Positions 1 through 64,000 of a DNA stretch of 64,000 nt are shown here, piece by piece. The stretch spans positions 1 to 64,000 of the forward strand of contig NZ_LCTF01000009.1 of NCBI RefSeq assembly GCF_001663375.1, given 5' to 3'. Source of the DNA: Caldivirga sp. MU80 (GTDB taxonomy: Archaea > Thermoproteota > Thermoprotei > Thermoproteales > Thermocladiaceae). The notes under the pieces were generated by a model that had not been told where the DNA came from, searched no databases, and was given only the letters and a program-made list of their open reading frames with translations. The stretch's first letter is position 1; every line of letters starts with the position of its first letter. A program made the translations under genes and the position numbers.

Positions 1-2
1 CT

Positions 3-725
3 GTTAGGTTTAATGGGTCGATTAGTAGGGTTGTTATAAAGCCCACTGTGTCGAGGAGTTACAGGGAATTGCTCAATGCTGTTCTTTTTGAACGTGTCAA
101 GTACATGGGTAGGGTTGTGGTTAGGGATTACGGTGTTAGGGGTAGTCAACTGTGGGTTCATGGTGAGATTCAAGTGACAGTGCCAATGGATGTTTATTAT
201 GAGCACATGACTAGGCATAAGAAAAACAGTGGCAAGCTCATTGGTGGTGTTGACGTTAACTCGGATAGAATCAACCTAGCAATCATTGATGAGGAGGGTG
301 AGCTTAGGGACACCCACACCTTCTGGTTCAGTGAGGTGACTGCACGAGGCTTTCCCATGCACAAGGCTTGGGGCATTATTGGCATGAGGATTCACGAATT
401 ACTTGATTACGCTTACCGCCATGGCGTTAAGACCTTGTTCCTAGAGAATCCGGAGGTTCTCGGTAGGCTGAGGCTAATGTGGATTAGGAGTGGTGATAGA
501 AATCATGAGAATTACAATCACAAGGTCTCAATATTCAGGAGCTCAATCATTGAGAAAATAGCCATGAAGGCACCACTATACAGCATAGAAACCAAGTACG
601 TAAACCCAAAGGGAACAACAAACTCAACAAAACACGACGAACTAATGAGAAAGCATGGGCTGGACAGGCACACAGCATCAGCCTACTCAATAGCCCTAAG
701 AGGACTCACTCACCAACAAAAATAA
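3..725 (+). CDS. TnpB-related IS200/IS605 accessory protein, 5' end cut by window
   Basis: This is the C-terminal part of a TnpB-type RuvC-like nuclease. The frame is open to the left window edge, so the true start lies outside; the GTG at 48 is only internal. Three RuvC blocks are visible: an Asp in GVDVNSDRINLAIID (RuvC-I), a Glu in LFLENPEVLG (RuvC-II) and an Asp in GLDRHTASAYSIALR (RuvC-III). Unlike canonical TnpB there is no CxxC zinc ribbon between blocks II and III, which is typical of the TnpB-related class of archaea. No tnpA is visible. The stop is followed after about 10 bases by a short sequence (735-756) that recurs at one end of two dispersed repeats in this window, so it is probably the element terminus. 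Family assignment is firm; activity is unknown. Confidence 0.8.
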   Translation, partial: VRFNGSISRVVIKPTVSRSYRELLNAVLFERVKYMGRVVVRDYGVRGSQLWVHGEIQVTVPMDVYYEHMTRHKKNSGKLIGGVDVNSDRINLAIIDEEGELRDTHTFWFSEVTARGFPMHKAWGIIGMRIHELLDYAYRHGVKTLFLENPEVLGRLRLMWIRSGDRNHENYNHKVSIFRSSIIEKIAMKAPLYSIETKYVNPKGTTNSTKHDELMRKHGLDRHTASAYSIALRGLTHQQK

Positions 726-734
726 ACACCACAA

Positions 735-756
735 CCACGAAAACCAAAACAGCCCC
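735..756 (+). repeat. putative right terminus of the TnpB-related element
   Basis: This 22-base sequence ends in GCCCC. It matches 7969-7990 at 18 of 22 positions, and those bases match 53739-53760 at 16 of 22. In all three places it sits at the edge of a mobile-looking segment, here just after the TnpB-related stop codon. Reading it as an element end is inference. Confidence 0.5.
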
Positions 757-831
757 TAAGGTTTATTACGGTGAAGCGTATCTTGTTTAATATTAGTAAA
801 GCGTAAAATACCTAACCCTAGGTGCTGGTTG

Positions 832-1965
832 ATGAGGCTGCTTGAGTATAAGGGTAAGGAGATACTGGCTAAGTATGGTGTGAAGGTGCCTAGGGGTGTT
901 GTCATCGGTAAGCCTGATGATGTGGATAAGGCCAGCTTAAACTACCCAGTATTCGTCAAGGCCCAGGTGCCCTTCGCAGGTAGGGCTAAGATGGGGCTTG
1001 TTAAGAGGGCTGGTAGTAAGGATGAGGCCAAGAGGATAGCCTCAGAGTACCTGGGCAGGGTGATCCAGGACTTCGAGGTGAAGAAGGTTCTACTGGAGGA
1101 GGGTGTTGACGTTGTTAAGGAGTACTACGTCTCAGTGACCATAGATAGATCCAGCAGGACCTTCATACTACTGGCCTCACCTGAGGGTGGGGTTGACATT
1201 GAGGAGATAGCTAGGACAAGCCCGGAGAAGATATTCAGGGGTAGAATACACCCGTTTGAGGGTTTAAGGGATTACACTATTAATGCCGTTAACAAGTTCA
1301 TGGGGTTCACGGGTGATTTAGCCTACAAGTTCGCCTCACTGCTGAGGGTAATGTACAATGTCTTTGAGGCTTACGACACAGAGTTGGTTGAGATTAACCC
1401 ACTGGCCTTAACAAGGGGTGGAGACTTCGTTGCCCTGGACGTTAAAATAATGGTAGATGATAATGCCCTGTATAGGCATAGCGACATATCTGTTGAGGAG
1501 GAGGGTGACTTGACTAGGGAGGAGATTGAGGCTAGGAAGTACGGCTTCCACTACGTTGAGCTGCCAGGCTACGTGGGTGTCATTGGTAATGGGGCTGGCT
1601 TAACAATGGCAACCATGGACCTGGTTAGGGAGTTTAGTGGGGAGCCAGCCGACTTCCTCGACGTTGGCGGTGGCGCCAGTAGGGATGTTGTTAAGGCAGC
1701 GTTAACGCTACTGCTTAAGGATGAGAGGATAAGGGGCATAGTCCTAAACATATTCGGTGGTATAACGAGGGGTGATGAGGTTGCCTACGGTGTGGTGGAT
1801 GCGTTTAAGGAGGTTGGGGCAGCCAAGCCACTTGCCATAAGGCTTAAGGGCACTAATGAGGAGGAGGGTAGGAGGATACTGGCTCCACTCGGGGTTAAAA
1901 TTTATGAAACAGCCGAGGAGGCCATAGGTGAGTTAATGAGGAACCTGCAGGGTGGTGGCAGATGA
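832..1965 (+). CDS. sucC: succinyl-CoA synthetase (ADP/GDP-forming) subunit beta
   Basis: The beta subunit of succinate-CoA ligase interconverts succinyl-CoA and succinate with nucleotide phosphorylation in central carbon metabolism (TCA-type or dicarboxylate/4-hydroxybutyrate cycles). The 377-residue product has an N-terminal ATP-grasp fold starting LLEYKGKEILAKYGV, the metal-binding VEINPLAL segment near residue 188, and a C-terminal CoA-ligase domain with GNGAGLTMATMDLV and DVGGGAS. The length is normal for the family. ATG 832 is preferred over the TTG just before it because a GGTG stretch precedes it. It overlaps sucD by four bases (ATGA), so the two subunits are translationally coupled. 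Confidence 0.95.
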   Translation: MRLLEYKGKEILAKYGVKVPRGVVIGKPDDVDKASLNYPVFVKAQVPFAGRAKMGLVKRAGSKDEAKRIASEYLGRVIQDFEVKKVLLEEGVDVVKEYYVSVTIDRSSRTFILLASPEGGVDIEEIARTSPEKIFRGRIHPFEGLRDYTINAVNKFMGFTGDLAYKFASLLRVMYNVFEAYDTELVEINPLALTRGGDFVALDVKIMVDDNALYRHSDISVEEEGDLTREEIEARKYGFHYVELPGYVGVIGNGAGLTMATMDLVREFSGEPADFLDVGGGASRDVVKAALTLLLKDERIRGIVLNIFGGITRGDEVAYGVVDAFKEVGAAKPLAIRLKGTNEEEGRRILAPLGVKIYETAEEAIGELMRNLQGGGR

Positions 1966-2843
1966 CGATACTGGTTGACCAGAACACCAGGGTACTTGTG
2001 CAGGGGATAACGGGTAGCGAGGGGTCTAGGCACACGCTGTACATGCTTCAATACGGCACTAAGGTAGTTGCAGGGGTAACGCCTGGTAAGGGTGGTCAGC
2101 AGGTCCACGGGGTACCGGTTTACGACTCGGTGGAGGAGACTTTACGGAGACACCCTGATGTAAACACATCAATAATATTCGTACCGGCTAGGTTTGCCTC
2201 AGATGCAGTCTACGAGGCGGTGGATAATGGCATAAGGCTAGTGGTCATAATAACAGAGCACATACCGATACACGACGCGATTAGGTTCGTGAACTACGCC
2301 AAGTACAAGGGTACTGTCATAATTGGCCCGAACTGCCCAGGCGTGGTTAGCCCTACGATAAGTAAAGTCGGCATATTGCCTAACAGCGTCTACACGAGGA
2401 AGGGGCCAGTGGGCATAATATCACGCAGCGGTACATTAACCTACGAAATATCATACCACCTAACCCAGGCGGGCTTTGGGCAAAGCACGGTGGTTGGTGT
2501 TGGTGGTGACCCAATAATAGGCACGGACATGGTTGAGGCAGCCTTGATGTTTGAAAATGACCCGGAGACCAAGTACCTAGTGGTGATAGGGGAGATAGGT
2601 GGTGACCAGGAGGAGAGGTTAGCAAGCCTAGTTAGGGAGGGTAAGATAACTAAGCCCATCGCCGCCTTCATAGCTGGTAGGACAGCACCCCCTGGGAAGA
2701 GGCTTGGGCATGCTGGGGCGATTATATCAATGGGGGTTGGTACATATGAGAGTAAGGTTAAGGCCCTTGAGTCGGCAGGCATAAGAGTTGCAAGGACGCC
2801 GCTGGAGGTTGTTAAGATAATCCGTGAAATATCAGGGAAGTGA
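1962..2843 (+). CDS. sucD: succinyl-CoA synthetase subunit alpha
   Basis: The alpha subunit carries the CoA-binding Rossmann domain and the catalytic phosphohistidine. The 293-residue protein starts with the nucleotide/CoA-binding segment QGITGSEGSRHT, has the GPNCPGVVSP motif in the middle, and contains GHAGAII near residue 250, whose His is the residue phosphorylated in the family. All key elements are intact. It is cotranscribed with sucC through an ATGA overlap. A stretch of about 130 bases without a recognisable gene follows before an independent promoter. Confidence 0.96.
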   Translation: MTILVDQNTRVLVQGITGSEGSRHTLYMLQYGTKVVAGVTPGKGGQQVHGVPVYDSVEETLRRHPDVNTSIIFVPARFASDAVYEAVDNGIRLVVIITEHIPIHDAIRFVNYAKYKGTVIIGPNCPGVVSPTISKVGILPNSVYTRKGPVGIISRSGTLTYEISYHLTQAGFGQSTVVGVGGDPIIGTDMVEAALMFENDPETKYLVVIGEIGGDQEERLASLVREGKITKPIAAFIAGRTAPPGKRLGHAGAIISMGVGTYESKVKALESAGIRVARTPLEVVKIIREISGK

Positions 2844-2975
2844 CTTACCTCCTTTTAAAACTAGTCTAAGTCAACAAGCCTTTATTCAGAGTCCTCCGGA
2901 TTTGAACCACATGCTGAGTTGATTGTTAAAGTGAGTTGGGTACAGTTATAAAGCCCATTAGTGCGTACTGGTTAA

Positions 2976-3404
2976 ATGGCCGGTGAGTCGTGTATTGTAG
3001 CCAGGATTAGGAACTATGCGCTGGTGAGTAGTGAGGTTGTTAGTGGCAAAGTCACCGATGTGGTTAGGAGGGTGGCCGCTGAGTTACTTAAGGAGTGGGA
3101 CCCAGAAAGGGGGGATTTCATGGTGCTTAGGGATGATAGGGTTATTCAAGTCAAGCTACCCTTACCATCCCCGGAGCTCTACGATAGGTTGAAGAACTAC
3201 AACATTAGGAGGAGTGGTGACTCAGCGGAGGCGACAATACCGGTCTACGAGATAATATACTCAGGGGACTGGGTTAGTGGAGGTTTTAGGGCTGAGGAGG
3301 CTGTGTTAGTCTTCCCATTCATATCAAGCGAGTTAAACAACCAGATAATAAGCGACATCATTAACACCTTGAGGACTGAGGAGGTGGGGTTTGAGGAGGA
3401 GTAG
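2976..3404 (+). CDS. conserved-looking hypothetical protein, 142 aa
   Basis: I do not recognise the family. The product is a soluble 142-residue protein without signal peptide or membrane segment and with an acidic C-terminus (EEVGFEEE). It alternates charged helices and hydrophobic strands (VTDVVRRVAAELLKEWDPERGDF, then AEATIPVYEIIYSGDWV and EEAVLVFPFI), suggesting a small alpha/beta fold. A TATA box (GTTATAAAG, 2945-2953) is centred about 26 bases before ATG 2976, which argues for a real, leaderless, monocistronic gene. It stands between sucCD and the convergent phosphatase gene. Confidence 0.7.
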   Translation: MAGESCIVARIRNYALVSSEVVSGKVTDVVRRVAAELLKEWDPERGDFMVLRDDRVIQVKLPLPSPELYDRLKNYNIRRSGDSAEATIPVYEIIYSGDWVSGGFRAEEAVLVFPFISSELNNQIISDIINTLRTEEVGFEEE

Positions 3405-3513
3405 ATGACCTTTTCCCGGAGGGTAGGGTTTTCACTTCGGGGTTTGGTTATTGCCCTGTCTATTATGGGGGTCAAAGTTCGCAGAGTTGTAATGCTAGCC
3501 GCAGCAATGTGGG

Positions 3514-4230
3514 CTATGTTTCATTGACCAGGCTGGTTAGGAACTCGGCAACACCCTTCCCACTTGGGCTCCTGGTGACTAGTTTAGCCTTCTCCTTAGC
3601 CCTCTTGGTTGCGTTTCCAACGGCAACGCCAAGCCCGACGACACCGAAGGCCTCAGCGTCAATATCACTGTCACCTATGAAGGCCACTGTTGAGCAGTCC
3701 ACCCCCATGAGCTCGCACATCTTGGCAATAGCCTTAGCCTTACCGCAGTCACGGGGCCTAACGTGCACGGCGTAGCCACTAGTCTCAACGTCATATAGGT
3801 CACCTAGCCCCATTCTCCTTAACTCATCCTTAATCCTCCCCACAACCCCGTAATCATCGCCAACAACATCAATGGTAATGTCCAGGTACCTGCATTGATA
3901 CTGGTATGTTGGCCTTAACCCAAGCCTCCTAATTAATTCGTCAACCACCTCCCTGGCACTTAAGTTGCTTAACCTTATGATGGTTGACCCAACTTTGACT
4001 ATGCAGCCGTTTTCGGCTATTATGGGTGAATCATCCCCCAGCCCAATGTACCTAGCTAAGGCTTCAGCCACTATTAGGGCGTTGCCGGTGACTAAACCTA
4101 TCTTAACCTTATCCTTAACCCTTTGAATAACCCTAATGGCATCTGGGTCAAGGGCTAGGTTACCCCTATCCACGGTTAATGTTCCATCGACGTCCAGTAG
4201 GACTAGGTTAATGGCCATGCCGTTGATCAT
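3514..4230 (-). CDS. phosphoglycolate phosphatase, HAD superfamily (archaeal type)
   Basis: This HAD-fold phosphatase of the archaeal phosphoglycolate phosphatase / sucrose-phosphatase-like group (class IIB cap) hydrolyses small phosphate monoesters. Motif I is LLDVDGTLT near residue 10 (Asp nucleophile), motif II is GLVTGN, the conserved Lys is in DCGKAKAI, and motif III is [12 protein letters not shown] (Mg-binding Asp residues). The 238-residue length fits the family. Two in-frame ATG codons exist, 4230 and 4218; a TTATTAAC box at 4239-4247 would favour a leaderless start at 4218. It is divergent from the riboflavin kinase gene. The exact physiological substrate is inferred from the family only. 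Confidence 0.85.
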
Positions 4231-4253
4231 GGCTTAGGGTTAATAAGCCTTTA

Positions 4254-5006
4254 TTGCTCTTTAAATTAAGACCTGAGGTATTTAAAGGGGTATCTATTAG
4301 GCTTCACGTGGATGGGCAGGTTAATGCTAGTGTTGTCAACTACAGGGAGTTGAAGAGAATACCGTATATACTGCTGCTTCTGCAAAACGGAGTTAATGAC
4401 CACGGCTTCACTAGGGTTAATGTAAGCGACTTGTCTAGGCAAATAGGCACCACACCGCAAAACGTCTCCAAGGTCCTTAAGAGGCTTGAGAGGGAGGGTT
4501 ACGTGATTAGGAGTGGGGCCAAGGGTGAGGTCAGTCTCATGCTCAGCGAGAGGGGTAGTGCGCTGTTGAGGAGCCTAATGGACTTGATGGAGAGTTTACT
4601 GGGTAGAAACATAACGATAGTGCTCAGGGGTGTGGTGACGACTGGCCTTGGGGAAGGTGGCTACTACATGAGCCTTGAGGGCTATAGGAGGCAGTTCACC
4701 AGTAAACTGGGCTTCGACCCATACCCAGGCACTTTGAACGTTAGGCTACTTGACCAGTACGTCAAGTATAGGCTATACCTGGAGAGGATACCTGGAATCA
4801 GAATTGAGGGCTTCAGTAACGGCGCAAGAACCTATGGTGGGGTTAAGGCCTTCAAGTGCGTGATAAGCAGCATACAGTGCGGGGTGCTGCTCGTTGAGAG
4901 GACTTCACATGGCCCAGAGGTGATTGAGGTTATAGCGCCCGTTAAGCTTAGGGATAGGTTAAACCTGAGGGATGGGGATGAGGTGACCATTAACATACTC
5001 CTCTAG
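4254..5006 (+). CDS. ribK: bifunctional HTH regulator / CTP-dependent riboflavin kinase (RbkR-type)
   Basis: Archaeal riboflavin kinase makes FMN from riboflavin using CTP. An N-terminal winged helix (about residues 50-100, [29 protein letters not shown]) precedes the kinase domain (about 115-250) with [14 protein letters not shown] and the substrate-binding [11 protein letters not shown]. This domain pair is known as RbkR, which also represses riboflavin genes in other archaea. The TTG at 4254 gives the longest frame. A TTTAAA box at 4281-4286 lies inside it, 25 bases before GTG 4308, so the true start may be 4308 (233 aa), which would still contain both domains. No riboflavin biosynthesis genes are next to it. 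Confidence 0.9.
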
Positions 5007-5380
5007 TCCGCTCAATAACGAAAACGGAGGGTTAGCCCGACTCCTTTCCCCACCTTTTTGGCTAGGATGCACTGGGGTCTTGGGGCTACACCCTCCTTAC
5101 GGGTGTTGCTAAGTTTCTGGGTGTGCGCCTAGTGGTGCAGTGGGCTAGTAGGTCGATGACCCCCTCCCCGCCTTGTTGGGTGGGGTTTGACTGTGGGGGT
5201 CTTGGTTGTTACCCCGCCTATTGCGGGGTTATTAAACACCCCAGTAAAGCAGGGGTAGTAAACCTGACGCATAAGACCCCACGCAATGGGACAACCCCGC
5301 CCTAAAGGGTGGGGCTTGACCATTTTGTCAAACGGTAATGCTTTAAAATACATGTACAGGGAGGAGAGTTGGTGAGTTGA
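5007..5380. other. gene-free, GC-rich structured region
   Basis: No convincing protein gene lies here. The stretch is packed with C4/G4 hairpins: a two-tier hairpin at 5158-5201 (GACCCCC pairing with GGGGGTC outside, CCCCGCC with GGTGGGG inside), a second at 5212-5228 and a third at 5295-5314 with an 8-bp stem and TAAA loop. Such hairpins resemble the structured ends of archaeal IS605/IS1341-type elements, where guide RNAs are encoded, but no transposase gene is attached. A relic element end or a non-coding RNA are the alternatives. Confidence 0.5.
5158..5314. repeat. cluster of three related C4/G4 hairpins (relic IS605-type end or ncRNA)
   Basis: Three hairpins share the 5' arm CCCCGCC and a G-rich 3' arm: 5166-5185, 5212-5228 and 5295-5314. 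The first is nested in a longer stem with arms 5158-5164 and 5195-5201. The last contains CCCTAAAGGGTG, which recurs at 45174-45185. Strand and function cannot be fixed from sequence alone. Confidence 0.45.
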
Positions 5381-5665
5381 ATGGCAGCTCAACAGGAGGC
5401 CACAATACTGGTTGGTAAGAAGCCAACCACAAACTACGTAATAGCCACGGTGATGCAGTTCAACCAGGGTAGCAGGAGAGTTATCCTGAAGGCCAGGGGC
5501 TCAGCCATAGCGAGGGCCGTGGCCGCGGCCACAATGGTCCGCGACAGGTTCCTGGCCGGCCAAGTGGATGTGAGGGAGGTTAAGCTACTAAGCGACAAGA
5601 TAACTGGCCAGGGCGGTAAGGAGAGGGTTGTGGCGGCCATCGAGATAGTAATCGAGAGGAAGTAA
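5381..5665 (+). CDS. albA: DNA/RNA-binding chromatin protein Alba
   Basis: Alba is an abundant small chromatin protein that coats DNA and RNA in thermophilic archaea. The 94-residue product matches the family length and shows ILVGKKPTTNYV, where the two Lys correspond to the acetylatable Lys16/17 of Sulfolobus Alba, and the dimer-forming helix with ARGSAIARAVAAATMVRDRF. The C-terminal strand ends VVAAIEIVIERK. A GGGAGGAGAG stretch precedes ATG 5381 by about 15 bases, and a TTTAAAATA box lies at 5342-5350. It appears monocistronic. Confidence 0.95.
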   Translation: MAAQQEATILVGKKPTTNYVIATVMQFNQGSRRVILKARGSAIARAVAAATMVRDRFLAGQVDVREVKLLSDKITGQGGKERVVAAIEIVIERK

Positions 5666-5759
5666 GGCCGCCCTAAAAACAAGGCGACTCATCATTGGTA
5701 ACGCTTTTTTGATTTCACCATTAATGTGAAATAAGCATTATCTTTAAACTATAGGCAAA

Positions 5760-6407
5760 GTGCATGTGGCACTGTACGTAATAGGCGTTGGGCCCTGGGA
5801 CCCTGAGCTAGTCACAGTGAAGGCTATTAAGGCTATGGCAAGGGCCCACGTGGTTTACTACAGCTCACTGGTTAACCCAGAGATCCTTAGGCGGTATGCA
5901 CGCAGAGCTAGGTGGGTTTACATGGGGCACGTTAGGGGTGTTGAACATGAGGCTTACGTTAGGGAGGCTATTGAGTACGTTAAGGGTGGCCTAGAGGTGG
6001 CATTCCTCAAGAACGGTGACCCAACCCTCTTCAGCAGGGGCGTGAGGATATGTGAGGAGGCTAAGAGGGAGGGGGTTGAGTGCGTGATAATACCTGGGGT
6101 ACCCAGCTTCACGGCGGCGGCCGCCGAACACCTACTTGAGTTAGGTGACGTTGTGACACTTGTATCCTACCCAAGCGTGGCTAGGGGTAGGGTTAGGAGG
6201 ACAACCGTAGTATTCATGGCATCTGGGGTGATTGATAAGATAAAGGAATACGTGGGGAATGGCGACTCAGCCTTAATTGTAAGTAGAGCCACCTACCCAG
6301 ACAGCAGTTTGACCAAGCTAACCAGGGATAATATAGGTGGGTTAATTGTTAAGGCGCCATCACTAATCTTCATCAGGGGTGGTTGGGATGGAATTAACGA
6401 CGCCTAG
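5760..6407 (+). CDS. tetrapyrrole (corrin) methyltransferase, CbiF/CobM-like
   Basis: This is a SAM-dependent tetrapyrrole methylase. The N-terminal IGVGPWDPELVTVKA corresponds to the GxGxGDPxLLT motif and FLKNGDPTLFSRG to the second conserved loop; IIPGVPSFTAAAA completes the SAM site. SSLVNPEIL is closer to precorrin-4 C11-methyltransferases (CbiF) than to the uroporphyrinogen-III enzyme, but at 215 residues it is short and the exact step is uncertain. The following gene is cbiA-like and overlaps by 20 bases, supporting a role in cobalamin (or siroheme-derived cofactor) synthesis. GTG 5760 or GTG 5766 could start translation; a TTTAAA box lies at 5743-5748. Confidence 0.78.
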   Translation: MHVALYVIGVGPWDPELVTVKAIKAMARAHVVYYSSLVNPEILRRYARRARWVYMGHVRGVEHEAYVREAIEYVKGGLEVAFLKNGDPTLFSRGVRICEEAKREGVECVIIPGVPSFTAAAAEHLLELGDVVTLVSYPSVARGRVRRTTVVFMASGVIDKIKEYVGNGDSALIVSRATYPDSSLTKLTRDNIGGLIVKAPSLIFIRGGWDGINDA

Positions 6408-7749
6408 GCTGATCATATCCTCGTATAAGGGTAAGTCAGGCAAAACAATAGCAACCCTGGCCATAGCCAACGCCCTAATTAGGGCAGGCTTCACGGTCTC
6501 CATGTTTAAGGTGGGGCCGGATTACATAGACCCAAGCCTACATGGCTTAATCACCGGCTCACCAAGTAGGAACCTGGACTACGTACTAATGGGTAGTGGG
6601 GTCCTTGAGAGACTCTACAGATACTCCATGGGCAGTGACATAGCCCTAATAGAGGGTGTGGCTGGGCTATACGACAGCATTGACGGTTTCAGTGAACTTG
6701 GCAGTACGGCTCAGTTGGCTAAGTTAATCAAGGCACCAGTGCTGCTAGTCATTAATGGTGAGAGGATTAACAGAACGGCCAGGGCCATCATCAGGGGGTT
6801 GAGGCAATTCGACCCAGAGGTTAAGATAATGGGCGTCGTGTTGACTAATGTTCCCCCGAGGCAGGTGGATAAGTTAACTAGGATCGTCGAGGAGGAGGGG
6901 TTACCGGTGGTTGGTGCTATACCGAGGAGTGAGGATATTGAGGAGTCATTTAGCTATAGGCACCTTGGCTTAAGGCATGCCAAGGAGGTTGCCAGGCAAC
7001 AGCTCATTAGTATCGTGGACTCTGCATCAACAGGCATAAACACAGACATAATTGTGAAGATGGCCAGGGAGTACTCCGAGCCCATAAAGCTTAATGGCCA
7101 GCTGGAGGTTGAGGTGCCCATTGTAAGGGGGAGGCCCAGGATAGGTATCATTGCAGGTAAGGCCTTCACCTTCTACTACCCAGAGACCCTTGAGGAGGCC
7201 CTAACCTTAGGTGAGGTTAAGTTACTGGACCCTGAGGTGGATGGTGACGTTGGGGATGTGGACATACTCCTAATAGGTGGTGGGTTCCCTGAGGTCTATG
7301 CAAGTGGCCTTGAGGGTAATAGGGCCTTTAGGGCATCCGTGAGGAGGTTCGTGGATAAGGGTGGTTACCTCTACGCCGAGTGCGGGGGTTTAATGTACCT
7401 AGCAAGTTCAATAATATTCAACAACAGTGAGTATGAGATGGCTGGGATAATAGACGCAGTGGCTGTGATGCTGAATAGGCCCGTGGGCCATGGGTACGTG
7501 GTGGCTAGGGTGATTAAGGACACTTTAATTGCACCCAGGGGAACGGTGCTTATGGGTCATGAGTTCCACTACTCAAGGCTAATACTTAAGGGCAGCTACG
7601 ACCTGGCTTTGAAATATGAAAGGGGCTTTGGGGTTAATGGGATGGATGGATTCACAATCAACAACACCTACGCCCACTTCATGCACCTACACCCACACAC
7701 CCACGACGTACTGAGGTCAATAATACTTAACCACGTTAAGGGAGCTTAA
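6388..7749 (+). CDS. cbiA: cobyrinate a,c-diamide synthase
   Basis: CbiA is a glutamine-dependent amidotransferase that amidates the a and c side chains of cobyrinate. Residues 1-220 form the ATP-binding domain with the P-loop-like SYKGKSGKTIATLAIANAL and VGPDYIDPSLH; the C-terminal class I glutamine amidotransferase domain has LLIGGGFPEVYA, AECGGLMYL (Cys nucleophile) and the catalytic His region near HFMHLHPH. About 453 residues is normal. ATG 6388 is chosen because GGGGTGGT lies just upstream, although GTG 6379 is in frame. It overlaps the methyltransferase gene. A related enzyme, CfbB of F430 synthesis, is a less likely alternative. A dispersed repeat begins eight bases after the stop. 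Confidence 0.85.
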   Translation: MELTTPRLIISSYKGKSGKTIATLAIANALIRAGFTVSMFKVGPDYIDPSLHGLITGSPSRNLDYVLMGSGVLERLYRYSMGSDIALIEGVAGLYDSIDGFSELGSTAQLAKLIKAPVLLVINGERINRTARAIIRGLRQFDPEVKIMGVVLTNVPPRQVDKLTRIVEEEGLPVVGAIPRSEDIEESFSYRHLGLRHAKEVARQQLISIVDSASTGINTDIIVKMAREYSEPIKLNGQLEVEVPIVRGRPRIGIIAGKAFTFYYPETLEEALTLGEVKLLDPEVDGDVGDVDILLIGGGFPEVYASGLEGNRAFRASVRRFVDKGGYLYAECGGLMYLASSIIFNNSEYEMAGIIDAVAVMLNRPVGHGYVVARVIKDTLIAPRGTVLMGHEFHYSRLILKGSYDLALKYERGFGVNGMDGFTINNTYAHFMHLHPHTHDVLRSIILNHVKGA

Positions 7750-7756
7750 ACCATAG

Positions 7757-7990
7757 CCGTCTCTCTGGAGGCGGCGGAGGTGTTAAACCTCCACCGTCTC
7801 CTTCTCGACGGTCTCCCTGGGCCCCCTCACCGCAGCAGCTCCCCACCCGTCGCCGGGGGTTCCCAGCCACTACGGGTCTCGGAAACCCAGGGTAACCAGT
7901 AAGGGTTACTAGGGTTTGGTTTATAAGCAAATCGCTTCAGCACCAATAGCAACAAACCCCACGAACAATCACGAAAACCGAAATTGCCCC
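7757..7990. mobile_element. dispersed structured repeat, copy R1 (MITE-like or guide-RNA relic)
   Basis: This 234-bp element is about 80 percent alike to 53539-53760 over the first 140 bases and also related to 61883-62046. It begins CCGTCTCTCTGGAGG and ends in GCCCC like the TnpB-related element at the left window edge. It contains a 9-bp stem (7772-7780 with 7786-7794) around a GTTAA loop and a long-range CCCTGGG/CCCAGGG pairing. A TATAA sequence lies near the 3' end. No real coding potential is seen, although short frames exist. It could be a non-autonomous IS605-type element or a relic RNA gene. Confidence 0.65.
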
Positions 7991-8271
7991 ATAGCCCAAT
8001 GCTAATCCGCATCCTAATTACCGCTATTAGTTGTTAATGCTATAGTTTATAACCAACCCCTTAGCGGCTTGCTTAACCGGTGATGAGCCTAGGCTGGGTG
8101 ATTGGTGAACGGGGTTAATAGCGCTGATACTTCATGGCAAGCATCCCTCATTAAAGTAATCCGCCACCTGGTACCTCTACCAAAGCCAGCTCTATAAGGC
8201 CTTATGCACTCTCGGCGTATGGAGTATTTTTGATGTGAATTATTTATAAATTAAGGCTTAATGGCTAGTTG
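7991..8271. other. intergenic region with a weak C/D-type sRNA candidate
   Basis: No protein gene is visible between repeat R1 and marC. GTGATGA at 8080-8086 (C-box-like) and CTGA at 8124-8127 (D-box-like) lie downstream of a TTTATAA box at 8045-8052. The internal D' and C' boxes are poor and the spacing is asymmetric, so a C/D sRNA is only a suggestion. The marC promoter (TTTATAAA, 8242-8249) is at the right end. Confidence 0.3.
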
Positions 8272-8865
8272 ATGCAGCCATTTTCAATCTTCGACGCACT
8301 CGTGGCGTCTGTGCAACTGTACGCAATAATAGACCCATTGGGGGCCATACCGCTATTGGTTAATGTACCAAACTACGAGAACCTGATGGATAGGTTCCTT
8401 AAGCTGGTAGCCCTCACGGTACCCACCCTTCTGCTCCTCTTCGCCTTTGCCGGGCCATTCATATTAAGCATATTCAGCATAAATATAGATGATTTCAGGG
8501 TGGCTGGGGGAGTGATACTACTGATAATAGCCGTGGATGTGCTTAGGGAGGGTACACCCAGGACTATGGGAATTAACCCAGAGGAGTACATAATAGTGCC
8601 CATAATAACACCCATGCTTGTTGGACCTGGGGCAATAACATCAGTGATGGTCATGGTTACGTACTACAACGAGCTCAGTGTACTCACGGCCATACTAGTG
8701 GCATCACTGGCAACGTACCTAACCATGAGGTACTCCATATACCTAGTCAGGTTGATAGGCAATAACACGCTTAGGATATTCGCAAGATTCTTCAGCATAA
8801 TAATAGCATCATGGGCGGTTCAACTCATAGCCTTAGGAATACTAGGCATCGTTAAGGCCGCCTAG
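8272..8865 (+). CDS. MarC family integral membrane protein
   Basis: MarC/UPF0056 proteins are six-helix inner membrane proteins of unknown transport function; the old link to multiple antibiotic resistance in E. coli was not upheld. The 197-residue product has about six hydrophobic segments and the family signatures YAIIDPLGAIPLLV near the N-terminus and PMLVGPGAITSVMVM in the middle, an internal repeat of the same half-module. ATG 8272 lies 26 bases after the centre of a TTTATAAA box, so the mRNA is probably leaderless, and the TTG three bases earlier is not needed. It is followed closely by cbiZ, which has its own TATA box. Confidence 0.88.
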   Translation: MQPFSIFDALVASVQLYAIIDPLGAIPLLVNVPNYENLMDRFLKLVALTVPTLLLLFAFAGPFILSIFSINIDDFRVAGGVILLIIAVDVLREGTPRTMGINPEEYIIVPIITPMLVGPGAITSVMVMVTYYNELSVLTAILVASLATYLTMRYSIYLVRLIGNNTLRIFARFFSIIIASWAVQLIALGILGIVKAA

Positions 8866-8903
8866 CGTTAAAGAACTTTAAACCAACCAAACCAACGGCC
8901 CCT

Positions 8904-9539
8904 ATGATTAGGCGCATCATTAGCACCGGCGGTGATGTGGTGATCGAGTTGAGCAGTGCCGCATCAATGTTGTCAAGTACGGTCGACGGTGGGTTAAGGT
9001 ACGGTGTAAGGTTCATCATACACCACCACGTACCAAAAGACTTCAACGCAGACCCAGCCACAGAGGTTAAGGTAACCCACATTAGGCTCGGGATTAACAG
9101 TAATGAGGCGGTAACCTTCCTAACAGCGGCTGAACTATCCAAAAGCCATGTGATTCACAATGAGCAGCACGGTGACATAGATATCACCGTATCCGTAACC
9201 ATGGGGCTAAGTAACCCATATAGGATCGATGGACCTAGGGTCATTGAGATGTGGAGGGGGCCATCAACAGTGAACATTGCCATCATCGTGAATAGGCCAC
9301 TGACGGTTACCGCTATGGTTGACGCCATCGCCTTATCGGCTGAGGCCAAGCATGAGACGCTTAGCAGTTTAAGTGGTGGTAGGTTGCATGGAACCACAAG
9401 CGATGCATTAGCCATAGTCTCACTAGGTGAGGGTGAACCCGAGCCCTACGCTGGCCCAGCCACCAGGGTGGGTAAGGCAATAGTCAGCTCAATCCACAAT
9501 GCGCTAACCAAAGCCTACACCATTGTTGAGTCAGGTTAA
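8904..9539 (+). CDS. cbiZ: adenosylcobinamide amidohydrolase
   Basis: CbiZ removes the aminopropanol side chain from adenosylcobinamide, letting archaea salvage corrinoids back to adenosylcobyric acid. The 211-residue protein shows the family block LHGTTSDALAIVSLG near residue 160, the central ITVSVTMGLSNP region and NRPLTVTAMVDAIALSAEAK, and matches the normal length. TTTAAACC at 8877-8884 is 26 bases before ATG 8904, again a leaderless arrangement. Together with cbiA, the corrin methyltransferase and cobO elsewhere in the window it points to both synthesis and salvage of cobalamin. Confidence 0.85.
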   Translation: MIRRIISTGGDVVIELSSAASMLSSTVDGGLRYGVRFIIHHHVPKDFNADPATEVKVTHIRLGINSNEAVTFLTAAELSKSHVIHNEQHGDIDITVSVTMGLSNPYRIDGPRVIEMWRGPSTVNIAIIVNRPLTVTAMVDAIALSAEAKHETLSSLSGGRLHGTTSDALAIVSLGEGEPEPYAGPATRVGKAIVSSIHNALTKAYTIVESG

Positions 9540-9590
9540 TCAGTTTAATGGTTGGAAAAATTTAAAAGTTAAGATGTGAAGCGCATTGAG

Positions 9591-9667
9591 GCCGCCGTAG
9601 CTCAGCCTGGTGGAGCGGCGGGCTGTTAACCCGTAGGTCCCGGGTTCAAGTCCCGGCGGCGGCGCCA
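9591..9667 (+). tRNA. tRNA-Asn (GTT), CCA encoded
   Basis: A complete cloverleaf folds: acceptor GCCGCCG pairs with CGGCGGC, the T arm is CCGGG-TTCAAGT-CCCGG, and the anticodon loop CTGTTAA reads GTT. The discriminator is G and the CCA end is encoded. No intron is present. A TTTAAAAG box about 25-30 bases upstream is the likely promoter. Confidence 0.96.
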
Positions 9668-9994
9668 GAGAATGACACTCCCCCACATTCCTCTCATTCA
9701 ATTCTAACCCACCATTCATACTGACATGTGTGGTCATTAATATGCAACATGCTATGCAATTTATGGATTTGCTTATTGTGGATCACTCAGCCAAGTACTG
9801 AGACATTGTTGTAATTGGTCATGCTGGGTGGACTCTCTACGACCCCTATGGCTACACGTTAGTGATGTGGGTAATGCAACAAGGAGCCTTCTACATTGCC
9901 GGCTAAACGGATACCCTAAGCTAGTCTGCATTTAATGGATGAGTCAATGTTTAGGGAGCGTGAAGTAGGGTTTAGTAAGATTGTTGATACGCGA
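9668..9994. other. intergenic region with a decayed reading frame
   Basis: No intact gene is present. On the plus strand at about 9740-9906 a frame interrupted by one stop would read MQHAMQFMDLLIVDHSAKY, then after the stop a run including GHAGWTLYDPYGYTLVMWV, ending in a second stop. It may be the remains of a gene of unknown family. Confidence 0.3.
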
Positions 9995-10861
9995 TTAAGC
10001 GCTGATGTCTGCATAGCCCATGATCCTAGGTCTTCTAGGCTTTGCATTCACATTAATCACTAAAGCCCTACCGTTAACCAATGGTAACTCCCTACTAAGC
10101 TTTACCTCGCCGCTCTCAAGCCTCCCCATAACCTTTATACCATTGAAAACCACGTGAACCTCCCTTGCATCATCACTCCACTTAAACTTAGTGAAATTGT
10201 TTATTGAGTTTGTAAACCTAGTGCCAGGCTTAACAAGCGCCTGTACGTCTTCCACGTCCTCGAGCCTAATGTTCCTAAGTGCCAACCCGACACGTGTACC
10301 TGGCATTACCTCCTCCTGGTCATCATCGAGTACCTGTATGCTCCTTATCTCGACCTCTCTATTCACTGGATATACAATGAATTTATCATGAACGGCTACC
10401 CTAGTTAATGCGTAACCCAGCACTACAACGCCAACACCCTTAACATTGAAGGCCCTATCGATAAAAACTAAACCCCTATCCGCCGCGTCACCATCAAGTT
10501 CTCTGAATTCGGTAGAAACTAGCCTGGATATGTTAAGTTCCTTAAAGAGCTTCATAAACATCTCAACATCGCTTGTAAGCACAACGCCAGGTATGTTCGC
10601 AGACTCGGCAAGTAACGCCAACTCACCCTCAATCCAAGTAAACCTGGGCATGCTTAGATAGAAGGAGCTGGATATTGAGAGGGCTCTCGCTACCTCAAGA
10701 ATGCTATCGGTACTGGGTATTAATACGCTTCGAACCAATTCGCCAATCCTCCTGTAGTAAACCCTTTCCTCCATCTTATCCCTTTTACCTAACATTGACG
10801 CTATGTTAATAGCATCCTTCTCCTCCGATGAAAGCACTGTGATTATGCTTCCTTGAAGCAT
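9995..10861 (-). CDS. EF-Tu/SelB-like protein with a degenerate GTPase domain
   Basis: The 288-residue protein resembles archaeal elongation-factor-like proteins: residues about 130-200 look like EF-Tu domain II (KGVGVVVLGYALTRVAVHDKF, PVNREVEIRSIQVLDDDQEEVMPGTRVGLAL), followed by a domain III-like part. The first 125 residues sit where the GTPase domain would be but lack the GHVDHGKT P-loop and the NKxD motif, so GTP hydrolysis is unlikely. Such pseudo-GTPase SelB paralogues are known in archaea without selenocysteine. A TAAAAATAAA box is about 26 bases upstream of ATG 10861. The translation-related role is inference from the fold; a domain II-only binding protein is the alternative. Confidence 0.6.
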   Translation of the reverse strand: MLQGSIITVLSSEEKDAINIASMLGKRDKMEERVYYRRIGELVRSVLIPSTDSILEVARALSISSSFYLSMPRFTWIEGELALLAESANIPGVVLTSDVEMFMKLFKELNISRLVSTEFRELDGDAADRGLVFIDRAFNVKGVGVVVLGYALTRVAVHDKFIVYPVNREVEIRSIQVLDDDQEEVMPGTRVGLALRNIRLEDVEDVQALVKPGTRFTNSINNFTKFKWSDDAREVHVVFNGIKVMGRLESGEVKLSRELPLVNGRALVINVNAKPRRPRIMGYADISA

Positions 10862-11144
10862 GAGGCATGGGGTAGGGATGATTTATTTTTAAAACTATCG
10901 TAGTATGTAAGTAAAGTACCATGATAGCGGTCTTCCTCCTTAGGTAAACCATGGCTTATACAGGTCTTGTTTAGGCGCTTCGTGATGTTCGTGAATTAGG
11001 GAGGGAGAGTGGGAGGTAATTCCACAATGATCAACCAGCGCTGCATGTTATATACGTCTTCATGGATAGTAGGGCTGGTATGCATGGATACCCATGAGAA
11101 TATGCATGGTTAAGGGAATTGAATGCTAGAAGGCTCGTTCCTTA
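10862..11144. other. intergenic region, nothing recognised
   Basis: This 283-base stretch separates the EF-Tu-like gene from tRNA-Leu. Apart from the minus-strand promoter of the former at its left end I see no gene, repeat or convincing structure. Confidence 0.5.
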
Positions 11145-11232
11145 TGGTGCGGGGGGTGGGATTTGAACCCACGCAGGCCTACGCCAACGGGACCTAAACC
11201 CGCCCCCTTTGACCAAGCTCGGGCACCCCCGC
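11145..11232 (-). tRNA. tRNA-Leu (TAG), CCA encoded
   Basis: On the minus strand the acceptor GCGGGGG pairs with CCCCCGC, the anticodon arm is GCGGG-TTTAGGT-CCCGT giving TAG, and a long variable arm (class II) follows, as required for leucine. The discriminator is A and CCA is encoded. No intron is seen. A TTTAAAGG box lies upstream at about 11250-11257. Confidence 0.95.
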
Positions 11233-11285
11233 TATGTTGGTTTAGGCCTAGGCCCCTTTAAAGCTTTTACCTTACTCCTTACTGG

Positions 11286-12317
11286 TTAACTGTTGTTTGC
11301 AACCTCTATTTGAGCCGCCCTGTACAACGCCTGTAGGTAGCCTATTGCATGTAGCCTACCCAGTGCTGAGTAACCTGGCACGGATAATTGGGCTATGTCA
11401 CCGCTTAGGGTTGGGGTATGGTCCACTCTGAAGGGTCCGTTGAAGCCGTGCTTAACGAACTCTTTCATTACTAGGTAGAATTGGTCAGGGGCTTCGTCTA
11501 TGAAGACCTCCTCGAAGGCCCTTGCATTGCCCCTGACAGCCCTGAAGTGGACGAAGAAGACCCTACCCGTCTCGAGGAAGTGCCTAACGGTGGCCAGTAG
11601 GTCGTTTGTCATTAATGAGAAGTTGCCTAGGCATAGGGTTATTCCATTGTACTCACTTTTAACCAGGCTTAGCAACCTATCGAAGGCATCAACGGTATTC
11701 ATTATCCTAGCCACGCCCGGCGGTGCCTCAGGTATTGGTGGGTCATCTGGGTGTAGGGCTAGTTTGACGTTTGCCGACTCGGCTATTGGCACAATGTACT
11801 CCAGGAAGTCCTTAAGCGTCCTCCATAGGGTGGAGGCGTCGACCTTACCAAGCCTTGGTGGTGGAGAGTCCTTAAGGTCCTCCTCGTAGAAGCCCGACGT
11901 ATAGGCCCCACCCCTACCCCTTAAGGTTGCCCTAGTCCTAAGCCAACCCGTGGGCATCCAGTTGTAGACCCAGATCTGAATCCCAAGCTTACCCATGTTC
12001 TCTATCAACTTAGCCACGTTGTTAAGCTGCTCCTCCCTGCCTGGTAAACCATAGATTAACCTATCCATTGGTGGGTTATCCTCAATGATGGTTAACTTGA
12101 ACCCAGCCCCCTCAACCATCCTCTTGTAGTTGGCCAGTGGCGCATAGTCCCATGGTTCATAGGCCCTCCACTGTCTCCAATCAGGGTAATTCCTAGGCAG
12201 TATACCAGTGGCCTCCTCGACGCCAACCTGCCTAAGCATGTCCCAGAAGATAGTTGGGCTACCCTCCAGGAGTATTTCAGCAATCCTAGGCCTACCACCC
12301 ACCACTGCGTTACCCAT
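11286..12317 (-). CDS. uxuA: mannonate dehydratase
   Basis: UxuA dehydrates D-mannonate to 2-keto-3-deoxygluconate, feeding hexuronate breakdown into the Entner-Doudoroff-type pathways common in these archaea. The TIM-barrel protein (about 343 residues, close to the family norm) has the signatures VYNWMPTGWLRTR, LALHPDDPP (metal and substrate ligands), TLCLGNFSL, FVHFRAVRG and RVDHTPTL. ATG 12317 is 25 bases from a TTAAAATA box, so it is preferred over GTG 12326. It is transcribed alone; no other uronate genes are adjacent. A cysteine or histidine essential to the family cannot be checked without alignment, but the conserved blocks are intact. Confidence 0.92.
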   Translation of the reverse strand: MGNAVVGGRPRIAEILLEGSPTIFWDMLRQVGVEEATGILPRNYPDWRQWRAYEPWDYAPLANYKRMVEGAGFKLTIIEDNPPMDRLIYGLPGREEQLNNVAKLIENMGKLGIQIWVYNWMPTGWLRTRATLRGRGGAYTSGFYEEDLKDSPPPRLGKVDASTLWRTLKDFLEYIVPIAESANVKLALHPDDPPIPEAPPGVARIMNTVDAFDRLLSLVKSEYNGITLCLGNFSLMTNDLLATVRHFLETGRVFFVHFRAVRGNARAFEEVFIDEAPDQFYLVMKEFVKHGFNGPFRVDHTPTLSGDIAQLSVPGYSALGRLHAIGYLQALYRAAQIEVANNS

Positions 12318-12419
12318 ATCCACCACACCACCTAGCCTATTTTAACCGTGTCGGTGTGCTGGGCAGTAGTGTTTTAAGAGAGACGTGGAGTCGCTTAAGG
12401 GAGGGCCTTGGTGATTTAG

Positions 12420-13055
12420 GTGGATGTTCAGGGTGGTGAGTCTAAGGTTGGGGAGTTGCGTAGGATTAGTGAGGAGGTTGAAGCCTGTTCAAAATGCCCC
12501 CTACACCTTACCAGGAAGAGGGCTGTGCCCGGTGAAGGCAACCCAAACGCCGAGGTAATGCTGATTGGTGAGGCTCCAGGTGAGGTTGAGGATGAGACAG
12601 GTAGACCGTTTGTGGGTGCTGCAGGTAAGCTGCTTAACAGCCTGCTCCAGGATATTGGGGTTGATAGGTCAAGCCTATACATAACCAACGTCGTCAAGTG
12701 TAGGCCACCCAATAATAGGGACCCCACTGACGAGGAGATTAACGCATGTAAACCGTACTTAATAAGGCAAATAGCCGTGGTGAGACCCAGGAGGATAGTG
12801 ACCCTGGGTAGGCACAGTACCAGGGTTATACTTGGCCTCGGTGGTTTGAGGGTAAGCGAGATCTCTAGGGTTAGGGGTAGGGTGTTTAGGGTCACCATAG
12901 CTGGTGTTGAGGTTGAGGTTTACCCAACGTACCACCCAGCAGCCGCATTATACAATCCATCACTCAAGGGAGTGCTTAAGGAGGATTTGGCCAGAGCCAT
13001 TAGAGCTGGCGGATCTGGCCCAGCAAGCATCTTGGATTACCTCAATGGTGGTTAA
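12420..13055 (+). CDS. uracil-DNA glycosylase, family 4 (Fe-S)
   Basis: This family 4 (UDGa) enzyme excises uracil from DNA. Four cysteines for the [4Fe-4S] cluster are visible at residues 23, 26, 94 and 110. Motif A is GEAPGEVEDETGRPF with the catalytic Glu/Asp region, and motif B is YHPAAALYNP in the HPS loop position. The 211-residue length is normal. The start is GTG 12420, since no ATG lies upstream of the cluster. It is followed by a secretion-platform gene with its own TATA box and does not form an operon with it. Confidence 0.93.
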   Translation: MDVQGGESKVGELRRISEEVEACSKCPLHLTRKRAVPGEGNPNAEVMLIGEAPGEVEDETGRPFVGAAGKLLNSLLQDIGVDRSSLYITNVVKCRPPNNRDPTDEEINACKPYLIRQIAVVRPRRIVTLGRHSTRVILGLGGLRVSEISRVRGRVFRVTIAGVEVEVYPTYHPAAALYNPSLKGVLKEDLARAIRAGGSGPASILDYLNGG

Positions 13056-13114
13056 TTATTTAAGCGGAGGCGCCTTGAGTAAGAGTTATAAATAGGAATA
13101 CTGTGGTATTACAA

Positions 13115-14887
13115 GTGGATTTAGACGAGTTGGCATTATCATTAACTGGACCGTTGGTTAACTGGTACGTTAAGAGGAATGAGCAGGACCTTGAGAGGTT
13201 TCTTAAAAATGCTAGGGTGTATATGTCACCTGAGAGGTTCATGGCAAGGGTCTTCTTTGCAACAGTCATGATGGCCATCTTCTCCGTACCCATTGGCCTA
13301 TACTTAACATACATGGCCATTGAATCACTCCTCAACACCCTAAGCCCCTCCGTTGGACCTATGATTATGCTGGTGTTCGGTGTTGTAATGCTAATCCTCC
13401 CCCTCATGGTCTACTCAATAATGATGGCGTTGCCTAGGATGCAGTCATCTGACTTTCAATTCAAGGTTGACTCGGAGCTCCCCTTCTTCGCAGCGTACCT
13501 AGCCATGATTTCACAGTCTGGGTTAAGCGTCACCTCAGCCATAGAAAGGATTGCCGGGATTAAGCTCCTAGAGGCCATTGGTAAGGTGGCTAGGGAGATT
13601 GTTGTTAAGAATAAGGCATTTGGTATGGACCCCTTAACGGCATTAACCGAGACGGCCTTAAGCACCCCAAGCCACCTATTCCAAAGCTTAATAATGGGTT
13701 ACGTGACCAACGTCAGGACGGGTGGGGACATATTGCATTACCTTGAGATTAGGCTTAACGAGATAGTCAGTGACACAATTGATAGGGTTAGGAGGGGTGC
13801 TGAGTTCCTATCAACACTGATGGAATCGTACATAGGGGCTGGGGTTATACTGCTAATTGGGCTTAACGTCCTCTACCTAGCCCAGGCAATAACACCCACT
13901 GGCAACCCAATTGGTGCCCTTCAACAGGCCGTGAACAACAACCTACTCTTCGGGTTACTCGTGGTGCCGGCGATATCAGTAGCCTTCATATACCTAGGTG
14001 AGGTTTCGATATACAGGGTTCCTTACACGGATACCAGGCCATACATAGCCTTCGGAATATCCACAACGGCGGCCATGGTTGCCATACTGGCTGGTTATAC
14101 CTCAATGTTTCACAGCGACTTGGGCTACGTCATTAAAGTGGGGCCCATTAGCATAGACTTCGCCATATACATGGCCACAGTCATGGTCATAGCCTACACC
14201 CCAGCAGCCATATACGCAGGTAAGGTTATAGCCGAGAGGCGCAGCCTAGAGAGGGCCTTCTCAGACTTCCTGAGGGACTTCACGGAGCTGCGTAAGAGCG
14301 GCTTCACACCCGAGAAGATAATAAGCACGTTGGCTGATACAAGGGATTACGGTGCCCTTTCAAGGTACCTTAAGGACATTAGTAAGCAGATTAAGTACGG
14401 CGTACCTATTAGGGTTGTCCTATCGGAGTTCATGAGTAAGACTAAGTCCTACTACGCCAGGGTCTTCGCATGGCTACTCCTGGAGTCCATTGAGTACGGT
14501 GGTGCAACCCCAGAGACCCTTGAGTCCTTAGCCTCATTCTCATCACTGATGATTAGGATTAATGATGACTTGTTGGCCAGGCTTAAGCCCCTTAGGTTCG
14601 TGCCGTACATAGGGGCCATGATACTCACCCTAACTCTAGTCATAATGGTGTTCACGGTTGTTAGCCTGTCCAGTGTCCTACTCAACTTATCCGGCTACTA
14701 CGTTAACTACGTCACAAGCAGCTTCGCCCTAACGACTGTAGTCGACTCTTTCATAATGGGGCTCGTGGCAGGTAAGCTAGGTGAGGGTGAGTTATCCGCC
14801 GGCTTTAAGCATGCAGTGGCTATCACGGCCCTGGTGCTTTTAATCTACCTTGCCTCACCGTTAATATCAAAGCTGTTCGTTGTATAA
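13115..14887 (+). CDS. type II/IV secretion platform protein, T2SSF (ArlJ/TadC-like)
   Basis: The protein is the polytopic membrane platform on which archaeal type IV pili or archaella are assembled. It has two halves, each with a cytoplasmic T2SSF helix bundle (residues about 115-210, FFAAYLAMISQSGLSVTSAIERI; about 380-470, FTELRKSGFTPEKIIS) flanked by groups of hydrophobic helices, about eight in all. The length near 590 is typical of crenarchaeal ArlJ-like proteins. TTATAAAT at 13086-13093 lies 26 bases before GTG 13115, which I prefer to GTG 13103. No secretion ATPase gene is adjacent, so it is an orphan here; the pilin-like genes at 36-43 kb are possible partners. Confidence 0.85.
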   Translation: MDLDELALSLTGPLVNWYVKRNEQDLERFLKNARVYMSPERFMARVFFATVMMAIFSVPIGLYLTYMAIESLLNTLSPSVGPMIMLVFGVVMLILPLMVYSIMMALPRMQSSDFQFKVDSELPFFAAYLAMISQSGLSVTSAIERIAGIKLLEAIGKVAREIVVKNKAFGMDPLTALTETALSTPSHLFQSLIMGYVTNVRTGGDILHYLEIRLNEIVSDTIDRVRRGAEFLSTLMESYIGAGVILLIGLNVLYLAQAITPTGNPIGALQQAVNNNLLFGLLVVPAISVAFIYLGEVSIYRVPYTDTRPYIAFGISTTAAMVAILAGYTSMFHSDLGYVIKVGPISIDFAIYMATVMVIAYTPAAIYAGKVIAERRSLERAFSDFLRDFTELRKSGFTPEKIISTLADTRDYGALSRYLKDISKQIKYGVPIRVVLSEFMSKTKSYYARVFAWLLLESIEYGGATPETLESLASFSSLMIRINDDLLARLKPLRFVPYIGAMILTLTLVIMVFTVVSLSSVLLNLSGYYVNYVTSSFALTTVVDSFIMGLVAGKLGEGELSAGFKHAVAITALVLLIYLASPLISKLFVV

Positions 14888-14888
14888 C

Positions 14889-15425
14889 TCACCACTTATG
14901 TGGCTCAGCCTCACCGCTCATTATCACCCTAAGCCTCTCAACCCCCTTAACCTCATCTATTATCCTAGCCACTGAGGCTGGTACGAGCCCCCTCCAGGAC
15001 TGGTCACCCTTAATCATCATCTCCCTTATCCTGGTTGAAACATACCTATCCCTATCGTACATAGGCTGCTGCCTAACCTCAACCCCACCCTCCCTGAGGA
15101 GCATGGCCACGAATGGATTGCCCGTGTAGGCAACTTGGAATGGGGGTAGGTAGGACTTTATGTAACTCAGCCAAGCTGCGTTATTCTCAATGTTAGGTAT
15201 GGGCACTATTATAACCCTGCCTAGGTCAACCTCACCTTCCTTAAGCCCCTCCCTAAGCATCCATATCCTCTCCCCCACGGTAAATGGATCCTTCTCTATG
15301 TAGTTGAATTGCGCGGACCCAATCACCACTATTAATTCATCCACCTCGCTCAGTATAGCCTTAATCGCCCAAACATGCCCCCAGTGGGGTGGTTGGAACC
15401 TACCTATGAATAGCCCCCTGATCAC
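14889..15425 (-). CDS. nadM: nicotinamide-nucleotide adenylyltransferase
   Basis: NadM forms NAD+ from NMN and ATP. The archaeal family signatures are all present in this 178-residue protein: GRFQPPHWGH near residue 8 with the HxGH nucleotide-binding motif, IGSAQFNYIEKDPFTVGER, and STRIREMM, the ISSTxIR-type ATP site. The stop lies one base away from the convergent T2SSF stop codon. Its start (GTG at 15425) is about 50 bases downstream of the thiL stop, so it may be cotranscribed with thiL as a cofactor-synthesis pair. Confidence 0.95.
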   Translation of the reverse strand: MIRGLFIGRFQPPHWGHVWAIKAILSEVDELIVVIGSAQFNYIEKDPFTVGERIWMLREGLKEGEVDLGRVIIVPIPNIENNAAWLSYIKSYLPPFQVAYTGNPFVAMLLREGGVEVRQQPMYDRDRYVSTRIREMMIKGDQSWRGLVPASVARIIDEVKGVERLRVIMSGEAEPHKW

Positions 15426-15478
15426 GCATCAACATCAGCCATGGCGTATTTAACGCTTTCCCAACAAAGCTATTTAGA

Positions 15479-16432
15479 TTAGCCGTAGGGTATTGGGTTA
15501 AAATAAACCCACCCCCTGTATTTAAGCTCCCTTGAACCCACGTAAACCCCCACACCCTCCTCCACCCTAGCGAAGTCCATGAACCCCAAATCCCTGAATA
15601 GCCCTAGGCAGGTTGGCCTTATGGAGAAGACTGGTAGGTACTCCTCACCACCATTAAACACAACCTCCTCCGGGTCAATGTTAAGTGCGCTACAGGCTTG
15701 CTTAACATCAGGGTTTATTGGCAGTGAGTAAACCGTGACCCTAGCCGCCTTACCCATCTCACTCAGCACCCTCCCTAACCCATCACTGGAGTCCATTGAT
15801 GCGCTTATGCAGTCGATATTACTCGTTAACTCATCACTGGGGCTCCAGGGCCTTGGCCTCCTGGTCAACTCAATCCCCCTAGCCACAACTGGGTCGTTAG
15901 AGTGCATTTCAAGTAGGCCGCTGTACCATAGCTTAAAGGTGAGTCCAGTGAACCCGAATTGTGGTATTGTGACTAAGACGTCGCCTGGCTTAGGTGACCT
16001 ACCTATTGGCCTTTTAGCCACCCCAAGCATAGCCACGTCCAGGACATCATCATTGCCCTCGTTTAAGTCCCCGCCAATGTAACTTGCCCCAATGGCCACG
16101 GCGGCATCCCTAATCCCCTTAACCAGGTCCTCGAACTCGCTCCTCGTGTGGTCACCCTTAAGGGTTAATGATGCTACTAGGGCTATTGGCTTAGCCAACT
16201 TAACCAATAGGTCAGATGCAGTGCCCACGGTTACCCTCCAGCCAACGTCGTAGTAACTCATGAAACCTGTTTTAATCCTAGATAGGGAGCCTCCATCAAT
16301 CTTAAGGGCAAGTAAACCAACCCCTGGGAACTCCACGTAGGATACGTCATTATCTACGTTGGGTGGTGTCAAGCCTATTATACCCTGCATGATGCTCATC
16401 AACTTATCCTCACCAAGCCCACTAAGCATCAT
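15479..16432 (-). CDS. thiL: thiamine-monophosphate kinase
   Basis: ThiL phosphorylates thiamine monophosphate to thiamine diphosphate. The PurM/AIR-synthase-fold motifs are visible: LGEDKLM at the N-terminus, YYDVGWRVTVGTASDLLVKLAKP (metal-binding and Mg-ATP site), YIGGDLNEG, SMDSSDGL and FNGGEEYLPVF. The length of about 317 residues fits. ATG 16432 is 25 bases from the centre of a TTTATAAA box; an ATG at 16441 is in frame but only 15 bases from it. The same symmetrical box lies 26 bases before the divergent rps11 start, so the two genes may share one promoter element. Confidence 0.88.
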   Translation of the reverse strand: MMLSGLGEDKLMSIMQGIIGLTPPNVDNDVSYVEFPGVGLLALKIDGGSLSRIKTGFMSYYDVGWRVTVGTASDLLVKLAKPIALVASLTLKGDHTRSEFEDLVKGIRDAAVAIGASYIGGDLNEGNDDVLDVAMLGVAKRPIGRSPKPGDVLVTIPQFGFTGLTFKLWYSGLLEMHSNDPVVARGIELTRRPRPWSPSDELTSNIDCISASMDSSDGLGRVLSEMGKAARVTVYSLPINPDVKQACSALNIDPEEVVFNGGEEYLPVFSIRPTCLGLFRDLGFMDFARVEEGVGVYVGSRELKYRGWVYFNPIPYG

Positions 16433-16452
16433 GAACCTCATGCGTGATTATC

Positions 16453-16460
16453 TTTATAAA
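16453..16460. promoter_or_regulatory. palindromic TATA box shared by thiL and rps11
   Basis: TTTATAAA is a perfect palindrome centred at 16456.5. Its distance to GTG 16483 (rps11, plus strand) is 26.5 bases and to ATG 16432 (thiL, minus strand) 24.5 bases, both within the usual archaeal TATA-to-start-site spacing. Bidirectional use is inference. Confidence 0.6.
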
Positions 16461-16482
16461 CGCTTAGGTTACTAGGCGCCTC

Positions 16483-16959
16483 GTGTCTAGTGAAGCTACA
16501 CAGGGTGAGCAGGCTGCGCAGCAAGGCCAGGTAACCACCGGGGAGGTTACACCTGCTGCGGCACCGCAGTTGAGGAAGCTTAGGTGGGGTATAGCCTACA
16601 TTTACGCAAGCACCAACAACACCATGATAATAATAACGGACTTAACAGGCGCCGAGACTGTGGCCAGGGTTAGTGGGGGGCAGGTTGTTAAGGCTGATAG
16701 GGATAAGCCAAGTCCATACGCGGCCATGATGGCTGCCTATAAGGCGGCGCAGATAGCCATGGCGAGGGGGATTAACGCAGTTCATGTTAAGGTTAGGGGG
16801 CCCGGTGGCTATGGGCTTAAGGTTCCTGGGCCCGGTGCTGTTGCGGCGATTAGGGCATTAGCCAGGGCCGGTATGATAATAGGTAGGATTGAGGATGTTA
16901 CACCAATACCCCACGACACCATTAGACCACCTGGAGGTAGAAGGGGTAGGAGGGTCTAA
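16483..16959 (+). CDS. rps11: 30S ribosomal protein uS11 (S11P)
   Basis: Protein uS11 lines the platform of the small subunit near the mRNA exit and 16S rRNA helix 23/45. The core from about residue 30 ([27 protein letters not shown]) to the basic tail [11 protein letters not shown] is complete, with [24 protein letters not shown] in the middle. The first 30 residues are a Gln/Ala/Glu-rich extension seen in Thermoproteales members. GTG 16483 is the only good start and is leaderless relative to the palindromic TATA box. It is not accompanied by rps4 or rps13 as in many archaea. Confidence 0.97.
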
Positions 16960-17013
16960 TCCAGTATTGTTGAAAAATCTTTATATACCTACTGTTGCCT
17001 AAGCTTTAAAAAT

Positions 17014-17304
17014 ATGAATATGAATGATTTGATATGGATGGTTGACATAGTACTAGTGGTGGTTCAGACATTCATAGTGGCCCTAATACTCAGGGAATAC
17101 TTAGACACGGGCTTCACACCGGTGGGTAGGCTGCTCATCACGGCTGCATTCCTATTCCTAGTTCAAAGCATAGTTCTGTTATCCTCCTACTACTACTGGT
17201 GGGCTATACGCAACACTGATTACCACGTGGCCGTACCCTTATTAGCATCAACCCTGCTGAGCCTAATAGGGCTATACATGCTTTACAGAATAAGCAAACT
17301 ATGA
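17014..17304 (+). CDS. small membrane protein with three hydrophobic segments
   Basis: I do not recognise the family. The 96-residue product has three predicted membrane helices (about residues 8-26, 38-58 and 69-90) separated by short loops including an aromatic YYYWWAIRN stretch. A TTATATA box at 16981-16987 sits about 26 bases upstream of the ATG region, supporting expression. It lies directly after rps11 in the same direction but with its own promoter. A role as a small accessory membrane subunit is only a guess. Confidence 0.6.
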   Translation: MNMNDLIWMVDIVLVVVQTFIVALILREYLDTGFTPVGRLLITAAFLFLVQSIVLLSSYYYWWAIRNTDYHVAVPLLASTLLSLIGLYMLYRISKL

Positions 17305-17527
17305 GACGCCAGCGTGCTTAACCATACCCACCTACACCGGCATGTATGCTTAAATTACCCAACTACCTTAGGGTGGGTATTAACCCTTATGCCCATCCCT
17401 AATCCTATGGATATGCGCATTGCACGGCCTTACACCTTCCATGGGGGATGGCAGGTCTTGAGGGTTTATGGTTTAATTGTTGCCATTGGGAAAATAAACA
17501 AAAATCCGACGCAGGGGGTTTGGATTA

Positions 17528-18091
17528 ATGGATACTGGTAGGCCACGGTTACTAACCAGGAGGGTCCTCTTATACTACCTCCTAACATTCATACTACTGG
17601 CCCTGGGTGAGGCCTTGGGTTACCTACTGTCAATAAGTGGGATCAAGGTTATACCCAGTAGTGAGCTGCAGGAGTTGGAGCAGCTGGCCCAACATCCATC
17701 ACCCATGGTTATTTTTAGGCATAATTTAACGCTGAACCTACTAATGAACATACCGTTCATAGGACCAGTGATATATGTCTTCCTGATTGGGTTCACTGGA
17801 GCGGCGCTTGGCTACATAGTCGTCGCTAGGATGGGCTTAAGTATCATATATCTGATTGCGGCCTACGTGACCTCAGCTGTACTTCCACATGGCCTACTTG
17901 AATTATTCTCATACTCACTCTCAGCCTACAACTCTGTTGATGTCTCCGTGAACCTGATTAAACGCAGGTACATCGCTGCATCGCTAACTCACTGGGTGAT
18001 TAGGCTAGTAATCTCGATGGTGATACTATTCATAGCAGCCTACGTGGAATACATTGAGTTAACCATAGCGGGTGCCTTTGCTAATGTTTAA
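17528..18091 (+). CDS. stage II sporulation protein M / DUF95 family membrane protein
   Basis: SpoIIM/DUF95 proteins are multispanning membrane proteins; in archaea they often sit with ABC permease or RDD-type genes and their function is unknown. The 187-residue product has four to five hydrophobic helices and the family signature MNIPFIGPVIYVFLIGFTG followed by SAVLPHGLLELFS near residue 120, where the Pro-His-Gly-Glu residues are conserved. It overlaps the next permease-like gene by eight bases, so the three genes 17528-20323 form one transcription unit, probably a membrane complex. Confidence 0.8.
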   Translation: MDTGRPRLLTRRVLLYYLLTFILLALGEALGYLLSISGIKVIPSSELQELEQLAQHPSPMVIFRHNLTLNLLMNIPFIGPVIYVFLIGFTGAALGYIVVARMGLSIIYLIAAYVTSAVLPHGLLELFSYSLSAYNSVDVSVNLIKRRYIAASLTHWVIRLVISMVILFIAAYVEYIELTIAGAFANV

Positions 18092-18908
18092 TGTAATGCT
18101 CAGGTTTAGGGCGGTGTGGGTTATTTTAAGGGTGTTCACGGTAAGGTACCTACTCTTCTCCGTGGCGTCATCAATAGCCCTGGTGTCCATTGCCCTGGCT
18201 GGCCATATTGCGTTGCTTAACCAGCAGTACACAGGTGGCCTACTTAAGGTGCCCGTGGATTACGGCTTAGTTAAACTCGGCAACATGTCCATACCCTTCT
18301 ACGTCACTAATGCAGCCTACGCAAGCCTATACGGCATCAGTGTTAGGGGTAACGAGTGCATTGTTCTTGGGGAACTACCCCAACCAGTAGTTGGTGAATT
18401 AACTGAGGTTTTGAGGTGCGGCTCACTGGTCACTTACCCTGCGTATGGCTACTTAATGGTGGTTAAGCTAGGTGAACTGGGCAACGGCTCCAACGGAACC
18501 TTAATCATACCTAAGGACCCGGTCTCCTACTTCTCAACCGTACTAATGGGTAATGTGTCAGGCTTCACTTCACTGATGTACGTGGTGTTTTTGACAATAG
18601 TTGGTTTATCATCCACGTACCTATCCCTAAGCCACCTAGGCTACTTAACAGAGGCCTTCAGGAGACTTAGATTCATCATGGGTGGTGGGTTAGTTGAGGC
18701 AGTCTCCCACTTAACGGTGTTGGTGGTTTCATCTTACCTATTGGTGGCTACGCTTGAGGACTTAGCCCTTGGGTTGCTTTTAAGTAGGCAGAGCCTGGTT
18801 AGGTTTAGTTACGGGGCTCCACCATTAATGGTAATTGGGCAGTTAATCACCCTAATCACTCCAATGCTGATTGCGGTGGTTGCGTCGTGGAGGTTAAGCT
18901 CACGTTAA
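18084..18908 (+). CDS. permease-like membrane protein, partner 1
   Basis: The product (about 274 residues) has one N-terminal helix, an extracytoplasmic domain of about 115 residues with N-glycosylation-type sites (NGSNGT), and three to four C-terminal helices. This layout is that of FtsX/MacB-type ABC permeases, but no motif proves it and no ATPase gene is adjacent. ATG 18084 overlaps the DUF95 stop; GTG 18072 and ATG 18096 are alternatives. The stop TAATG overlaps a possible start of the next gene, indicating translational coupling. Confidence 0.6.
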   Translation: MFNVMLRFRAVWVILRVFTVRYLLFSVASSIALVSIALAGHIALLNQQYTGGLLKVPVDYGLVKLGNMSIPFYVTNAAYASLYGISVRGNECIVLGELPQPVVGELTEVLRCGSLVTYPAYGYLMVVKLGELGNGSNGTLIIPKDPVSYFSTVLMGNVSGFTSLMYVVFLTIVGLSSTYLSLSHLGYLTEAFRRLRFIMGGGLVEAVSHLTVLVVSSYLLVATLEDLALGLLLSRQSLVRFSYGAPPLMVIGQLITLITPMLIAVVASWRLSSR

Positions 18909-20323
18909 TGATGCTTAGGAGGACCCTGGTTCATGCATTACTTGCCTCGATACTCATAGGGCTCTTAACCTACGGCATAGCCCTACTTGCCTCACTGGCC
19001 TACGCTGGGTTAACCATGGTTAAGGCGCCCTTCGGCATGCACGCAATAACAAGTAACGGCTCATTAATGCCCTTCACAGGCATGGTACCCATGAGTCTCT
19101 CTTACGCCTTAAGCCAACTTGGGATTAGGAACACGCCCATTGTGATAGCCCTAGCCCTAGTCGATTACAGGTACGTGGTGATGGTGATGGGGTTAAATAA
19201 CATCACTGGGCCAGTCTGCATAGCCGGCTCCATTGTGGGTGTTAAACCTGGGTTACACTTACTCACGAGTTACGTTAGGCAAGTGACCGTGCCCATTTCA
19301 GTGGTGGTTAGGGGCAGTGAACCATTCCTCATGTGTAGCATCAACTACACCATGCCCCTCTCCAATGTTGGCTATGGCGCGGCGACAATGATACTTATCC
19401 CCAATGAATACTGGGGGAGGGTTGAGGGGTTGGTGAGGCGTGGGATCAACATAACAATAGTCAATACCCTTAATGAAACCGTAGACCTAAAGTATGGTTA
19501 CTTGGGCTTAGGCTATCTCGTAAATTATGGCCCAGTTAAGCCGGGGGTTAATATAGTGAACTTACCGCTGAACTACTACGTCATCTACGCTGTATTAAAT
19601 GGGACACCGATACCCATTGGCGAGGCTCCCAAGGAACTAACAATGACCATCAATCCCCCCTCAAAGCCTTCAAAGTTCACTAGGCAATGCACGTTAACTG
19701 TGAATTCACCCAGTGATGCCGAGGTCTCCGTGGTTAACGGTAGCGGCGTGGTCCTCATTATTAGGCCTGGGGGTAACTTTAACGTCACATTGCCGTGCGG
19801 TTCATATGTAGTAACCGCCTATAGGGGTGGTGAGTTCTTCACAACCAGGGTTAACATAACGGGAAGCACCGTTGTTAACGCATCGCTGGTGTCCTTTACC
19901 GGTGAGTTGGCCGGCATTGAGGGTAGTTACTCCGAGTACGCTAGATCTTACTTCAGGGGCCTTGAGATGCTTTACGCCAGTTTCGTAGTACTCCTTGCAG
20001 TGGCGGTTGGGCTTACCTCAGCTGGCCTATTAGGACTAGTCTCAATGATCAGGGTGATTGCCTGGGCCATTGGGCCTATAGCTAAGCCACTGCAGTACGT
20101 GGCTACCCTCGAATACGCTAGGCGGGTTGTATCAACATTCACGTTAATCCTAGCCTCAGTGATGTGCGTGGTCTCTTGGCTCATATACGGCATGTTGCTT
20201 AACATCCACACAATTCTAATAATCAGGCAACCTATGGAACTAAGCCCAGTGATAACGTTACCCACCGCCGTTGCGGTATCGCTTAGCGTATGGTTAACCC
20301 TAGTTACCTCATTGAGGTCTTGA
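18908..20323 (+). CDS. permease-like membrane protein with large external domain, partner 2
   Basis: The 471-residue protein has an N-terminal membrane helix, an external domain of about 300 residues rich in Asn-X-Ser/Thr sites, and three C-terminal helices. Inside the external part, residues about 250-320 (TLTVNSPSDAEVSVVNGSG, then GSYVVTAYRGGEFF) look like a PEGA-type beta domain. The topology again recalls FtsX/MacB-like permeases. ATG 18908 shares bases with the previous stop; GTG 18887 is an alternative. It probably forms a heterodimer with the upstream permease-like protein and the DUF95 protein, but the transported or regulated substrate is unknown. Confidence 0.6.
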   Translation: MMLRRTLVHALLASILIGLLTYGIALLASLAYAGLTMVKAPFGMHAITSNGSLMPFTGMVPMSLSYALSQLGIRNTPIVIALALVDYRYVVMVMGLNNITGPVCIAGSIVGVKPGLHLLTSYVRQVTVPISVVVRGSEPFLMCSINYTMPLSNVGYGAATMILIPNEYWGRVEGLVRRGINITIVNTLNETVDLKYGYLGLGYLVNYGPVKPGVNIVNLPLNYYVIYAVLNGTPIPIGEAPKELTMTINPPSKPSKFTRQCTLTVNSPSDAEVSVVNGSGVVLIIRPGGNFNVTLPCGSYVVTAYRGGEFFTTRVNITGSTVVNASLVSFTGELAGIEGSYSEYARSYFRGLEMLYASFVVLLAVAVGLTSAGLLGLVSMIRVIAWAIGPIAKPLQYVATLEYARRVVSTFTLILASVMCVVSWLIYGMLLNIHTILIIRQPMELSPVITLPTAVAVSLSVWLTLVTSLRS

Positions 20324-20406
20324 CCCCATTGCCCAGCGGTATGGGGTAGGCTGATAACTAGTTCATTGGCGCAATACTATAATACACCCAACACCTGCTA
20401 CTACAT

Positions 20407-22017
20407 ATGAGTTCGGGGGCAATATCTGTCCTGGAGATGAGGGTGCTGGACGCCAATACGGTGTACCTTGGTATAGACAGTAGGATACTTATGGAGAACG
20501 CCGGTAGGGGTGTTGCTCAAGTTGTTCTGTCGAAGTGGCCTGAGGCCAAGAGGATCCTGGTGGTGGCTGGTTTAGGCAACAATGGTGGTGATGGTATTGT
20601 GGCCAGTAGGTACCTGTACAATTCAGGTAGGGAGGTTGTGGTTATACTTCTAGGCAAGGTGAGTGACCTAACCGAGGAGCCGGCTGCCACGAACCTTAAA
20701 ATATGCCTAAACCTACTGGGCTGCAGGATACTTGAGGCTAGGGATGAGATTGAGCTGCTGGCTTACCAGGACTACTTCGTTAAGTGGGCTGACGTCATCA
20801 TTGACGCCGTCTTCGGCATTGGGATTAGGGGTAGGATTAGGCAACCGGCCTCAGCGGCCATAGACCTAATGAACATGTCCAAGGCGCCTAAGGTGGCCGT
20901 CGATGTGCCATCAGGCATGGATCCGGATACTGGTGAGGTCACTGATAAGGCGGTTAAGGCTGATGTAACGGTCACCATGCATAGGGCCAAGAGGGGCCTG
21001 GTGACTGAGGGTGCTAAGCAGTACGTGGGTGAGTTAGTGGTCGTGGACATTGGGATACCTAGGGAGGCGGAGTTGATAGTGGGCCCAGGCGACCTACTTC
21101 ACTTAAACTACGCCAGGCGACCTGACTCGAAGAAGGGTGACTTCGGTAGGATAGCAATAATAGGGGGCTCCAGGGAGTATACGGGTGCAATAGCCTTAAC
21201 AGCCCTGGCTTCACTGGTTACTGGGGCGGATTTACCAATAGTCTACGCTCCCCATGAGGTTGCCCACGACATTAGGTCCCAGACGCCCAACCTAATAGCC
21301 GTACCCCTTGAGGGTGAGGTGCTTAGCAGGGATAACGTGGGGCCTGTGCTTAAGGGTATTGAGAGGGCTAATGTGGTTGCCATTGGGCCTGGGCTTGGGC
21401 TTGAGAGGGAGACGATGGAGGCGGTCTACATTATACTTGAGGCAGCGGGTAAACTGGGTAAGAGGGTTGTTATTGATGCGGATGCCATAAAGGCGATTGG
21501 GGCTGGTAAGAGACTTAACCTACTTAGGCAGGGCATGGTGCTAACCCCACATGCAGGCGAGTTGAGGGAGTTAATTGGGGTTGAGGTGCCTAAGGCGACA
21601 CCACTGGAGCTTGGTCAATGGCTAACTGAGCAGGTCTCAAGGTGCTGCCAGGGGAGCGTGGTGCTACTTAAGGGTAACGTGGACGTCATTAGCGATGGCT
21701 CAAGGTTCAAGCTTAACATGACGGGTAACCCAGGTATGACAGTCGGGGGTACGGGTGACGTGTTAACTGGGGTGCTGGCGACAATGCTGCATAGGGTTAA
21801 TGACCCATTTGAGGCGGCCGCCATAGCGGCATTCGTAACTGGTGCGGCAGGCGACTTAGCCGCCTTGGAGTTGGGCTACCACATAACTCCACTCGATGTG
21901 GTCAACAAGATACCCAAGGTCTTCTCTATATTCAAAAACTCCAAGGAGGTGGTTAAGGAGGCCATACATAAACCCCTAAGGGAATACCTAAGTAGACGTG
22001 GACTACTTAACGGATAA
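20407..22017 (+). CDS. nnr: bifunctional NAD(P)H-hydrate epimerase / ADP-dependent NAD(P)H-hydrate dehydratase
   Basis: This fused enzyme repairs hydrated NAD(P)H. Residues about 1-215 form the YjeF-N epimerase (GLGNNGGDGIVASRYLYNSG, DVPSGMDPDTGEV); residues about 225-520 form the ribokinase-like dehydratase with GDFGRIAIIGGS, AIGPGLGLE, LTPHAGELREL and the anion-hole/catalytic NPGMTVGGTGDVLTGV. Both halves are complete and the 536-residue length is typical. A CTATAATAC element lies 26 bases before ATG 20407, consistent with a leaderless transcript. It is monocistronic. Confidence 0.95.
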   Translation: MSSGAISVLEMRVLDANTVYLGIDSRILMENAGRGVAQVVLSKWPEAKRILVVAGLGNNGGDGIVASRYLYNSGREVVVILLGKVSDLTEEPAATNLKICLNLLGCRILEARDEIELLAYQDYFVKWADVIIDAVFGIGIRGRIRQPASAAIDLMNMSKAPKVAVDVPSGMDPDTGEVTDKAVKADVTVTMHRAKRGLVTEGAKQYVGELVVVDIGIPREAELIVGPGDLLHLNYARRPDSKKGDFGRIAIIGGSREYTGAIALTALASLVTGADLPIVYAPHEVAHDIRSQTPNLIAVPLEGEVLSRDNVGPVLKGIERANVVAIGPGLGLERETMEAVYIILEAAGKLGKRVVIDADAIKAIGAGKRLNLLRQGMVLTPHAGELRELIGVEVPKATPLELGQWLTEQVSRCCQGSVVLLKGNVDVISDGSRFKLNMTGNPGMTVGGTGDVLTGVLATMLHRVNDPFEAAAIAAFVTGAAGDLAALELGYHITPLDVVNKIPKVFSIFKNSKEVVKEAIHKPLREYLSRRGLLNG

Positions 22018-22212
22018 TAGCAACTTAAACATGGCCTTAAAGGGGGTCATTTAATTTTTAATCTAAGGTCTACTACAGACTAGGTAGGAATCTTTATCAT
22101 TCCTATTGCCAGTAGTATATGCCTTTTAACCTAATACACCTAGCCACTTAACAGCGTCCTCAATGTGCACCTCAGGTCTAGGTGGGTTATTCATGGAAAG
22201 ACCGTGAAGTAC

Positions 22213-22728
22213 TTAGGATCCCCTTGTTAATAGGTCTAATAGTGCCTTCCTTAGGCTTTCATTGTTTAGGTATGCGCTTGTTAAGGCTTCGTCGTACTTA
22301 CCCTCAACGTACACTGAATCATTCTCCACAGTTACGTTAAACCACTTCACCTCGAAGGGTTCATCAGGCATGGTGCTTAGTAACTTCTCGTAAATCCTCT
22401 TAGTGACCCTCAGGGTAACAATGTCAATCAGGTTCATGTTGATTTTAGCCATGTATTGGCCGGGGTTGTACATGGGTATGAGTACGTAATCCCTGAAGCG
22501 CATCTTGAATCCACCTTCAAGGTCACTTATGGCCTTGTTAATCCACTCAATATCATAGCTTATTATCCTCTTAATGTCCTGGTATGGTATAGGCTTTAAA
22601 CTACCATTCCCGGATCCCCCACCCTTAAACGACTTGATTAAGCTAACCTTAGCTAAGGCATCAACTCTACCTATCAAATAAGCCTCAATCCAAAGATCCC
22701 CCCTAATCCTGTAGAATGGTATCAGCAT
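22213..22728 (-). CDS. hypothetical protein, 171 aa
   Basis: I do not recognise the family. The soluble 171-residue protein starts MLIPFYRIRGDLWIEAYL, has a Gly-rich linker (KGGGSGNGS, about residues 35-43) and then helices and strands ending in LRKALLDLLTRGS. The N-terminal IPFYRI..LWIEAYLIG and YVLIPMYNPGQY repeat a similar pattern, suggesting two related strands. A 16-bp perfect palindrome at 22740-22755 contains a TTTAA box about 26 bases upstream of its ATG. It is divergent from the GH116 gene. Confidence 0.6.
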   Translation of the reverse strand: MLIPFYRIRGDLWIEAYLIGRVDALAKVSLIKSFKGGGSGNGSLKPIPYQDIKRIISYDIEWINKAISDLEGGFKMRFRDYVLIPMYNPGQYMAKINMNLIDIVTLRVTKRIYEKLLSTMPDEPFEVKWFNVTVENDSVYVEGKYDEALTSAYLNNESLRKALLDLLTRGS

Positions 22729-22739
22729 TAATTAGGGGG

Positions 22740-22755
22740 TTTAAGCCGGCTTAAA
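22740..22755. promoter_or_regulatory. 16-bp perfect palindrome between divergent genes
   Basis: TTTAAGCCGGCTTAAA is a perfect 16-bp palindrome just upstream of the minus-strand gene at 22728. Its right arm doubles as a TATA-like box at the correct distance for that gene. It could be an operator; the binding protein is unknown. Confidence 0.4.
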
Positions 22756-22815
22756 TTGATTATTCAAATCGACGGGCAATAAATGCATATATACCGGTAT
22801 CCAATTGGGTATTTA

Positions 22816-24798
22816 ATGGACGTGAGTGGTAGGGAACTTAACAGTGGCATGCCACTAGGCGGTATAGGTGCAGGCGCAATTGAGTTCTTCCCAGATTTAA
22901 CCATAGGCAACGTGACCATAATGAACAACTGGCTCAACCCAATTAAAGTTGTTAGGGGTTTCCACGTAGTCCTACTTGAGGATGAGCCACTGTTCCTCCA
23001 GCTAAACCCAGGTAAGCACGTGGAGGTTAAACCCAGGTATAGGCATGTTGACAGGATTAACGTCGAGGCGCAGTACCCTAGGATAAGGTACGTGTTCACT
23101 GGCCTACCCATCAGTGAGGTGGAGTTCTACACACCCATCGTTAAGGGTAATGTAAAGGATTCGTCACTACCCCTAATAGTGGCGAGGGTTAGGGGTAGTG
23201 GGACAGTGGCATTCTCCTTCCCAAACATAGTGGGGAGTAGGAGGTGGGGTAGGGTTAACTACTCCGTTAAGGGTAAGGTCAATGGGGTCCTCTTCAGGAA
23301 CCTAAGGTCACTCCAAAGTGACCCAGCCTACGGCGAGGTCTTCATAGGGTGTGAGGGCTGCAGCACATATTCAGGCTACCCATACTGGATACCTACCGTG
23401 GGGGGCATGACGGAGGATATATCAGTGTTCAGTAGGTTAAGTAAGTTGAGTGATGAGGGTAGGTACACCATTAAGCCCTACGCAAGGGAGGAGATTGCCG
23501 GTATAGTGTGGAAGAGGGTTGATGGGGAAGCCTTGTTCTTCATAACCTGGTTCTTCAACTCAAGGCCGCATCACTACCCCTACGGGCATTATTACGAGAA
23601 CTTCTTCAACTCAGCCGTTGAGGTAGCTGAGTACGCCCTGGAGAACTCTGAACACCTAAGGCCACTTGACATTGACATAGACGGCTGGTTAAGGGATGCT
23701 GTGTTGAACAGCCTATACATCCTCTCATCATCAACCTGGTTGACTAAGGATGGTAGGTTGGCTGTCTACGAGTCCTTATCCATAGCACCGCTCATGAACA
23801 CCATAGGCTCAATGACATGGGATGGCTTATCCTTCGCCCTCCTAGACCTATACCCAGAATTGGTTATCAAAATGGATGAGCTCTTCGGTTTCTATATACG
23901 CAATGGCGAGGTTCCGCATGACCTAGGTGAGGAGAGCATAGAGGATCCAATATACGGCGCATCCTTCATGTACCCATGGAATGACTTGGGGAGTACCTGG
24001 GTCCTCATGATCTATAGGGATTACGTGTTCACGGGGTCCATTGAACTGCTTAGGAGGAACTTCAAGAGGATGAGGGAGGTTATTGATTGGTTAATGGGAA
24101 AGGATCACGATGGGGACTGCATCCCAGACTCAAGGGGTGGGTTCGACAACTCCTACGATGGTACCAACATGTACGGCGCCTCATCTTACGTGGCCTCACT
24201 GTTCCTGTGCGCAATCCAAGCCCTATTGAAGTCCGCTGAGGTGCTTGGTGTCAAGCTGCCTGGTAAGTATGTGGAGTGCCTCAGGAGAGGTAGGGATGTC
24301 CTCAACTCCCTATGGAATGGGAGGTACTTCATAGCCTGGAGGTCAAGGGATGGTTCAGCCAATGAATCATGCATGAACAGTCAGGTCCTTGGGCAATTCT
24401 GGTGCGACATGCTTAAGCTACTCCCAATTGTTGATGATGATAAGCTTAAGTCGGCTTTAAGGTCAATATACGAGCTTAACCACAAGCCCTCCCCATACTG
24501 CCTAGCCAACTCCGTTAAGCCTGATGGGACCGTGGACTTATCCTCAGGTCAAATGAGGTCCTGTTGGCCTAGGGTAAGCTTCACGGTAGCCGCCCACATG
24601 GTGCTTAGGGGTATGGTTAACGAGGGGCTTGAGGTGGCTAAGAAGGAGTGGGAGACAATAGCCAGGCTGGATCCGTGGAACCAAAGCTCAAGGATAGACG
24701 CAGTGGAGGGTAGGAATGTGGGCCTCGACCACTACATAGGGAGCGCCTCACCCTACCTACTCTACATGGCTATGAAATACGTAAACAAGGCCCAATGA
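22816..24798 (+). CDS. GH116 glycosidase (GBA2 / SSO1353-like beta-glucosidase/xylosidase)
   Basis: Glycoside hydrolase family 116 includes human GBA2 and the Sulfolobus beta-glucosidase/beta-xylosidase SSO1353. The N-terminal beta domain starts ELNSGMPLGGIGAGAIEFF, the family start motif; the C-terminal (alpha/alpha)6 domain carries the likely nucleophile Glu in VYESLSIAPLMNTIG and the acid/base Asp region GGFDNSYDGTNMYGASSY. The length of 660 residues suits the archaeal, signal-less subgroup. ATG 22816 lies 26 bases after a CATATATAC box (22787-22795), so I reject ATG 22783. A GntR-type regulator gene follows convergently and may control sugar use. Confidence 0.88.
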   Translation: MDVSGRELNSGMPLGGIGAGAIEFFPDLTIGNVTIMNNWLNPIKVVRGFHVVLLEDEPLFLQLNPGKHVEVKPRYRHVDRINVEAQYPRIRYVFTGLPISEVEFYTPIVKGNVKDSSLPLIVARVRGSGTVAFSFPNIVGSRRWGRVNYSVKGKVNGVLFRNLRSLQSDPAYGEVFIGCEGCSTYSGYPYWIPTVGGMTEDISVFSRLSKLSDEGRYTIKPYAREEIAGIVWKRVDGEALFFITWFFNSRPHHYPYGHYYENFFNSAVEVAEYALENSEHLRPLDIDIDGWLRDAVLNSLYILSSSTWLTKDGRLAVYESLSIAPLMNTIGSMTWDGLSFALLDLYPELVIKMDELFGFYIRNGEVPHDLGEESIEDPIYGASFMYPWNDLGSTWVLMIYRDYVFTGSIELLRRNFKRMREVIDWLMGKDHDGDCIPDSRGGFDNSYDGTNMYGASSYVASLFLCAIQALLKSAEVLGVKLPGKYVECLRRGRDVLNSLWNGRYFIAWRSRDGSANESCMNSQVLGQFWCDMLKLLPIVDDDKLKSALRSIYELNHKPSPYCLANSVKPDGTVDLSSGQMRSCWPRVSFTVAAHMVLRGMVNEGLEVAKKEWETIARLDPWNQSSRIDAVEGRNVGLDHYIGSASPYLLYMAMKYVNKAQ

Positions 24799-24808
24799 AT
24801 TATGTTCC

Positions 24809-25468
24809 TTAAAAGTAGTAGGGTAATACGTTGTTCTTAACGTACTCCAGCACGTTTTGCTCGTGGGTGAGCATTTTAATGAAGGCGGCGTCGGCGTTTC
24901 TGGCTGCTATGGTCTCGTAGACTTCCCCATGCTCCTTAGTCTCCTCAAGTCTCCTACTGTAGCTTGTAAATATGTTAACTCTGACTATCTTTAACTTAAG
25001 CCTAATCTGCTTAAGCACACTTGATATGACTTTATTGCCGCTGGCCTCGGCCACTAGTTCATGGAATTCGCCGTTTAGGTCAGCTAGCTTAATGGGGTTT
25101 GGGTTAGGTTGCATGACCTCAACCTTTATGGCCTCAATTATGCTGTTCATCCTGGCTAGCTGCTCGTCAGTGGCTCTTTGAGCTGCTAACCTGGCCGCCA
25201 TGGCCTCAAGGGGTATCCTGGCCTCGTACAGCTGGATAACATCCTCCTTGGTTATCGGGGTAACCACGTAACTCCTCCTATCCTTAATAACAAACCCCTC
25301 CTTCTCAAGCCTAGCCAAGGCCTCCCTAACAGGGGTTCTACTTGCACCTATCATTGATGCTACCTTATCTTCCCTAAGTATCTGCCCTGGCTTAAATTTC
25401 CCCTGGATTATTGCGTTTAACAGCTCCTCATATACCTTATCCACCAGTAGCCTAGTCTCCATAATCAC
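24809..25468 (-). CDS. GntR-family transcriptional regulator, FadR/FCD subfamily
   Basis: An N-terminal winged helix (residues about 5-72: VYEELLNAIIQGKFKPGQILREDKVASMIGASRTPVREALARLEKEGFV) is joined to an all-helical FCD ligand-binding domain (about 78-215), where ELNGEFHELVAEAS-like LNGEFHELVAEASG and EETKEHGEVYETIAARN hold the usual metal-binding Asp/His positions. FCD regulators typically sense sugar acids or carboxylates. GTG 25468 is 26 bases from TTATAAAT, and a 10-bp palindrome (25471-25480) lies right at the start site, suggesting autorepression. The target genes are unknown; the GH116 gene is adjacent. Confidence 0.9.
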   Translation of the reverse strand: MIMETRLLVDKVYEELLNAIIQGKFKPGQILREDKVASMIGASRTPVREALARLEKEGFVIKDRRSYVVTPITKEDVIQLYEARIPLEAMAARLAAQRATDEQLARMNSIIEAIKVEVMQPNPNPIKLADLNGEFHELVAEASGNKVISSVLKQIRLKLKIVRVNIFTSYSRRLEETKEHGEVYETIAARNADAAFIKMLTHEQNVLEYVKNNVLPYYF

Positions 25469-25470
25469 CT

Positions 25471-25480
25471 AGGTATACCT
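25471..25480. promoter_or_regulatory. candidate GntR operator (AGGTATACCT)
   Basis: A perfect 10-bp palindrome lies between the TATA box (about 25490-25497) and the start codon of the GntR gene, covering the expected transcription start. Its GTATAC core resembles GntR-family operators. Autoregulation is inference. Confidence 0.45.
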
Positions 25481-25596
25481 CTCAGTGTATTTATAAGTTT
25501 ATTTTTCGTTAAAGGGTCCTGGACTTTAACTTAGGCATTAAGGCCGCTGCGGATTTTAGGGAAAGCTTTTTAAAGGTTTCCGATATCGGTGGCGCT

Positions 25597-27882
25597 ATGA
25601 CTGGCAGGGCGTTCACTTTACTGTTAGTAACGGCTACGCTACTCATCACGGTGCATGTGGTAAGTGCCCTAGTGATTACTGGGTATGTTAACGTGTTGGC
25701 TGCCCCCGGGCAGGATGCAGTGCCATTGGTGATAAGGGTGGTTAACAACGGTAACCAGGCGTTATTCAACGTAACCATTAAACCACTATTCACCTTCCCC
25801 TTTGGCCCATATAACTACGTAAATGGGTCATACAAGGCCACAATACCTGTATTACCACCTGGATCAAGCATCAACATTACTGAGCTTATTGATGTTAACC
25901 CAGGGGCTGTTAACGGCATTTACCAGCTTAGAGTTAACGTGACGTACGTGGAGTTAAGTGAGGTCATCTTAAACAAAAGCATACTGCTAATTCCTAAAAA
26001 CATGAGCAGTGAGTTCAACATCACAATACCCATACTCGGCTACGTGAAGTTCAGCGGTGGATTACCTGTGTGGGGTTCTTTAAGTAACCCCATTGAGGCG
26101 ACACCCGGCGTAGGCATCCTACCCCTGGTGGTGCCCATCCTCAACCTCGGCAACGTTGTGGCGAATAATGCATCCGTAACGCTGATAGTGAACAATGGAC
26201 TAGTGCCAATAATTAACAAAACCTACGTGGGCTACGTGCCACCTGGAACACCGGTTTACGCAATTTTCCTCATTAACGTGACTAGTAATGCGCCGATTGG
26301 GGTAGTTAACGGTAGGGTGGTCATTCACTACTTCTCTAACGCCACCCAAAACATAACCATAGGCATACCCATTGTGGGTGAGCCAAGGCTAACCGTGGAG
26401 GGCACTGGCTGGGGTTCGCCAAGCAGTCCAATTGCGGTTGGGCCAGGTTACGGCGTTGTACCACTATTCGTAACCATAGTTAATTCGGGCACCGCCAACG
26501 CCGTTAATGTAAATGCAACGATAATCCTACCAAGAGGCTTCAAGGCACTTATTAACTCAGTAACCATAGGCGGCGCACCCATTGGGGTCCCAGTTTACGC
26601 AGTTTTCATGGTTAACGTGACTGATGTAAGCCCAGGTACCTATTATGCAAACTTAACTTTAACTTACAACAATGGCTTAACCGCAATTGTAAAGGTCCCA
26701 CTCGTTGTCTCAGGGGAACCTAGGCTGGTTGTGGAGGGTACGGTGTGGGGTTCGCAAAGTAGCCCAGTCACCGTTGGGCCAGGTTATGGGGTAGTACCAT
26801 TAACCTTCATAGTGGTGAACTCAGGTACGTCACCAGCCTTCAATGTTAAGGCTAATGTATCATTACCAAATGGCCTAATACCGTTAACCAGGAACGTAAC
26901 CATAGGTAATGTACCTGTTGGCGTACCAATATACGTGACCTTCATGGTTAACGTAACCAACGTGGGGGCTGGGACTTACTACGCTAACTTAACGTTAACG
27001 TACAGCGGTGGCTCATTAACTGTGAGGGGGATTCCGGTGGTCATTTCAGGTGTGCCTAATGTGGTGGTTGTGTCGTACTACACTAACCCACCCAACCTAT
27101 TCCCAGGTTACCCACAGTCCCTACTAACAGTCTACATAGGTAACTCAGGGACGGCAGTGGCTAGGGATGTTAAGGTTAGGTTGATTGGGGATAATTACGT
27201 TACCGTGGTTAACCCATCCAACGGCGTAGTTGACATAGGCAACCTACCTGTTGGTGAACCAGTGCCCGTGAACTTCGTGATATCCACGGTTAACAACCTG
27301 TACACCACTGTTCACGCCAACCTAACGCTCATAGTTAATGGGATAAGCTTCAACAAGACCTACATCATACCACTGGTCATTAAGCCTAAGGCAAACCTAG
27401 TGGTGGTTAACGTGACCAGTAATTTAAGCGTTGGTGATAGCAATGTCCCGATTTACATAACGATAGCCAATGAGGGTAATGTAACGGCTAATAATATTGA
27501 AGTCATTTTAAATGGACAAGGCGTCATTGAGCCCCATGTCAGTAGTAGCAACCCGCTAAGCGCCTTAACAGCTGGCACACTATTCATAGGTGATTTGAAG
27601 CCTGGTGAGGAGAAGGAGATAATATTCATGGTTGACGTGCAGAACGGCATAAACCCAGGCGACTACAGGGCCACGTTGACCCTGCTATGGAACCAGACAG
27701 GTTCGTTAATACCCATGGTTCAGAACGACGCATTCACCATACACGTTAACCCATCGTTATCCCAGCAGTTCGTGAGTTTATTAATACCTAACAAGCCATC
27801 ATCAATACTGTTTTACATAGTGCTAATACTAGTGATAATCCTCATAGCTCTACTAGCCAGAAGCCGTGCATCACTACGTTAA
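25597..27882 (+). CDS. cell-surface protein with tandem CARDB/NEW3-like domains
   Basis: The 761-residue protein begins with a signal-like hydrophobic segment (FTLLLVTATLLITVHVVSALV) and ends with a membrane anchor (FYIVLILVIILIALLARS). Between them lie five to six beta-sandwich modules rich in NVTI, NSGTA and NPG elements, typical of CARDB/alpha-galactosidase NEW3 domains. Three tandem modules of about 112 residues are clearly related: they start near 26040, 26377 and 26713 with GEPRLxVEGTxWGS-type sequences. Many Asn-X-Ser/Thr sites suggest glycosylation. TTTTTAAAG lies 26 bases before ATG 25597. A role in the envelope or adhesion is likely; no enzyme domain is seen. Confidence 0.8.
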   Translation: MTGRAFTLLLVTATLLITVHVVSALVITGYVNVLAAPGQDAVPLVIRVVNNGNQALFNVTIKPLFTFPFGPYNYVNGSYKATIPVLPPGSSINITELIDVNPGAVNGIYQLRVNVTYVELSEVILNKSILLIPKNMSSEFNITIPILGYVKFSGGLPVWGSLSNPIEATPGVGILPLVVPILNLGNVVANNASVTLIVNNGLVPIINKTYVGYVPPGTPVYAIFLINVTSNAPIGVVNGRVVIHYFSNATQNITIGIPIVGEPRLTVEGTGWGSPSSPIAVGPGYGVVPLFVTIVNSGTANAVNVNATIILPRGFKALINSVTIGGAPIGVPVYAVFMVNVTDVSPGTYYANLTLTYNNGLTAIVKVPLVVSGEPRLVVEGTVWGSQSSPVTVGPGYGVVPLTFIVVNSGTSPAFNVKANVSLPNGLIPLTRNVTIGNVPVGVPIYVTFMVNVTNVGAGTYYANLTLTYSGGSLTVRGIPVVISGVPNVVVVSYYTNPPNLFPGYPQSLLTVYIGNSGTAVARDVKVRLIGDNYVTVVNPSNGVVDIGNLPVGEPVPVNFVISTVNNLYTTVHANLTLIVNGISFNKTYIIPLVIKPKANLVVVNVTSNLSVGDSNVPIYITIANEGNVTANNIEVILNGQGVIEPHVSSSNPLSALTAGTLFIGDLKPGEEKEIIFMVDVQNGINPGDYRATLTLLWNQTGSLIPMVQNDAFTIHVNPSLSQQFVSLLIPNKPSSILFYIVLILVIILIALLARSRASLR

Positions 27883-27965
27883 GTTGAGTGGTAATATTAG
27901 TGGGATGCATGTTTTTTAAACGGTAAGTTATTATTACTCTGAATCATTAACCAGAGTGTATAGGC

Positions 27966-28532
27966 ATGGTTAAGTTAACTAAGACTGAGCTTGCGGTTGG
28001 GGACCTTTACTACAGGCAGGGTTTAAGGCCTAGGGAGATAGCCCAAAGGCTAGGCATCTCAATAAACACTGTCTATAAGGCATTATCGAAATACCGCTCC
28101 CAGCTAAGGGGTGACCTGAACATTAGCGAGCAGGCTGAATCACCAACAGGCGGTAAGGAAGATTATGTACAGCCCCAGGGTGGGCAAGCAGGAATTACCC
28201 TAGTCAACTTAAGCTTCACAGTGAACGCTACTCAGCCGATCCAACCCAGTGTTGTTAACCTCGGAGAGGTTAACGAGTTACTGGCGTCGTTAAGTAGGGA
28301 TATTAAGCTCCTTAAGGATGATTACTCACGGATCATTGATGCTTTAATGGAGTTGAAAAAGTTGGTAAGCTCCATGGCGGTGGTGAATTGTGGTGGTTAT
28401 GTGGATTCGAGGGTTAGCGGCGATGGCAGGGACTTAAATCTGCCGAGTTTTGTTAGGGATAATGTTTGGGTTGATATAATTAGGAGTAAGGAGGGTGGCA
28501 GGTCAATGCTTACCTCTGCGAAAAGTTCATAA
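27966..28532 (+). CDS. HTH (sigma-70 region 4-like) DNA-binding protein
   Basis: The N-terminal 50 residues form a helix-turn-helix of the sigma-region-4/Trp-repressor type (LAVGDLYYRQGLRPREIAQRLGISINTVYKALSKYRSQLRG). A Gln/Gly-rich linker follows, then an Asn/Val-rich stretch and a probable coiled coil (NELLASLSRDIKLLKDDYSRIIDALMELKKLVSSM, residues about 100-135) for oligomerisation. The C-terminal 50 residues are unassigned. It follows the large surface protein in the same direction and may regulate it, but no operator is apparent. Confidence 0.75.
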   Translation: MVKLTKTELAVGDLYYRQGLRPREIAQRLGISINTVYKALSKYRSQLRGDLNISEQAESPTGGKEDYVQPQGGQAGITLVNLSFTVNATQPIQPSVVNLGEVNELLASLSRDIKLLKDDYSRIIDALMELKKLVSSMAVVNCGGYVDSRVSGDGRDLNLPSFVRDNVWVDIIRSKEGGRSMLTSAKSS

Positions 28533-28558
28533 GTTGAGTCCGCATTAGTTTAACTGAA

Positions 28559-29050
28559 GTGTTTATGGGGCAAAGAAGCCCAATAATGCCCCTGGACTCC
28601 AGGTTAACAGATGTAATAGGGTTGATAGACACCATACTAAACGACTTTGGGGGTAGGGCTGACATATACGCCGTCGCTCAACACATGGATGCTGACCTAG
28701 ATGACATAATACCCAACTTAAACGCTGCAATATACCTAGGTTTCATCAAGGTGGATAATGGTGACGTTGCGGTCACTGAGCTAGGTGTCAAATTCCTCAA
28801 CTCCAAGATATCTGAACGTAGGAGGATGCTTAGGGACCTGATATCCAACATTGAGCCCTTTAAAACTGCCATTGAAATAGGGCGAAGTGAACCGTTCCCA
28901 TTGGATAAGCTAATAACGGCACTGATTAACAAGGGGTATAGTGAATTTAAGGCACCGGGCATAAGGGACCTGTTAACAGTGCTGTTGTCTGAGTGGGGTG
29001 CATACGCTGGTTTAATAAAGAAGAGGGGTGATGAGTACATCATAGTTTAG
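28559..29050 (+). CDS. AAA-associated domain protein (DUF/COG linked to nitrate-type ABC ATPases)
   Basis: The product resembles the AAA-associated C-terminal domain (AAA_assoc_C) often fused to nitrate/sulfonate ABC transporter ATPases, here as a free-standing protein. The diagnostic pattern is DTILNDFGGRADIYAVAQHMDADLDDIIPNLNAAIYLGFIKVDNGDVAVTELG over the first 80 residues, a winged-helix-like fold, followed by a second helical half. GTG 28559, ATG 28565 and ATG 28586 are possible starts. No ABC transporter gene is adjacent, so a stand-alone regulatory role is possible. Confidence 0.72.
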   Translation: MFMGQRSPIMPLDSRLTDVIGLIDTILNDFGGRADIYAVAQHMDADLDDIIPNLNAAIYLGFIKVDNGDVAVTELGVKFLNSKISERRRMLRDLISNIEPFKTAIEIGRSEPFPLDKLITALINKGYSEFKAPGIRDLLTVLLSEWGAYAGLIKKRGDEYIIV

Positions 29051-29162
29051 CCGTCGTCCCCAACTAACGGTGGTGGCCACTAATCTGTGTTTCATGTGTA
29101 CCGTTAATAGGTAATAGGTGTGCCTCAACTCCATGTTACTTAATTGCCCATAGCCGTAATCG

Positions 29163-30122
29163 TTAAGGTGAGGGCAACTTAATCCTCCTTAACAGGGCCT
29201 GGACCTTACTATCCCATGGCGTCAACCCAAGCCACGTCAGTAGCTCGTAAACGTCACTGGGACTGGTGGGTTTAGTTAGGTTCAATTCCCTGTTGAGCCT
29301 AACCAGCTTATCGGCCTTGGACTGGTTAACTATGATTGCATCATTAATGCCGTAACCGCTGAACCTAACCATCAGTAGTATTGAAACCACCTTATTTATC
29401 CTCTCCGGTACCCCAGTCAACACACCTCTGAGCGTTATCCTAACCCTGGGCACGTTATACTCACCCAGTTTAATCAGCCTATACAATTCGTACGTTTCAC
29501 CCCTCCTAACGACCTCACTGTCACTTATCCCACCTATTATGAAGGTTTCAGTGGTCTTAACCATGGTTTCCGTTAACTCGACCTCGCCGTAGGGGTCTAG
29601 CATTATAGCCGACTTCAAGTAATCAACAGGTATGCCGCCTGTGAACTTCACCATGGTTCTCATGTTGCCTGCGGCTGCCTTGAAGAGGCTTATGAATTCT
29701 GGGTCAGCGCCACTTATGGTTATGTTCCCATCCCACAGGTACCTCCTCACCTCCCTGATGGTTTGCATCAACTGAACCATTAGGCTACTTAACTCACCCT
29801 TGGTGTGCCTCCTCCAAAGGGAAACATCGATAATGAACCGCGGGTGCTCGGGCATTGCTGCATTGCAGCTAACCTGGTCACTGCACTTATGGTCTATTAG
29901 GCAGTCCGCCTCATGGCCACCTACCCCGCTTAGGATTGGGAAGTCGCCAACCATTGCCACAACATCCCCGATCCCACGTCTCCTGCACACCCTAAGCCTA
30001 CCAAGTAACACCTGCACTGCGACTTCATTAAACCCACCGTACCTGTTAAGTAGCCTACCGTTGATGTAGAGGCCGCTGCACATCCCCCTCAATGCTGATG
30101 ATAGTGAGAGTAGTGCCTGCAT
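29163..30122 (-). CDS. Trm10-like tRNA (position 9) methyltransferase
   Basis: Archaeal Trm10 is a SPOUT-class enzyme that methylates N1 of purine 9 of tRNA (m1A9 in Sulfolobus). In the 319-residue protein I see the pattern PRFIIDVSLWRRHTKGELSSL, then TISGADPEF, FIIGGISDSEVVRRGET and PRVRITLRGVLTGVPERINKVVSILL, which follow the order of the SPOUT knot motifs of the family. The first 90 residues are less typical and include four cysteines. It lies 14 bases downstream of rad50 and is probably cotranscribed. A NurA nuclease would be expected at this place in many archaea, but no DGS motif is present. Confidence 0.65.
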   Translation of the reverse strand: MQALLSLSSALRGMCSGLYINGRLLNRYGGFNEVAVQVLLGRLRVCRRRGIGDVVAMVGDFPILSGVGGHEADCLIDHKCSDQVSCNAAMPEHPRFIIDVSLWRRHTKGELSSLMVQLMQTIREVRRYLWDGNITISGADPEFISLFKAAAGNMRTMVKFTGGIPVDYLKSAIMLDPYGEVELTETMVKTTETFIIGGISDSEVVRRGETYELYRLIKLGEYNVPRVRITLRGVLTGVPERINKVVSILLMVRFSGYGINDAIIVNQSKADKLVRLNRELNLTKPTSPSDVYELLTWLGLTPWDSKVQALLRRIKLPSP

Positions 30123-30136
30123 TCTTAGCCTGCTAC

Positions 30137-32554
30137 TTAACTGGGGCGTTGAAGCTTAATTACGTTACTCTTGACGTTACCCCTATCGGCGTTCCTAAGT
30201 AGCGCCTCCAGGAGTTCGTTATCCTGGGTGGCTAGGATAACCTGCCTAATAACCCCCTCCTCAACGGCCTTGGTTATTGTTGCTGAGAAGGTTTCCTTGG
30301 CGTTAACGTCAACGTACGGTATGGGTTCATCCATCAGTATGAACCCTGCGTTATGCTGCATTAGCCTATACACAGCCAGTACGAAGGATTGGGCTAGGGT
30401 TAACCTTTGGCCATCGCTAAGCCTAGAGATAGGTACATCCCTACCGCCCCTAGTGGCGTAGAGCACGTAGTCGCTTCCCCCACCCCTCCTCTCCTTAAGC
30501 CTAACTGTGATGCCCTCCAGGTCACTGTAGGGGTAAAGCTGCCTAAACAGGTTTGCAACGTTGGACTGTATCATCTCCACAACCCTCCCCCTAACCTTCC
30601 CCTGAACCTCCCTAAGCCTACCCAGTATGCGCTGAAACCTGGCGTTGATATCCTCAAGCTCCTTAACCTCGCTGAGCAGCTTCTCAACGTCAACCTCCCC
30701 CTGGCTTACCCTCGATAGAACGGTGTCCAGTTGCATGTACTCAGCCGTGGCCTCCTCAAGCCTCTTCCTAAGCTCATCCATCCTCCTCTCCATGTCCCTC
30801 ATCGCCTCATCCACACTGACAGCCTCCTCAAGGTTCACACCACTCCCCTTAAGTTCATTAAGTAGCCTATCCTCCTCAGCCCTAAGCGAGTCCCTCTCCT
30901 TAAGCTTCCTGTGGATTAGGTACCTCTTCTCAGTCTCCTCAAGTCTCTTACTGGCTAGTTCAACCACGCTCTTATACTCCCTTATCCTCCTCTCCAGGTC
31001 CGCTATGGACCTTTCAACCCTCTGCAACTTATCCAGGTACTGGCTTAACTGCGCCTTATATTCCCCAGCCCTATTGGTTAACTCCTGGTACTGGAGGTAC
31101 TGGTTGTAGAGGTTCTCCATCTCCACGGCAACACCCTCAAGTTCACTGATACGGTTCTTAACGTCAATGACCCTTAACTCGCTTAACTCCCTCTGCAGGC
31201 CACTGGCCCTCTCCTTAAGTTCACCCAGTTTATCCTGGGTCACCTTAAACCCGTACACTGGGCACGTCGCCTCACCATGTAGTTCAATTTCCCTTATCAG
31301 GTAGTTAAGCACCTCGAGGGCTGATGCCTTAACCCTGGCCGTTGCCTCAAGTTCACTGTACCGCGCCCTCGCCTCCTCAAGGTCGGCCTTAACCTTGCTT
31401 AGGTCCCCATACCTCTTGGCGTACTCAGAGTATTGCCTAGCCGCCTTCTCAAGGTTGTTAAGCCTCTCGGTTATTGAGGCTAACTCTCCCCTAGCCCTCT
31501 CTATTAACCTATTCAACTCCTCCCTACTCCTCCTCATCTCCTCAAGCTCCTCCTCAAGCTCCCTCACCTTGCCGTTAAGCGCATTAACGCCGCTGTAGCT
31601 TAACTCAAGTAGTTCATCTATCGTTGTTGCCTTCTCGAGCCTCTCGGCTAGGTCCTGTAGCATGGCTGTTTCGAGTCTTGGCATAAGCATGTGCCTAATG
31701 ACCTCTAGGCTCCCTTTAATCAGGGTTTCCCCGTAATCCTCCTCCCTAACGCCCCTAAGCTCCTCCTCAAGCTGCCTGAGCCTCTCCCTAACGTAAAGGT
31801 ACCTGGTATACTGCTCCTCAACCTTCCTAATAGCCTCAAGGTACCTAGACCTCCTGTTGGCTAACTCAACGTAGGCCGATGATATAGACTTAATCTGGTC
31901 CCTAATACCCTCCACCTCGGCGGCTAACCTACTCCTCCTATCCACTGCAGCCTTGATTGAGCCATACCTGCGTAGCAAGTCCTCCACCTCCCTTATGCTG
32001 GCTAGCCTCTGCTTCCTGGCCTCAATGGCCTCATTAACCTGCCTAATGGGTAATACGTTGCCCAGTATTTCTAGGAATTCCAGGCCGAAGAGCCTATCTA
32101 TGGCTATTGTCCTCCTTTTAACAGGCCCGTAAACCAACTCCTCAAGTGTCTTGTGGCTGACCAGTATGAACCTCTCAAAGTCGTCGTTGTCAATGCCCAG
32201 CAGGGCGACGACCTCTTCATCAGGCACCCTGTTGCCGTTCAGGGTCAGGCTTTGGTAAGTTGAATCACCCCTGCGGGTTAGCCTCCTAACTATCATGTTA
32301 TTCCCCAGTCTAAGCGTTACGGATGCCTCACTACTCTCCTCGTTTATCAAGTCGCTTAACTTAGCCACCCTCTCCCTGGCCTCGAGTTGGTTGCCGTATA
32401 GTGCGAACTCGATGGCTTGTATTATGCTTGACTTGCCTGAGCCTATTGGGCCGTGGATTATGTTTATCCCATCAATGAAGTTGAAGCCTACCCTACCCTT
32501 GAAAACCCTAAACCCCTCCAACTCCAGAGAAGTGATTGTTAGGCGGTTGCTCAT
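30137..32554 (-). CDS. rad50: Rad50-like SMC-family ATPase with altered zinc hook
   Basis: Rad50 bridges DNA ends with Mre11 in double-strand break repair. The 805-residue protein has Walker A GPIGSGKSS near residue 40, long coiled coils (about 170-420 and 450-690), the ABC signature LSDGQRLTLAQ and Walker B FILMDEPIPYVD. At the coiled-coil apex the usual CPxC zinc hook reads CPVY: Cys431 is present but the second Cys is Tyr434 (codon 31253-31255, TAC instead of TGC). The gene overlaps a small upstream ORF by ATGA and precedes the Trm10-like gene; neither mre11 nor herA/nurA is adjacent. An SMC-like paralogue is the alternative. Confidence 0.85.
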   Translation of the reverse strand: MSNRLTITSLELEGFRVFKGRVGFNFIDGINIIHGPIGSGKSSIIQAIEFALYGNQLEARERVAKLSDLINEESSEASVTLRLGNNMIVRRLTRRGDSTYQSLTLNGNRVPDEEVVALLGIDNDDFERFILVSHKTLEELVYGPVKRRTIAIDRLFGLEFLEILGNVLPIRQVNEAIEARKQRLASIREVEDLLRRYGSIKAAVDRRSRLAAEVEGIRDQIKSISSAYVELANRRSRYLEAIRKVEEQYTRYLYVRERLRQLEEELRGVREEDYGETLIKGSLEVIRHMLMPRLETAMLQDLAERLEKATTIDELLELSYSGVNALNGKVRELEEELEEMRRSREELNRLIERARGELASITERLNNLEKAARQYSEYAKRYGDLSKVKADLEEARARYSELEATARVKASALEVLNYLIREIELHGEATCPVYGFKVTQDKLGELKERASGLQRELSELRVIDVKNRISELEGVAVEMENLYNQYLQYQELTNRAGEYKAQLSQYLDKLQRVERSIADLERRIREYKSVVELASKRLEETEKRYLIHRKLKERDSLRAEEDRLLNELKGSGVNLEEAVSVDEAMRDMERRMDELRKRLEEATAEYMQLDTVLSRVSQGEVDVEKLLSEVKELEDINARFQRILGRLREVQGKVRGRVVEMIQSNVANLFRQLYPYSDLEGITVRLKERRGGGSDYVLYATRGGRDVPISRLSDGQRLTLAQSFVLAVYRLMQHNAGFILMDEPIPYVDVNAKETFSATITKAVEEGVIRQVILATQDNELLEALLRNADRGNVKSNVIKLQRPS

Positions 32555-32712
32555 ACCTTAACCCCATACTTACCAAGCATGCTGCTTAACTCCTCCCTAA
32601 CCCCCCTAACACCCCTCTCCCTATAAGCCTTATAAAGGCTAAGCACAAGGTCTGAGTCCTCACCGAACTCACTCCTTATCAACTCAGCCACGTCATCAGG
32701 CCTACTGCTCAT
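32551..32712 (-). CDS. small conserved-looking protein upstream of rad50, 53 aa
   Basis: This small acidic/basic helical protein (MSSRPDDVAELIRSEFGEDSDLVLSLYK region) ends in GKYGVKV and its stop overlaps the rad50 start by four bases, so both are translated together. ATG 32712 lies 26 bases from a TTAATAA box; the longer in-frame extension upstream is therefore unlikely to be translated. I do not recognise a family. Its tight coupling with rad50 suggests a partner or regulator of that ATPase. Confidence 0.65.
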   Translation of the reverse strand: MSSRPDDVAELIRSEFGEDSDLVLSLYKAYRERGVRGVREELSSMLGKYGVKV

Positions 32713-32824
32713 CCAGCCCTTAGAATGTTGAGAGTGATTATTAAGGTTTCGCTCCAGGTCTAACACAGGCCTGGGTTTTTAGCCCCTCTCGTGTGCAGGT
32801 GATTACCGCCTTGAGGGTGATGGC

Positions 32825-33229
32825 TTATTGAGAGGTTTGCTTAAGTATCTTTGGCGCTATGTCTGGGGCTAACTCCCTGATCCTATCCTTGTACTTCTCG
32901 AGGAACTCCTCATCATCCTTCTTATTCCTCAACTCATCGGGCAGTAGTATGGGTATCTCGTCCTTTATCGGGTACCACCTACCGCATGTTGGGCAGTAGA
33001 GTATACCGTTAACCACCTCATGCTTTATGCACTCACCGCATGGAGCCTCCTGGGCCGGGTTCTTCATATCCTTGATGTTCATCTTCTTGAATGCGCAGTA
33101 CAATTCGCAGAACGGCACCTTACCCGTATACGTCCTCTCCGGGTACTGCTTCTCCTCAAACACCACTAGCGTTAGTGGGAATGTTTTATCGTACGGGCAC
33201 GCTAAAATGTCCATTAGCCTATATTTCAT
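32825..33229 (-). CDS. Trm112-like zinc-ribbon activator protein
   Basis: Trm112 family proteins bind and activate several SAM-dependent methyltransferases for tRNA, rRNA and release factors. The 134-residue product starts MKYRLMDILACPYDKTFPL and closes with YCPTCGRWYPIKDEIPILLPDE, the two halves of the family zinc ribbon; an insertion of about 60 residues between them contains extra cysteines (CELYC, CGEC), giving a second possible metal site. ATG 33229 is 26 bases from a TTTTTAAG box, so the upstream ATGs are rejected. It lies near the Trm10-like gene, though Trm10 is not a known partner. Confidence 0.85.
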   Translation of the reverse strand: MKYRLMDILACPYDKTFPLTLVVFEEKQYPERTYTGKVPFCELYCAFKKMNIKDMKNPAQEAPCGECIKHEVVNGILYCPTCGRWYPIKDEIPILLPDELRNKKDDEEFLEKYKDRIRELAPDIAPKILKQTSQ

Positions 33230-33408
33230 CAACAGGTCTTGACACATGTACTTAAAAATATTACTCCAGAGCCCTAGCATCAAGTAGTTGAGCAATGAGC
33301 CTGGTGCAATGGACCTGCCTAGGCTTGCCTGCGCGTGATGTGTAGAATCATATCTATTTGTACTGTGGAAACTTTTTTAAGGGATTATTGACGTCGGTGG
33401 TAGTAATA

Positions 33409-36312
33409 ATGCGTAGTGATGATGCGCTTAACATGCTTCACCCATTGATTAGGGAATTGATGGTTAAGAGGGGGTTTAGGGAGCTTACAGAACCCCAGGT
33501 TAGGGCAATACCAGTTATTTTAAGCGGCAAAAACACGCTCCTAATGGCCCCAACGGGGAGTGGTAAGACTGAGGCAGCTCTCCTACCCGTCTTATCCATG
33601 TACCTCAACCTGCCCCAGGATAAGCCCAGGGGAGTTTACATACTCTACATAACCCCCCTAAGGGCTCTTAACAGGGATTTGTTGAGGAGGATTGAGTGGT
33701 GGGCTAGTAATGCCGGTTTAAACGTGGCGGTTAGGCATGGGGATACTGATAAGAATGAGAGGGCTAGGCAGAGCAGGAACCCACCTGAATTACTCATAAC
33801 TACACCTGAGACACTTCAAATACTCTTCATTGGGAGTAGGCTTAGGGAACATATATCCAAGGTTAAGTGGGTCATAGTCGATGAGGTCCATGAGTTGGTT
33901 GAGGATAAGAGGGGCAGTCAATTGGCCATAGGGCTCCAGAAGCTTAAGATGCTCGCCGGCAGGTTCCAGGTGATTGGGTTATCGGCATCCGTGGGTTCAC
34001 CCAGTGAGGTGGCTAAGTTCCTGGTCGGTAATGATGAGGACTGTGAGATCATTAACCTATCCTTTGTGAGGGACTACAAATTCGACGTCATTAACCCAGC
34101 CGTGACGTTAAGTGGTGACGAAATAGAGGAGCTTAAGGGTAGGTACGTTAAGGCCGAGGGTATTAACGTCGATGAACTCTTCCACAGGGATGCCCTAGCC
34201 AGGCTACTGTACATAATGAACCTGATTGACAATGAGGGTAAGTCGTCGATAGTCTTCGTTAACACGAGGTCCATGGCTGAACTGCTAACCTCAAGAATAC
34301 TGATGGTTAACCCAACCTACCCAGTGTCGATACACCACAGTTCACTATCCAGGGTTAGTAGGCTTAACACTGAGGAGATGCTTAGGGGTGGTAGGCTTAA
34401 GGCTGTTGTGGCCACCTCAAGCCTGGAGTTGGGCATAGACATAGGGCACGTGGATCAAGTCATCCAATACGTATCCCCACACCAAGCCACTAGGCTGGTT
34501 CAGAGGGTTGGTAGGAGTGGGCACAGGTTAGATAAGGTGCCAAGGGGTGTTGTGGTGACTGAGGACATTAACGATACATTGGAGGCCATAGCCATTGTTA
34601 ACAGGGCTAGGGCGGGTTGGCTTGAACCCACTAAAACACCCGAGAAGCCCTACGATGTCCTATTCAACCAGATAGCCTCCCTGGTGTTGATGAGGCCTAG
34701 GTGGACTGTCGACGAGATAATGAACATTGTTAAGGGTTCCTACCCCTACAGAAACCTTTCCAGGGATGAGTTGGTGGCTGTCCTGAGGTTCATGAGTGAG
34801 GGCATTAGGCCTAGGTTAGTGTACTTCATTGAGGATGAGGGGGTGGTGCTTAAGCCAAGGAACCCCAGGTCCAGGGCTGAGTTGAGGATGTACTTCTTCA
34901 ACAACCTATCCATGATACCAGAGGAGAAGCAGTACCTAGTCACCAGGATAGACACCAATGAAGCCGTGGGTGTACTGGACGAGGCCTTCATGGCTGAGTA
35001 CGGTGAGCCTGGGGTTAAGTTCGTCTTCAGGGGTAACGTCTGGGTGTTAAGGTCCATCAAGGATGATGTCGTCTACGTTGAGCCAGCTAAGGATCCAGTG
35101 GGGGCGATACCATCGTGGATTGGGGAAGAGATACCGGTGCCCTTCGAGATAGCCCAGGACGTTGGGAGGATTAAGAGGGTAATTGCCGACGAGTTAATGG
35201 TTGGGAAGGGTTACGAGGCGGTGGTCGACGAGCTCACGGAGAAGTTAGGCGTATCAAGGCGTACCATTGAGTACGTGGTGTCGGCTGTTAGGGAACAGTT
35301 GAGGCACGGCTTCGTCCCAACAGACGACGTAGTGGTTATTGAGAGGGTTGGTGAATTAGTGGTGGTGCACGCCAGCTTCGGTACACTGGTTAACAGGACC
35401 CTCTCTAGGTTGCTGGCCAGTTACATGACAAATGAGCTTGGCTTACCCGTCAGGGTTCAGCAGGACCCATACGCAATAATACTTCAATTACCCAGCAACG
35501 TTAACACCAGCATTATCATAGATGCCCTTAATTCACTGGCCAGGTTAAGCATGGATGAGCTACTGCAGTACATAAGGAGGATTGCCCTTGAGACAGGGCT
35601 ATTCAAGAGGAAGGTGATTCACATAGCCAGGAGGTTCAACGTGATTAAGGGTGACAAGTCCCTCTCAGACATAAGCATAACAAACCTAATCCAGGCGCTT
35701 GAGGGGACACCCGTCTACGTGGAGGCCCTTAGGGAGTTCATAACAAGCGACCTTGACGTGGATAGGGCAGTGGCCGTGCTTAGGGCAATTAGCCAGGGTT
35801 CAATTAAGGTTCAGGTTTTTGAGAGGAGTGAGTTCAGCCCAATGGCTAGGGAGATACTGAGCAAGGCCAGTAGTAGGCTTGAGGTAATAGCCCCGGAGCG
35901 CCTAGATAAGTTGATAATGGAGAGTGTTAAGGCTAGACTAATGAATGAGTCATTGACCATGGCTTGCCTCAACTGTGGCAATGTATATGTTGGTAAGGTT
36001 AAGGAGTTGATTAAGGATTTAAGGTGCCCAAGGTGCGGTTCGGTTAAGCTGGCGGCTTCTAAAATGGAGCCTGACAAGGTGGCTATGCTGCTTAGGAGGG
36101 GTGATGGTGATGATTATGAGAGGTTGGTTAAGGCTGGTGAGTTGATAACCAAGTACGGTTGGAGGGGCCTACTGGCCGTGGCCAGTAGGATTAGTCTGCG
36201 TAGGGCTGAGGAGTTGCTGTCATCGGATGGGTCAACGGAGGAGCTGGGTGACCTCGTGGCTAGGCTGTATAATGCTGAGAGGGAGGAGATGAGGCAGAGG
36301 TTCTTCTCATAA
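33409..36312 (+). CDS. lhr: Lhr-type DEAD/DEAH ATP-dependent helicase
   Basis: Lhr is an SF2 DNA helicase (3'-5', acts on forks and RNA-DNA hybrids). RecA domain 1 has the Q motif region TEPQVRAIPVIL, Walker A APTGSGKTEAA, PLRALNRDL, DEVH box VDEVHEL and SASVGSP; RecA domain 2 has VFVNTRSMAE, ELGIDIGHVDQV and the arginine fingers QRVGRSGHR. The Lhr-core winged helix and beta-barrel follow, then a C-terminal CxxC...CxxC zinc finger (CLNCGN, CPRCGS) near residue 860. ATG 33409 is preferred over the upstream frame because TTTTTTAAGG and GGTGG precede it. About 967 residues is normal. Confidence 0.93.
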   Translation: MRSDDALNMLHPLIRELMVKRGFRELTEPQVRAIPVILSGKNTLLMAPTGSGKTEAALLPVLSMYLNLPQDKPRGVYILYITPLRALNRDLLRRIEWWASNAGLNVAVRHGDTDKNERARQSRNPPELLITTPETLQILFIGSRLREHISKVKWVIVDEVHELVEDKRGSQLAIGLQKLKMLAGRFQVIGLSASVGSPSEVAKFLVGNDEDCEIINLSFVRDYKFDVINPAVTLSGDEIEELKGRYVKAEGINVDELFHRDALARLLYIMNLIDNEGKSSIVFVNTRSMAELLTSRILMVNPTYPVSIHHSSLSRVSRLNTEEMLRGGRLKAVVATSSLELGIDIGHVDQVIQYVSPHQATRLVQRVGRSGHRLDKVPRGVVVTEDINDTLEAIAIVNRARAGWLEPTKTPEKPYDVLFNQIASLVLMRPRWTVDEIMNIVKGSYPYRNLSRDELVAVLRFMSEGIRPRLVYFIEDEGVVLKPRNPRSRAELRMYFFNNLSMIPEEKQYLVTRIDTNEAVGVLDEAFMAEYGEPGVKFVFRGNVWVLRSIKDDVVYVEPAKDPVGAIPSWIGEEIPVPFEIAQDVGRIKRVIADELMVGKGYEAVVDELTEKLGVSRRTIEYVVSAVREQLRHGFVPTDDVVVIERVGELVVVHASFGTLVNRTLSRLLASYMTNELGLPVRVQQDPYAIILQLPSNVNTSIIIDALNSLARLSMDELLQYIRRIALETGLFKRKVIHIARRFNVIKGDKSLSDISITNLIQALEGTPVYVEALREFITSDLDVDRAVAVLRAISQGSIKVQVFERSEFSPMAREILSKASSRLEVIAPERLDKLIMESVKARLMNESLTMACLNCGNVYVGKVKELIKDLRCPRCGSVKLAASKMEPDKVAMLLRRGDGDDYERLVKAGELITKYGWRGLLAVASRISLRRAEELLSSDGSTEELGDLVARLYNAEREEMRQRFFS

Positions 36313-36316
36313 CCCG

Positions 36317-36868
36317 CTACTTCTCAACAATAATAACGGCCTCACTTTCGGCAACTGTGGCACTACTCCAGGTGCAACTCGGAACTGGGGTTGGTGCTGT
36401 TGACCAACTACCGCTGACTAGGGTCACTGGCGACTGCTCGTTAAGGCAGTTTAAGGCTACCACCGTGAATGGCTCAGATGATGAGTAAACGGGTAAGTTA
36501 ACCCTGCTCACCTTAACGTAAAGCTGCCCTAGGCTAACGGTAACCGTGACGTTGGCGTAGAGGCCAACCCCACCCCCAGGTAGGTTACTGGGGTATAGGG
36601 TTACCGTGTAGTAGAGTGCCATGCCCTGGCTAGGGGCTGTTGAGCTTGGTAGGGTTAACTGGTACGTGAAACTGCCAATTACGTTACCCAACGACGCCAG
36701 TGCAGCGGCACTCTGGAACTCATGGACCACGGCATTGTAGACTAGGGATTCCAGGTAATTGGCAGTGTTAAGCATGTTGTACGTTAGGTAGTAGTTGACG
36801 TAGTAGTAGATCGCCATGGCAAGGGCCACGAGGACTACCGTTATTATTATGTAACCCACCAAGTCCAT
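36317..36868 (-). CDS. pilin-like surface protein 5 (last of five-gene cluster)
   Basis: The 183-residue protein has an N-terminal hydrophobic helix directly after a very short leader (MDLVGYIIITVVLVALAMAIYY), like type IV pilin-related proteins, and a beta-rich, Ser/Thr/Tyr-rich external part with two cysteines (CLNEQ, PSCTW). No known domain is recognised. It is the last of five consecutive minus-strand genes spaced by at most five bases or overlapping, all with one N-terminal helix and an external domain, so it is very probably part of one surface assembly. Confidence 0.7.
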   Translation of the reverse strand: MDLVGYIIITVVLVALAMAIYYYVNYYLTYNMLNTANYLESLVYNAVVHEFQSAAALASLGNVIGSFTYQLTLPSSTAPSQGMALYYTVTLYPSNLPGGGVGLYANVTVTVSLGQLYVKVSRVNLPVYSSSEPFTVVALNCLNEQSPVTLVSGSWSTAPTPVPSCTWSSATVAESEAVIIVEK

Positions 36869-36873
36869 TTAAG

Positions 36874-37623
36874 TCACCTGAAGGTTACTGTCATGTTAAT
36901 GAAGACCAAGGTAACCACCCCACCGCCTGGTATAGTATAACTGTTGTTGAATGGGCCACAGGAGTCACTAATCGTGAAGCTGCTCTTGGTGGGTAGAGTC
37001 ATTGTGTAGACGTTAGTGACGTTGATGTTTAACCCGGTCCTAAATGACGACGGCTTAACGTTAATCATGGGGATGTAGATGTAAGTGTTTGAGCCGCTGC
37101 TGATAGCCATTAACCTCGGGAACATGGCTATGTAGGTGCCGTAGGTTACGCCGTTCAACTGGCCGTAGCCGAACTGGACTATTGATATTAACGGTGCAGC
37201 TGGGTTAAGCACAATTGTACTTTCATTGGTGGAGCTTGGTAGGCCATTAGCACCCCCACCCCTAATCACGTCTATGAAACCACCTTGGTATGATACCAGC
37301 CTTGGTGGTACCCCATACACCACGGCGCCACTACCATAGGTGGTTCCGTTTATTGATATTGTGCAGAAGCCGCTGACTAGGTTAAAGACGCCGTACCCAG
37401 TGGTTGGTAAGGCGTAGACTAGCACAGTACCAGGCACGTACATTGATGCCTCGACATCATCAGCTACGTTAGTCATGAACGCCTCCGCCTGGGCAAGTGA
37501 GGCTAAGGCAGCTGACCTATTGAAGTTACCCATGGCGTATATCATGAAGGCTGCCGCCATGGCGAGGACCACCGCTATTAATATAACAACCCCCACAAGG
37601 GTTGATTCACCAAGCCCAGCCAT
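36874..37623 (-). CDS. pilin-like surface protein 4
   Basis: ATG 37623 starts a 249-residue protein with MAGLGESTLVGVVILIAVV, i.e. a Gly followed by Glu and then a long hydrophobic helix, as in class III signal peptides cut by a prepilin peptidase. The rest is an external beta-rich domain with Tyr/Gly/Asn-rich turns and two cysteine pairs (SGFCTIS, SDSCGPF). The stop of the upstream gene is one base away, so translation is coupled. It has no recognised enzyme domain. Confidence 0.7.
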   Translation of the reverse strand: MAGLGESTLVGVVILIAVVLAMAAAFMIYAMGNFNRSAALASLAQAEAFMTNVADDVEASMYVPGTVLVYALPTTGYGVFNLVSGFCTISINGTTYGSGAVVYGVPPRLVSYQGGFIDVIRGGGANGLPSSTNESTIVLNPAAPLISIVQFGYGQLNGVTYGTYIAMFPRLMAISSGSNTYIYIPMINVKPSSFRTGLNINVTNVYTMTLPTKSSFTISDSCGPFNNSYTIPGGGVVTLVFINMTVTFR

Positions 37624-37624
37624 G

Positions 37625-39232
37625 TTAACCACCACTAAGGCTTTGTAGTTCAAGGGCTATTAAGTAGTATGTCCCATTGGGTAGCACAATAACCGTGTAT
37701 GCCCCAGTTGTCGGGGTGAATCTTAAGCCTACTATACCGTAAGCGTACTGGCTTGGTACAACGTTGTAGAGGATTGCGTAGTTGACGTAGGCGCTTGCAA
37801 TTAGTGTTGAGTATGCTGGTGAGGTGAAGAGTAGGTCATAAATAACTTCAGTGGTGTTGTAATAGTAGTAATTGGGGTAGCTGGGTGGTGGGGAGGTTAG
37901 GCTCAACGCAGCGCCGTTAATGTTCATTGACGTTGAGGCTGATGGATTATACTGGAGGCTAGCTAAGCTACAGGGTAACTGATACGACCCAATCATAGCC
38001 CTATCGACCCCCGAAACGTAATCATGAATATTAACACTTACGGTTACGTTAAAACCCGCTAAATTGCCTGGGCACTCTATCGCATACGAGTAGGCGCTTA
38101 TGGTTAAGCCGTACAGGTAAATGTAGTTAATGTTACTTAGCGCTGCGGTTTTCTGTCCATTAATATAGAGAATCATGTTCATGGTTGATGAACCGTACTG
38201 GAAGGCTAATGTGACTGGGACTTGGAATTGCTGGTAGGCGTTGCCGCTGTATAGGGTGACTTGGTAATTTAGGTTCAGGTTGAATTGAGCACCTGGTATC
38301 GCCTTAATCAACTGCCCAACCATGTACGCCAATGAACCACTGGGCCCTGGGTTAATGATACTGCAGGCCTCCGTTGAACCCTGAGGAACATTGAGAGTCA
38401 GTGAGTAACCCCCTATACTGTAGTAGCCATTACCACCACAGTTTATGTTGCCTATCGTAAAGCCGAGGTATGTTGAGTAACCCTGCTGTGTATTGAAAAC
38501 TGCCGCACCGTTATTGTAGGTCAGTGGTTGAAGGCTCGTTGAATCGGCCATGAACGTGCTGGCTCCACCATAGGGTGGGCAGTAGGCCAGTTTGCAGTAG
38601 GAGCTGCTCAATGGGTTGTAGGGTACGTCTGAGTTCGTGGAGACGTAGAATGTTAACCTACCTGAACCACTAGGCACATATAGCCAAACCTCAGCCTCCT
38701 CGGTTACGTAATCGTAGCTTTGAAGCCACCAGTAAACTGGCCCACCGTTGGACGTGGTTATGAAGACGTTGGCCATCGGCACGGTGGTGTTTACCCTGTA
38801 CCTCAACGGCAAGCCCTGGTTAAGGATATAGATGGGTATGGTGACTAGGGCATAACCACCGTTAATACCTGGGCTTGGGGCTATCGACACATTGAAAGCC
38901 ACGTAACTACCCGTAACCCTGTATGAACCAATCATGTAAGCCCTGTAGAGTGGTTCAATGCCTATGAACCAGTTGAACTGAGGCCCAACTATGAGTGAGG
39001 CCAGTGAGTGTAGTTCACTCCAGTTACCATTTTGAATAGAGGCTATGAAGGCCGGGTTGGTGACTAATGCGTACAGGGAGTTGTAGGCGTACTGGTTCAC
39101 ATCAACCTGGACCTGGCTTCTAAGGGGTGTTAGTGGTGTCTTAAAGAGCATGGGTATCATTGAGAAGATGACCACAAGCACCGTCACAGCGGCCACCGCC
39201 TCAATCAACCTAGCTTGACCAGCCCTCAACAC
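37625..39232 (-). CDS. pilin-like surface protein 3
   Basis: The 535-residue protein begins MLRAGQARLIEAVAAVTVL, a short positively charged leader with Gly-Gln-Ala and a Glu six residues later, followed by a hydrophobic helix, matching the archaeal prepilin-like pattern. The remaining 500 residues are extracellular-type: Tyr, Ser, Gly and Asn-rich, with about six cysteines (KLAYCPP, NINCGGNG, AIECPG, LPCSL). It overlaps the preceding gene by seven bases. Family unknown. Confidence 0.7.
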   Translation of the reverse strand: MLRAGQARLIEAVAAVTVLVVIFSMIPMLFKTPLTPLRSQVQVDVNQYAYNSLYALVTNPAFIASIQNGNWSELHSLASLIVGPQFNWFIGIEPLYRAYMIGSYRVTGSYVAFNVSIAPSPGINGGYALVTIPIYILNQGLPLRYRVNTTVPMANVFITTSNGGPVYWWLQSYDYVTEEAEVWLYVPSGSGRLTFYVSTNSDVPYNPLSSSYCKLAYCPPYGGASTFMADSTSLQPLTYNNGAAVFNTQQGYSTYLGFTIGNINCGGNGYYSIGGYSLTLNVPQGSTEACSIINPGPSGSLAYMVGQLIKAIPGAQFNLNLNYQVTLYSGNAYQQFQVPVTLAFQYGSSTMNMILYINGQKTAALSNINYIYLYGLTISAYSYAIECPGNLAGFNVTVSVNIHDYVSGVDRAMIGSYQLPCSLASLQYNPSASTSMNINGAALSLTSPPPSYPNYYYYNTTEVIYDLLFTSPAYSTLIASAYVNYAILYNVVPSQYAYGIVGLRFTPTTGAYTVIVLPNGTYYLIALELQSLSGG

Positions 39233-41403
39233 GGCTGACCACCGCTACCTGGTTCATAGTAGGTTAATAATACGCCGTTCTGGGTATTACTAGGAGTGAT
39301 GAATATTAAGGCATAGTTAGAGTAGCTAACCCCCGAGTACTGCCCAATGCCCGTGCAGTCCATTATAGTGTAGCTGAAGTACACGTACGGCAAGGTCTGG
39401 TTAGGGAAGTGCTGGAACTCCCATATGTAATTAGTGGATGTAACTGGGTTGGGAGCCGAAGGTGGTAACCTGGTGACTTCACTCACCATTACGTACCCAG
39501 TGGGTTCATGGGTCAGTAGCACGCTATACGTGTACGCCGTGTAATTGGCGTAGAGTTGACCCATTACATTAAGGAAGCCTGGTAGCTTAACGGGACCCGT
39601 GTAGTAGTAGGCTATGCCGCTTATGTATGCTGTTACATAGAATCCCTGGTAAATCTCCAGCAATGTGGGTGATCCACCATTCCAAAGTGGGAATACGTAG
39701 AGCAGGGTATTCGACGTTGTGTTGTATATGATTAACCAGTAGGGGCCCATGGAGGTGGCTGAGTAACCCCCTGGAATATTGTTAATACTCCATAGACCAT
39801 AGTACTTAAGCGACCCAGCTGCCCATGGGTTGAGCAGTAGGTTAACGCCGTTGTAGCTAACGTTAAGTAGGTACTGGTAGTATGGGTAATCCCTCAATTG
39901 GCTTGTCAAGTTATTGAGATTTGGCATGGTTACGCTGAATATTACGGCATTACTGGTTATGTTGCATACCGTGTAGTTGAAGCCAAGGTAACCTGGCTTC
40001 ACCACTGTAACCCCCCCACCAGGCTTAACAATACTTAGGCTTAACCCTGACCCAACAGCTGGAGCATTATTTAGGCTAACGGCCATGTAAACTGATGTGG
40101 GTAATTGATAGGTTGAATATAGTTTAAATGACGCCGCATTAAGGACGGCATTACTAAGCAGCACCACTACCCAGGAACCCAACATCACTGAAGGATTTAA
40201 GTTGGACTGACCACTAAATATGTAAGCGTAGTTATTGAAGGCGGATGAGTAGACGTAGTGCCATGCCGGTAGGTTAATCGTGGTACTGTACACCTGGCTC
40301 CCGTTTAGGTATAGGTAAAGTGTCGCGGTGGGTGTTGAGCTGAATACGCCGTAGGGCGCGTTGGGAACAATGTAGACTGTCAGGTTTTCAAGGTCACCGA
40401 CAGCGGGGCTTTTACTATAAATATTATTACCGTTGAAGTAAACACCACTTGGCGTAACGTAGTACGTGTAGCCAGTCGTCGATGGTACACTGCTCGATGG
40501 GTATTGAGCCAGGAAGTTTAAACCGATTAGGAAGTTACTTGAGTTAACCCTGAATAGTGCGCTTATTTTAAATCCACTTGGCCCATTAAGTTCATCAATT
40601 GGGTAGACTAGCATGAGCGTATTCACACCACTGCCAGCCACCCAACCTGTACTGGGGATGTAACTTAGGCTACTGCCGTATTGTGGCGCCCAGGGTTTGT
40701 TTGCGACCCCAGTTTTGCTGAATCCTGGGCCAGTGCAGGTGTAAGTGTTGCTAGTGAAGTTGAATAGGCACCTGTAGGTTGCGGTGTAGGTTATTGGGTT
40801 TAGGCTTCCCGTGCATGTGGCTGTGGATGGTTTAACTAAGCTTACAGTAAGGTTGAATACAGAGTTTAAGGTTAGGTTATAGACGCCTAGTGTGGGCATG
40901 TTGTAGCTCCCAGTCACATTGATGAATATGGCTGAGCTGTAGCCCCCGGAGTAGACGTACCTTAGGCCAGTGCCCAAAGCCCCATAGTAGTTCGTTATGT
41001 AGCTGAACTGGACGTTGCTAGGCGACGTGGGTATGGCTAGGCCAGTGGGAGTGTAGACTGTGTTAACTATCATCCCGTAAACCTCCTTTAGCAGTTCAGT
41101 AAGGCTCATGTAGACTGGGGTTACGCCGGCTATGGAGTAGAGGTATAGGTTAAACCCATCATAGACCATGTATTGGCTGAAGTTCCTAGCAAAGCCCAGT
41201 AGGGCAGTGTTCATGTCGAGTACTAGGCCCTGGGCAACGAGGGTTGGGTTGTACTTAAACACGTAGTATATGCTCCTCTGGTAAACGTAGGCTGGCGTCA
41301 TGGCGAAGACCCTGTAGACCACAGCCAGGGTTAGGACGGCTAGGGCTATTACTAGGGCTATCAGCAGTACAGCCTGCCCACACCTAACCAACACTGAGAC
41401 CAC
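39226..41403 (-). CDS. pilin-like surface protein 2, largest of the cluster
   Basis: The 725-residue protein starts with VLVRCGQAVLLIALVIALAVL, again Gly-Gln-Ala before a membrane helix, and continues as a long beta-rich external chain with many Tyr and Asn-X-Ser/Thr sites. Residues about 230-420 contain strand patterns resembling a concanavalin-like LamG fold (SGFKISALFRVNSSNFLIGL, SPSVMLGSWVVVLLSN-like), but this is tentative. GTG 41403 is the furthest start; GTG 41394 is an alternative. It overlaps the first gene by 20 bases. Confidence 0.68.
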   Translation of the reverse strand: MVSVLVRCGQAVLLIALVIALAVLTLAVVYRVFAMTPAYVYQRSIYYVFKYNPTLVAQGLVLDMNTALLGFARNFSQYMVYDGFNLYLYSIAGVTPVYMSLTELLKEVYGMIVNTVYTPTGLAIPTSPSNVQFSYITNYYGALGTGLRYVYSGGYSSAIFINVTGSYNMPTLGVYNLTLNSVFNLTVSLVKPSTATCTGSLNPITYTATYRCLFNFTSNTYTCTGPGFSKTGVANKPWAPQYGSSLSYIPSTGWVAGSGVNTLMLVYPIDELNGPSGFKISALFRVNSSNFLIGLNFLAQYPSSSVPSTTGYTYYVTPSGVYFNGNNIYSKSPAVGDLENLTVYIVPNAPYGVFSSTPTATLYLYLNGSQVYSTTINLPAWHYVYSSAFNNYAYIFSGQSNLNPSVMLGSWVVVLLSNAVLNAASFKLYSTYQLPTSVYMAVSLNNAPAVGSGLSLSIVKPGGGVTVVKPGYLGFNYTVCNITSNAVIFSVTMPNLNNLTSQLRDYPYYQYLLNVSYNGVNLLLNPWAAGSLKYYGLWSINNIPGGYSATSMGPYWLIIYNTTSNTLLYVFPLWNGGSPTLLEIYQGFYVTAYISGIAYYYTGPVKLPGFLNVMGQLYANYTAYTYSVLLTHEPTGYVMVSEVTRLPPSAPNPVTSTNYIWEFQHFPNQTLPYVYFSYTIMDCTGIGQYSGVSYSNYALIFITPSNTQNGVLLTYYEPGSGGQPC

Positions 41404-42943
41404 CGTAGGCGTTACCCCTGTAGTAGAGGTACAGCTTAACCAAGTAGGCTGCGTTGCCTATGTAGACGAGGCCCTGGGCAACACCGGTTGGCGCATACTT
41501 AACGGCCCTACCGAATATGATGGTTCTATCGGTTAGGTAATACTCTGGGTTGTAGCCGTATGGTATGATTAGTAGCTGGCTAGTGGGTACGCTATTGCTT
41601 TGGCCCTGGCTATTCCTCTGAATCCACACCAGAAGCAGCATTGGCGTACTTGGTAGGTTCCAGTAGCAGGCGGCGTAGTTGGGGGTGTTAATGCTGCTTA
41701 GGTAGCTGCAGGGCACTGGGTAGCTATTACTCCCCCTGCCTGGGTTTATAGTGAAGTTAATTGACCTGAAGGTGTAGCCATACTCAGACTTAAACACGGC
41801 TATTATCCTCAAACCCAATGCCGACTGTCCAGGGTTCGTAATCAAACTCTGGTTGAGTAGGCAGTTTGTGAATAGATGCGGGTCAGCGAAGACTATGCTG
41901 TTACCCACACCGTTTAATGCCGGTAATAGCCCAGCCACAAGTAGTGGTGTCTGGTTGAAGGATGGGTACTGGTAGTAGCTGTAGTCACCTAGGCCGGACA
42001 CGGAGGCGTATATAACGAAGTAGTAGTAGTTATCGCTATCATAAGCCATGGGTAGCGTTAACCTGGCAATCCCAGAGGCGTTGGTTACCCCAGTGGATGT
42101 GCCTTGAATGACTAAGCCAGGGTTGTACTGGATGATGGTGAATGATGATGGTGATGGTAGCGGCGTACCGTAGGGTGCGTTAACGCAGGAAACCTTAACA
42201 TTACTCATCGATGCAAGTATGCTTGAGTAGTTGCAGGCTAAGTCATCACCACCCTGATCCATTGCAAAGTAGTTTAACGTGACTGAGGCGTTAGACACAG
42301 GCTGACCAGTGGCATAGTTAGTTACCTTAACGTAGACGTAGAATGAATTTGTGGTGAATGAGGACGATGCCTTAACGGTTATGTTGAGGACAGGTGTGAT
42401 TACTAGTAGGAAATCGTAACTGTTGTCCAGGCCAAGGAGCCGTTTGACGTAACTGTAGCTTATTACCCACGGAGCCTTAGTGGGCTTGGCGATGGTGAAT
42501 AACCAGTCTGAGGTTAATGAAACGTAGCTCACGTTGTATTGGCTTAGGTACTGCTGGAAGCCAGCACCATTAATCTGGCTTAAGCTGCAATAGCCTTGGA
42601 GGTTACCGGGCGATAGTGCATCACTGACGTTGTTAGCGTAGTCCCAGTAGACCAGTTGAAGCACCTTAAAGGGATCCAGGTCATAGAGCTGTCCCTCCTC
42701 AGCCAACCCGAAGGATAGTAGGCCAGTGGCATTAAGCCCCCAGTTGGGTGGGTTACCTGGATTAGTCACTATGTATGTTAATAGGCTCTGCGCCATGGCA
42801 TTGAGCTGCAGGTTATTAACCTCACCCCCAGTCGTCCTAATGTAGCCTGGGAGTAGCCTAAGTACGAGCACCAGGGCTAGGATAAACACTACCACCACTA
42901 TAATGGCCTCAACAGCGCTTGCCTGCCCACCCCTATTATGCAT
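41384..42943 (-). CDS. pilin-like surface protein 1 (first of five-gene cluster)
   Basis: Starting at ATG 42943, the 519-residue protein reads MHNRGGQASAVEAIIVVVVF, a clear Arg-Gly-Gly-Gln-Ala-Ser cleavage-type motif with Glu six residues after the Gly, then a hydrophobic helix. The external part includes a transthyretin/Big-like segment with TNYATGQPVSNASVTLNYF near residue 220, a pattern of carboxypeptidase-regulatory-like folds, and several cysteines. It heads the operon. A TAAATATT box at about 42969-42976 precedes it. Likely a surface filament or adhesin component. Confidence 0.7.
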   Translation of the reverse strand: MHNRGGQASAVEAIIVVVVFILALVLVLRLLPGYIRTTGGEVNNLQLNAMAQSLLTYIVTNPGNPPNWGLNATGLLSFGLAEEGQLYDLDPFKVLQLVYWDYANNVSDALSPGNLQGYCSLSQINGAGFQQYLSQYNVSYVSLTSDWLFTIAKPTKAPWVISYSYVKRLLGLDNSYDFLLVITPVLNITVKASSSFTTNSFYVYVKVTNYATGQPVSNASVTLNYFAMDQGGDDLACNYSSILASMSNVKVSCVNAPYGTPLPSPSSFTIIQYNPGLVIQGTSTGVTNASGIARLTLPMAYDSDNYYYFVIYASVSGLGDYSYYQYPSFNQTPLLVAGLLPALNGVGNSIVFADPHLFTNCLLNQSLITNPGQSALGLRIIAVFKSEYGYTFRSINFTINPGRGSNSYPVPCSYLSSINTPNYAACYWNLPSTPMLLLVWIQRNSQGQSNSVPTSQLLIIPYGYNPEYYLTDRTIIFGRAVKYAPTGVAQGLVYIGNAAYLVKLYLYYRGNAYGGLSVG

Positions 42944-43061
42944 AAAGATAATACCGGTGTGGCTCACTAATAAATATTTCACCATATCCCAATGCCGGCT
43001 AACTGGGCGTTTAGGTTTAATTTTTTAAAGGGGGGTGGTGCACCGGAGTCCGTGGTAATTC

Positions 43062-43601
43062 ATGGCTGTGAGTGGGTATAAGGTGCTTAACAAGGGTGAG
43101 TTACCGGAGGAGGGTGAGGTGGTTATAGATGCATCCAACCACATAGCGGGTAGGTTAGCCACAGTGGTGGCTAAACTAGCTCTGCAGGGTAAGGCTATCG
43201 TAATTGTGAATGCTGAGAAGGCTGTGATAACGGGGGACAGGAACATGGTCATTAATTGGATTAAGAGGAGGATGAGTGAGATAAGGACCCACTACAACCC
43301 GGAGAAGGTTGGCCCCAAGTGGCCTAGGAGGCCTGATAGGATACTTAGGAGGATAATTAGAGGCATGTTACCGCACAAGCAGCATAGGGGTAGAGCCGCC
43401 TTAAGGAGAATTAAGGTGTACGTTGGTGTGCCTGACAGGTACGCCAATAGGCAACGTTACGTTGTGCCTGGCTCAATGCTCAAGCCAAGGCCTGGGTTAA
43501 GATACGTCACCCTGGAGGAGGTTTGGGCAAGCATTGAGCCTGAGGATTACAGTAACTGGAGGAGTTCATTGGTGGAGAGGGTAACCAAGGGTAAGCATTA
43601 G
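43062..43601 (+). CDS. rpl13: 50S ribosomal protein uL13 (L13P)
   Basis: Protein uL13 binds domain II/VI of 23S rRNA and is an early assembly protein. The 179-residue product shows VIDASNHIAGRLATVVAKLAL at the N-terminus, GDRNMVINWIKRRMSEIRTHYNPEKVGPKWPRRPDRIL and RGMLPHKQHRGRAALRRIKVYVGVP, the archaeal/eukaryotic L13a form. It has a TTTTTTAAAG box about 35 bases upstream, so a short leader is likely. Unusually, rps9, rpoN and rpoK do not follow it as they do in many archaea; cobO and a tRNA do. Confidence 0.96.
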   Translation: MAVSGYKVLNKGELPEEGEVVIDASNHIAGRLATVVAKLALQGKAIVIVNAEKAVITGDRNMVINWIKRRMSEIRTHYNPEKVGPKWPRRPDRILRRIIRGMLPHKQHRGRAALRRIKVYVGVPDRYANRQRYVVPGSMLKPRPGLRYVTLEEVWASIEPEDYSNWRSSLVERVTKGKH

Positions 43602-43674
43602 TTGTGTCAGGTATTTCACGTGTATTGGGTGTACTAAGGCATGTTTTTATATACATGCACATAAGCCGTGCCTT

Positions 43675-44172
43675 ATGGGCCTAATACTGGTGTATACTGG
43701 GGATGGGAAGGGTAAGACTACCGCCGCCCTTGGGCTTGTGGTTAGGGCTTATGGACATGGCTTAAGGTCAATAGTGGCCCACGTTATGAAGACACTGATT
43801 TACAGGGGTCAGTGGGTTGGGGAGTACCTTGCATTATCCAAGATGAGTGATCTGGTTGAGGTCTACTACATGAGTGATATTGCCCTAAGAACACCGAGAG
43901 AGGTGTTCAATAGGGCTATTGAACGCAGCGTTGAGGTTAAGCCATTCCTGTTAATCCTAGATGAGATCAACAATGCAGTAGATAATGGGTTAATGAGCGC
44001 CAGTGAGGTTATTGAGGGTATAAGGAAACTGCCCAGTGAGGTTAACGTTGTTTTAACCGGGCGGGGTGCCCCAAGGGAATTCCTTGAAATTGCAGACTTG
44101 GTTACCGAGTTTAGGGCTGTTAAGCACTACTATGATAGAGGAGTTGTGGGCGTCATGGGGCTTGAGTGGTAA
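43675..44172 (+). CDS. cobO: cob(I)alamin/cobyrinate adenosyltransferase, CobO/BtuR type
   Basis: CobO transfers the adenosyl group from ATP to the cobalt of reduced corrinoids. The P-loop YTGDGKGKTTAALGLVVRA is at the N-terminus and LLILDEINNAVDNGL and VVLTGRGAPREFLEIADLVTEF follow, in the family order. At 165 residues it is slightly short but complete. TTTATATA at 43648-43655 is 25 bases before ATG 43675. It complements cbiA and cbiZ in this window. Confidence 0.93.
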   Translation: MGLILVYTGDGKGKTTAALGLVVRAYGHGLRSIVAHVMKTLIYRGQWVGEYLALSKMSDLVEVYYMSDIALRTPREVFNRAIERSVEVKPFLLILDEINNAVDNGLMSASEVIEGIRKLPSEVNVVLTGRGAPREFLEIADLVTEFRAVKHYYDRGVVGVMGLEW

Positions 44173-44237
44173 TGCTGAGAATGGTTTAAAAGGGACCCGA
44201 GGTAAAAGTTAAAAAGGCTAAGGTGACCATAGGGGTG

Positions 44238-44311
44238 GGGCCCGTAGCTCAGCATGGTAGAGCGTCCGGCTCATAACCGGAAGGTCCCGGGTTCGAATCC
44301 CGGCGGGCCCA
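44238..44311 (+). tRNA. tRNA with CAT anticodon (elongator Met or Ile2)
   Basis: A complete cloverleaf without intron: acceptor GGGCCCG/CGGGCCC, D arm GCTC...GAGC, anticodon arm TCCGG-CTCATAA-CCGGA, T arm CCGGG-TTCGAAT-CCCGG, discriminator A, CCA not encoded. The anticodon stem lacks the three G-C pairs of an initiator tRNA. Whether C34 is modified to agmatidine (isoleucine) or left as Met cannot be decided by eye. A TTAAAAAGG box is about 27 bases upstream. Confidence 0.9.
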
Positions 44312-44405
44312 CTAGTGAACGTAAGGTTAATGATTAATGCTTAGGTAATGTTTCTTAGTGATCCTGAATTGATGGTGGACTAAAGGGTATAAATGGCGAT
44401 TATTG

Positions 44406-45098
44406 TTATTGCTTGCCGCCCTCCATCATTAACTTGATGCGTAGGCACGACTCCTCCAACCCTTGGTCCTGAACCCTTCCATTAAACGGCTCGGCGAAGC
44501 CCTCCAGGTAGCTTAATATTACCCTTGAGAAGTTGTCCGTTAGGTTCTCACGGCAAACCCTAACCAGCACTGAGCCGTCCATAATCTGAACTTGAACCCT
44601 ACCTAAGCCCCTTAATTGAGCTACGTATAGTTCATTGGGCTTGAAGGTGCTGTACATGCCTAACATTAACTCACCATCCTTCCTCCCCATGGCTCTTACC
44701 ATGCTTAAAACCTGCTCGCCCATTTGCCTCTCAAGTACGTCATGGTCCACTGCCAATACGTAATTATTGTTGAAGGTTGGTATTGATAACGTGGCCAGGA
44801 CGTAAATGTCGTTATTAAGTACCTTCTCCATTACATCGTAGATGAAGGAGAGTTTCCTAAGCATCCCCTCAACATCACTTATCGACGACACTGAATTTGT
44901 GAAGTCGGCAACGACGTGAATCATCTTCTGGAGCCTATTGAAGGACACATTAAGAATGTTGACGCCGTTCTCAGCCAGCACATCAGATATGGCCGCTAAT
45001 ATACCTGGTCTATCCTCACTAAGCCTAATGATTAACTCCACTATAGTCCTATTACCAGCCTCATACATCATTGAAAGCTCCCTATGAAACATCATCAA
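44406..45098 (-). CDS. ACT-domain regulatory protein
   Basis: The N-terminal 80 residues form an ACT domain (VELIIRLSEDRPGILAAISDVLAENGVNILNVSFNR), a small-molecule-binding module that usually senses amino acids. Residues about 90-225 are a second, less conserved alpha/beta part with a possible degenerate ACT repeat (RVQVQIMDGSVLVRVCREN). No enzyme or DNA-binding domain is attached, so it probably acts as a free-standing regulator. Three consecutive ATG codons (45098, 45095, 45092) lie 25-30 bases from a TTTAAA box. Confidence 0.8.
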   Translation of the reverse strand: MMMFHRELSMMYEAGNRTIVELIIRLSEDRPGILAAISDVLAENGVNILNVSFNRLQKMIHVVADFTNSVSSISDVEGMLRKLSFIYDVMEKVLNNDIYVLATLSIPTFNNNYVLAVDHDVLERQMGEQVLSMVRAMGRKDGELMLGMYSTFKPNELYVAQLRGLGRVQVQIMDGSVLVRVCRENLTDNFSRVILSYLEGFAEPFNGRVQDQGLEESCLRIKLMMEGGKQ

Positions 45099-45173
45099 AA
45101 CCCTTAATACACCCCCCTATTTAAACATGATACTAAGTTTAACCTAACCACAGAGCTATAATCTGTGACTCAC

Positions 45174-45211
45174 CCCTAAAGGGTGCGAAGCCGCCGTATA
45201 TTACGGCATGA
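45174..45211. repeat. paired short hairpins with CCCTAAAGGGTG motif
   Basis: CACCC-CTAAA-GGGTG is followed by CCGTA-TAT-TACGG. The 12-base CCCTAAAGGGTG is shared with the hairpin at 5295-5314. It may be a leftover of an IS605-type end; no gene is associated. Confidence 0.35.
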
Positions 45212-45334
45212 GGTAATATGAAATCTAATCCATATGGAGGGCATCTGCACTTATTAAATATTTGCAAGACCAGATGAACATAACTAATGAGGGATTTAGG
45301 TAAAGCTTAATAAACCGTGGATTAATGACCCATG

Positions 45335-45450
45335 GGGCCCGTAGTCTAGCCTGGTTAGGATAGCGGTCCAACCGCCCTAAAGTCCGCCTTACGTGGAGGT
45401 TAGCCTAAGAAAGCGGGAGATCCCGGGTTCAAGTCCCGGCGGGCCCACCA
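45335..45450 (+). tRNA. tRNA-Val (TAC) with two introns, CCA encoded
   Basis: The precursor contains two BHB introns. Intron 1 is 45362-45381 (20 nt, between positions 25 and 26): central helix TAGG/CCTA, bulges ATA and AAG, inner hairpin GCGGT-CCA-ACCGC. Intron 2 is 45394-45411 (18 nt, canonical 37/38): central helix CTTA/TAAG, bulges CGT and AAA. The spliced molecule has acceptor GGGCCCG/CGGGCCC, anticodon arm TCCGC-CTTACGA-GCGGG and T arm CCGGG-TTCAAGT-CCCGG. Discriminator A, CCA encoded. Confidence 0.92.
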
Positions 45451-45604
45451 GGCGGCATTAATACGCCGTAACTGGTTCATTGTGGAAATGCGCAGGGTTT
45501 AGGTAACCCTAACCCTTAGCACATGGGGCTGTTGCCTGAGCAATATGCGGTGGTTGATGGCGCCTACTAATAAACCTTATTAATCCCCGTTAACTTAGGG
45601 GTTC

Positions 45605-47053
45605 GTGTCATCGAGGAGGTTTATTGAGGCTGTGGAGCCGGTGCTAACGCTAATGCCCACTGTGCCAAGACCCAATAGACCTGTGAGCCTGGGTAGTAGG
45701 CTAATCTGGACTTTCCTAGCCGCAACAGTCTATCTACTATTGTCAGTAACACCACTGTACGGTATTGTCGCATCATCTAGCAGTCCGCTCTTTAACCCAC
45801 TGGTGGCTATAATATTCGCGTCGACCAATGGGACACTGGCCCAGTTGGGCATAGGCCCGATAATAATAGCAGGCATTATAATGGAATTGGTGGCCTTCTC
45901 GGAGTTAATGGACGTAGACTTAAATGACCCCAAGGATCAGGCCAGGTTCACGGCCTTAACTAAGCTGGTCGCCATAGTGATAGCCATGTTTGAGGGTGCC
46001 TTCATACTATCAACCCACCAGGTTGTGGCTGCTTCCCCAACCCTAGCCTTCGTGGTTTGGCTTCAGATGCTGTTTGGTGCAATAATAGTGATCCTGCTGG
46101 ATGACATGGTATCCAAGGGTTGGGGTATTGGGAGCGGCATATCCCTCTTCATACTCATAAGCATAGTTAGGTCAATATTCCAGTCAACCTTCCTACCCGT
46201 AACCGTGGGTGCCGGGGAGCTACTGGGTATTATACCCGCGTTAATTGCAGCCATCTACAACGCTGCCACTACTCACGCCCTCGCCCCACTCCTATCAGTG
46301 GTTTACAGGTTTAACCTACCGGGCCTGGTGGGCTTGGTATCAACAATAGTCCTCGGGGGTTTCATAGCCTACGTCGAGTTGATGGAGGTTAGGATACCGC
46401 TTTCCCTAGTCCAGTACGGTGGGTATAAGGTTTCCTACCCCTTCAAGGTCATGTACGTGTCGGTGCTGCCGATAATATTCACGGCCTACACAGTCGCCTT
46501 GATATACAATGGATTGTACTTCATCTGGGCAACCTACAACCCCCATAACGCCAACGCCCTCCTTAACGCAATAGCCTGCATAAGGACTGTGAGTACTGCT
46601 AAGTTCGGGACCATTAATGAACCATGCACGTCATCATTGATATACTACTTCACAGTGGTCCCCTTCAACATGACGCCTCAGTACGTGGTAGTCCACATAC
46701 TGATGTACATTGCCTTGTCAATAGTTTTCGCATACCTATGGGTTAACCTAGCCGGCTTAAGCGCCGAGGATCAGGCCAGGACGATGGTTACCAGTGGCTT
46801 ATCCATACCGGGCTTTAGGACCTCGGCTAGGTCACTTGCAATGCACCTGAGGAGGTACGTTAACTCGCTCACGTTCACCAGTGGGCTTCTTGCCGGTTTA
46901 ATAGCAGCGTTAGGTGATGTGCTTGGTGTTTACGGTACGGGAATAGGGCTGATACTGCTCGTTGAGATAATAATACAGTACTACACCATAGCGATGCAGG
47001 AGCAGCTGTTTGAGGCTTACCCAGGACTTAAGAGGATTCTTGGCGTTGAGTAG
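45605..47053 (+). CDS. secY: preprotein translocase subunit SecY
   Basis: SecY is the channel subunit of the Sec translocon in the cytoplasmic membrane. The 482-residue protein has ten hydrophobic segments, the plug region after TM1 (TPLYGIV), and the conserved cytosolic loop GGYKVSYPFKVMYVSVLPIIFTAY, plus TM10-tail VEIIIQYYTIAMQEQLFEAYPGL. GTG 45605 is 26 bases after a CTTATTAA box. It stands alone, outside a ribosomal protein operon; the Sec61-beta partner is at 52339-52515 and SecE is not in the window. Confidence 0.96.
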   Translation: MSSRRFIEAVEPVLTLMPTVPRPNRPVSLGSRLIWTFLAATVYLLLSVTPLYGIVASSSSPLFNPLVAIIFASTNGTLAQLGIGPIIIAGIIMELVAFSELMDVDLNDPKDQARFTALTKLVAIVIAMFEGAFILSTHQVVAASPTLAFVVWLQMLFGAIIVILLDDMVSKGWGIGSGISLFILISIVRSIFQSTFLPVTVGAGELLGIIPALIAAIYNAATTHALAPLLSVVYRFNLPGLVGLVSTIVLGGFIAYVELMEVRIPLSLVQYGGYKVSYPFKVMYVSVLPIIFTAYTVALIYNGLYFIWATYNPHNANALLNAIACIRTVSTAKFGTINEPCTSSLIYYFTVVPFNMTPQYVVVHILMYIALSIVFAYLWVNLAGLSAEDQARTMVTSGLSIPGFRTSARSLAMHLRRYVNSLTFTSGLLAGLIAALGDVLGVYGTGIGLILLVEIIIQYYTIAMQEQLFEAYPGLKRILGVE

Positions 47054-47055
47054 CG

Positions 47056-48222
47056 TTAAGGCAATGGGGCCTGCTCCACACCCCTCTTAACGTCATCAAC
47101 AGTGAACACCTTACCCCTCCAGTTTATCCTCCTAGTCAAAGCCGTGGCCAGTATTGCAGCCCAGGAGAAGTAGACGTTGATTATTGAGGCGAGGGCTAGG
47201 GCATAGGTATACCTACCCTTAATGATGGTGGCGTAGAAGGGCCCCAGCCCCCTAATCCTACTAACCCTGTAATAATCCTTAAACACACCCACCACGTAGG
47301 GTACTAGGCCCAGCGCCAGGGCCCAGTGGATTAATGCTGAAATGGCCACTGCTATGGGTAGTGTTAGGGCGTAGAGTGTGTATGATGCCGCATATAGGGC
47401 GAACCCACTGAAGCCGTAGACCTTAACGTACCATAGTTGCCTAACGGCCCACCTAAACGCCTCGCTCACGTTAGTGTCTTCCAGGGTGATGACCATTGAC
47501 CTCGGTGTGAAGCTTATCTCTAAGCCATCCCTATGAGCCATGTGCGTTATCACGTAGTCGTCACTGAGGTAGTGGGGGAGGTACTTGGTTACGTTCCACT
47601 TCAGGAGTAGGCTCCTCCACACTGCCGTTGACCCACCCCAGGCGAACCTAGCGGTCTTATTCTGCATGGCTGTTATCCCAATCATGTTGAAACTAGCCTT
47701 AAGCAAAGTACCGAGGCTAAGTCTACCCAGGGGTGAGTAAAACCTATACGTGGTCGCTGCCCCAGCACCAGCCTTAAGATGCTTGACTAGGTTCAGGAGC
47801 CAGGTGTCGTGGACGTAGGCGTCGCTGTCGACAAAGACCACCACATCCCCCTTAGCCTCACCAATACCCCTAGCCAACGCGGAGCCCTTGCTTAACCCTC
47901 CCTCGTTAAGTATAATCCTGGCATTGCCGCAACCCTTAATCACATTACCCACAATCTTGTAGGCTGGGTCATCTAGGTTGTCGATGATGAATAGGTACTC
48001 CACCGAGGCTGGGTACCTTTGCCCAAGGACGCTTCTAACGTTACCCTCAAGGTTCTGGTCCATACCCCTAACGGGCATTATGACGGTTACCGTGGGCCAT
48101 CCACCATCACCATCAGGTTCCCTTAACCCACCCCAGTACTTAAACTCGAAGTAAAGTGATAGGATTGATGACAACGAGGCCACTATTAACATTAAAAGTG
48201 CAAGCACCAGTAAAATAACCAC
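47056..48222 (-). CDS. membrane glycosyltransferase, GT2/GT21 (ceramide glucosyltransferase-like)
   Basis: This is a processive-type family 2 glycosyltransferase with an N-terminal membrane helix, a catalytic domain and three C-terminal helices. The D1, D2, D3 and (Q/R)XXRW motifs of the ceramide glucosyltransferase group are seen as IIDNLDD, FVFVDSDAYVHDTW, YLSDDYVITHMAHRDG and SEAFRWAVRQLWYVK. In archaea the acceptor cannot be ceramide as far as is known; a membrane lipid such as an archaeol derivative is the likely target (inference). It is convergent with secY, the stops being two bases apart. Confidence 0.85.
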   Translation of the reverse strand: MVILLVLALLMLIVASLSSILSLYFEFKYWGGLREPDGDGGWPTVTVIMPVRGMDQNLEGNVRSVLGQRYPASVEYLFIIDNLDDPAYKIVGNVIKGCGNARIILNEGGLSKGSALARGIGEAKGDVVVFVDSDAYVHDTWLLNLVKHLKAGAGAATTYRFYSPLGRLSLGTLLKASFNMIGITAMQNKTARFAWGGSTAVWRSLLLKWNVTKYLPHYLSDDYVITHMAHRDGLEISFTPRSMVITLEDTNVSEAFRWAVRQLWYVKVYGFSGFALYAASYTLYALTLPIAVAISALIHWALALGLVPYVVGVFKDYYRVSRIRGLGPFYATIIKGRYTYALALASIINVYFSWAAILATALTRRINWRGKVFTVDDVKRGVEQAPLP

Positions 48223-48382
48223 ACCCGGTTAATGGGAATGCGCTTTTAAGCATAACGTCTCCTAACAGGTTGTACTTAACGGACTTTACAATGATGATTA
48301 CCCCAGCGGTAAAGCTCACTCACATCTCGAGGGTGGGGAGATTACGTCAATGCATTGTAACCTTGGGTCAGTTTTATAAAGG

Positions 48383-48398
48383 TAACCGTTATCGGTTA
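48383..48398. promoter_or_regulatory. inverted repeat TAACCG-TTAT-CGGTTA before MFS gene
   Basis: A perfect 6-bp inverted repeat with a 4-base spacer lies between the TATA box (TTTTATAAAG, 48372-48381) and ATG 48403, over the expected transcription start site. A repressor bound here would block initiation; the protein is unknown. Confidence 0.45.
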
Positions 48399-48402
48399 GT
48401 TC

Positions 48403-49641
48403 ATGGACGATAAGGGTGACATTACCCTCATAATGTTATCTAGGGTTTTTAGGAGCATTGCAGCTGGTGCCCTTGGAGTCACCACTGGGCTATACCTCTA
48501 CAATGTGCTTCACTTGTCGTTCACGCTGATAGGTGTGTTCTTCGGTGTTGGGGCATTCTCAGCACCACTAATGAGCCTCTACTTCGGTAGGTTGGGTGAC
48601 TGTTACGGTAGGAAGAGGCTACTCCTAATTACCCTACTCTTCCTACCATTATCAATACTAATCCTCCTCCTAACCTCAAACTACCCCCTACTACTGCTAG
48701 CCGCCGCCCTAGGTGGCTTTGGCACGGCTGGTGCATTGGCCAGTGGTAGTGTGGGTGCAGTGGCGGCTCCAATGATGACTGCCCTACTGGCAGATAAGAC
48801 AAACGAGGAGAACAGGACCATGGTTTACTCCCTACTTAACCTAGCCTCAGGCCTGGCTGGGGCAGTTGGGGCGTTGTTATCTCATTTAAGCTACAGGGAG
48901 GGGTTCATAATAGCCCTAGCCCTATCATCAGCTTCATTAATTGTAATACTACCGGTTAGGGATAGGTATGGTGAGGGTGTTGGTAGGGCTAGGGATTGCG
49001 GCTCCTTTAATTCAGCTAACCTGAGTGAGTCGGATAGGAGAGTCATCAGGAGGTTCATGGCCACGGGGGTGTCGAATGGCATTGGACAGGGCCTGGTAAC
49101 CCCATTCCTACCCTTAATCTTCGAGGTGCTGCTCAAGGTGCCTAAGGGTGAGATAGGTAACATATTCTTCCTCGGCGGCATAGCAGCTGCACTCATATCA
49201 CTCCTAACCCCCGTGATAACCGGTAGGCTTGGTTTCGTTAGGACCATTGTGTTAACCAGATCCATATCCACTGCAGCCCTGGTGCTACTGCCATTCGTGA
49301 ACAGGTTCTCGCAAATCCTAAGCTACGATCTGGTGGTGGCATTAGTGCTGTACCTAGTCTACGTTATGTTTAGAGTTGTTTCATTACCAGCCCAATCGGC
49401 TTTAATGATGAGCTTGGTTAGCCAAGGCTCAAGATCCACCGTGGCGGGTACGAATCAAGCAGCTAGGTTACTACCCTCAGCCGCTGCGACTCTGTCAAGT
49501 GGGGCTATGATAGATTACCTGGCGCTACCAGTACCATTCCTAGTAGCCCTCATAGTTAACGCTGTTAACATATACCTGTACACCAGGTTCTTCAGGGATG
49601 TTAAGACAAGCCGTGGCGTGAGGAGTGTTTTAATTGAATGA
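48403..49641 (+). CDS. major facilitator superfamily transporter
   Basis: A 412-residue, twelve-helix secondary transporter. The loop between TM2 and TM3 carries the MFS motif as YFGRLGDCYGRKRLLL, close to GxLaDrxGrkxxl, and a cytoplasmic linker of about 30 residues separates the two six-helix halves. The substrate cannot be told; drug or sugar efflux types have this form. ATG 48403 is 26 bases from a strong TATA box with an inverted repeat in between, suggesting an inducible gene. It is monocistronic. Confidence 0.9.
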   Translation: MDDKGDITLIMLSRVFRSIAAGALGVTTGLYLYNVLHLSFTLIGVFFGVGAFSAPLMSLYFGRLGDCYGRKRLLLITLLFLPLSILILLLTSNYPLLLLAAALGGFGTAGALASGSVGAVAAPMMTALLADKTNEENRTMVYSLLNLASGLAGAVGALLSHLSYREGFIIALALSSASLIVILPVRDRYGEGVGRARDCGSFNSANLSESDRRVIRRFMATGVSNGIGQGLVTPFLPLIFEVLLKVPKGEIGNIFFLGGIAAALISLLTPVITGRLGFVRTIVLTRSISTAALVLLPFVNRFSQILSYDLVVALVLYLVYVMFRVVSLPAQSALMMSLVSQGSRSTVAGTNQAARLLPSAAATLSSGAMIDYLALPVPFLVALIVNAVNIYLYTRFFRDVKTSRGVRSVLIE

Positions 49642-49681
49642 AGGCCGTGGGTGTTTTTAAGCCCTATAGGGTGGGTGTAGT

Positions 49682-50485
49682 ATGGAGCTGCTAATCGGCC
49701 ATAGTCCAGACCCGGATGATGCGTACATGTTCTACGCCCTAAAGGCTGGTAAGGTGAACTTCCCCTTTAAGATAAGGGAGTTCCTAGTGGACATAGAGAC
49801 GCTTAACAAATTAGCCATCTACGGTAGGCTAGATGTAACAGCCATAAGCACCCATGCACTAGCCTATGTGGCTGACAAGTACTACGTGCTTAAGGTTGGG
49901 GCCTCCATGGGCCTTAGGTATGGCCCTGTGGTGGTAGGTGGTGGAGGGAGTGAAGTGGAACTTGTAGCCGTGCCAGGGACGTACGCAACGGCCACCCTAC
50001 TGCTTAGGCTTGCCATGCCTAAGGTTAAGACCGTGGAGGTGCCCTTTGATAGGATTATGGATGCTGTACTGAGTGGAGCAGTTGATGCGGGTGTGCTTAT
50101 TCATGAGGGGCAGATAACCTATGAGAGGTATGGCTTAAGGAGGATAATGGACCTTGGCGAGTGGTGGTATGAACAGACGAAGCTACCCACACCACTAGGC
50201 CTAGACGTAGTTAAAGCATCATTGGGCTTGGATAATGCAAGGGTTATTAGGGATGCACTGCTCGAGTCCCTTAGGTACGCCATGCAGCACAGGGATGAGG
50301 CCCTTGGATACGCCATGAGGTTCTCAAGGGGCTTAAACATGAGTGACACAGGTAAGTTCGTTGACATGTACGTTAACAATTACACAATGGACATGGGTAG
50401 TGACGGCGAGAGGGCGATTAAGACATTATTACAGTGGGCCCATGACAATGGGCTAACACCCGAGGTCAGCTTCACAATAGTCTAA
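49682..50485 (+). CDS. mqnD: MqnD-like menaquinone biosynthesis protein (1,4-dihydroxy-6-naphthoate synthase family)
   Basis: MqnA/MqnD are periplasmic-binding-protein-fold enzymes of the futalosine route to menaquinone; MqnD converts cyclic de-hypoxanthine futalosine to 1,4-dihydroxy-6-naphthoate. The start IGHSPDPDDAYMFYALKAG is the MqnD signature, followed by ISTHALAYV, YGPVVVG, VDAGVLIHEGQITYE and PTPLGLDVVKASLGL. At 267 residues it is complete and has no signal peptide. A TTTTTAAG box lies 26 bases before ATG 49682. MqnA, MqnB and MqnC genes are not nearby, so the step is assigned by family only. Confidence 0.82.
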   Translation: MELLIGHSPDPDDAYMFYALKAGKVNFPFKIREFLVDIETLNKLAIYGRLDVTAISTHALAYVADKYYVLKVGASMGLRYGPVVVGGGGSEVELVAVPGTYATATLLLRLAMPKVKTVEVPFDRIMDAVLSGAVDAGVLIHEGQITYERYGLRRIMDLGEWWYEQTKLPTPLGLDVVKASLGLDNARVIRDALLESLRYAMQHRDEALGYAMRFSRGLNMSDTGKFVDMYVNNYTMDMGSDGERAIKTLLQWAHDNGLTPEVSFTIV

Positions 50486-50567
50486 CCTTAATGCATTCAA
50501 TCCCAGGTAAGTGAACAATTACGTAACCTTTAATGACTAAAAGCTTTAAACGTAAAAGAATGCTTCA

Positions 50568-51518
50568 TCACTTTATCATTGATGTAATCCTCTTAATTAG
50601 CTTACCGTAGGCTTTACTTGGCGGGTATTCGACCTTAGGCATTAGGGGGCTTAGCTTGCTCACTAATTCATCAAAGTCTATGTTTAAGTTATAGTTATTG
50701 TTGAAGTACCTTGTTATGTTCCTCAAGTCTCTAAGTAGGATTACCCTAGATCCCTTTACATTTAAGTACATCCACTGGGGCCAGTCTATTATTCTTATCT
50801 CCTCGTTGTTTGGGTCAATTAAAATATTGTACTCGTTCAAGTCACCGTGAACCATGTTAATCCTCATTAAACCTTCTATTGTTGATACCACCTGCTCAAA
50901 GACACCCCTTGGGTTACTTAGTCTAAACCTGTAAAGCTCAACACCGTTAATGAACTCCATTGCGATTAGGTGCCTAGTCACTGCCTTCGGCCTTGGCACC
51001 GGGATACCAGCCCTATACGCCTTAACTAGGGCTAGGTACTCCATGTGCGCCGATATCTTGGCTTCGTAAAGCCAGGTTATGTGCCTCCTCTCACCAATCC
51101 AAACCCTATACTTCCTAACGTTCCTGAAACTAACCCTACCAAGCCTATGAAACTTCAAGGCATACTTAACCCCACCTGGTGAGTCCGCCGCATACACATC
51201 GGATTCCTTACCAACCCCCAGTGGCGTTGGGGAGATGGCGTTGATAACCCCCCTCTTGGCCATTGTGTGTATGGCCAGTATGTCATAGGCTGGGAACGTT
51301 AACCTAACGTTATCGAGCCCCCTCCTGACGAGTAGCTTAAGCTTATTCATTTTTGAGATCGACTTTACCACCAACTCCTCCTCAAGGCCCATGTAGTTGG
51401 CTATACGCCTCACGGGGACGTATTCATGGTCTCTGTGCAGGACCTCAATAACCCTGAGGACCCTTAGGTCTAGTTTACTTAATTCATTGTACGACGCCAC
51501 CAGCCTACTTATGCTCAT
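50568..51518 (-). CDS. rio2: RIO-type serine/threonine kinase Rio2
   Basis: Rio2 is an atypical kinase/ATPase needed for small-subunit maturation in archaea and eukaryotes. The N-terminal winged helix (residues about 10-85, YVPVRRIANYMGLEEELVVKSISKMNKLKLL) precedes the RIO kinase with the P-loop PLGVGKESDVYAA, catalytic loop VHGDLNEYNIL and metal-binding IIDWPQW. The 316-residue length is standard. ATG 51518 overlaps the end of the PUA-protein gene by 14 bases, so both are coexpressed in a translation-related operon. Confidence 0.95.
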   Translation of the reverse strand: MSISRLVASYNELSKLDLRVLRVIEVLHRDHEYVPVRRIANYMGLEEELVVKSISKMNKLKLLVRRGLDNVRLTFPAYDILAIHTMAKRGVINAISPTPLGVGKESDVYAADSPGGVKYALKFHRLGRVSFRNVRKYRVWIGERRHITWLYEAKISAHMEYLALVKAYRAGIPVPRPKAVTRHLIAMEFINGVELYRFRLSNPRGVFEQVVSTIEGLMRINMVHGDLNEYNILIDPNNEEIRIIDWPQWMYLNVKGSRVILLRDLRNITRYFNNNYNLNIDFDELVSKLSPLMPKVEYPPSKAYGKLIKRITSMIK

Positions 51519-52029
51519 GCTCCCCACTCATCAGTCTCCAAACCTCATCATCAATGTGATGTATGTTCTTAAGCACCTTACCCCTACTCATCTTCATCAA
51601 CTCCTCGCTTTCAAATAGGCTAACGGCAATGGCAATAATCCTCCCACTGGGGCTTTTAATAAGCACGACGTCACCCACCTTGAAGGGCCTGCTCAGCCCC
51701 CTTATCCCAGGCCTCATTACATCGGCGCCTGTGGCTATTGGCTTAACAGCCCCCTCATCAACCTGCGCCACTGGGTAGTAATTAAGGATCACTGGGTACT
51801 TGTTGGCGGCTAGTAGGGTTGGGTAGGTTACATCCCTGCTGGCTTCATTAACCTTAATGGTGGCCTTAACCACAGCCACCTCGTCCCCAACCTTATACAA
51901 CCTTAAGTCGTCCCTAACCTCAATAACCTCAACCTCATCTAGGTTATTGTAAGCCTCACTTAACCATGGCACTTCACCAACAAGCTCCTTAACATCCCTC
52001 TTACTGAGCATGTGTCTCTTGATTACCAT
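51505..52029 (-). CDS. PUA-domain RNA-binding protein, MCT-1/Tma20-like
   Basis: The 174-residue protein has an N-terminal alpha/beta domain and a C-terminal PUA domain with the sequence VDEGAVKPIATGADVMRPGI, followed by VGDVVLIKSPSGRIIAIAVS, the family pattern of archaeal MCT-1/Tma20 homologues that act in translation initiation or ribosome recycling. ATG 52029 follows a GGGGAGGGGC ribosome binding site and is only 10 bases after the stop of the upstream 83-aa gene. A frame extending upstream of it is not needed. Linked to rio2. Confidence 0.85.
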   Translation of the reverse strand: MVIKRHMLSKRDVKELVGEVPWLSEAYNNLDEVEVIEVRDDLRLYKVGDEVAVVKATIKVNEASRDVTYPTLLAANKYPVILNYYPVAQVDEGAVKPIATGADVMRPGIRGLSRPFKVGDVVLIKSPSGRIIAIAVSLFESEELMKMSRGKVLKNIHHIDDEVWRLMSGEHEHK

Positions 52030-52039
52030 AGCCCCTCCC

Positions 52040-52291
52040 CTAGGTGCATACTGAGTCCGTGAAGCGTTTAGCAACCTCCCTGGCCTCATCAAGGTTACCC
52101 ACGACTTCAACGCAAGCCCTCTCCTCATCAACCATGTAAACCAGGTAATTGTCCCCCAGCCTAAACACCTTAGCCTGGGCGAAACAATTCTCCTCAATCA
52201 TGGTCCTGTAGGTTTCAATAGGTTCATTCTCCTCCGCATTAACCTCCCTCAGTAATTCACTAACCTTACCTTTATCACACTCCACGCACAA
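52040..52291 (-). CDS. small hypothetical protein, 83 aa, first gene of PUA-rio2 operon
   Basis: The protein starts MCVECDKGKVSELLREV, with a CxxC that might bind metal, and continues with a strand-turn-strand part (AKVFRLGDNYLVYMVDEERACVEVV) and a C-terminal helix. I do not recognise a family. It is followed after 10 bases by the PUA-domain gene and then rio2, so a role in ribosome maturation or translation is suggested by context only. A TTATAAA box at 52305-52311 lies at the right distance from its ATG for a leaderless mRNA. Confidence 0.65.
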   Translation of the reverse strand: MCVECDKGKVSELLREVNAEENEPIETYRTMIEENCFAQAKVFRLGDNYLVYMVDEERACVEVVGNLDEAREVAKRFTDSVCT

Positions 52292-52338
52292 CCCACCTGG
52301 ATTGGTTTATAAAGCATTATAGGCATCCGCCACGCTGT

Positions 52339-52515
52339 TTAAATGGGGACTAGTAGGTAGAGTAGTATTATCACTATTGGTACGGCTAGGCCTATGAGAA
52401 TGGTTACGGTGGGCGGTATTTTAACCTTCTCAACCTCCTTAACATCCCTGAACATAAGTAGCCCAGCGCTCATGAGGGGCTGCATACCACTACTCCTCCT
52501 ACGCCTACTAGACAT
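52339..52515 (-). CDS. secG: preprotein translocase subunit Sec61-beta (SecG homologue)
   Basis: A 58-residue gene easily missed by length filters. The basic N-terminus MSSRRRRSSGMQPLMSAGLL is followed by MFRDVKEVEKVKIPPTVTI and one C-terminal membrane helix (LIGLAVPIVIILLYLLVPI), exactly the layout and motif (PL.SAGL..F, K..P) of archaeal Sec61-beta, the tail-anchored third subunit of the SecYE translocon. An AATAAACC-type TATA box lies about 27 bases upstream. It is transcribed on its own, next to the PUA-rio2 operon. Confidence 0.9.
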   Translation of the reverse strand: MSSRRRRSSGMQPLMSAGLLMFRDVKEVEKVKIPPTVTILIGLAVPIVIILLYLLVPI

Positions 52516-52682
52516 AAGCCCAGTATCTTGAGGCCGGTTTATTTACCTTTCCACATGGGTTATGGTTAAACCCCACCATCTATACCGCTTGGGTTATGTA
52601 TTTAGCGGGAGTTTGCAACATATAAACCCCATAGGTTTTTACCCTATAAATTCTTTAAAATACTAAATACCATAGCTAATTT

Positions 52683-53537
52683 ATGAAGGTTCCACGCGTT
52701 AGGACATACATACCTGGGTTGGATGAGATACTATACGGCGGTATACCAGACAGGAACATTGTACTTGTTTCCGGCGGTCCAGGTACAGGTAAGTCGATCA
52801 TGGGTAAGCAGTTCCTCTACAACGGCTTAACCAGGGGTGATGCAGGGGTTTTCGTCGCCCTCGAGGAGCACCCAGTGGCCGCTAGGAGGAGTTTCAGGCA
52901 TTTTGGTTGGGATGTGGATAAGTTCGAGAGGGAGGGTAAGTTGGCCATAATTGACGCTTTCACGGCTGGTGTTGGCGCTGCTGCCCAGAGGGAGAAATAC
53001 GTGGTTAAGGATGTTGACAATGTGCATGAACTCGTCGATGTTCTTAGGCAGGCTATTAAAGATACCGACGCCAGGAGGATAGTCATCGACTCGGTGAGCA
53101 CCCTGTACCTAACCAAGCCGGCGACCGCCAGGTCAGTGGTGATGATGCTTAAGAGGGTTATTGCAGGGCTTGGGGCAACTGCAATGTTCATTAGCCAGGT
53201 GTCCGTTGGCGAGAGGGGGTTTGGTGGGCCTGGGGTTGAGCACGCCGTGGACGGTATAATTAGGCTTGACCTGGATGAGGTTAACGGCCAACTTTACAGG
53301 TCCATAGTGGTCTGGAAGATGAGGGACAGTAAAATAAGCATGGTTAGGCACCCGATGGATATAACTGATGAGGGTATCGCAATACAGTGGGATAAGTACC
53401 TGAAGATCTCCTCAACCTCAGTTACCGTTCAACCACTACCCAAGGATGAGGTTGAGGAGATGAGGAGTGCTGTTGCGGAGGCTGAGAGGGAGGCTAAGGA
53501 GGTTAAGAGACCGAGGGTTGAGGAGGAAGAGGAGTAG
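52683..53537 (+). CDS. KaiC-like RecA-superfamily ATPase
   Basis: Archaeal single-domain KaiC-like proteins are ATPases of unclear signalling function, some regulated by phosphorylation. The protein has [18 protein letters not shown], Walker [17 protein letters not shown] near residue 31, the catalytic Glu pair FVALEEHP, Walker [14 protein letters not shown], and the region [17 protein letters not shown]. After the domain comes a C-terminal tail of about 45 residues ending in an acidic run (RPRVEEEEE). A TTTAAAATA box is about 30 bases upstream. Repeat copy R2 starts right after the stop. Confidence 0.88.
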
Positions 53538-53538
53538 C

Positions 53539-53760
53539 TGTCCCTCCGGAGGCAGCGGTTCATAAAATCCCCACCGTCTTCTTCTCGACGGTCTCCCTGG
53601 ACCCCCTCACCACAGCGGCTCCCCAACGGTCACCCGCGGCTCCCGGCCACTACGGATCTCGGGACACCAGGGTCACCAACAAGAGTGTTGAAGTTAGTCT
53701 TAAGACCCAACGCCGATGGAAATGAGCACTACAAATGACTATGAAAACTGAGACTGCCCC
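53539..53760. mobile_element. dispersed structured repeat, copy R2
   Basis: A 222-bp copy of the repeat family, closest to R1 (7757-7990). It shares the cores CCACCGTCT-CTTCTCGACGG and GTCTCCCTGG-CCCCTCACC, the long-range CCCTGG/CCAGGG pairing, and the same GCCCC-ending terminus at 53739-53760. The start includes the perfect palindrome CCTCCGGAGG. Like R1 it lies immediately downstream of a plus-strand gene, so a role at gene ends (insertion preference or 3' UTR structure) is possible. Confidence 0.65.
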
Positions 53761-53770
53761 TACCCCCTAA

Positions 53771-54211
53771 TTAAATGGCTGATAACTCATCCATTGCCTG
53801 CTTTAAAAGATCCCTAACCTTACTTAACTTCTCCCTCAACCTAGTCAACTCCTCCGATTGCATAGCTGAGACTGCAATGGGTAGCTCCACCTTAAACCCC
53901 TCCTTGGAGAGCCTTTCATAGGCCTTAAGGACGAGCTGCCCGGCCTTAGTCTCACCCCTCAGATGCCTCCTAAGGGTTGCTTCAGTAACCCCAATCTCAT
54001 CAGCTATTTGGCTAAGGCTCATGCCAGCCTTGCTCCTAGCCAAGGCTGCAGCGGCGGTGTATAAACTATCAACCCAAGTTAACCTTCCATGGGGATTCTG
54101 AAGCTCCTCAAACGTCTCCCTCGAGAAGAGGACCATTGTCAGTAATGCCGACTCAAGCTTCCTAATATCCTCTTTACCTAAAGGCTTAAGTGGAATTTCC
54201 TCACTACTCAT
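53771..54211 (-). CDS. HTH transcriptional regulator, 146 aa
   Basis: A central helix-turn-helix is visible at residues about 60-85 (MSLSQIADEIGVTEATLRRHLRGE), flanked by an N-terminal helical part with FSRETFEELQNPHGRLTW and a C-terminal coiled coil (LTRLREKLSKVRDLLKQAMDEL) probably for dimerisation. I cannot name a characterised homologue. A CTTATTAATG box is 26 bases upstream of ATG 54211. It is divergent from the DHDPS-like gene and may regulate it. Confidence 0.78.
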   Translation of the reverse strand: MSSEEIPLKPLGKEDIRKLESALLTMVLFSRETFEELQNPHGRLTWVDSLYTAAAALARSKAGMSLSQIADEIGVTEATLRRHLRGETKAGQLVLKAYERLSKEGFKVELPIAVSAMQSEELTRLREKLSKVRDLLKQAMDELSAI

Positions 54212-54343
54212 TGCTAACTATTCACGGCCCCATTAATAAGCCTTAGGTTAAAAACAGATGTAATATATGATGATAAATATATTAAGTTACCATTCAATCA
54301 GTGACTGTGCGGTAAGCATTAAAAGGTTGCGTATACATGTCAA

Positions 54344-55510
54344 GTGGCAGTGGTTATGGCTAACTTACCCATGCCTCCTAGGGAGGTTTACGACCTGATA
54401 AGGGAGGGCACGGCCATTGTGGCTCATCCACTGGCCTTAACTGAGGATAGGAGGATCGATGAGGCTAGGCAGAGGGCATTAACAATATATTACCTCGCCT
54501 CCGGGGCTGGTGGTGTAGCTATCGGCGTCCATACCACTCAGTTCGAGGTTCATGATAACGGTATGTATGAGCCATTGCTGAAGATGACGAGCGAGGTTGT
54601 TGATGAATGCGGCAGAAAGGTTGGTAGAGTGGTTAAGGTCGCCGGTATAGTAGGTGGCACTAGGCAGGCTGTTGAGGAGGCTAAATTAGCCTATAAGTTA
54701 GGCTACCATGCCGGCCTAGTCAGTCTCCATAGGTTCATCGGTGAGCCCCAGGATAAGATCGTTGAGCACGTTAAGGCCGTGGCCAGGGAGATACCTGTCT
54801 TCGGCTTCTACCTCCAACCAGCTGTGGGTGGGTTAAGGCTTGGCTACAGCTTCTGGAGGAGACTCGTGGAGGAGGTTGAGAACCTAGTCGCCATTAAGAT
54901 TGCCCCCTTCAACAGGTACGCCACTATAGACGTCGCCAGGGCGGTTGCTGATGCAGGTAGGGCAGGTGAGGTGGCCTTGTACACGGGCAACGACGACAAC
55001 ATAATCATAGACCTGTTAACCAGGTTCAGCTTCACGGCAAGTAATGGGGAGGTTAGGGAGGTTAGGATAGTGGGTGGGTTACTGGGCCACTGGGCCTTCT
55101 GGACTAAGAGATCGATGGAGATCTTCAGGCTGGTTAAGTCAATAGCGGACTCCAGGCGCCAAATACCACCTGAGCTACTAACCCTAGGTGCCCAGGTCAC
55201 TGACGCAAATGGGGCCGTGTTCGATGCGGTGAATAACTTCAGGGGGGTTATACCGGGGATTAACGAGGTTCTTAGGAGGAGTGGTCTACTTAGGGGTAGG
55301 TGGACCCTTAACCCTGGGGAGGACCTATCCCCAGGTCAATTAGAAGAGATAAACAGGGTTTATGCATCGTACCCACACCTGAGGGATGATGAATTCACCT
55401 CCAAGTACGTTGATGAGTGGGTTAGGGGTGAGTGTGTGGGGTTTGGGGAATTAAGGGAATTGACTATAGATGACGTTAGGCTAATGGTGGGTGGTGGGTA
55501 TGGCCATTGA
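54344..55510 (+). CDS. dihydrodipicolinate synthase-like class I aldolase
   Basis: A TIM-barrel lyase of the DHDPS/N-acetylneuraminate lyase family. YYLASGAGGVAIGVHTTQF near residue 50 is the substrate loop, FGFYLQPAVGG holds the catalytic Tyr and LVAIKIAPFNRY the Schiff-base Lys. At 388 residues it is about 90 longer than lysine-pathway DapA, with a C-terminal extension, so a different keto-acid substrate is likely. GTG 54344, GTG 54350 and ATG 54356 are possible starts near a TTAAAAGG box. It overlaps the next hydrolase gene by 11 bases; the two probably serve one catabolic pathway. Confidence 0.85.
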   Translation: MAVVMANLPMPPREVYDLIREGTAIVAHPLALTEDRRIDEARQRALTIYYLASGAGGVAIGVHTTQFEVHDNGMYEPLLKMTSEVVDECGRKVGRVVKVAGIVGGTRQAVEEAKLAYKLGYHAGLVSLHRFIGEPQDKIVEHVKAVAREIPVFGFYLQPAVGGLRLGYSFWRRLVEEVENLVAIKIAPFNRYATIDVARAVADAGRAGEVALYTGNDDNIIIDLLTRFSFTASNGEVREVRIVGGLLGHWAFWTKRSMEIFRLVKSIADSRRQIPPELLTLGAQVTDANGAVFDAVNNFRGVIPGINEVLRRSGLLRGRWTLNPGEDLSPGQLEEINRVYASYPHLRDDEFTSKYVDEWVRGECVGFGELRELTIDDVRLMVGGGYGH

Positions 55511-56780
55511 GGCATCGTACACTAAGGTCAAGGTAACGCCACCCCTCGGGCTTAGGCTGGGGGGTTATGCGCATAGGCTTGGTAAGCCAGCCAGGGAGAT
55601 TCACGATGACCTATACGCCAGGTTACTCATGTTAACCACGGCCGATGCCGAGGCAGTTATAGTTCAACTCGACCTACTTGGGTTATACAGGCAGGACGCA
55701 TTAATGATAAGGGAAGCCGTGAGTAAGGCAACAGGCGTTGAAAGGGGCAATGTAATCGTCGCCTCAACGCACACGCACTCGGCACCGGAGACGATCATAC
55801 CCATGTGGCCCAACACACTCCCCTACAGCGAGGGGGAGAGGAGACTATATGATGAGTGGTTCAGCGGTGTTGTGGGTAAGGCCAGTGAAGCTGCACGCGA
55901 ACTCAACGGCACCGGGAAGGCTGAGGTGGCCGTAGGTATTGGTGAAGCTGGGGGTTTATGCTTCAACAGGTCTTTTAAGGGGGGTTTGGTTGATGAGGAG
56001 TTACCAATACTGGTGGTTAAAATAGGGAACCGTAGAATTGCACTACTCAACTACGCATGCCACCCAGTCTGCAACACGGACCTGGGCTTCTCGGCGGATT
56101 ACTCAGGCGTCGTGTATGAATCACTACTAGGGCGTGGGGTTGAGTCAATTTTCATAACCGGGGCCACTGGTGACATAGACCCGGTTAGGAAGGGGAGGGG
56201 TTACATGGGTTACCTGGGTGAATCCTTAGCATCAGTAGTGGTTAATGTGCTTGGTTCACTTAGGCCAATTGGGCACACCATGGACGTGGTTAACATTGGG
56301 CTTAGGCTACCTGCCAGGGTTGTTGATGGGGAGTTGGCTAGGGCTAGGTATGAGGAGGCGCTTAAGAGGGTCATGGGTAAGGGTGGGTTGCCCAACGAAC
56401 CCACGGAGTCCATATGGGCTGATGAAGACTACTTAAGGTTAATGTACAGTGATGAGGAATATGCTGTGTCTAAGGTAAGTGAAGCAAACATTGATACTGA
56501 GGCCACGCTGCTAAGGCTCGGTGACCTACTGCTGGTGGCGATACCAGGCGAACCCTTCGTTGAAACTGGCCTAGCCATTAAGAGTAGGGCGGTTGAACTA
56601 GGGTTTAGGGTAACCATGGTGGCTGGTTACGTCAACGACTACGTGGGTTATATACCAACCAAGGCCTCCTTCATCATGAACACCTATGAGGCTAGGTTAG
56701 CCAGGTGGAGTAGGGTAACCGAGGAGGCTGAGGGGTTGGTGAGGGGTGAGGTGTTTAACGCTATTAAGAACATAAAGTAA
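55500..56780 (+). CDS. neutral/alkaline ceramidase N-terminal-domain-like hydrolase
   Basis: The 426-residue protein resembles the N-terminal domain of neutral/alkaline non-lysosomal ceramidases, a zinc amidase fold also found in bacterial and archaeal proteins of unknown substrate. Possible metal ligands are in VASTHTHSAPE and NYACHPVC, and GATGDIDPV, AIPGEPFVETG and VAGYVNDYVGYIP follow in family order. It has no signal peptide and lacks the C-terminal ceramidase domain. ATG 55500 follows GGTGGTGGG; translation is coupled to the aldolase gene. Archaea have no known ceramide, so an amide or ester of a sugar derivative is a more likely substrate. Confidence 0.82.
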   Translation: MAIEASYTKVKVTPPLGLRLGGYAHRLGKPAREIHDDLYARLLMLTTADAEAVIVQLDLLGLYRQDALMIREAVSKATGVERGNVIVASTHTHSAPETIIPMWPNTLPYSEGERRLYDEWFSGVVGKASEAARELNGTGKAEVAVGIGEAGGLCFNRSFKGGLVDEELPILVVKIGNRRIALLNYACHPVCNTDLGFSADYSGVVYESLLGRGVESIFITGATGDIDPVRKGRGYMGYLGESLASVVVNVLGSLRPIGHTMDVVNIGLRLPARVVDGELARARYEEALKRVMGKGGLPNEPTESIWADEDYLRLMYSDEEYAVSKVSEANIDTEATLLRLGDLLLVAIPGEPFVETGLAIKSRAVELGFRVTMVAGYVNDYVGYIPTKASFIMNTYEARLARWSRVTEEAEGLVRGEVFNAIKNIK

Positions 56781-56826
56781 AACACGTAGGTTATACCATC
56801 CTCCAATCCCTAACCCTAACTCCCCC

Positions 56827-57363
56827 TTATGCTGTGTTTAACTGATCGCGGCTAATTACCTTAACCTTAACGCTCCTGTTGGTTATCGCGCTCAATAGCT
56901 TAGCCATGTCGGTTGGCTTAAGCTTAAGCCTCCTGGCATCCCTCTTCATTATCCTAACCTCGGTTTCATTGGTTCCATCAGGTAGCCAGGTTGTGGCCAC
57001 CGTGGGCTTGGCTGGGTAGGCTATTTGCGTGACCAGTTCGTTAATGTTAGCCGTGTACTCAATTATCTTAACCCTCCTGTTGAGGATCTCGGTTAACTTA
57101 TCCTCAAGCGACCTAACTATGTTTATCGGCACTCGCCTAATGCCCTTAAGCGCTATGAAGTAGGTGTTACCCACGTCATAGGATTTATAATACTCAACGT
57201 CACTCAGCATACTCTTCAGCTTCTGATCCTCGTCAGTTAGCTTAAGTATAGCATCTATGACGTCAACGTCATACATTTCATACTGACCACTGTTGAGCAG
57301 CGACTGGCACTTGCTGCAAAACAGCCTCGTCTTCACGCAAAACTCGCAGAACGGTATCCGCAT
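56827..57363 (-). CDS. zinc-finger plus KH-type NusA-like RNA-binding protein
   Basis: ATG 57363 starts MRIPFCEFCVKTRLFCSKCQ, a four-Cys zinc ribbon, followed by two alpha/beta parts of the KH type (VGNTYFIALKGIRRVPINIVRSLEDKLTEILNRRVKIIEY; EVRIMKRDARRLKLKPTDMAKLLSAITNRSVKVKVI). This is the arrangement of archaeal NusA-like proteins with an added zinc ribbon, thought to bind RNA in transcription or translation. The GXXG loop of true KH domains is weak. A TATATATCC box is 26 bases upstream. The frame upstream of 57363 is probably not translated. Confidence 0.72.
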   Translation of the reverse strand: MRIPFCEFCVKTRLFCSKCQSLLNSGQYEMYDVDVIDAILKLTDEDQKLKSMLSDVEYYKSYDVGNTYFIALKGIRRVPINIVRSLEDKLTEILNRRVKIIEYTANINELVTQIAYPAKPTVATTWLPDGTNETEVRIMKRDARRLKLKPTDMAKLLSAITNRSVKVKVISRDQLNTA

Positions 57364-57731
57364 CACCCCCCTCATTCAGTTAGGATATATAAAACTTTCC
57401 TTCCTAGGAACTCCACGAGGAGTTTAACCTAGTTAAGGGGAGGCGCGGCGGCTTGATTACGGTTGGTCGTTGATGAAAATGGGTTAAATTACTGTTCCTA
57501 TGCCCCGTTTCCCCGCATCCCAACGACCCTAATCATTCTTCATCCCTTGTCGGGTATCCCCATTCTTGGGGCATCACTGGTCAGTTTTCCCACGGGGCTG
57601 GGTGCTCGGGCACTCACGGTTGCCTCGTGCCCGAGACTACTAACTCTAATACTCTGGGGTATTTAAATCTATCGGAGAATAAAGAGTTAAATTACCCAAA
57701 TGTTTATAAGGAAGTTCTCCAAACCTGGTAT
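57364..57731. other. gene-free region with strong hairpins upstream of the TnpB pair
   Basis: No protein gene is supported here. Hairpins CCCCA-TTCT-TGGGG (57558-57571) and CTCGGGCAC with a 13-base loop and GTGCCCGAG (57605-57635, perfect 9-bp stem) stand out, followed by an AT-rich stretch with the TATA box TTTATAA at 57703-57709. It may be the left end of an IS605-type element, or encode a structured RNA. Confidence 0.5.
57703..57709 (+). promoter_or_regulatory. TATA box of the small ORF-tnpB pair
   Basis: TTTATAA is centred 26 bases before ATG 57732, which makes a leaderless mRNA for the small ORF likely and supports it as a real gene. Confidence 0.6.
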
Positions 57732-57893
57732 ATGGTGAAGGTAATTTTCATAAAAGGGTCAATAGAGGTAGTAAGAAAAGCAGGAAAAGAGTACGTACGA
57801 ATCTATGTTTACTCAAAGAATGGTGGAAAGAAACTCGTACCTTACGCCAACAGGGAAATAGAAGGAATGGTGGTTATTGATGAAGGCTCATAG
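57732..57893 (+). CDS. small protein preceding tnpB, 53 aa
   Basis: The product (MVKVIFIKGSIEVVRKAGKE... ending MVVIDEGS) is basic in the middle and shows a beta-rich pattern, VKVIFIKG / YVRIYVYSK / KKLVPYANRE, like a small strand-barrel or MazE-like fold; I do not recognise a family. Leaderless ATG 57732 follows a TATA box by 26 bases. Its 3' end overlaps the tnpB start by 14 bases, so the two are translated together. A function as an RNA- or DNA-binding partner of TnpB is only a hypothesis. Confidence 0.65.
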   Translation: MVKVIFIKGSIEVVRKAGKEYVRIYVYSKNGGKKLVPYANREIEGMVVIDEGS

Positions 57894-59025
57894 AGCAATA
57901 CTCATTAGGTTACCAAGAGATAGATGCAATGTTGATTATATCAAACGATTAACGGCATTAACAAGCCTGGCTTACCGTGGTTTTGAGGTTTGGGTGCCGG
58001 ACCTACCCAAGACGATACAGCACCATCTCTACGGCTTCAGGAACTTCAAGGGGAGTTTAGTATTCGGTACAGTGCCAAAGAGGTGGTTTGCCTCAACCTG
58101 GGTTCCATTGAAGACACTGAGGTTTTACCCAGATGGCTCAAGGAAGGGTGGTAGGTATGCACCAGTGGTGCTTGACTTCAAAAGCAGTGCTATTAAGCTA
58201 TACCAGGTGTGCAGGAATGAGCGTGGTTATGTTGTTGAGGTTCCAATGCCTAGGTGGGTTGTTGATAGGCTTAGTGAGGGTGGTGATGTTAAGTACGCAA
58301 TGATTGGCCTCAAGGATGATGAACCATACTTGGCATTGATTGCCGAGCGTGAGGTTGAACCATACATACCTAGTGACTACATGCTAGCCATTGACGTGAA
58401 TGCATGGAATAACGGCATTGCATGGGGGTTAATTAAAAGTAGTAAGCTTGTTAAGTGGAAGCCTGAGAGGCCAAGGCTTAGGGAGATTGATGGGCTTTAC
58501 TACCGCTCAGTCGTGTTAAGTCAAAAATACGGGAAGCTAAAGAGGCTGGGCCTTCACAAGACTAAGGAGGGTAAGGGATTGTGGAGGGAGGTGAGGAGGC
58601 TGAGGAGGAGAATCTATGCTAAACTAAGGGATTATGCTCAAAGGCTTGCGCATAGGTTGGTTAGGAAGGCCCTTAGGCATAGGGCATTAGTCATCATTGA
58701 CGACATTATTGAGGAATCAAGGAGGGAGTTGCTTGAGGGGAAGTTGCCAAGTGGCTTGAGGAAGATTTACCTGGCTGAGACGAGGAGGTTCGTTAAGCTA
58801 CTGATTGCCCAGCTAGAGTGGTATGGTGTACCATACAGGTTCAAGAGGTTGCCAAGCACAATATGCCCAATTTGCCATCATGAGTTAACCCAATTACCAG
58901 GCAGAATCATGGTTTGTGGGAATTGTGGGTTCAAGGCGCCTAGGGATAAGGTACCCATGTACTGGGTATTAAAATTAAGATGTAAGATGATTGAACCTGA
59001 GGATGAGGATTGCCCGCACCGATAA
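57880..59025 (+). CDS. tnpB: TnpB-like RuvC nuclease with zinc ribbon (IS605 OrfB family)
   Basis: TnpB proteins are RNA-guided nucleases of IS200/IS605 elements and ancestors of Cas12. In this 381-residue protein RuvC-I is MLAIDVNAWNNGIAW (Asp), RuvC-II sits at ALVIIDDIIEES, where the usual catalytic Glu position reads Asp, and RuvC-III is KAPRDKVPMYWVL (Asp). Between them lies the zinc ribbon CPICHH...CGNCG. The N-terminal half with YRGFEVWVPDLPKTIQHHLYG and PKRWFAS is the recognition part and is unlike the common IS605 OrfB start. No tnpA or clear flanking ends are seen. ATG 57880 is preferred to TTG 57877. Confidence 0.85.
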   Translation: MKAHRAILIRLPRDRCNVDYIKRLTALTSLAYRGFEVWVPDLPKTIQHHLYGFRNFKGSLVFGTVPKRWFASTWVPLKTLRFYPDGSRKGGRYAPVVLDFKSSAIKLYQVCRNERGYVVEVPMPRWVVDRLSEGGDVKYAMIGLKDDEPYLALIAEREVEPYIPSDYMLAIDVNAWNNGIAWGLIKSSKLVKWKPERPRLREIDGLYYRSVVLSQKYGKLKRLGLHKTKEGKGLWREVRRLRRRIYAKLRDYAQRLAHRLVRKALRHRALVIIDDIIEESRRELLEGKLPSGLRKIYLAETRRFVKLLIAQLEWYGVPYRFKRLPSTICPICHHELTQLPGRIMVCGNCGFKAPRDKVPMYWVLKLRCKMIEPEDEDCPHR

Positions 59026-59376
59026 TGTTACCCAGGTCAACTGCAATGGCTTCCCAGAGGGTCAACTTATCCTTACCCATTGGCGTGGGTTAAGCCTCAG
59101 CATTTTTAGAGCCTTCCGCTTCTAACGCATTTACGTACTATTCATTTGTCGCTTTAATCACTTATAATCCCCTTAATGCAACCAAGTAAGCCGATGCGCA
59201 CGCTTCTGACCTGGCATTGACCCTTTTATGGGGTTACTACGGCCGGTTAAACAGGTAGGGCATAGTTAGTATATAAACCCACATAGTGAGGTAACCCAAC
59301 CTTAAAGGACGAGACTTATCCTCGTTACTAGCACCCGCAGATAAACTTAAAACTTCGTTAAGTTTAAGTATTATTA
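59026..59376. other. gene-free region after tnpB, possible relic element end
   Basis: No gene is supported. On the minus strand around 59293-59322 CTCGTCC-TTTAAGG follows an AACGAGG arm, a small hairpin of the type seen at IS605-family ends. The right part carries the palindromic operator of the next gene. Confidence 0.4.
59342..59366. promoter_or_regulatory. 9-bp inverted repeat operator before the 94-aa gene
   Basis: TAAACTTAA and TTAAGTTTA form a perfect 9-bp inverted repeat with a 7-base spacer, ending 10 bases before ATG 59377. The position over the promoter is typical of autorepressed antitoxin operons. Confidence 0.6.
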
Positions 59377-59661
59377 ATGGAAAGCGTATCATATCCGGGT
59401 ATTACGTCTTACTCCATCGGGAACATAAGTGGTACGTCGGTGTCTGGGCTTGTGCCAGGGTTTGGTTTTAACATCATCATTGAGGTTGATCATGAGTTCG
59501 GTAACATACTTATAAGGGCTGGTAATAGGATGCCCAAGAGGTCTGAGGAGGGCATGGCATTCGTGACCGTTGGTGTTGATGAAAATGATAAGGTAGCCTA
59601 TATAAGTATTGAACCTGAGGATGAGAATTTAGCGAAGTTTATACGAAAAATTAAGGTGTAG
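59377..59661 (+). CDS. DUF2283-like small protein, putative antitoxin
   Basis: The 94-residue product has the pattern FNIIIEVDHEFGNILIRAG followed by FVTVGVDENDKVAYISIEPEDE, resembling the DUF2283 fold, in which an acidic beta meander ends with a DxxGxxxxIEI-type motif. Families of this kind are found next to DUF4258-type toxins in archaea and bacteria. A perfect inverted repeat lies right before the start codon, suggesting autoregulation. Two further reading frames follow closely. The assignment is by pattern only. Confidence 0.55.
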   Translation: MESVSYPGITSYSIGNISGTSVSGLVPGFGFNIIIEVDHEFGNILIRAGNRMPKRSEEGMAFVTVGVDENDKVAYISIEPEDENLAKFIRKIKV

Positions 59662-59666
59662 CGTGA

Positions 59667-60065
59667 ATGCACGACTACGTTGATGTTGACTACGAGGTGG
59701 TTTCATGGAACCCATTGGTAATGAGGGTTGTTACTGATGATGAGGAATTAACTATAACAGGTTACCCAGTGATCCTCAAGGTAATGAAGGTAAATAATAA
59801 GTATTCGGTATGGGTTAACGTCATTGTATCAACAAGAACCAATAAACCAAGACCTGGGCCCCTCTGCACACCCACAATGTTTAACGCTAGACCCGCGGGT
59901 ATTAAGGAAGTTAATGTAGTTAAGGATGGGTCATTAACATTGAGACTCAGCACTGAAGGCACTATGAGCATAATCATAAAGCCTACTAATATTTCGGTGT
60001 ATCCGGACTATAGGGATCAATTCGGTTCCCCATGTATAATGCTTAATTGGACAGCATTTTGGTGA
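59667..60065 (+). CDS. hypothetical protein, 132 aa, in the toxin-antitoxin-like module
   Basis: It starts five bases after the previous stop and so belongs to the same transcript. The protein is beta-rich (VSWNPLVMRVVTDDEELTITGYPVILKVMKVNNKYSVWVNVIV) and ends in NWTAFW, without membrane segments. I do not recognise a family; the first part again looks like a DUF2283-type or MPN-like beta sheet. Its last 26 bases overlap, in the +1 frame, an open stretch that looks like a DUF4258 toxin and has no start codon, so a frameshift may have split one gene. Confidence 0.5.
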   Translation: MHDYVDVDYEVVSWNPLVMRVVTDDEELTITGYPVILKVMKVNNKYSVWVNVIVSTRTNKPRPGPLCTPTMFNARPAGIKEVNVVKDGSLTLRLSTEGTMSIIIKPTNISVYPDYRDQFGSPCIMLNWTAFW

Positions 60066-60384
60066 TACGTATATAACCTGCGAGTTTACTCACCACGCAA
60101 TTGAGAGGTTAAGACTTCGGATATACGAATTACGAAATAGCGGTATTTGTCAATACGATTTCGAGCATGAAATTCTAGAAATTATAAATAAGTATGCATG
60201 CAATGGCATATATGATAGGAAAAATAATGATAAGCTATATTTATGTAAACCATTACAGAAATGCATAAATATAATTGTAATTATAATATTTACTATTAGA
60301 AATAATCACTATAAAATCATTACAGTAATACCAACGGCAAATATGAAAACAGTTGAGCGTAAATGCCAGTCTCATGGTGCATGA
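60040..60384 (+). pseudogene. DUF4258/BrnT-like toxin frame without start codon
   Basis: After a stop at 60037-60039 a frame stays open for 114 codons to TGA 60382-60384 but has no ATG, GTG or TTG before its last part. The translation has FTHHAIERLRLRIYELR, then HEILEIINKYACNGIYD and HYKIITVIPT, the His-Ala-xx-Arg-xxx-Arg and iiTv pattern of DUF4258 toxins. It is in the +1 frame relative to the preceding gene. A frameshift mutation, a programmed frameshift or an unusual start codon are the options. Base composition is AT-rich. Confidence 0.5.
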
Positions 60385-60730
60385 ACTTCATGTAATTAAG
60401 TATTATTTATTCACTTGTACTTGCATAATGCCATTAGTATTGCAAGGCCTATTATTAATACCAGGAATGTTGTTATGTTCTTAGTGATATTCAATACGGT
60501 GAATTACCAGTGAGACTAATAATCAGCAGCAAGACTTAGTTTAGTAGAAGAAAGTAATCCTCGACTGAGGTCCAAGAACCACGCTAATGCCAATGAAGCT
60601 GTGAAGAAGACCCATCCCAACCAGTGATAATTATAAATCTCAATAAGTGATTGATAAACATAACTAGTGGGGAAACGCTTAGCCTTAGCTTGGGTAAGGT
60701 TTAAGAATTCCCCATTTAATTTTACGTTGA
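60385..60730. other. AT-rich region with remains of a membrane-protein gene on the minus strand
   Basis: No intact gene is present. On the minus strand two short frames encode hydrophobic segments: one with YHWLGWVFFTASLALAWFL and the next, in another frame, with ITTFLVLIIGLAILMALCK before a stop near 60415. They look like the broken end of one membrane protein. The promoter of the Brix gene is at the right end. Confidence 0.35.
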
Positions 60731-61324
60731 ATGGTTGTTCTGCTGACTACGTCTAGGGATGCGTCGATTAGGCTTAGGCAGTTCATTAATGAGCTTGAGT
60801 TGGCCATACCAGGTGCGATTAAGGTTAATAGGGGTAGGAGTAGTTTAACTAGTTTAGCCACCTTGGCACTTAGCCTTGGTGCAGGCTACATCGTGCTTTT
60901 CAAGACCTTCCATGGTAACCCATCATCAATGGATATTTATAAGGTTAAGGTGGACTCCTTGGTTAAGCTACCCTACGTAATTAGTTTAAGTGGAGTTAAG
61001 CTGCTCAGCGACATGCTCATATCGAGACCCATCTTAGGTAAGCCGTCAAGCATGGTTATAGTGTCTAAACCCAATATTCAACTATCCCTAGTCCTATCTG
61101 AGGTTTTCAATGTACAGCTCTTCTATGGTGATGTAAGCGATTATAGGGGGTTTGAATGCATAATGTACGTGAGGCCAATCAAGGATGGCTGTTGCGAGGT
61201 CAGCTTCATAGATGGTTTAACCTATGCGCCTAGGGGCCCCATTATTAGGGTTAAGGGGTTTAGGGAGGTTAAGGCCCCTGGCCTGGTGGTTAAGAGGTTT
61301 AGGGGTCATTTGACTAATGGTTAA
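60731..61324 (+). CDS. Brix-domain ribosome biogenesis protein
   Basis: Archaeal Brix/Imp4-like proteins act in ribosomal RNA processing and large-subunit assembly. The N-terminal LLTTSRDASIRLRQFINELELAIPGAIKVNRGRSSLTSL is the diagnostic Brix start, and the rest (FKTFHGNPSSMDIYKV, PRGPIIRVKGFREV) follows the family. The 197-residue length fits the archaeal single-domain form. It is convergent with rpl30; the two coding regions overlap by four bases at their stops. Confidence 0.88.
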   Translation: MVVLLTTSRDASIRLRQFINELELAIPGAIKVNRGRSSLTSLATLALSLGAGYIVLFKTFHGNPSSMDIYKVKVDSLVKLPYVISLSGVKLLSDMLISRPILGKPSSMVIVSKPNIQLSLVLSEVFNVQLFYGDVSDYRGFECIMYVRPIKDGCCEVSFIDGLTYAPRGPIIRVKGFREVKAPGLVVKRFRGHLTNG

Positions 61325-61878
61325 ATCATCCTCATTATTAGGTCATTTATGGCGGAGCCCCTGTAGCCTAATTCACCATCGGCGTTGTATGGCTTCTTTA
61401 TGCTGCCCTTAAAGCCGCCTTTAGGTGGGTGAAGCCTGAAGTACGGCTTTAAGCCCGGTATGCAACTTGCCTTACCGTTAACCATGCCTGGCTTCTCCCC
61501 CTTCCTACACCATAGGCTCTTAACCTCACCCCTAATGTACGCGTCCACAAGCTCCTCCACGTTACCCCAGCCATACTTCTTCACGTAGTCGTCGGTCAAC
61601 GGTAAGTCACCCACCAGCCTACCCCTCCTCCTGAGTAGTTGAATCAAGGTTTCCCTACTAACCTCACCCCACGTTAACCAGCCCTCAGCCGCCTTAAGCA
61701 TACCCTTGATGGAGTCGGTCAACGGGTATACACTGCATGTGAACTTCCTCCTCAACCTAAGTAGATCTAAAGTATGCTCCACATCAGGGCTTACGTCAAC
61801 CAGCCCCCTAATCCTAACCGCAGCCACAATCACCCTACCAACCTCGCCACTTGGCTTAACCTCCTGGGTACTCTGCAT
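61321..61878 (-). CDS. rpl30: 50S ribosomal protein uL30 (L30P)
   Basis: Protein uL30 of the large subunit, archaeal/eukaryotic L7 form. The core AAVRIRGLVDVSPDVEHTLDLLRLRRKFTCSVYPLTDSIKGMLKAAEGWLTWGEV is followed by LIQLLRRRGRLVG and the C-terminal part LHPPKGGFKGSIKKPY that links to rRNA. At 185 residues it is of the long archaeal type. It is outside the usual spc-like ribosomal operon. Its only evident TATA box (TATAAA, 61904-61909 on the minus strand) lies within repeat copy R3, so the repeat seems to supply its promoter. Confidence 0.95.
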   Translation of the reverse strand: MQSTQEVKPSGEVGRVIVAAVRIRGLVDVSPDVEHTLDLLRLRRKFTCSVYPLTDSIKGMLKAAEGWLTWGEVSRETLIQLLRRRGRLVGDLPLTDDYVKKYGWGNVEELVDAYIRGEVKSLWCRKGEKPGMVNGKASCIPGLKPYFRLHPPKGGFKGSIKKPYNADGELGYRGSAINDLIMRMI

Positions 61879-61882
61879 AGTA

Positions 61883-62046
61883 CCGTCTCTCCGGAGGTGG
61901 TGGTTTATATTTCTTTACTTCCGGTGGAGGCTTGGTGCCTCCGCCGTCTCTTTCTTGGTGGTCTTCCTGGGTCTCCTCACAGTAGTGGCTCCCCAACGGT
62001 CGCTGACCTAATGACTGAGGTCTCAAACCTCTCCATGGGTGAAACC
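61883..62046. mobile_element. dispersed structured repeat, copy R3 (diverged)
   Basis: This copy shares CCGTCTCTCCGGAGG, the 9-bp hairpin (GGTGGAGGC with GCCTCCGCC), TCTCCTCAC and GTGGCTCCCCAACGGTC with R1/R2, but lacks the GCCCC terminus and has about 24 extra bases containing TTTATATTTC. Those extra bases hold the TATA box of rpl30. The closing stem pair differs from R1 (C-G instead of T-A) yet stays paired, evidence for a folded RNA or DNA hairpin. Confidence 0.55.
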
Positions 62047-62148
62047 TCTTATTTTACGAAATGGTGGTTAACATGATGTCTTTAATGTGGTGCAAGCGAG
62101 GTTTAGTAATCCACTAAGGCTTAATAAGTAGGTTATTGACGGGTTAAG

Positions 62149-62748
62149 GTGGCTGAGGTTAAACCTGGCCTTGTGGTATTGCCAGGTAGGTTAGCGGCGA
62201 GTATTGAGGAGGGTTCATACGTTGTGATGAGTGAAAGGAGCTTCAATGTAGTGTTCGATGACATAAATCTAAGGGTAATTTCATCAGTGGCTAGGGGTGT
62301 TAATAGGTTTAGTGAACTATTGAAGGAAACCCAGGCGCCGAGGGGTCAATTATCAAGACACCTAAGGGCGCTTGTTAAAAATGGCTGGTTAACCAAGGGC
62401 CCCAGCGGCTACTCATTCTCGGCTTCAATATACGTGGTGGCTGAGGTTGAGGAGTCGAACGACACCCTATTGATAAGGCTAGAACCAACTAAGGGAGCCT
62501 TCATAGACCCAATACACGGCCTAGTTATCTTCAGTGGTACTGAGACCAGGGACTACTGCTCAACATGCCCATTGAGGACGCTATGCACTAGGAATGTTAA
62601 GGAGATGGCGGGTAAGTACGGCTTAAAACTTCACTATGCTGAACCAGCCGAGGCTTACATGGAGGTTTTCAGGGGTTTAGTACTGATGAACCTTGTTAAG
62701 AGGCTTAGGTCAAGCTACCTTAACCTGAAGGTAGCTAATGAGGGATAG
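62149..62748 (+). CDS. winged-helix regulator with a Cys cluster, 199 aa
   Basis: Residues about 40-85 form a winged helix of the ArsR/MarR type (NLRVISSVARGVNRFSELLKETQAPRGQLSRHLRALVKNGWLTKGPSGYSFS). Further on, YCSTCPLRTLCTRN (about residues 140-152) puts three cysteines close together, as if for a metal or Fe-S site. The C-terminal 40 residues are helical. The start is GTG 62149. The next gene, for a START-like protein, follows directly, so a sensor-regulator role linked to it is possible. Confidence 0.75.
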   Translation: MAEVKPGLVVLPGRLAASIEEGSYVVMSERSFNVVFDDINLRVISSVARGVNRFSELLKETQAPRGQLSRHLRALVKNGWLTKGPSGYSFSASIYVVAEVEESNDTLLIRLEPTKGAFIDPIHGLVIFSGTETRDYCSTCPLRTLCTRNVKEMAGKYGLKLHYAEPAEAYMEVFRGLVLMNLVKRLRSSYLNLKVANEG

Positions 62749-62810
62749 TGGGTTATTTAAGGGCAGTAACAGGTGGAAACGGGTTATTAAGCCGGGGCAG
62801 CGGCCTGGTT

Positions 62811-63233
62811 ATGGTTAGTTTCGTGGTTAGGAGGGAGGTGAGGGTACCCAGGGGCCTACTCCTAAGCATAATACGCAGGATTGAGGATTACCCCAAGTAC
62901 TGGCATGGGCATAGGGAGGTTAGGATAATCGATAGCAGCGGTGATGTGTTTCACGTACAGGTTAAGTTCGCCTTCAATGGGCCGTTGAACCATGGTGAGG
63001 CGTACGTTAGGCTCACCGATGATGGCGTGGCATTTAACTTTGTGAAGGGGCCATTTAAGGGCCTTCACAGGGTTCGGGTTGGCGATGGTGAGTTGGTCAG
63101 TGAGTGGGACATTAAACTGCACCCGCTGCTAACCCCGGTTAAGGGTTGGGTTATTAACCACTTCAGGGAGGGCGCTGAGCACGCCTTAGATAGGATAGTT
63201 AAGGAGGCTGAGGCCCATTTAAGCGGTGCCTAG
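62811..63233 (+). CDS. SRPBCC/START-like (polyketide cyclase-type) protein
   Basis: The protein (140 residues from ATG 62811) has the helix-grip pattern of the START/Bet v1 superfamily: VRREVRVPRGLLLSIIRRIEDYPKYWHGHREVRIID at the N-terminus, AYVRLTDDGVAFNFVKGPFKG strands, and the long C-terminal helix HFREGAEHALDRIVKEAEAHL. Such proteins bind hydrophobic ligands. A frame up to GTG 62748 would overlap the previous gene by one base and add 21 atypical residues. Close spacing points to one operon with the winged-helix regulator. Confidence 0.78.
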   Translation: MVSFVVRREVRVPRGLLLSIIRRIEDYPKYWHGHREVRIIDSSGDVFHVQVKFAFNGPLNHGEAYVRLTDDGVAFNFVKGPFKGLHRVRVGDGELVSEWDIKLHPLLTPVKGWVINHFREGAEHALDRIVKEAEAHLSGA

Positions 63234-63242
63234 TTAGTTTAA

Positions 63243-64000
63243 CTAAACCCTACGGAGTTTGATGGAGTAGGCGTTCATCGTTACTGTTAGGCTACTTAGG
63301 GCCATGGCTAAGCCGGCTAGTTCAGGCCTTAGGGTTAGGCCCGGTATTAGGCCAACCGCCACGGGTACTAGGATTAGGTTGTAGGCGAAGGCGTAGGCTA
63401 TGTTAAACTTAATATTATTAACCACCAGTTTCGATAACCTCAGTAGGGTTAGGATAGACCTAAGCCTCCCAGACACGAGAATCACGTCACCGGCCTCCTT
63501 AGCTATATCACTGCCAGTACCCATGGCTACCCCCACGTCAGCTTCGTTAAGGGCCACGGCATCGTTAATGCCATCGCCGACCATGGCCACTGCCCCGTAC
63601 TTGGCCTTAAGCTCCCTAACCACCCTAGCCTTGTCATCGGGCATTAGGTTGGCGTGGACTTCACCGATACCGAGTGCCTTGGCCACACCCAAGGCTGAAC
63701 CCTCGGAGTCGCCGGTTAGCAATGAGATGTGCAACCCAAGCCTCCTAACCTCATTAACCACCTCGGCGGCTTCCGCCCTTGGTGGGTCGCCTATGGCTAA
63801 TACCCCCTTAACCTCCCCATCTATGACCACGAATATTGGTGTATAACCCTCCGCCTCAATATCTCTGGCCAACTGCTCCTCCCTAGGGCTGAGTTTAGCC
63901 TCCATGCCCTCAACCAGCTTCGCATTGCCCACACCCACGTTCCTCCCGTTAACCACCGCCACTACCCCCATTCCCTCTAGTTGATTAAACTCCTCAACCT
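63243..64000 (-). CDS. heavy-metal (P1B-type) translocating P-type ATPase, C-terminal part, cut by window
   Basis: The gene runs off the right window edge; only the ATP-binding/phosphorylation domain end and the last membrane helices are seen. IGDPPRAEAAEVVNEVRRLGLHISLLTGDSEGSA, VHANLMPDDKARVVREL and AMVGDGINDAVALNEADVGVAMGTGSDIAKEAGDVILV are the P-domain motifs of CopA-like copper or other heavy-metal pumps. Two helices follow, with NIAYAFAYNLILVPVA and LAMALSSLTVTMNAYSIKLRRV; the MSSxxVxxN-like end fits copper-type pumps. The ATG at 63971 is internal. The metal cannot be fixed from this fragment. Confidence 0.92.
   Translation of the reverse strand, partial: VEEFNQLEGMGVVAVVNGRNVGVGNAKLVEGMEAKLSPREEQLARDIEAEGYTPIFVVIDGEVKGVLAIGDPPRAEAAEVVNEVRRLGLHISLLTGDSEGSALGVAKALGIGEVHANLMPDDKARVVRELKAKYGAVAMVGDGINDAVALNEADVGVAMGTGSDIAKEAGDVILVSGRLRSILTLLRLSKLVVNNIKFNIAYAFAYNLILVPVAVGLIPGLTLRPELAGLAMALSSLTVTMNAYSIKLRRV

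What the first reader, a model, noticed from the sequence alone, without database searches (positions are those of the whole stretch)
53539..53760. Family of three dispersed, structured repeats with no gene
The segments 7757-7990, 53539-53760 and 61883-62046 share several blocks in the same order and have no coding potential of their own. R1 and R3 form the same 9-bp hairpin, but with the closing pair changed from T-A to C-G, a compensatory change expected of a folded nucleic acid. A second long-range pairing (CCCTGGG with CCCAGGG) is possible in R1 and R2. The family could be tnpB-less IS605-type elements, or an RNA gene family, possibly relic guide RNAs of TnpB.
Basis: partly seen in the sequence, partly recalled or inferred. 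Interest (0 to 1): 0.8.

Follow-up and report, generated by a model that had tools for sequence, protein, structure and literature searches.

The report
Dispersed guide-RNA elements of a mini-TnpB
The three repeats are gene-less copies of a small mobile DNA element present about 50 times in this hot-spring archaeon; they keep a folded RNA that looks like the guide RNA of a miniature Cas12/TnpB-like DNA-cutting enzyme encoded by the longer copies, but here the RNA lies on the opposite strand, upstream of the enzyme gene.

Summary
Confirmed and extended. R1-R3 belong to a family with about 50 RNA copies in this Caldivirga-like genome and 32 in a sister genome. The family is mobile: five insertion sites (including R2 and R3) are empty in relatives; insertion is next to CCCC without target duplication. 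Full-length copies (~1.3 kb) carry a ~360-aa RuvC protein (D/E/D triad, no zinc finger, TnpB/Cas12f-like, dN/dS 0.10-0.16); window bases 1-752 are the end of one. R1-R3 lack this gene. They keep a ~140-nt RNA with strong covariation, but on the MINUS strand, divergent from the nuclease gene, with a shared palindromic TATA-like box, and ending at the element boundary so that its 3' tail would be flanking DNA. On that strand the empty site is GGGG plus that tail: the TAM+guide logic of TnpB, with the nuclease gene inverted. A covariance model finds the RNA antisense-upstream of nuclease homologues in other Thermoproteota. Most likely: guide-only derivatives, probably IS607-mobilised, of a divergent TnpB/OMEGA system. 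Transcription, guide function, cleavage and the transposase are inferred, not shown.

The parts
7757..7986 (-). R1: complete nuclease-less (solo) element, 230 bp, followed by the CCCC target motif at 7987-7990
   Evidence: boundaries from the alignment of copies and empty sites
7757..7896 (-). R1 structured RNA (5' end near 7896, 3' end of the scaffold at 7757; transcription would continue into flank 7756 downward as the putative guide)
   Evidence: covariance-model match 7751-7899 (-), E 5.2e-36; fold -86.3 kcal, z -6.8
7737..7756 (-). putative 3' guide of R1 (flanking DNA; length of 20 is assumed): CTATGGTTTAAGCTCCCTTA
   Evidence: position only; inferred
7919..7929 (.). near-palindromic TATA-like box of R1, 27 nt upstream of the RNA 5' end on the minus strand
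53538..53756 (-). R2: complete solo element, 219 bp, followed by CCCC at 53757-53760; directly abuts the stop codon of the gene at 52683-53537
   Evidence: empty in G001 and G003; shared with G004
53538..53676 (-). R2 structured RNA (its TATA-like box is not recognisable by the pattern used)
   Evidence: covariance-model match 53532-53679 (-), E 1.4e-29
61883..62060 (-). R3: decayed solo element, many broken pairs, no recognisable right end
   Evidence: covariance-model match 61877-62060 (-), E 1.2e-7; empty site with CCCC in G001 and G002
1..752 (+). 3' part of a full-length element: C-terminal part of the TnpB/Cas12f-like nuclease gene (protein homology 6-713, stop at 723-725) and the right end at 752, followed by CCCC at 753-756
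   Evidence: tblastn 78% identity, E 1.1e-126; sequence

Best explanation
R1-R3 are non-autonomous, guide-RNA-only copies of a compact mobile element. The full element (about 1.3 kb) encodes a ~360-aa zinc-finger-less TnpB/Cas12f-like RuvC nuclease on one strand and, divergently on the other strand from the same palindromic TATA region, a ~140-nt structured RNA that ends at the element's edge. Inferred steps: the RNA runs on into flanking DNA, which becomes a 3' guide; with GGGG as a TAM-like motif, nuclease plus RNA recognise the vacated or homologous empty site (GGGG + guide), and cutting it favours retention and spread, as proposed for TnpB; the gene-less copies are served in trans by the few nuclease copies. 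Movement itself is probably by an IS607-type serine recombinase in trans at a GG core. Shown here: copy number, mobility, junctions, RNA structure and its strand, protein family and selection. Inferred: transcription, guide function, cleavage, trans-service, the transposase.
For: About 50 RNA copies here, 32 in G004. Full-length copies with one ORF between R1-like halves; 13 nuclease segments in this genome, homologues in 19 of 61 genomes searched. RuvC D209/E273/D346 invariant in 22 homologues; divergent members hit guided_TnpB 2.3e-7 and TIGR01765 2.7e-10; profile match to canonical IS607 TnpBs E 4.5e-7; model's best PDB match AsCas12f E 1.8e-8; dN/dS 0.10-0.16. RNA: minus strand -52.6 vs plus -29.9; 97% of cells paired, 14 pairs with double changes, none of 500 shuffles as good on the covariation score; 13 loci with distant homologues, model match on the strand opposite the nuclease homologue, best 5.7e-24, 27 of 42 pairs with double changes. 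TATA-like box 25-27 nt from the RNA start in 36/44 copies and 27-29 nt in 9/13 distant loci. Empty sites: purine-CCCC, no duplication; right junction CCC(C) in 29 copies. IS607-type TnpA in this genome with left end GGGCTGTTTCG, identical to the element end.
Against: No transcript data. Plus-strand folding is also better than shuffles, as expected of a strongly paired sequence. Empty site = motif + flank follows from insertion at a fixed motif in any case, so it fits but does not prove guide use. The link to IS607 rests on one 11-nt end match and the target type. Single proteins of the near clade miss the TnpB family cut-offs.
Confidence: 0.72

Rival explanations
1. Ordinary MITE-like deletion derivatives: the folded block is only the transposase-recognised end, and its structure has no RNA function.
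For: Gene-less copies keep both ends and lack the ORF; MITE-like derivatives of insertion sequences are common in archaea (general knowledge).
Against: About 140 nt of multi-stem structure with covariation across families, a strand preference with G-U tolerance, a GNRA-type loop and a promoter-like box at fixed distance are not needed for end recognition; IS607 ends are short repeated motifs (PMC6188088).
Confidence: 0.15
2. IscB-like layout: the RNA is on the strand of the nuclease gene, upstream of it, with a 5' guide from the left flank.
For: The block lies 5' of the ORF, where IscB elements carry their RNA (general knowledge); the plus strand also folds (z -4.6).
Against: Minus strand folds far better alone and in alignment; wobble cells are G-U in the minus reading (299 G-U against 35 A-C, though that structure was chosen on minus); TATA-like spacing fits minus; protein is RuvC-only, Cas12f-like.
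Confidence: 0.05
3. The RuvC protein with its RNA is itself the transposase, choosing GGGG sites without a separate recombinase.
For: No Y1 transposase in G000 or G004; none of the full-length copies inspected carries a tnpA; G004 shows no resolvase hit either, but it is only 67% complete.
Against: An IS607-type TnpA with a matching terminal motif exists in G000; (G)GG target without duplication is the IS607 pattern (PMC6188088); TnpB is dispensable for transposition (PMC8612924 abstract; PMC6188088).
Confidence: 0.05
4. The RNA has been taken over by the host as a small-RNA gene family unrelated to the nuclease.
For: Many copies keep the structure without the gene.
Against: Copies come and go between close relatives and none is in the complete genus-mate G001; the RNA sits next to nuclease homologues in distant lineages.
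Confidence: 0.03

Closest known systems
IS607-family TnpB with its guide RNA (reRNA / RAGATH-18-derived RNA, PMC11061315)
   Same: RuvC D-E-D protein of similar size; structured RNA at the end of the element running into the flank as 3' guide; G-rich motif at the opposite end; (G)GG target without duplication
   Different: nuclease gene inverted, so the RNA is upstream and antisense; no zinc finger; RNA not in Rfam; copies carry no tnpA; most copies have lost the nuclease
Cas12f (type V-F CRISPR effector)
   Same: best fold match; compact RuvC-C-terminal protein
   Different: no CRISPR array seen with the copies inspected; shorter; no zinc-binding cysteines; transposon-borne
IscB/omegaRNA (ISC elements)
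   Same: RNA located 5' of the nuclease gene
   Different: RNA strand opposite to the gene; guide would be 3'; protein has no HNH features
MITEs of archaeal insertion sequences
   Same: short, multi-copy, gene-less derivatives with both ends of a parent element
   Different: what is kept is a complete conserved RNA plus a promoter-like box, not only ends

Membership tests
TnpB (OMEGA nuclease) | RuvC D-E-D triad in a C-terminal split RuvC domain | tested here: met
   D209, E273, D346 invariant in 22 homologues; RuvC motifs align with canonical TnpBs; Cas12f-like fold
TnpB (OMEGA nuclease) | score above the curated family cut-off | tested here: not met
   near-clade members 15 bits against cut-off 32 and 11 against 100; divergent members reach E 2.3e-7, cut-off for them not shown
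TnpB (OMEGA nuclease) | C-terminal zinc finger (in many, not all, TnpBs: PMC10711439) | tested here: not met
   no CxxC pairs between RuvC II and III in 22 homologues
TnpB (OMEGA nuclease) | guide RNA on the same strand, overlapping or following the 3' end of tnpB | tested here: not met
   RNA is upstream and antisense in all full-length and distant loci with a model match
TnpB (OMEGA nuclease) | RNA ends at the element boundary so that the flank is a 3' guide; motif at the opposite boundary | tested here: met
   junctions and empty sites; by layout only
TnpB (OMEGA nuclease) | RNA-guided DNA cleavage | not testable with these tools
   needs experiment
IS607 family element | insertion at (G)GG, no target duplication, GG at the ends | tested here: met
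   pattern described in PMC6188088
IS607 family element | own serine transposase tnpA | tested here: not met
   full-length copies inspected hold one ORF only; a TnpA exists elsewhere in the genome
IS200/IS605 family element | Y1 transposase available | tested here: not met
   no PF01797 match in G000 (94% complete) or G004
IscB/ISC | RNA on the gene strand with 5' guide; HNH plus RuvC protein | tested here: not met
   strand; fold
IS110 / bridge RNA | N-terminal DEDD RuvC-like domain with C-terminal serine domain | tested here: not met
   RuvC motifs are in the C-terminal half; no such Pfam match

The most novel reading that the evidence does not exclude
A separate class of OMEGA system: a zinc-finger-less mini-TnpB whose guide RNA is an independent, divergently promoted gene. 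That gene has been cut loose from the nuclease and spread as dozens of guide-only mobile elements, each with a guide against its own empty site, all served in trans by a few nuclease copies: a dispersed, genome-wide guide array.
Probability: 0.5. Interest if true: 0.85.

Novelty: new variant of a known kind. Interest (0 to 1): 0.77.

Why it matters
The TnpB systems I know of encode the guide RNA in or after the tail of tnpB, on the same strand. A version with a stand-alone antisense guide-RNA gene shows how nuclease and guide can be uncoupled, a step needed on the way from TnpB to CRISPR-Cas12. The roughly 40 guide-only copies make it testable whether mobile guide RNAs share or parasitise a nuclease in trans. 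A ~360-aa, zinc-free RNA-guided nuclease from a thermophile with a short G-rich motif would also be of practical interest.

Tried and rejected
Rfam at gathering and relaxed thresholds: tRNAs only, no guide-RNA family. Plus-strand RNA (IscB-like), my first idea from the 5' position: given up after folding both strands and TATA spacing. IS110/bridge RNA: domain order wrong. IS605 mobilisation: no Y1 transposase. The canonical IS607 TnpB loci fetched do not carry this RNA (best E 0.36). Viral contigs held no relative of the protein; phage and plasmid collections none of the R1 DNA. Pfam, PHROGs and PDB sequence searches gave nothing over cut-off. Paper searches found no TnpB with a divergent or antisense guide RNA, but the library is partial, so this is weak evidence.

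Full report
What was claimed and what is there. The three segments are real copies of one family. BLAST with R1 gives 41 places and with R2 42 places in the window's own 2.26-Mb genome. A covariance model gives 50 RNA hits there, 32 in the sister genome G004, a few in other genera and none in the complete genus-mate G001. G004 contig C201 and Caldivirga sp. RSNS23 scaffold JAPWUH010000010 have the same length and content, which places the window in or near Caldivirga.

Boundaries and mobility. Aligned copies share sharp ends (left CCGTCTCTCCGGAGG, right AAAACCGAAACAG) and have unrelated flanks. Three own-genome copies have empty orthologous sites in G004 (L021, L022, L041). Joined flanks of R2 align across the junction in G001 and G003, those of R3 in G001 and G002; the empty R3 site reads ATGACCCCTTGCC. 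In the sites resolved to the base the element sits between a purine and CCC(C), with no target duplication. Among 29 well-parsed right junctions the first three bases after the end are C in 27-28, the fourth in 21. R1 and R2 insertions are shared with G004, so they are older.

The missing gene. Several copies match R1 for the first ~180 bp and then its last ~50 bp about 1.15 kb further on. Between lies one ORF of ~360 aa. The genome has 13 tblastn segments of it, several cut by contig ends. Window bases 6-713 are one of them, and that element's right end is at 752. Nineteen of 61 genomes searched have homologues, down to 26% identity. Alignment of 22 shows invariant D209, E273 and D346 and no zinc-finger cysteines. 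Near-clade sequences barely hit TnpB models, but divergent members reach guided_TnpB 2.3e-7 and TIGR01765 2.7e-10. Profile comparison with canonical IS607 TnpBs of relatives gives E 4.5e-7 and pairs RuvC I, II and III. The AlphaFold2 model (pLDDT 72, pTM 0.45) finds AsCas12f first, E 1.8e-8, then other Cas12 proteins. Pairwise dN/dS among copies is 0.10-0.16, so the protein is, or was until recently, under selection.

The RNA and its strand. I first took the RNA to be on the strand of the ORF. Folding 47 blocks on both strands reversed that: -46.5 on minus, -19.8 on plus. On the final alignment it is -52.6 against -29.9, with column shuffles at -13.3 (sd 3.3) and -6.6 (sd 2.2). R1 alone folds cleanly on minus into a long arm capped by a GCGA loop and a second long hairpin closed by a stem at the element edge. 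In 44 copies 97% of cells are paired, 14 pairs have changes on both sides, and slid controls give 37-54%. One pair of the capped stem occurs as G-C, C-G, U-A, U-G and A-U. The model matches 13 loci with distant homologues (Desulfurococcales, Ignisphaera, Vulcanisaeta and others), best E 5.7e-24, the last two weak (E 0.2-0.3), on the strand opposite to the nuclease homologue. There 27 of 42 pairs have double changes, though that alignment was fitted to the model.

Promoter geometry. A near-palindromic TATA-like box lies 25-27 nt upstream of the RNA's conserved 5' end in 36 of 44 copies, and 27-29 nt in 9 of 13 distant loci. The same box lies about 26 nt before the start codon of the nuclease (sequences). 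This fits divergent transcription of a leaderless nuclease mRNA and of the RNA. It is sequence evidence only.

How it most likely works. Read on the RNA strand, an inserted copy is flank-GGGG | CTGTTTC ... RNA ... GACGG | flank. The empty site is GGGG followed directly by the flank into which the RNA would run. That is the arrangement by which TnpB recognises its own vacated site. Published IS607 TnpB systems have AG-rich motifs next to the left end (PMC11061315). I infer that RNA plus nuclease target GGGG + guide and that gene-less copies are served in trans. Neither is shown, and the empty-site match alone would follow from any insertion at a fixed motif.

Who moves it. No Y1 transposase was found in G000 or G004. 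G000 has an IS607-type serine recombinase followed by a canonical TnpB, cut by the contig end. Its left end GGGCTGTTTCG equals the element end opposite the RNA; this exact 11-mer does not occur in the window (the copies there have a variant end). IS607 inserts at (G)GG without duplication (PMC6188088). IS607 mobilisation in trans is the best guess, resting on one shared end and the target type.

Novelty. No Rfam family matches, and the searched papers describe no TnpB with an antisense upstream guide RNA. The library is partial. I rate it a new variant of the TnpB/OMEGA kind: it works like a TnpB system by layout and fold, but three usual features (same-strand 3' RNA, zinc finger, family cut-off) were tested and not met, so I do not file it as a plain TnpB.

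Noticed in passing
L191:722-858 (G004 orthologue of R1); L029:1495-1643: Strongly strand-biased decay of some copies: on the RNA strand 23 G>A against 0 C>T in L191, and 13 against 1 in L029, while the family as a whole is balanced (165 to 141). Unexplained; could be strand-specific cytosine deamination.
   Followed up: partly
L148, L149, L150, L151, L090 (upstream of the nuclease homologue): In a divergent clade a ~48-aa ORF (MPEEYVFHARISKTSHGLLCIYIPKGL...) lies between the RNA block and the nuclease; one variant resembles MazE/AbrB weakly (E 0.058).
   Followed up: partly
full-length copies, just before the start codon, e.g. L016 1479-1493, L114, L141: A perfect palindrome of varying sequence (GAGGGATATCCCTC, GGGGATTCCCC, GGTGATATCACC) precedes the nuclease start codon; perhaps an operator. 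It is lost or halved in solo copies.
   Followed up: no
L245:2560-3975 (G000:C71 end): Resident IS607-type element: MerR/resolvase TnpA followed by a canonical TnpB, truncated by the contig end.
   Followed up: partly
L010 (G000:C46) and L062 (G024:C157): The same insertion with identical flanks in genomes assigned to different genera; may be a binning error or recent transfer.
   Followed up: no
G000:C81:6047-6256: Two overlapping partial copies in opposite orientation, an inverted pair.
   Followed up: no
A2 alignment, C-terminal ~45 residues: Homologues only ~30% identical overall keep an almost identical C-terminus (NPKGTTNS.EHDE.M...LDRHTASAYLIAL), perhaps through recombination near the shared right end.
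   Followed up: no
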